11,233 bases of DNA from an uncultured Clostridia bacterium (GTDB lineage Bacteria > Bacillota > Clostridia > Lachnospirales > CAMVHY01). Position numbers and translations under genes: made by a program. Under the pieces are notes generated by a model, which was not told where the DNA came from, did no database searches, and worked only from the letters and a program-made list of their open reading frames with translations. Shown here piece by piece: positions 1-11,233 of this stretch. The DNA lies in assembly GCA_947167415.1 (NCBI GenBank), contig CAMVHY010000016.1:1-11233 (forward strand), read 5' to 3'. Numbering within the stretch: the first letter of the stretch is position 1; each line of letters begins with the position of its first letter.

Positions 1-28
1 CTTTTTCATAGCTTCTAAAATTAAGTTT

Positions 29-259
29 TTAAAGAAAAAAAGCAATAGCTTTGGCAATCGTACCGTTCTTCGACCATCTACTAAATCTCATATAAATTGT
101 GTGCCAGTTTCCATATTTTTTTGGTAATGCCCTCCATTTGCAACCATTCTCTATTATGTAAAGCATCGCACACATGAATTGGTAGTTTGACTTTGCCGGT
201 TTCCTCGCTATCGGCATTAATTCCTCCAGCTTTTTATATTGTATTTTTGTCAGTTTCAT
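29..259 (-). CDS. IS5-type transposase, N-terminal part (76 codons, cut off or frameshifted)
   Basis: The product matches the small N-terminal domain (DUF4096 type) of IS5-family transposases. The typical core is visible at about residues 32-60: an LYIIENGCKWRALP block followed by YGNWHTIYMRFSRW. This domain precedes the DDE catalytic domain, which is not in the window. The ATG is preceded by AAGGTGAT, a good Shine-Dalgarno match about 11 bases upstream. The frame stops just after a run of seven T (minus strand). The +1 frame past that run stays open to the window edge (about 11 codons), so the stop may reflect an indel, or a frameshift between two ORFs as seen in some IS5 elements; -1 slippage would stop after four codons. 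The family call is from recognised motifs. Whether the element is intact cannot be judged here. Confidence 0.8.
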   Translation of the reverse strand: MKLTKIQYKKLEELMPIARKPAKSNYQFMCAMLYIIENGCKWRALPKKYGNWHTIYMRFSRWSKNGTIAKAIAFFL

Positions 260-302
260 ATCTCTATCTTATCACCTTTTCTCTTTGCTCAATATATTTT
301 TA

Positions 303-322
303 TTTTATGTGAACGCTACCTA
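303..322 (-). repeat. Terminus-like sequence, copy A
   Basis: TTTTATGTGAACGCTACCTA on the plus strand matches the reverse complement of 1889-1908 at 17 of 20 positions. It lies about 44 bases upstream of the IS5-type transposase start, where an element end would be expected. Read from the outside in it begins TAGGTAGC. It could be the terminal repeat of the IS5-type element or a relic end of an ISAs1-type element. No second end of the same element is visible to decide. Confidence 0.45.
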
Positions 323-364
323 ATTAAAGCCAATGTTTTTATTTTAAAAGCCAAAATTTTAATT

Positions 365-1117
365 TTAAGCAAGATTTTCTTTTAATATATCTTGCATTGA
401 GTATAAGCCGGAGTTTTTATTTAAAATAAATTCGCCGGCTTTTATTGCACCTAAAGCAAAAATTTCTCTTGATTGAGCAATATGTTTTATTTCGATGGTT
501 TCGTTTTGAGCGGCAAAAATTATTTCGTGTTCGCCAACGATATTTCCGCCACGTATCGAAACTATGCCTAAATCATTTTTATTTCTCAAATGATTTCGCT
601 CATAATCCAAATTTAAATTTTGCTTTACAGATTTTTTAATTATTTCCGCCAACAAAAGCGCCGTTCCACTTGGCGCATCCAATTTTTTATTATGATGTTT
701 CTCAAGAATTTCGATATCAAAATCAAAATCAAAAAGCATCTGTGAGAAATTTTTTAAAATCAAAGCGATTATATTTATTCCCAGTGACATATTGGCTGAT
801 TTAAAAATCGGAATTTCTTTCGCAGCCGCAAAAATCAAATTTTCAGTCTGGTCATTTAATCCTGTTGTACAAATTACGGCAGGAATTTTTTTTTCGACAC
901 AATAATTAACAAAATTACTTGTCGCGTTAGCAACAGAAAAATCTATTAAAACATCGGCTTGTCCATCAAATTTATTTATGTTATCCAAAATTATAAAATC
1001 ATGATTTTTTTTTGTGTGTCGCGAAATTCCGCAAACAATCTCATGTTTTTTTTGTTTTGCCAACTCAATCACAACTTTTCCCATTCTTCCTTCGCATCCG
1101 GCCAATATTATTTTCAT
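365..1117 (-). CDS. dapB: 4-hydroxy-tetrahydrodipicolinate reductase
   Basis: DapB reduces 4-hydroxy-tetrahydrodipicolinate with NAD(P)H in the cytoplasm, in the diaminopimelate/lysine pathway. The N-terminal Rossmann motif GCEGRMG is at residues 7-13. The substrate-binding and catalytic block EKHHNKKLDAPSGTA is at about residues 139-153; H141, H142 and K145 correspond to the conserved His-His-Lys of the family. A conserved RGGNIVGEHE segment follows at about 189-198. The length of 250 residues is slightly below the usual 265-270 but covers the whole protein. The ATG has a strong site, AAAGGAGATTTAATT, whose core lies in the last codons of tadA, and only two bases separate the genes, so translation is probably coupled. 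No other lysine-pathway gene is nearby. Confidence 0.96.
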   Translation of the reverse strand: MKIILAGCEGRMGKVVIELAKQKKHEIVCGISRHTKKNHDFIILDNINKFDGQADVLIDFSVANATSNFVNYCVEKKIPAVICTTGLNDQTENLIFAAAKEIPIFKSANMSLGINIIALILKNFSQMLFDFDFDIEILEKHHNKKLDAPSGTALLLAEIIKKSVKQNLNLDYERNHLRNKNDLGIVSIRGGNIVGEHEIIFAAQNETIEIKHIAQSREIFALGAIKAGEFILNKNSGLYSMQDILKENLA

Positions 1118-1119
1118 AA

Positions 1120-1587
1120 TTAAATCTCCTTTTGTTCAATTTTTTTTGTCTCTCTCAAAGCTTTAAAAAATTTTTTTAAAACACTCTCACAGTCATTTTG
1201 CATTAAACCCGAAATTATTTCTACTTTGTGATTAAACTTTTCTTGCTCAAATAAATTTATGACCGACCCAGCGCATCCAAATTTATGATTATAACAACCA
1301 AAAATTATTTTTTTTATACGTGCCTGTAAAATTGCTCCGGCACACATTGCACACGGTTCAAGCGTTGAATATAAAATACAGTTTTCTAATCGCCAATCAT
1401 TTATTTTTTTGCAAGCTTTATTAATCGCAATAATTTCGGCGTGATACAAAACATTATTTTTTTTATTTCTTTGATTATAGCCTTGGGAAATAATTTTATT
1501 TTCGCGGACTATAACGCATCCCACAGGAATTTCGTTTATTTTAAAAGCTTTTTTTGCGTTTTTTAATGCCTGACGCATATAAATCAT
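1120..1587 (-). CDS. tadA: tRNA adenosine(34) deaminase
   Basis: TadA converts adenosine to inosine at the wobble position of tRNA-Arg(ACG), a cytoplasmic and usually essential step. The zinc-dependent deaminase signature is complete: HAE at residues 49-51 (H49 as zinc ligand, E51 as proton shuttle) and PCAMC at 78-82 (C79 and C82 as zinc ligands). PVGCVIV at 21-27 is the usual first strand. The 155-residue length is typical. It starts MIYMRQALKNAKKAF, a little shorter at the N terminus than many homologues. The upstream TTGGGGC is a weak ribosome site, and M4 is an alternative start. It is the first gene of a two-gene unit with dapB. Confidence 0.95.
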   Translation of the reverse strand: MIYMRQALKNAKKAFKINEIPVGCVIVRENKIISQGYNQRNKKNNVLYHAEIIAINKACKKINDWRLENCILYSTLEPCAMCAGAILQARIKKIIFGCYNHKFGCAGSVINLFEQEKFNHKVEIISGLMQNDCESVLKKFFKALRETKKIEQKEI

Positions 1588-1888
1588 TTTTTTGCCCCAA
1601 AAAATTTTTTTATGTGCTACTAATAATAAATAACATATTTTTTTTTCTTTAATTACCTATTTTGTTTTTAGCAAAAAATAATTTTTTTAAGCACAGCTAA
1701 CCAAACATTTATAAATGAATTATGTTTGACAAACATATTCTTATATACAAATTTTTCAAGAGTTACTTTTTCGTTTTTATAATTATATAAGGCTGTTTAG
1801 CTTTTATCTATAACTTTAGCGGACTTATCCACCATATTTAATACACACAAATTTATTTTTCAATTTTTTTTAAAATCAAAAACCAATC
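1588..1888. other. Gene-free AT-rich stretch upstream of tadA
   Basis: I see no coding frame with family resemblance and no RNA gene here. The stretch contains the 17-bp palindrome at 1721-1737 and one imperfect DnaA-box-like 9-mer (TTATCCACC, 1825-1833). The tadA promoter should lie in its left part, but no convincing -35/-10 pair stands out. Confidence 0.6.
1721..1737. promoter_or_regulatory. 17-bp palindrome, possible operator
   Basis: TATGTTTG-A-CAAACATA is a perfect 8-bp inverted repeat around one central base. A third copy of the arm, CAAACAT, occurs at about 1702-1708 and could pair with the left arm instead. It lies about 135 bases upstream of the tadA start, so it could be a repressor site or a cruciform-forming sequence. 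No run of T directly follows, so it is not an obvious terminator. Confidence 0.35.
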
Positions 1889-1908
1889 TAGGTAGCACTC
1901 GCATAAAA
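1889..1908 (+). repeat. Terminus-like sequence, copy B (end of the ISAs1-type remnant)
   Basis: TAGGTAGCACTCGCATAAAA sits just beyond the C-terminal end of the ISAs1-type transposase remnant, where the terminal inverted repeat is expected. It matches the reverse complement of 303-322 at 17 of 20 positions. No opposite end of this element is visible, because the 5' half of the remnant is missing. Confidence 0.5.
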
Positions 1909-2635
1909 AACAAGTCAAAAATAAAAACAATCACGCGTGTTTCATAAATTTTAAACAGAAAGAACATCAAACAGAAGTTTGGCATTGAGAAGAAAAAACA
2001 GAAGATTTTGCTTGATACTTCGGTAATATACGCTTGTTCAGAATGGAAAACGCAGTTATCCTCGCGAAAAACTGCGTCCAAAAACCGATGCATGCTCCCA
2101 ACCTTTCAATGCTCACACAGCGCTGACAAAAATTTTTTTCATCTACCTCTATTGAAGTGATGTAATAACTTGTGTCGCAGGTTATTTTTTTCGGTGTAGA
2201 AATTGTTCTCTTGAGCGAAAAAACACCTTTCATTTCAGGCCATTTATAACGCTTTTTTTTAGCCAATCTAATCCATATTCCCCAGTTTTCTACAGTTTCT
2301 TTTCTTTATTCGAGCGTGATTTCTCTCCAAAATTGCAAAACCTTCTAGTCTTTCATTGTCAGAATAAATTTTTACATTTTCATAAAGTTCCAGCTAATCT
2401 TTTTTCAGCGCCAGGACATATGCTCCGTCTTTTCGTATTATTTCCTGGCTGATTTCACGCTGACAGTGCATTTAATGATTTTTCGTTTTATGTTTAGCAT
2501 TTCCAGCATTTTTTGGAATGTTGGGATTTCGTTTGTCTTTTCGTGTATCTTTTCTTATCCAAGTATCAAACCTGTTTCTGTCGTATACGCAGTAATTATT
2601 TGTAGTGCTGAGTGTGGCTTTCCTTCTTTGCTTCT
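1889..2635 (-). pseudogene. Decayed ISAs1-type transposase (C-terminal two-thirds, several frameshifts and stops)
   Basis: Conceptual translation on the minus strand, switching frames, recovers the landmarks of ISAs1-family (H-repeat type) DDE transposases in the right order. They are: ALQIITAYTTETGLILG then a stop (about 2610-2550); EKTNEIPTFQKMLEML (about 2540-2490); MHCQREISQEIIRK then AYVLALKKD (about 2470-2400); YKWPEMKG (about 2250-2230); TSYYITSIEVDEKNF (about 2180-2130); and MHRFLDAVFREDNC (about 2093-2050). At least three frame changes (near 2470, 2265 and 2090) and several in-frame stops rule out a working enzyme. The part before about residue 170 is absent; its place is taken by the 157-codon gene. 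The left end coincides with the terminus-like repeat at 1889-1908. Confidence 0.85.
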
Positions 2636-3069
2636 AAATTTGGTGCAAATTCGTGCTGATTATTACTTTGATTTTTATTGCTATCAAAAAAAATTATATT
2701 TTTAATTTGTTGTTCTGTAAAACCAGCGGTATTAATAATATCTTGGCATAATCCATAAAATTGTTCCGGATTCCAAGAAGCAAAAAAGTGACCTGGATTT
2801 TCTAAATTTTCTATTTGCCTTTGATATTTGCCATAATCATTTGTATTTCTTTGCTTCACAAAATACTCATTAAATTTCTTACATACTCCGAGGATATTCT
2901 CATCACTTAAAATTTTTGGATTAAAATTTTTAGTTTTTTTTAAATTCCATTTCGGAAAATTGATTGTTTTTACAGCCTTATTTCCATTTAGACTTAAAAT
3001 ATTTACCCCCAACAACACTTTCATTTCAAAAAGAACTTGATTTTTATTATCAGGAAATACTTTGTTCAT
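2596..3069 (-). CDS. Orphan protein, paralogue of the 143-codon neighbour
   Basis: I do not recognise this 157-residue protein. It is polar, rich in lysine and asparagine, with no signal peptide or membrane segment. Residues 60-150 align with residues 53-139 of the 143-codon protein next door. The alignment is ungapped at an offset of 7 over about 65 residues, with shared NE, DY.KY...I..LE, a conserved F, A..T...I, and a tail of N.NQ then PN.E. The last residues (SHTQHYK) and the stop codon lie in DNA belonging to the ISAs1-type remnant, so the original end was probably replaced. The ribosome site is weak (AAAGAG) compared with AAGGAG in the sibling cassette. The upstream palindrome at 3104-3117 suggests repressor control. 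It may also be reached by readthrough from the 143-codon gene. Confidence 0.65.
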   Translation of the reverse strand: MNKVFPDNKNQVLFEMKVLLGVNILSLNGNKAVKTINFPKWNLKKTKNFNPKILSDENILGVCKKFNEYFVKQRNTNDYGKYQRQIENLENPGHFFASWNPEQFYGLCQDIINTAGFTEQQIKNIIFFDSNKNQSNNQHEFAPNLEAKKESHTQHYK

Positions 3070-3132
3070 AATTTATTTCTCTTTAAATTTTTTTTATTTT
3101 AATTGTGTTCGAACACATTTTACATTTTAAAC
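3070..3132 (-). promoter_or_regulatory. Promoter-operator cassette, copy 1
   Basis: On the minus strand this stretch runs GTTTAAAATGTAAAATG, then the palindrome, then an A/T-rich leader to the ATG. It is nearly identical to 4011-4072 apart from a few substitutions and one base of length. TAAAAT (3117-3122 or 3124-3129 in complement) is the likely -10 box. The -35 region is weak. The cassette ends in a degraded ribosome site, AAAGAGAAATAAATT. Confidence 0.6.
3104..3117. promoter_or_regulatory. Operator palindrome TGTGTTCGAACACA, copy 1
   Basis: This is a perfect 14-bp palindrome directly downstream of the -10-like box of the 157-codon gene, at the expected transcription start. That is a classic place for a repressor site. 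The same 14 bases recur at 4044-4057. The arrangement GTTC-GAAC differs from the Gram-positive LexA box (GAAC-N4-GTTC). The regulator is unknown. Confidence 0.65.
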
Positions 3133-3173
3133 AAAGAAAACAAGCAAAGGATATAAAACTAAATTTCTACTGA

Positions 3174-3605
3174 TTATAGATTTTTATCTTCTTCTTCTGT
3201 TTCAAAATTAGGTATACGGGCTTGTTGATTTGGATTGTTATTTTTTAAACTTAATATGCTTATTGTTTCTCGTGTAATATTTGCGCTCTGAAGGACATTA
3301 TGAAGCAAATTATTCCAATTTTTCTTTTTACAAGTAACAAAATCGTAAGCTGATTTTTCTAAATCGGATATCTCTTGCTTATATTTTTCGTAATCTAATG
3401 GATTTATATGCCTTATTACGTTCTCATTAAGATTATTGAAGAGGTCAATAACTTTGCCTTCATTATCTATTAAATAACTGTTTGATTGCTCTGATAAATT
3501 TATTATTTCTTGAATAAGAGCTGTGTTTTTCAACAAAAAACTTTTATTTTTAACCGATTTTTTAGATATAGCTTTTTTAACCCACAAACGTTTCGGTTTT
3601 TCCAT
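3174..3605 (-). CDS. Orphan protein, paralogue of the 157-codon neighbour
   Basis: This 143-residue protein is not recognised. The first 30 residues are strongly basic (MEKPKRLWVKKAISKK, then more K). Residues 53-139 are mostly helical-looking and align with the 157-codon protein (NE at 60-61, DYEKY at 71-75, LE at 82-83, A..T at 108-111). The tail is acidic (ETEEED). There is no signal peptide or membrane segment. The segment YEKYKQEISDLEKSAYDFV (72-90) also resembles residues 200-218 of the large repeat protein at 8930. The ATG follows a strong AAGGAGAG site. It has its own promoter rather than the palindromic cassette of its two neighbours. Confidence 0.7.
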   Translation of the reverse strand: MEKPKRLWVKKAISKKSVKNKSFLLKNTALIQEIINLSEQSNSYLIDNEGKVIDLFNNLNENVIRHINPLDYEKYKQEISDLEKSAYDFVTCKKKNWNNLLHNVLQSANITRETISILSLKNNNPNQQARIPNFETEEEDKNL

Positions 3606-3625
3606 AATTTTTCTCTCCTTGATAT

Positions 3626-3655
3626 TTTATATTTTAAATAAAAAACTCATGTCAA
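3626..3655 (-). promoter_or_regulatory. Promoter of the 143-codon orphan gene
   Basis: On the minus strand, TTGACA (complement of 3650-3655) is followed after 18 bases by TATAAA (complement of 3626-3631). The ribosome site AAGGAGAG (complement of 3613-3620) comes soon after, implying a short leader. This is a good vegetative sigma-factor match. Confidence 0.65.
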
Positions 3656-3717
3656 AAAAATTTTCCCATAGCTATAAATAAAAATTTAATCACTACAAAA
3701 TTTTTTTTACAAAAAAG

Positions 3718-3750
3718 AAATGAGCTTCTAAATATAAAGCTCATTTTTTA
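3718..3750. terminator. Bidirectional Rho-independent terminator
   Basis: AAATGAGCTT (3718-3727) pairs with AAGCTCATTT (3737-3746) around a 9-base loop. A run of T follows on the plus strand, and TTTCTTTTTT follows on the minus strand. On the minus strand it ends the transcript of the 65-codon gene and separates it from the promoter of the 143-codon gene. Confidence 0.75.
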
Positions 3751-3798
3751 TGCTTATAAACCTTTACTATTTTTTTTATTTATAACAGAGCCTTGTTG

Positions 3799-3834
3799 AT
3801 TTTTATTAAAACTTATTTATTTTTATTAAAACTT
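3799..3834. repeat. 20-bp tandem duplication at the 3' end of the 65-codon gene
   Basis: ATTTTTATTAAAACTT occurs at 3799-3814 and again at 3819-3834, exactly 20 bases apart. The stop codon of the 65-codon gene (3813-3815) overlaps the repeat. Removing one 20-base unit would extend that reading frame by 14 codons, to a stop at 3754-3756 just before the terminator. Confidence 0.8.
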
Positions 3835-4010
3835 TTACCTGATTCTCTCTTTGGATGAATAATTTTTTTGTCTTTCACAAGCCGCGTTTTCTTTCCAAGA
3901 AAAGATTTGTCCAGATATTTTTGACTCATAGATTCTGCAGGAAAGTTGCCATACGATCCGGTTGAATTTTTTTGCCCCTCTTGATTCCATAAACTCATGA
4001 ATCCTTGCAT
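3813..4010 (-). CDS. Small basic orphan protein (65 codons), probably truncated
   Basis: This is an unrecognised small protein. The N-terminal half is polar with glycine and serine (SLWNQEGQKNSTGSYGNFP). The C-terminal half is very basic (KKTRLVKDKKIIHPKRESGK), which would suit nucleic-acid or membrane-surface binding, though that is only inference. The ATG is preceded by AAGGAGAGATAAGTT, a strong and well-spaced ribosome site. The gene has its own promoter-operator cassette and a terminator, which supports its reality despite its size. The 20-bp tandem duplication seems to have cut it short; the pre-duplication tail would read QQGSVINKKNSKGL. It lies 77 bases downstream of spmB on the same strand. 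Confidence 0.65.
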   Translation of the reverse strand: MQGFMSLWNQEGQKNSTGSYGNFPAESMSQKYLDKSFLGKKTRLVKDKKIIHPKRESGKSFNKNK

Positions 4011-4072
4011 AACTTATCTCTCCTTAAATTTTTTTATTTTAAATGTGTTCGAACACACTTTACATTTTAAAC
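4011..4072 (-). promoter_or_regulatory. Promoter-operator cassette, copy 2
   Basis: This is the near-identical partner of 3070-3132. With the adjacent TTGACA (complement of 4086-4091, overlapping the end of spmB) and TAAAAT (complement of 4064-4069), it forms a -35/-10 pair with a 16-base spacer. The palindrome follows immediately, then the leader with AAGGAGAG. The better -35 and ribosome site suggest this copy is stronger than copy 1. Confidence 0.65.
4044..4057. promoter_or_regulatory. Operator palindrome TGTGTTCGAACACA, copy 2
   Basis: This is the same perfect 14-bp palindrome as at 3104-3117, again at the predicted transcription start. It probably serves the same regulator for the 65-codon gene. 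Confidence 0.65.
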
Positions 4073-4087
4073 AAAAAAAAATCTCTG

Positions 4088-4615
4088 TCAAGCAAAAATT
4101 TTTGCTATGAACAAAGATGCAATTATTCCAATAATATTCGCGATTAACGCTCCTTTAAGTGTATATCGGATTTTTTTTATTTTTACACTCATAAAATAAA
4201 TACTTATCGTATAAAAAATTGTTTCTGTGCAATACATCATAATCGAAACAAGTTTTCCAACAAACGAATCCGGACCATATTTTTTAAAAATATCTAGCAA
4301 TAAACTTGTAGACGCCGAAGACGAAACTAATCTCATAAAAATTAATGGGACAGCTTCTTTTGGAAAACCAAAAAAATTAGCAATTGGACTTAATAATTTA
4401 CTAAAAAAATCAAGCGCACCTGACTCACGCAAAATTCCTACGGCCGTCATTAATCCAACTAACGTCGGAAAAATTTTAAAAATAACTTGTGCGCCTTCTT
4501 TTGCTCCTTCTATAAATGCTTCATAGATATCAATTTTTTTTTCATAGCCATATAAAATTATGCTTAAAAATGCTAACGGCATAATTAACTCAGAAAGAAA
4601 AATTATTAATTTCAC
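4088..4615 (-). CDS. spmB: Spore maturation protein B (membrane protein)
   Basis: In Bacillus, SpmB acts with SpmA in spore core dehydration; homologues also occur in some non-spore-formers. The family belongs to the nucleoside-recognition (Gate) type of membrane proteins. The 175 residues match SpmB length (about 178) and pattern: YEAFIEGAKEGAQVIF near 30-46, a glycine-rich membrane helix, ESGALDF near 64-70, YGPDSFVGKLVSIM near 114-127, and a final hydrophobic helix. Hydrophobic segments occur throughout. The start is GTG, which overlaps the spmA stop as GTGA, and AAGTGAT just upstream acts as the ribosome site. Coupled translation with spmA is likely. Confidence 0.93.
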   Translation of the reverse strand: MKLIIFLSELIMPLAFLSIILYGYEKKIDIYEAFIEGAKEGAQVIFKIFPTLVGLMTAVGILRESGALDFFSKLLSPIANFFGFPKEAVPLIFMRLVSSSASTSLLLDIFKKYGPDSFVGKLVSIMMYCTETIFYTISIYFMSVKIKKIRYTLKGALIANIIGIIASLFIAKIFA

Positions 4616-5205
4616 GCTTTATCACTTAACTTATTATCCCGAAATTCAAAAATTTTTGTGATTAAAATCGCACTTAAAGTCGAAATCAACGTCGCTAAAA
4701 TTCCTGGACCGATTATTTCAGATGGATTTTTAGAATTATATTGCGCACGATAAGCAATTATATTTATGCAGATTATTTGCAACGAGGACATATTTAAAAT
4801 CATAAACATACACATTTCACGGCTTGCCGTATCTTTTTTAGAATTTATTTTTTGTAACTCATCCATCGCTTTTAAACCTGCAGGAGTTGCTGCCCAACTT
4901 AATCCCAATGCGTTCGCAATTATATTTATCGAAATATATTTTAATGCCTTTGAATTTTTGTCTAGCTTGGGAAATAAAAATTTTAAAAACGGCATAATTT
5001 TTTGTGATAGATAATCCATCATGCCAGATTTTTCCGCGATTTTTATTAATCCTGTCCAAACCGATAAAACTCCAAGCATCGTAATAGAAATATTTACAGC
5101 TTCACGTGAAGAATTTATTACACCGTTTGCAACCGACATTAAATTATTATTTATAAACGCAAAAAAAATTCCGATTAGAATCATGCTTCCCCATAAATAA
5201 TTCAA
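4612..5205 (-). CDS. spmA: Spore maturation protein A (membrane protein)
   Basis: This 197-residue membrane protein has the length and pattern of SpmA (196 in B. subtilis). It starts NYLWGSMILIGIFFAFINN, followed by a segment with SREAVNISITMLGVLSVWTGLIKIAEKSG. Next is an ANALGLSWAATPAGLKAMDELQ block around 94-115, and the C-terminal motif GPGILATLISTLSAI. It works with SpmB. The start is TTG, preceded by AAAGGGG at good spacing, and the N-terminal residues line up with known SpmA starts. It is the first gene of the minus-strand unit and is divergent from the 397-codon gene. Confidence 0.93.
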   Translation of the reverse strand: MNYLWGSMILIGIFFAFINNNLMSVANGVINSSREAVNISITMLGVLSVWTGLIKIAEKSGMMDYLSQKIMPFLKFLFPKLDKNSKALKYISINIIANALGLSWAATPAGLKAMDELQKINSKKDTASREMCMFMILNMSSLQIICINIIAYRAQYNSKNPSEIIGPGILATLISTLSAILITKIFEFRDNKLSDKA

Positions 5206-5325
5206 ATTTAAAACCCCTTTTGATTTTTATAAAAAAAAATATATGCCGCGCAAAAAAAAATTATTTTCAAGAATTATTTTTTATCAGCTCAAATAAAATT
5301 TAATACGCAATAAAAATCTCATGGG
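5206..5325. other. Divergent intergenic region between spmA and the 397-codon gene
   Basis: About 120 AT-rich bases that must hold promoters for both directions. A TTGAAA on the minus strand near 5272-5277 could be part of the spmA promoter, but no well-spaced -10 box follows. No palindrome like the orphan-gene operators is present. Confidence 0.4.
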
Positions 5326-6519
5326 GTGATTAATATTTTTTATATTATTTCGTTTCAAGAACAAATATTTTCGTTTTATCATGACGGTGAAAATATAATC
5401 CAAGAAAAAATTTTTCCTGTGAACAATAAAAAAACACCGCCAAAAATTATAATTGGCGATGCTAAAAAAAATTTTTCCATCGACATAATTAATAATCAAA
5501 TTTATTTATTTACACAAAAAAAATCCAGTGAGCTATTTTTATGTCTTTATAAAAATAATTCTTGGCAACAAAAAAATATTTTAAAACAAAAATTTAATTA
5601 CGAGCTCAAAATTTATCCGCTCATACAAAAAACAAATTCACATCAAAATTTTTTTTTACTCTATAATATTCCGTCGTCCGAAAAAAATAATTTTTATATT
5701 ACATTAAGCAAGTTACAAAATAACCGCTGGCAAGTTTTAAATCAAATCGACAAATTTTACGACATAAAAAATTTTTTTATACAAAAATTAAATTCTCATC
5801 ACGCATTAATTTTTTACAAAACAAAATCAAATTCCGGTGAAATAAATCTTGGCTACCGTGAAATAAATTCCGAACTTCAAACAGATTTTTATAATATTTA
5901 TTCTAACTTTCAAGATATCTCCGATTTAAATTTTTTAACGACAGATAATTCAATACATGCTTTATTTATCAATCAAAACTTTTTTACTAGACAATTAATT
6001 TATAAACGCAAACAAGATAAATTTTTTTCCAAACCAATAATTTTATTTCAAGATCCAAACATAAATAATCCTTTGCTTTTAATCATAAAAAATAATTTAT
6101 ATGCGCTTTGGACAATTAACGACAAAATTTATTTTTGCATGTCAAATAACAACGGATTTATTTTTGACACGCCTAAAATTTACAGCTCGAATAATTTTAA
6201 TATTACAAAAGCAATTTATTTAAGCGATCAAAATCAAAATCAAAAAAGTTTTTTCTGTCGTGAGCTTTATGTAAACAAAAATTGTCCTGCCGAAATAAAA
6301 TTTTTGCCTGATTTAACAGACGATTTTTTTCAGACAAAAAATTTTCCCCATGAATCTCAAGAAACAGATCAAATTCAAATTAATAAATTAAAAAACCGAT
6401 TAAATCTAAAAAATAAACAGCTCGAAATAAAAAACAAACAAATTTTAGACTTAACTAATCTACTCAAAAATAAAAATCAGGAAATTATATCTTTGCTTAA
6501 TAAAAAAAATCAGACTTAA
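5326..6519 (+). CDS. Unknown protein with propeller-like repeats and a C-terminal coiled coil
   Basis: The 397-residue product is not recognised. It is very rich in asparagine, lysine, isoleucine and phenylalanine. The body (about 1-335) shows recurring short strand-turn patterns ending in aromatic residues. Examples are IFSFYHDGENI, LCLYKNNSWQQK, LSKLQNNRWQVLN, LYALWTINDKIYFCMSNNNGFIFDTPKIY. This is reminiscent of sialidase/BNR-like beta-propellers, but that is an impression. Residues about 350-397 are charged with regular leucine/isoleucine spacing (LKNRLNLKNKQLEIKNKQI), consistent with a coiled coil. There is no signal peptide. The start is the GTG at 5326; an in-frame stop lies at 5311-5313 and there is no in-frame ATG for over 270 codons. 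Confidence 0.8.
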   Translation: MINIFYIISFQEQIFSFYHDGENIIQEKIFPVNNKKTPPKIIIGDAKKNFSIDIINNQIYLFTQKKSSELFLCLYKNNSWQQKNILKQKFNYELKIYPLIQKTNSHQNFFLLYNIPSSEKNNFYITLSKLQNNRWQVLNQIDKFYDIKNFFIQKLNSHHALIFYKTKSNSGEINLGYREINSELQTDFYNIYSNFQDISDLNFLTTDNSIHALFINQNFFTRQLIYKRKQDKFFSKPIILFQDPNINNPLLLIIKNNLYALWTINDKIYFCMSNNNGFIFDTPKIYSSNNFNITKAIYLSDQNQNQKSFFCRELYVNKNCPAEIKFLPDLTDDFFQTKNFPHESQETDQIQINKLKNRLNLKNKQLEIKNKQILDLTNLLKNKNQEIISLLNKKNQT

Positions 6520-6622
6520 ATAAAAAAATATTTTCGCGTAACAAAATAAAATTTTAAGCCAAAAAAAATTGGTATATCTAAAATAAACTGAGCATAAATT
6601 TTTTTAGTTCCAAAAAAAAATC

Positions 6623-6651
6623 TTGAAAGCAAAAAATTAATTTATTATAAT
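6623..6651 (+). promoter_or_regulatory. Promoter of groES-groEL
   Basis: TTGAAA (6623-6628), a 17-base spacer and a perfect TATAAT (6646-6651) make a near-consensus vegetative promoter. Transcription would begin near 6658, giving a leader of about 60 bases before the groES ATG. Confidence 0.85.
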
Positions 6652-6657
6652 CCACGT

Positions 6658-6691
6658 TGTGCTTGTCAATTTTTTTTTATGTTCAAGCGCA
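6658..6691. promoter_or_regulatory. Imperfect inverted repeat in the groES leader
   Basis: TGTGCTTG (6658-6665) and CAAGCGCA (6684-6691) form an inverted repeat with 7 of 8 pairs matching across 18 bases, right at the predicted transcription start. It occupies the place where CIRCE (TTAGCACTC-N9-GAGTGCTAA) would be expected for HrcA control, but the sequence does not match CIRCE. It may be a different heat-shock operator or a leader hairpin. Confidence 0.4.
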
Positions 6692-6716
6692 GAAAAAATT
6701 AGGAGGAATTATTTTT

Positions 6717-8665
<1,949 letters not shown>

Positions 8666-8692
8666 GATAAAATTAATTTTGGTTTTATTAAA

Positions 8693-8724
8693 AAAAACTG
8701 TCGAATAAAATCGGCAGTTTTTTT
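8693..8724 (+). terminator. Rho-independent terminator of groES-groEL
   Basis: AAAAACTGTCGA (8693-8704) pairs with TCGGCAGTTTTT (8711-8722) over 12 base pairs with a single G-U, around a 6-base loop, followed by T residues. It lies 28 bases after the groEL stop. Confidence 0.9.
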
Positions 8725-8868
8725 GTTGATTAAAATAAAGTTATCAGTTAAGTTGGTTTTTAAATAAAATTATTTTGGGTTAAATTTTGCTTTTATATCT
8801 GTTGCATATAAATTTTTTATAACATCGAAAAATAATTGCCAAATATTATTTTTTTTGTTAAAATAAAA

Positions 8869-8903
8869 TTGTATTCGGATATATAAATTTTGTTCGAATA
8901 CAA
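8869..8903. promoter_or_regulatory. Inverted operator half-sites upstream of the large repeat protein
   Basis: TTGTATTCG (8869-8877) and CGAATACAA (8895-8903) form a perfect 9-bp inverted repeat separated by 17 bases. The half-site TGTATTCG differs by one base from TGTGTTCG in the palindromes at 3104-3117 and 4044-4057. A -35-like TTGTTA (8855-8860) and a TATATA-rich -10 region (about 8878-8886) place the repeat around the promoter core and start point. The right half also forms an imperfect contiguous palindrome, TTTTGTTCGAATACAAAA. Confidence 0.6.
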
Positions 8904-8929
8904 AAATTTTAATGGAGGAGAATTTTTTT

Positions 8930-11233
8930 ATGTCACAAATTACAATAAGTTCAATGGAAGATGTACGTCAAAATCCCAAAATTTTGGCTGATAAATTGAG
9001 CAAAACATTGGACAAAGAGAACGAGGTTTTAGAAGAATACTTTTCATATTTGCAAAATAATAATGCGAGATTTGATGATTATTTGACAATGTTAGGGGAA
9101 TTTATTGTTCCACAGCTTAACGAAAAATATGAAGGAAACGAAAAAAAATATGGTTCGAAAGGTAAATGGAGTAATTATCAGAATGGGTTATTGCTTTTGT
9201 TTTTAGGTGTTGATGATTATGTTCGGGAAAATTATTTACTCGGGAGTTCAGATTTACGGAAAGAATATGCTAAATTTATGGACAAGGTTGACTCAGAAAT
9301 TAAAAATCAACTTGACAAAACGAGATTTGGTTGTGCGAAATATATGCTTAACAAATTGAATACGGAGCCGGATGGTCGTAAAGAAGTTTTAAAAGAATAC
9401 TTTTCATATTTGCAAAGTAATGGCGCGAGATTTGATGGTTATTTGACAATGTTAGGGGAATTTAGTGTTCCACAGCTTAATGAAAAATATGAAGGAAACG
9501 AAAAAAAATATGACTCAGAAGAAAAATATGAAAAGTATCAAAAAGAGCTGTTTGACGTACTTGTAGAAGTAAATGATTTTCTGTGGAAAAATTATTTGTT
9601 TTTGGATAGGGAATTGCGTTGGAAATATGCTGATGATGTAATATCGAAGATTGATGGCGATTGTTTTGAAAGATTTTTATATACAAAAAAACCAAAAAAA
9701 ACGGAGTTAGAAACTCCAGGAGATCGGGAAAAAATAAATGCATATAATAAAGTTTTGGAAAGTTTTTTTTATCGGAATATAAGAAGCCTGATTTTTTCCA
9801 AATTATTGTGCAAAAATTTACGTGAAGCTATTTTAAATGCAGATGATTCAGTCCCCGATGATATTGGTCCGTATTTAAATACGGAATATAACCAGACTTT
9901 TTATTTTAATGAAGCGCCTGTCACTCAAGAAAATATATTCAAATTAAATAATAAGCTTGACTCATTTAAATGGAAAGAAAAGTTAGACAAAGACAATAAA
10001 ATGGCAAGAGAATGCCTTGCTGATATTAAAAAAATTAAAAAAAATAAATGCGAACAGATAAATTTATTTGATGTTTATATTAGTTTTCTTGAAACAGCTG
10101 TTATCCCACAAGTGAATGAATCTGAATATGAAAAAAAATATACTCCGAAAGGATGGCCACTATATAATAGGTTATCTGACAAGAAACAAGCAGAGTTTGA
10201 CGAATTACGAAAAAAAATATATGATAAACATCAAAATCAATTGTTAGATATTCTTGTTGAAACAAATGATTTGATTTGGCAAATACTTGAATCAAATTCA
10301 TTATCAGAATATGAAAAAAATCAATTGTTAGCATGTTATTATAATCTTATTGAAAAAATTGAACCCCGTGCTTGGGAGAGAATTAGTAATTTATTATATA
10401 AAAGAGAAGAAAAAGCTCTTAAATCAAAGAATAAAAAGAAAGTTGCTGAGTATAACCGAATCGTAGAAAATCTTATTTATCGGAATCTGGAGAATGAGAC
10501 TATTTCAGCATCTAATCTCCATTGGATTGGCGTTCCTAATCTCATAAACGAAAAAACTTTTGAAGAATATGCTGACGATTCTATGATTAAAAAATTGCTT
10601 GCTTACGCGGCTATAAAAAAATCAAATGTTGCGAATCTAGGCACTATTAAAATTCGAAAACCCGGTGAGAATCAAAAGATTTGCTTTGAATCAATGTGCG
10701 GTAATTTTACGAGCAATACGCATTGTTCGGCAGCTGATGATATTGCAAGTTTGATTAGAAATAACTCAAACGATATGGATTTCACTTTTAGTACTGTTAA
10801 TAAAGACACGTTAAACTCCAATGATAATCTTAAAAACTTTTTTTCTGAGTTTAGTTCGATTGGTCGTGATTTGGCAAAAAATAATTTTAACGTTGTTCCT
10901 AGTATTCTTAAATTGAAACTCCATAATGGATCAGAACACACAGAATATATATCACACGAAAAAGTTTTTTTCTGTTTGGGGAGTTGGATAATTCCGTTGC
11001 TAGATGAAAAAACAGATTTTAATACGGTGTATAAAATATTCAGTAAAAGGTTGGATCATTTATGCAATTTTTCAGGAATTTCAATAAGTCGTAGAGACAA
11101 AGATAAGTTAATAATTCAGACGCTTGTTTATGCGACAGGTAGTTTGTCATTAGCAGATTATAATGAAAAGTCAGTTTATAGAACTCTTATGATGATTACT
11201 GGAGAGGAAAAATTTGTTGAAGGTCATAAATTT
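8930..11233 (+). CDS. Large repeat-containing orphan protein (768 codons, runs past the window end)
   Basis: The frame is open without a stop from the ATG to the end of the window. TGGAGGAG gives a strong ribosome site about 9 bases upstream. I do not recognise the product. It is charged, lysine/glutamate/asparagine-rich and looks mostly helical, with no signal peptide or membrane segments. Three related units are visible at about 32-128, 152-250 and 376-488. Each has an F/Y-rich start, then VPQLNE or IPQVNE, EKKY, and a helix like LVEVNDFLW / LVETNDLIW. Units 2 and 3 are each followed by a second shared segment (AYNKVLESFFYRNI at 271-284; EYNRIVENLIYRNL at 507-520). Residues after about 530 are unique, with several cysteines. 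The half-sites before it link it to the orphan genes on the other strand. Confidence 0.8.
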   Translation, partial: MSQITISSMEDVRQNPKILADKLSKTLDKENEVLEEYFSYLQNNNARFDDYLTMLGEFIVPQLNEKYEGNEKKYGSKGKWSNYQNGLLLLFLGVDDYVRENYLLGSSDLRKEYAKFMDKVDSEIKNQLDKTRFGCAKYMLNKLNTEPDGRKEVLKEYFSYLQSNGARFDGYLTMLGEFSVPQLNEKYEGNEKKYDSEEKYEKYQKELFDVLVEVNDFLWKNYLFLDRELRWKYADDVISKIDGDCFERFLYTKKPKKTELETPGDREKINAYNKVLESFFYRNIRSLIFSKLLCKNLREAILNADDSVPDDIGPYLNTEYNQTFYFNEAPVTQENIFKLNNKLDSFKWKEKLDKDNKMARECLADIKKIKKNKCEQINLFDVYISFLETAVIPQVNESEYEKKYTPKGWPLYNRLSDKKQAEFDELRKKIYDKHQNQLLDILVETNDLIWQILESNSLSEYEKNQLLACYYNLIEKIEPRAWERISNLLYKREEKALKSKNKKKVAEYNRIVENLIYRNLENETISASNLHWIGVPNLINEKTFEEYADDSMIKKLLAYAAIKKSNVANLGTIKIRKPGENQKICFESMCGNFTSNTHCSAADDIASLIRNNSNDMDFTFSTVNKDTLNSNDNLKNFFSEFSSIGRDLAKNNFNVVPSILKLKLHNGSEHTEYISHEKVFFCLGSWIIPLLDEKTDFNTVYKIFSKRLDHLCNFSGISISRRDKDKLIIQTLVYATGSLSLADYNEKSVYRTLMMITGEEKFVEGHKF
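9023..9512 (+). repeat. 360-bp-period internal repeat, near-identical over about 130 bp
   Basis: 9023-9152 and 9383-9512 match at all but about 9 of 130 positions and are exactly 360 bases (120 codons) apart within one reading frame. Similarity drops sharply right after the matched block, although the encoded units remain distantly related. This pattern suggests recent gene conversion or a local duplication inside older repeats. Confidence 0.85.

Follow-up and report, generated by a model that had tools for sequence, protein, structure and literature searches.

A near-identical leader with a perfect 14-bp palindrome precedes two unrelated small genes in a clostridial genome

Stem-loops that stabilize mRNA at its 5' terminus were reportedly described by Emory, Bouvet and Belasco in 1992, and putative mobile promoters, or promoter propagation, are said to be the subject of Matus-Garcia, Nijveen and van Passel (2012, Nucleic Acids Res 40:10032). 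A dyad of the form TG..CG..CA is the layout of LacI/CcpA-type operators. The stabilization of mRNA by 5' stem-loops is well documented according to PMC7509114, which cites the 1992 study, and short repeats acting as promoters are treated as mobile promoters in an excerpt of PMC8049555. The consensus of the Gram-positive LexA box is given as CGAACRnRYGTTYC in PMC2248561, where a LexA motif predicted for Actinobacteria contains the 10-mer TGTTCGAACA. Since stem-loops and mobile promoters are already known, the case described here belongs to known kinds.

The window analysed is an entire contig of 11,233 nt and belongs to a 1.367-Mb assembly (220 contigs) that is 77% complete, with about a quarter of the genome absent. 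The four best GroEL relatives among the 80 loci kept show 73-77% identity and come from metagenome assemblies (Lachnospiraceae, Clostridia, Turicibacter). The nearest of the 80, L056, has 77% identity and is probably one and the same record as G001, the one same-family genome. Several further GroEL matches carry isolate names that we take to denote termite-gut assemblies. Genomes of 1.0-1.3 Mb are reported for endosymbiotic Clostridia of termite-gut protists in the consulted part of PMC10579323.

Two genes with a Pfam Gate domain (4612-5205 and 4088-4615, minus strand), presumably spmA and spmB, are followed in the order of minus-strand transcription by three orphan genes of 65 (3813-4010), 143 (3174-3605) and 157 codons (2596-3069). 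The initial annotation had described the 65- and 157-codon genes as a pair, which stands; however, the 143-codon gene lies between them, and its protein is paralogous to the 157-codon product (BLASTP E 1e-9, 26%). A terminator-like hairpin on the minus strand was predicted at 3718-3746, between the 65- and 143-codon genes. No Pfam family was found over the cut-off for any of the three proteins, and none below E 0.09 in PHROG and NCBIfam. The statement that the coding sequences differ greatly was borne out, the 65- and 157-codon products showing no relationship (E 1.3). Among 55 relatives, the best match of the 157-codon protein had an E of 0.018, which is not convincing, and no relative of it appeared in a contig scan whose reach was limited to close relatives. 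The 143-codon protein was predicted to be all-helical (pLDDT 62), with a top PDB match of E 0.76. A phage or plasmid origin was rejected for the 157- and 143-codon proteins, the two searched, which had no match in phages or plasmids; a viral origin was likewise rejected, as all three proteins were without a match in viral contigs and the core of the leader block described below was absent from them.

A pattern search located the perfect palindrome TGTGTTCGAACACA at 3104-3117, upstream of the 157-codon gene, and at 4044-4057, upstream of the 65-codon gene. Each copy lies within a minus-strand leader block, at 3067-3140 (from 11 nt upstream of the -10 through the ATG) and at 4008-4080 (ATG included). 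The blocks align over 74 columns with six substitutions and one 1-nt gap (about 91% identity), as the initial annotation had observed for these near-identical upstream stretches, and the likeness stops at the start codon. The copies are 940 bp apart. Of 442 sampled upstream regions compared with the leader of the 157-codon gene, that of the 65-codon gene scored 111 and none of the other 441 exceeded 44; the remaining DNA matches to the block in the assembly did not exceed 37 bits. We take the 65- and 157-codon leaders to share one origin.

The palindrome follows a TAAAAT by 6 nt in both copies, in agreement with its described position just after a -10-like hexamer (4064-4069, predicted as the -10 of the 65-codon gene; 3124-3129, from the sequence, before the 157-codon gene; both minus strand). 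The 65-codon gene has a predicted promoter, TTGACA-16-TAAAAT, with 11 of 12 consensus positions, the -35 of which (4086-4091, minus strand) overlaps the stop codon of the gene upstream. The block begins downstream of this -35 and upstream of the -10, so that the -35 is not in the shared part. Thus, what had been called a duplicated promoter cassette is shared as far as the -10 and leader are concerned, but not as a whole promoter. Of the two genes, the 65-codon one alone appears in the promoter listing, and the Shine-Dalgarno of the 157-codon gene is poorer (AAAGAG vs AAGGAG). The proposed common control of the two genes is weakened by the missing -35 and the poorer Shine-Dalgarno in the 157-codon copy. 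The 143-codon leader has no palindrome; it has a TTGACA of its own, seen by eye and absent from the promoter listing. With the 157-codon leader set aside, the 143- and 65-codon leaders are mutual best matches among the sampled regions, with a score of 44 vs 41; since this margin is narrow, the comparison no more than hints that the three leaders descend from one.

Conservation of the cassette had also been read as a sign of selection. The 74 columns hold seven changes, none of which falls in the 14-nt palindrome, an outcome with a chance probability of about 0.23; therefore, compared with the block, the palindrome shows no measurable excess of conservation. Local duplication is enough to explain the two copies. 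The block may be a recent local copy with a functionless palindrome, its likeness reflecting age instead of selection. This explanation, which we regard as unlikely, agrees with the lack of excess conservation, with the absence of a -35 and the poorer Shine-Dalgarno before the 157-codon gene, and with the 143-codon paralogue, which manages without the palindrome between the two copies. It also agrees with the presence of three collinear, decayed pieces of an ISAs1 transposase on the minus strand (about 2123-2551), close downstream of the 157-codon gene. A further ISAs1-like piece, recognized by eye, overlaps the last codons of that gene in another frame; it gave no match.

In both leaders, 6 nt separate the -10 from the palindrome, and the transcript should therefore begin with it. 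The reading that we favour, tentatively and at somewhat less than an even chance, is that a core promoter and leader were copied together and that the palindrome forms a hairpin at the 5' end of the mRNA. The copied segment of some 74 nt would comprise the -10, the expected start, the palindrome at +1, the Shine-Dalgarno region and the ATG, and its two copies give two unrelated small genes nearly the same leader. Judging from the 6-nt distance, the mRNA would start with the palindrome, which may fold into a short 5'-terminal stem-loop and slow mRNA decay that depends on the 5' end. The 157-codon gene would probably be the more weakly expressed, because its leader copy lacks a -35. As in the described stabilizing stem-loops, an inverted repeat lies at the expected (predicted) mRNA 5' end, before the Shine-Dalgarno; here, however, the stem has 5 bp, extended in one copy to 8 bp if a G-U pair is included, and the start is a predicted one.

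The 8-bp stem belongs to the 65-codon leader and amounts to -5.6 kcal/mol over 20 nt, whereas the core hairpin alone is weak (5 bp, -2.7 kcal/mol). Leader stretches of 56 and 59 nt gave fold z-scores of -0.68 and -1.09. The palindrome core is invariant between the copies, and the only pair that varies within the 20 nt is a G-U in one copy but reads A-A in the other; there is thus no covariation between them, two copies being a weak test. The position, the other repeats at +1 described next and the longer stem of the 65-codon leader speak for a hairpin. Against it are the weak core, the lack of covariation, the count in contigs kept apart (0/17, below) and the continuation of the palindrome through the loop, which an operator needs and a hairpin does not.

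Inverted repeats at predicted transcript starts were counted in leaders of ORFs with a Shine-Dalgarno and a promoter-like hexamer pair upstream, a +1 repeat being defined as an inverted repeat of at least 6 bp (one G-U allowed) that starts 3-8 nt after the -10, with dinucleotide shuffles as control. The first 62 contigs, among them the window, yielded 100 leaders, 12 of which had a +1 repeat, compared with 1.6 in shuffles, and none of 200 shuffles reached this number; without the three leaders of the window, the count was 9/97. The 12 include the 65-codon leader; the 157-codon leader is not in the 100 because it lacks such a promoter. Since the idea of the +1 repeat arose on part of this first set, 20 further contigs were kept apart, and these gave 0/17 (0.44 in shuffles); the idea gains no support from this result, which comes from too small a number of leaders to exclude a rate of 12%. 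All leaders together gave 12/117, with about 2 in shuffles. In G001, of the same family, 2/57 leaders had a +1 repeat (0.95 in shuffles), and in a genome of the same order 3/39 (1.9 in shuffles); the difference between the source genome and these two relatives (12/117 vs 5/96) was not significant (Fisher P 0.21). Promoter-like matches within genes gave 12/225 (8.2 in shuffles), and no clear peak was seen when repeats were scanned against the -10 alone.

Allowing one G-U pair raised the number of strict repeats from 6 to 12, and allowing one A-C mismatch from 6 to 7. This leans towards RNA, although the shuffles likewise gained more from G-U (0.57 to 1.61, vs 0.93 with A-C). The +1 repeats were also considered as a mark of orphan genes, which was not supported: with a repeat offset of 0-10, 3 of 13 repeat genes were recognized (2 of 10 by Pfam, and groES by eye; the other two had no Pfam family over the cut-off), compared with 8 of 20 random others taken from 104. 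As for a palindrome without function, two observations stand against it. The 784 kb searched contain 41 perfect 14-bp palindromes with at least four G+C, and TGTGTTCGAACACA, one of these, is located at one of the 117 predicted transcript starts; in addition, +1 repeats are over-represented in the first contig set.

As another explanation, the palindrome may be an operator placed over the transcript start and bound by a dimeric repressor at these two genes only; we consider this possible, although doubtful. A perfect 14-bp dyad TG..CG..CA lies directly after the -10, its loop is palindromic as well, and both exact sites in the assembly are at promoters. The even symmetry, the central CG and the TG..CA ends resemble LacI/CcpA-type operators, but the inner bases are unlike those of cre, no LacI-type protein was found and there is no regulon. 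A LacI-type regulator was rejected as a candidate since its DNA-binding domain, PF00356, was not found in the 77%-complete assembly, and no regulator was present among those ORFs of the contig that were scanned. Since the assembly misses about a quarter of the genome, an absent regulator may still exist.

Two overlapping CGAAC halves within the palindrome resemble the halves of the LexA box, and TGTTCGAACA occurs in the predicted Actinobacterial motif of PMC2248561. Compared with the Gram-positive box given there, the halves of the palindrome face outward, overlap and lack the N4 spacer, and the initial annotation was therefore right that the half-site order differs. Neither a CGAAC-N4-GTTCG box nor an ORF carrying a LexA cleavage motif was found in 784 kb of 1,367 kb, which speaks against LexA.

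A search of the whole assembly with up to two mismatches, as proposed for the site of a shared regulator, gave five sites for TGTGTTCGAACACA and six for the reversed control. Exact TGTGTTCGAACACA occurs twice in the assembly, and of 56 genomes searched the source genome alone was positive, the 55 relatives having none. The 8-mer GTTCGAAC was found in 784 kb at the two block sites alone, while the reversed 8-mer occurred eight times. The palindrome is therefore not the site of a genome-wide regulator, and a regulon was rejected; the counts and the 55 relatives also speak against an operator confined to the two genes. Random scattering of the palindrome, named beforehand as the outcome that would count against shared regulation, was not observed either, both exact sites lying at promoters. 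Being neither scattered nor reused, the palindrome agrees with neither a regulon nor that refutation. No match at the Rfam gathering score was obtained in the window, and the 14-mer TGTGTTCGAACACA was not mentioned in the literature text searched.

Within the window, three sites with up to three mismatches to TGTGTTCGAACACA were found (0.54 expected in shuffles), the third being 8889-8902 with two mismatches. It falls in an inverted repeat, TTGTATTCG..CGAATACAA (8869-8903, plus strand), at the expected transcript start of an orphan ORF at 8930. This repeat has 9 bp and a 17-nt loop, and the leader folds with -15.4 kcal/mol (z -3.2). Its identification as the same site as TGTGTTCGAACACA was rejected, the likeness being a resemblance only, and TGTRTTCG-N0-20-CGAAYACA occurs once in the assembly. 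The ORF itself (8930-11233) has at least 768 codons, is cut by the contig end and contains an internal 218-nt repeat at 9020 and 9380, the two copies being 80% alike.

At the expected transcript start of groES, an inverted repeat TGTGCTTG-N18-CAAGCGCA was found (6658-6691, plus strand). CIRCE was present at 17 or 18 of 18 positions in all 15 groE leaders checked (of 80 loci); these include L056, probably the same as G001, and G001 alone gives 17/18. The groES leader of the window (6652-6716) has no CIRCE (best 9/18), nor has the grpE locus, where the best match (12/18) lies inside the gene. HrcA, which is present in G001, was not detected in this assembly (77% complete).

A further kind of leader was found nine times in 784 kb; in it, an A+T-rich unit of 15-16 nt ending in GRCGTC is repeated head to tail, with two to four units per array, and the array ends in a terminator-like T run (ATTTTTT). 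The contig positions and strands are L134 15342-, L137 1539-, L138 11626-, L143 604+, L145 920-, L146 2587-, L148 11414+, L233 7249- and L247 3755+. Eight of the nine precede ORFs of 70-949 codons, and the ninth is at a contig end. The word of the unit is much alike inside one leader and varies from leader to leader. No such arrays were found in 400 kb of G001 or in 311 kb of G005, the reversed pattern gave none, and Rfam gave no match in the five loci searched. Single-unit versions were seen at L241 5192 and L151 1414. By eye, the N-terminus of some of the proteins behind these leaders is ubiquitin-like.

Copied leaders were sought by comparing all pairs of 443 upstream regions from 82 of the 220 contigs (784 kb), and 23 pairs reached the threshold score of 64. 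One of these represents overlapping ORFs at one place (L227), and ten come from five copies of an IS transposase gene matched with one another, including the one at 29-259 of the window. The latter is a piece of an IS4/5-type transposase with more copies elsewhere in the genome. Seven are paralogue pairs, of which one is weak (E 3.5e-4); in some of them the leaders resemble each other far more than the proteins do, as in L247/L143, with 97-100% for the leaders and 30% for the proteins. Two involve a doubtful 75-codon ORF, L241 5192, itself without similarity; it is probably a broken paralogue, since a relative of the partner protein is encoded farther downstream.

The remaining three pairs have no detectable protein similarity and comprise the 65-/157-codon pair, L241 872/1653 and L254 3742/L153 5970. 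The genes at L241 872+ and 1653+ are neighbours, with leaders about 94% identical over about 65 nt and proteins at E 0.70; one of them is a YchF-like GTPase by eye. The proteins of L254 3742+ and L153 5970- gave E 0.25, and each leader copy, taken alone, folds to the same hairpin at the expected start. In the ungapped comparison, seven substitutions in 30 nt include two pairs changed on both sides, and 11 of 11 pairs are kept. All seven changes are transitions, and 11% of random sets of seven transitions keep all pairs, compared with 0.4% when random substitutions are used instead. RNAalifold did not return that hairpin from the gapped alignment. The same comparison gave one pair, of paralogues, among 252 regions of G001, and 20 pairs among 417 regions of G005, including several overlapping starts and several repeats that precede unrelated proteins. 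The source genome is thus not alone in having copied upstream segments.

Like the putative mobile promoters, the locus has near-identical upstream segments before non-homologous genes in one genome. Unlike them, it does not carry a complete promoter in each copy, the copied part being without the -35, and the copies are not dispersed but are two neighbours on one strand. The suggestion of a mobile regulatory module thus gains some support from the block and the two further leader pairs, as far as local copying goes.

Taken alone, the locus is a small instance of leader copying. In a wider view, which we put forward as a speculation with little chance of being correct, a genome in which classical regulation has been lost in places would instead spread structured 5' leaders (a hairpin at +1 or GRCGTC repeat terminators) before fast-diverging orphan, perhaps effector, genes, and groESL too would have exchanged CIRCE for such a leader. 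If this were true, leaders would stay alike while the coding sequences diverge or are unrelated. The locus is a pointer to leaders in this genome that are common to unrelated or fast-diverging genes, and such leader families would be a handle on co-expressed, otherwise unrecognizable genes of a little-known clostridial lineage.
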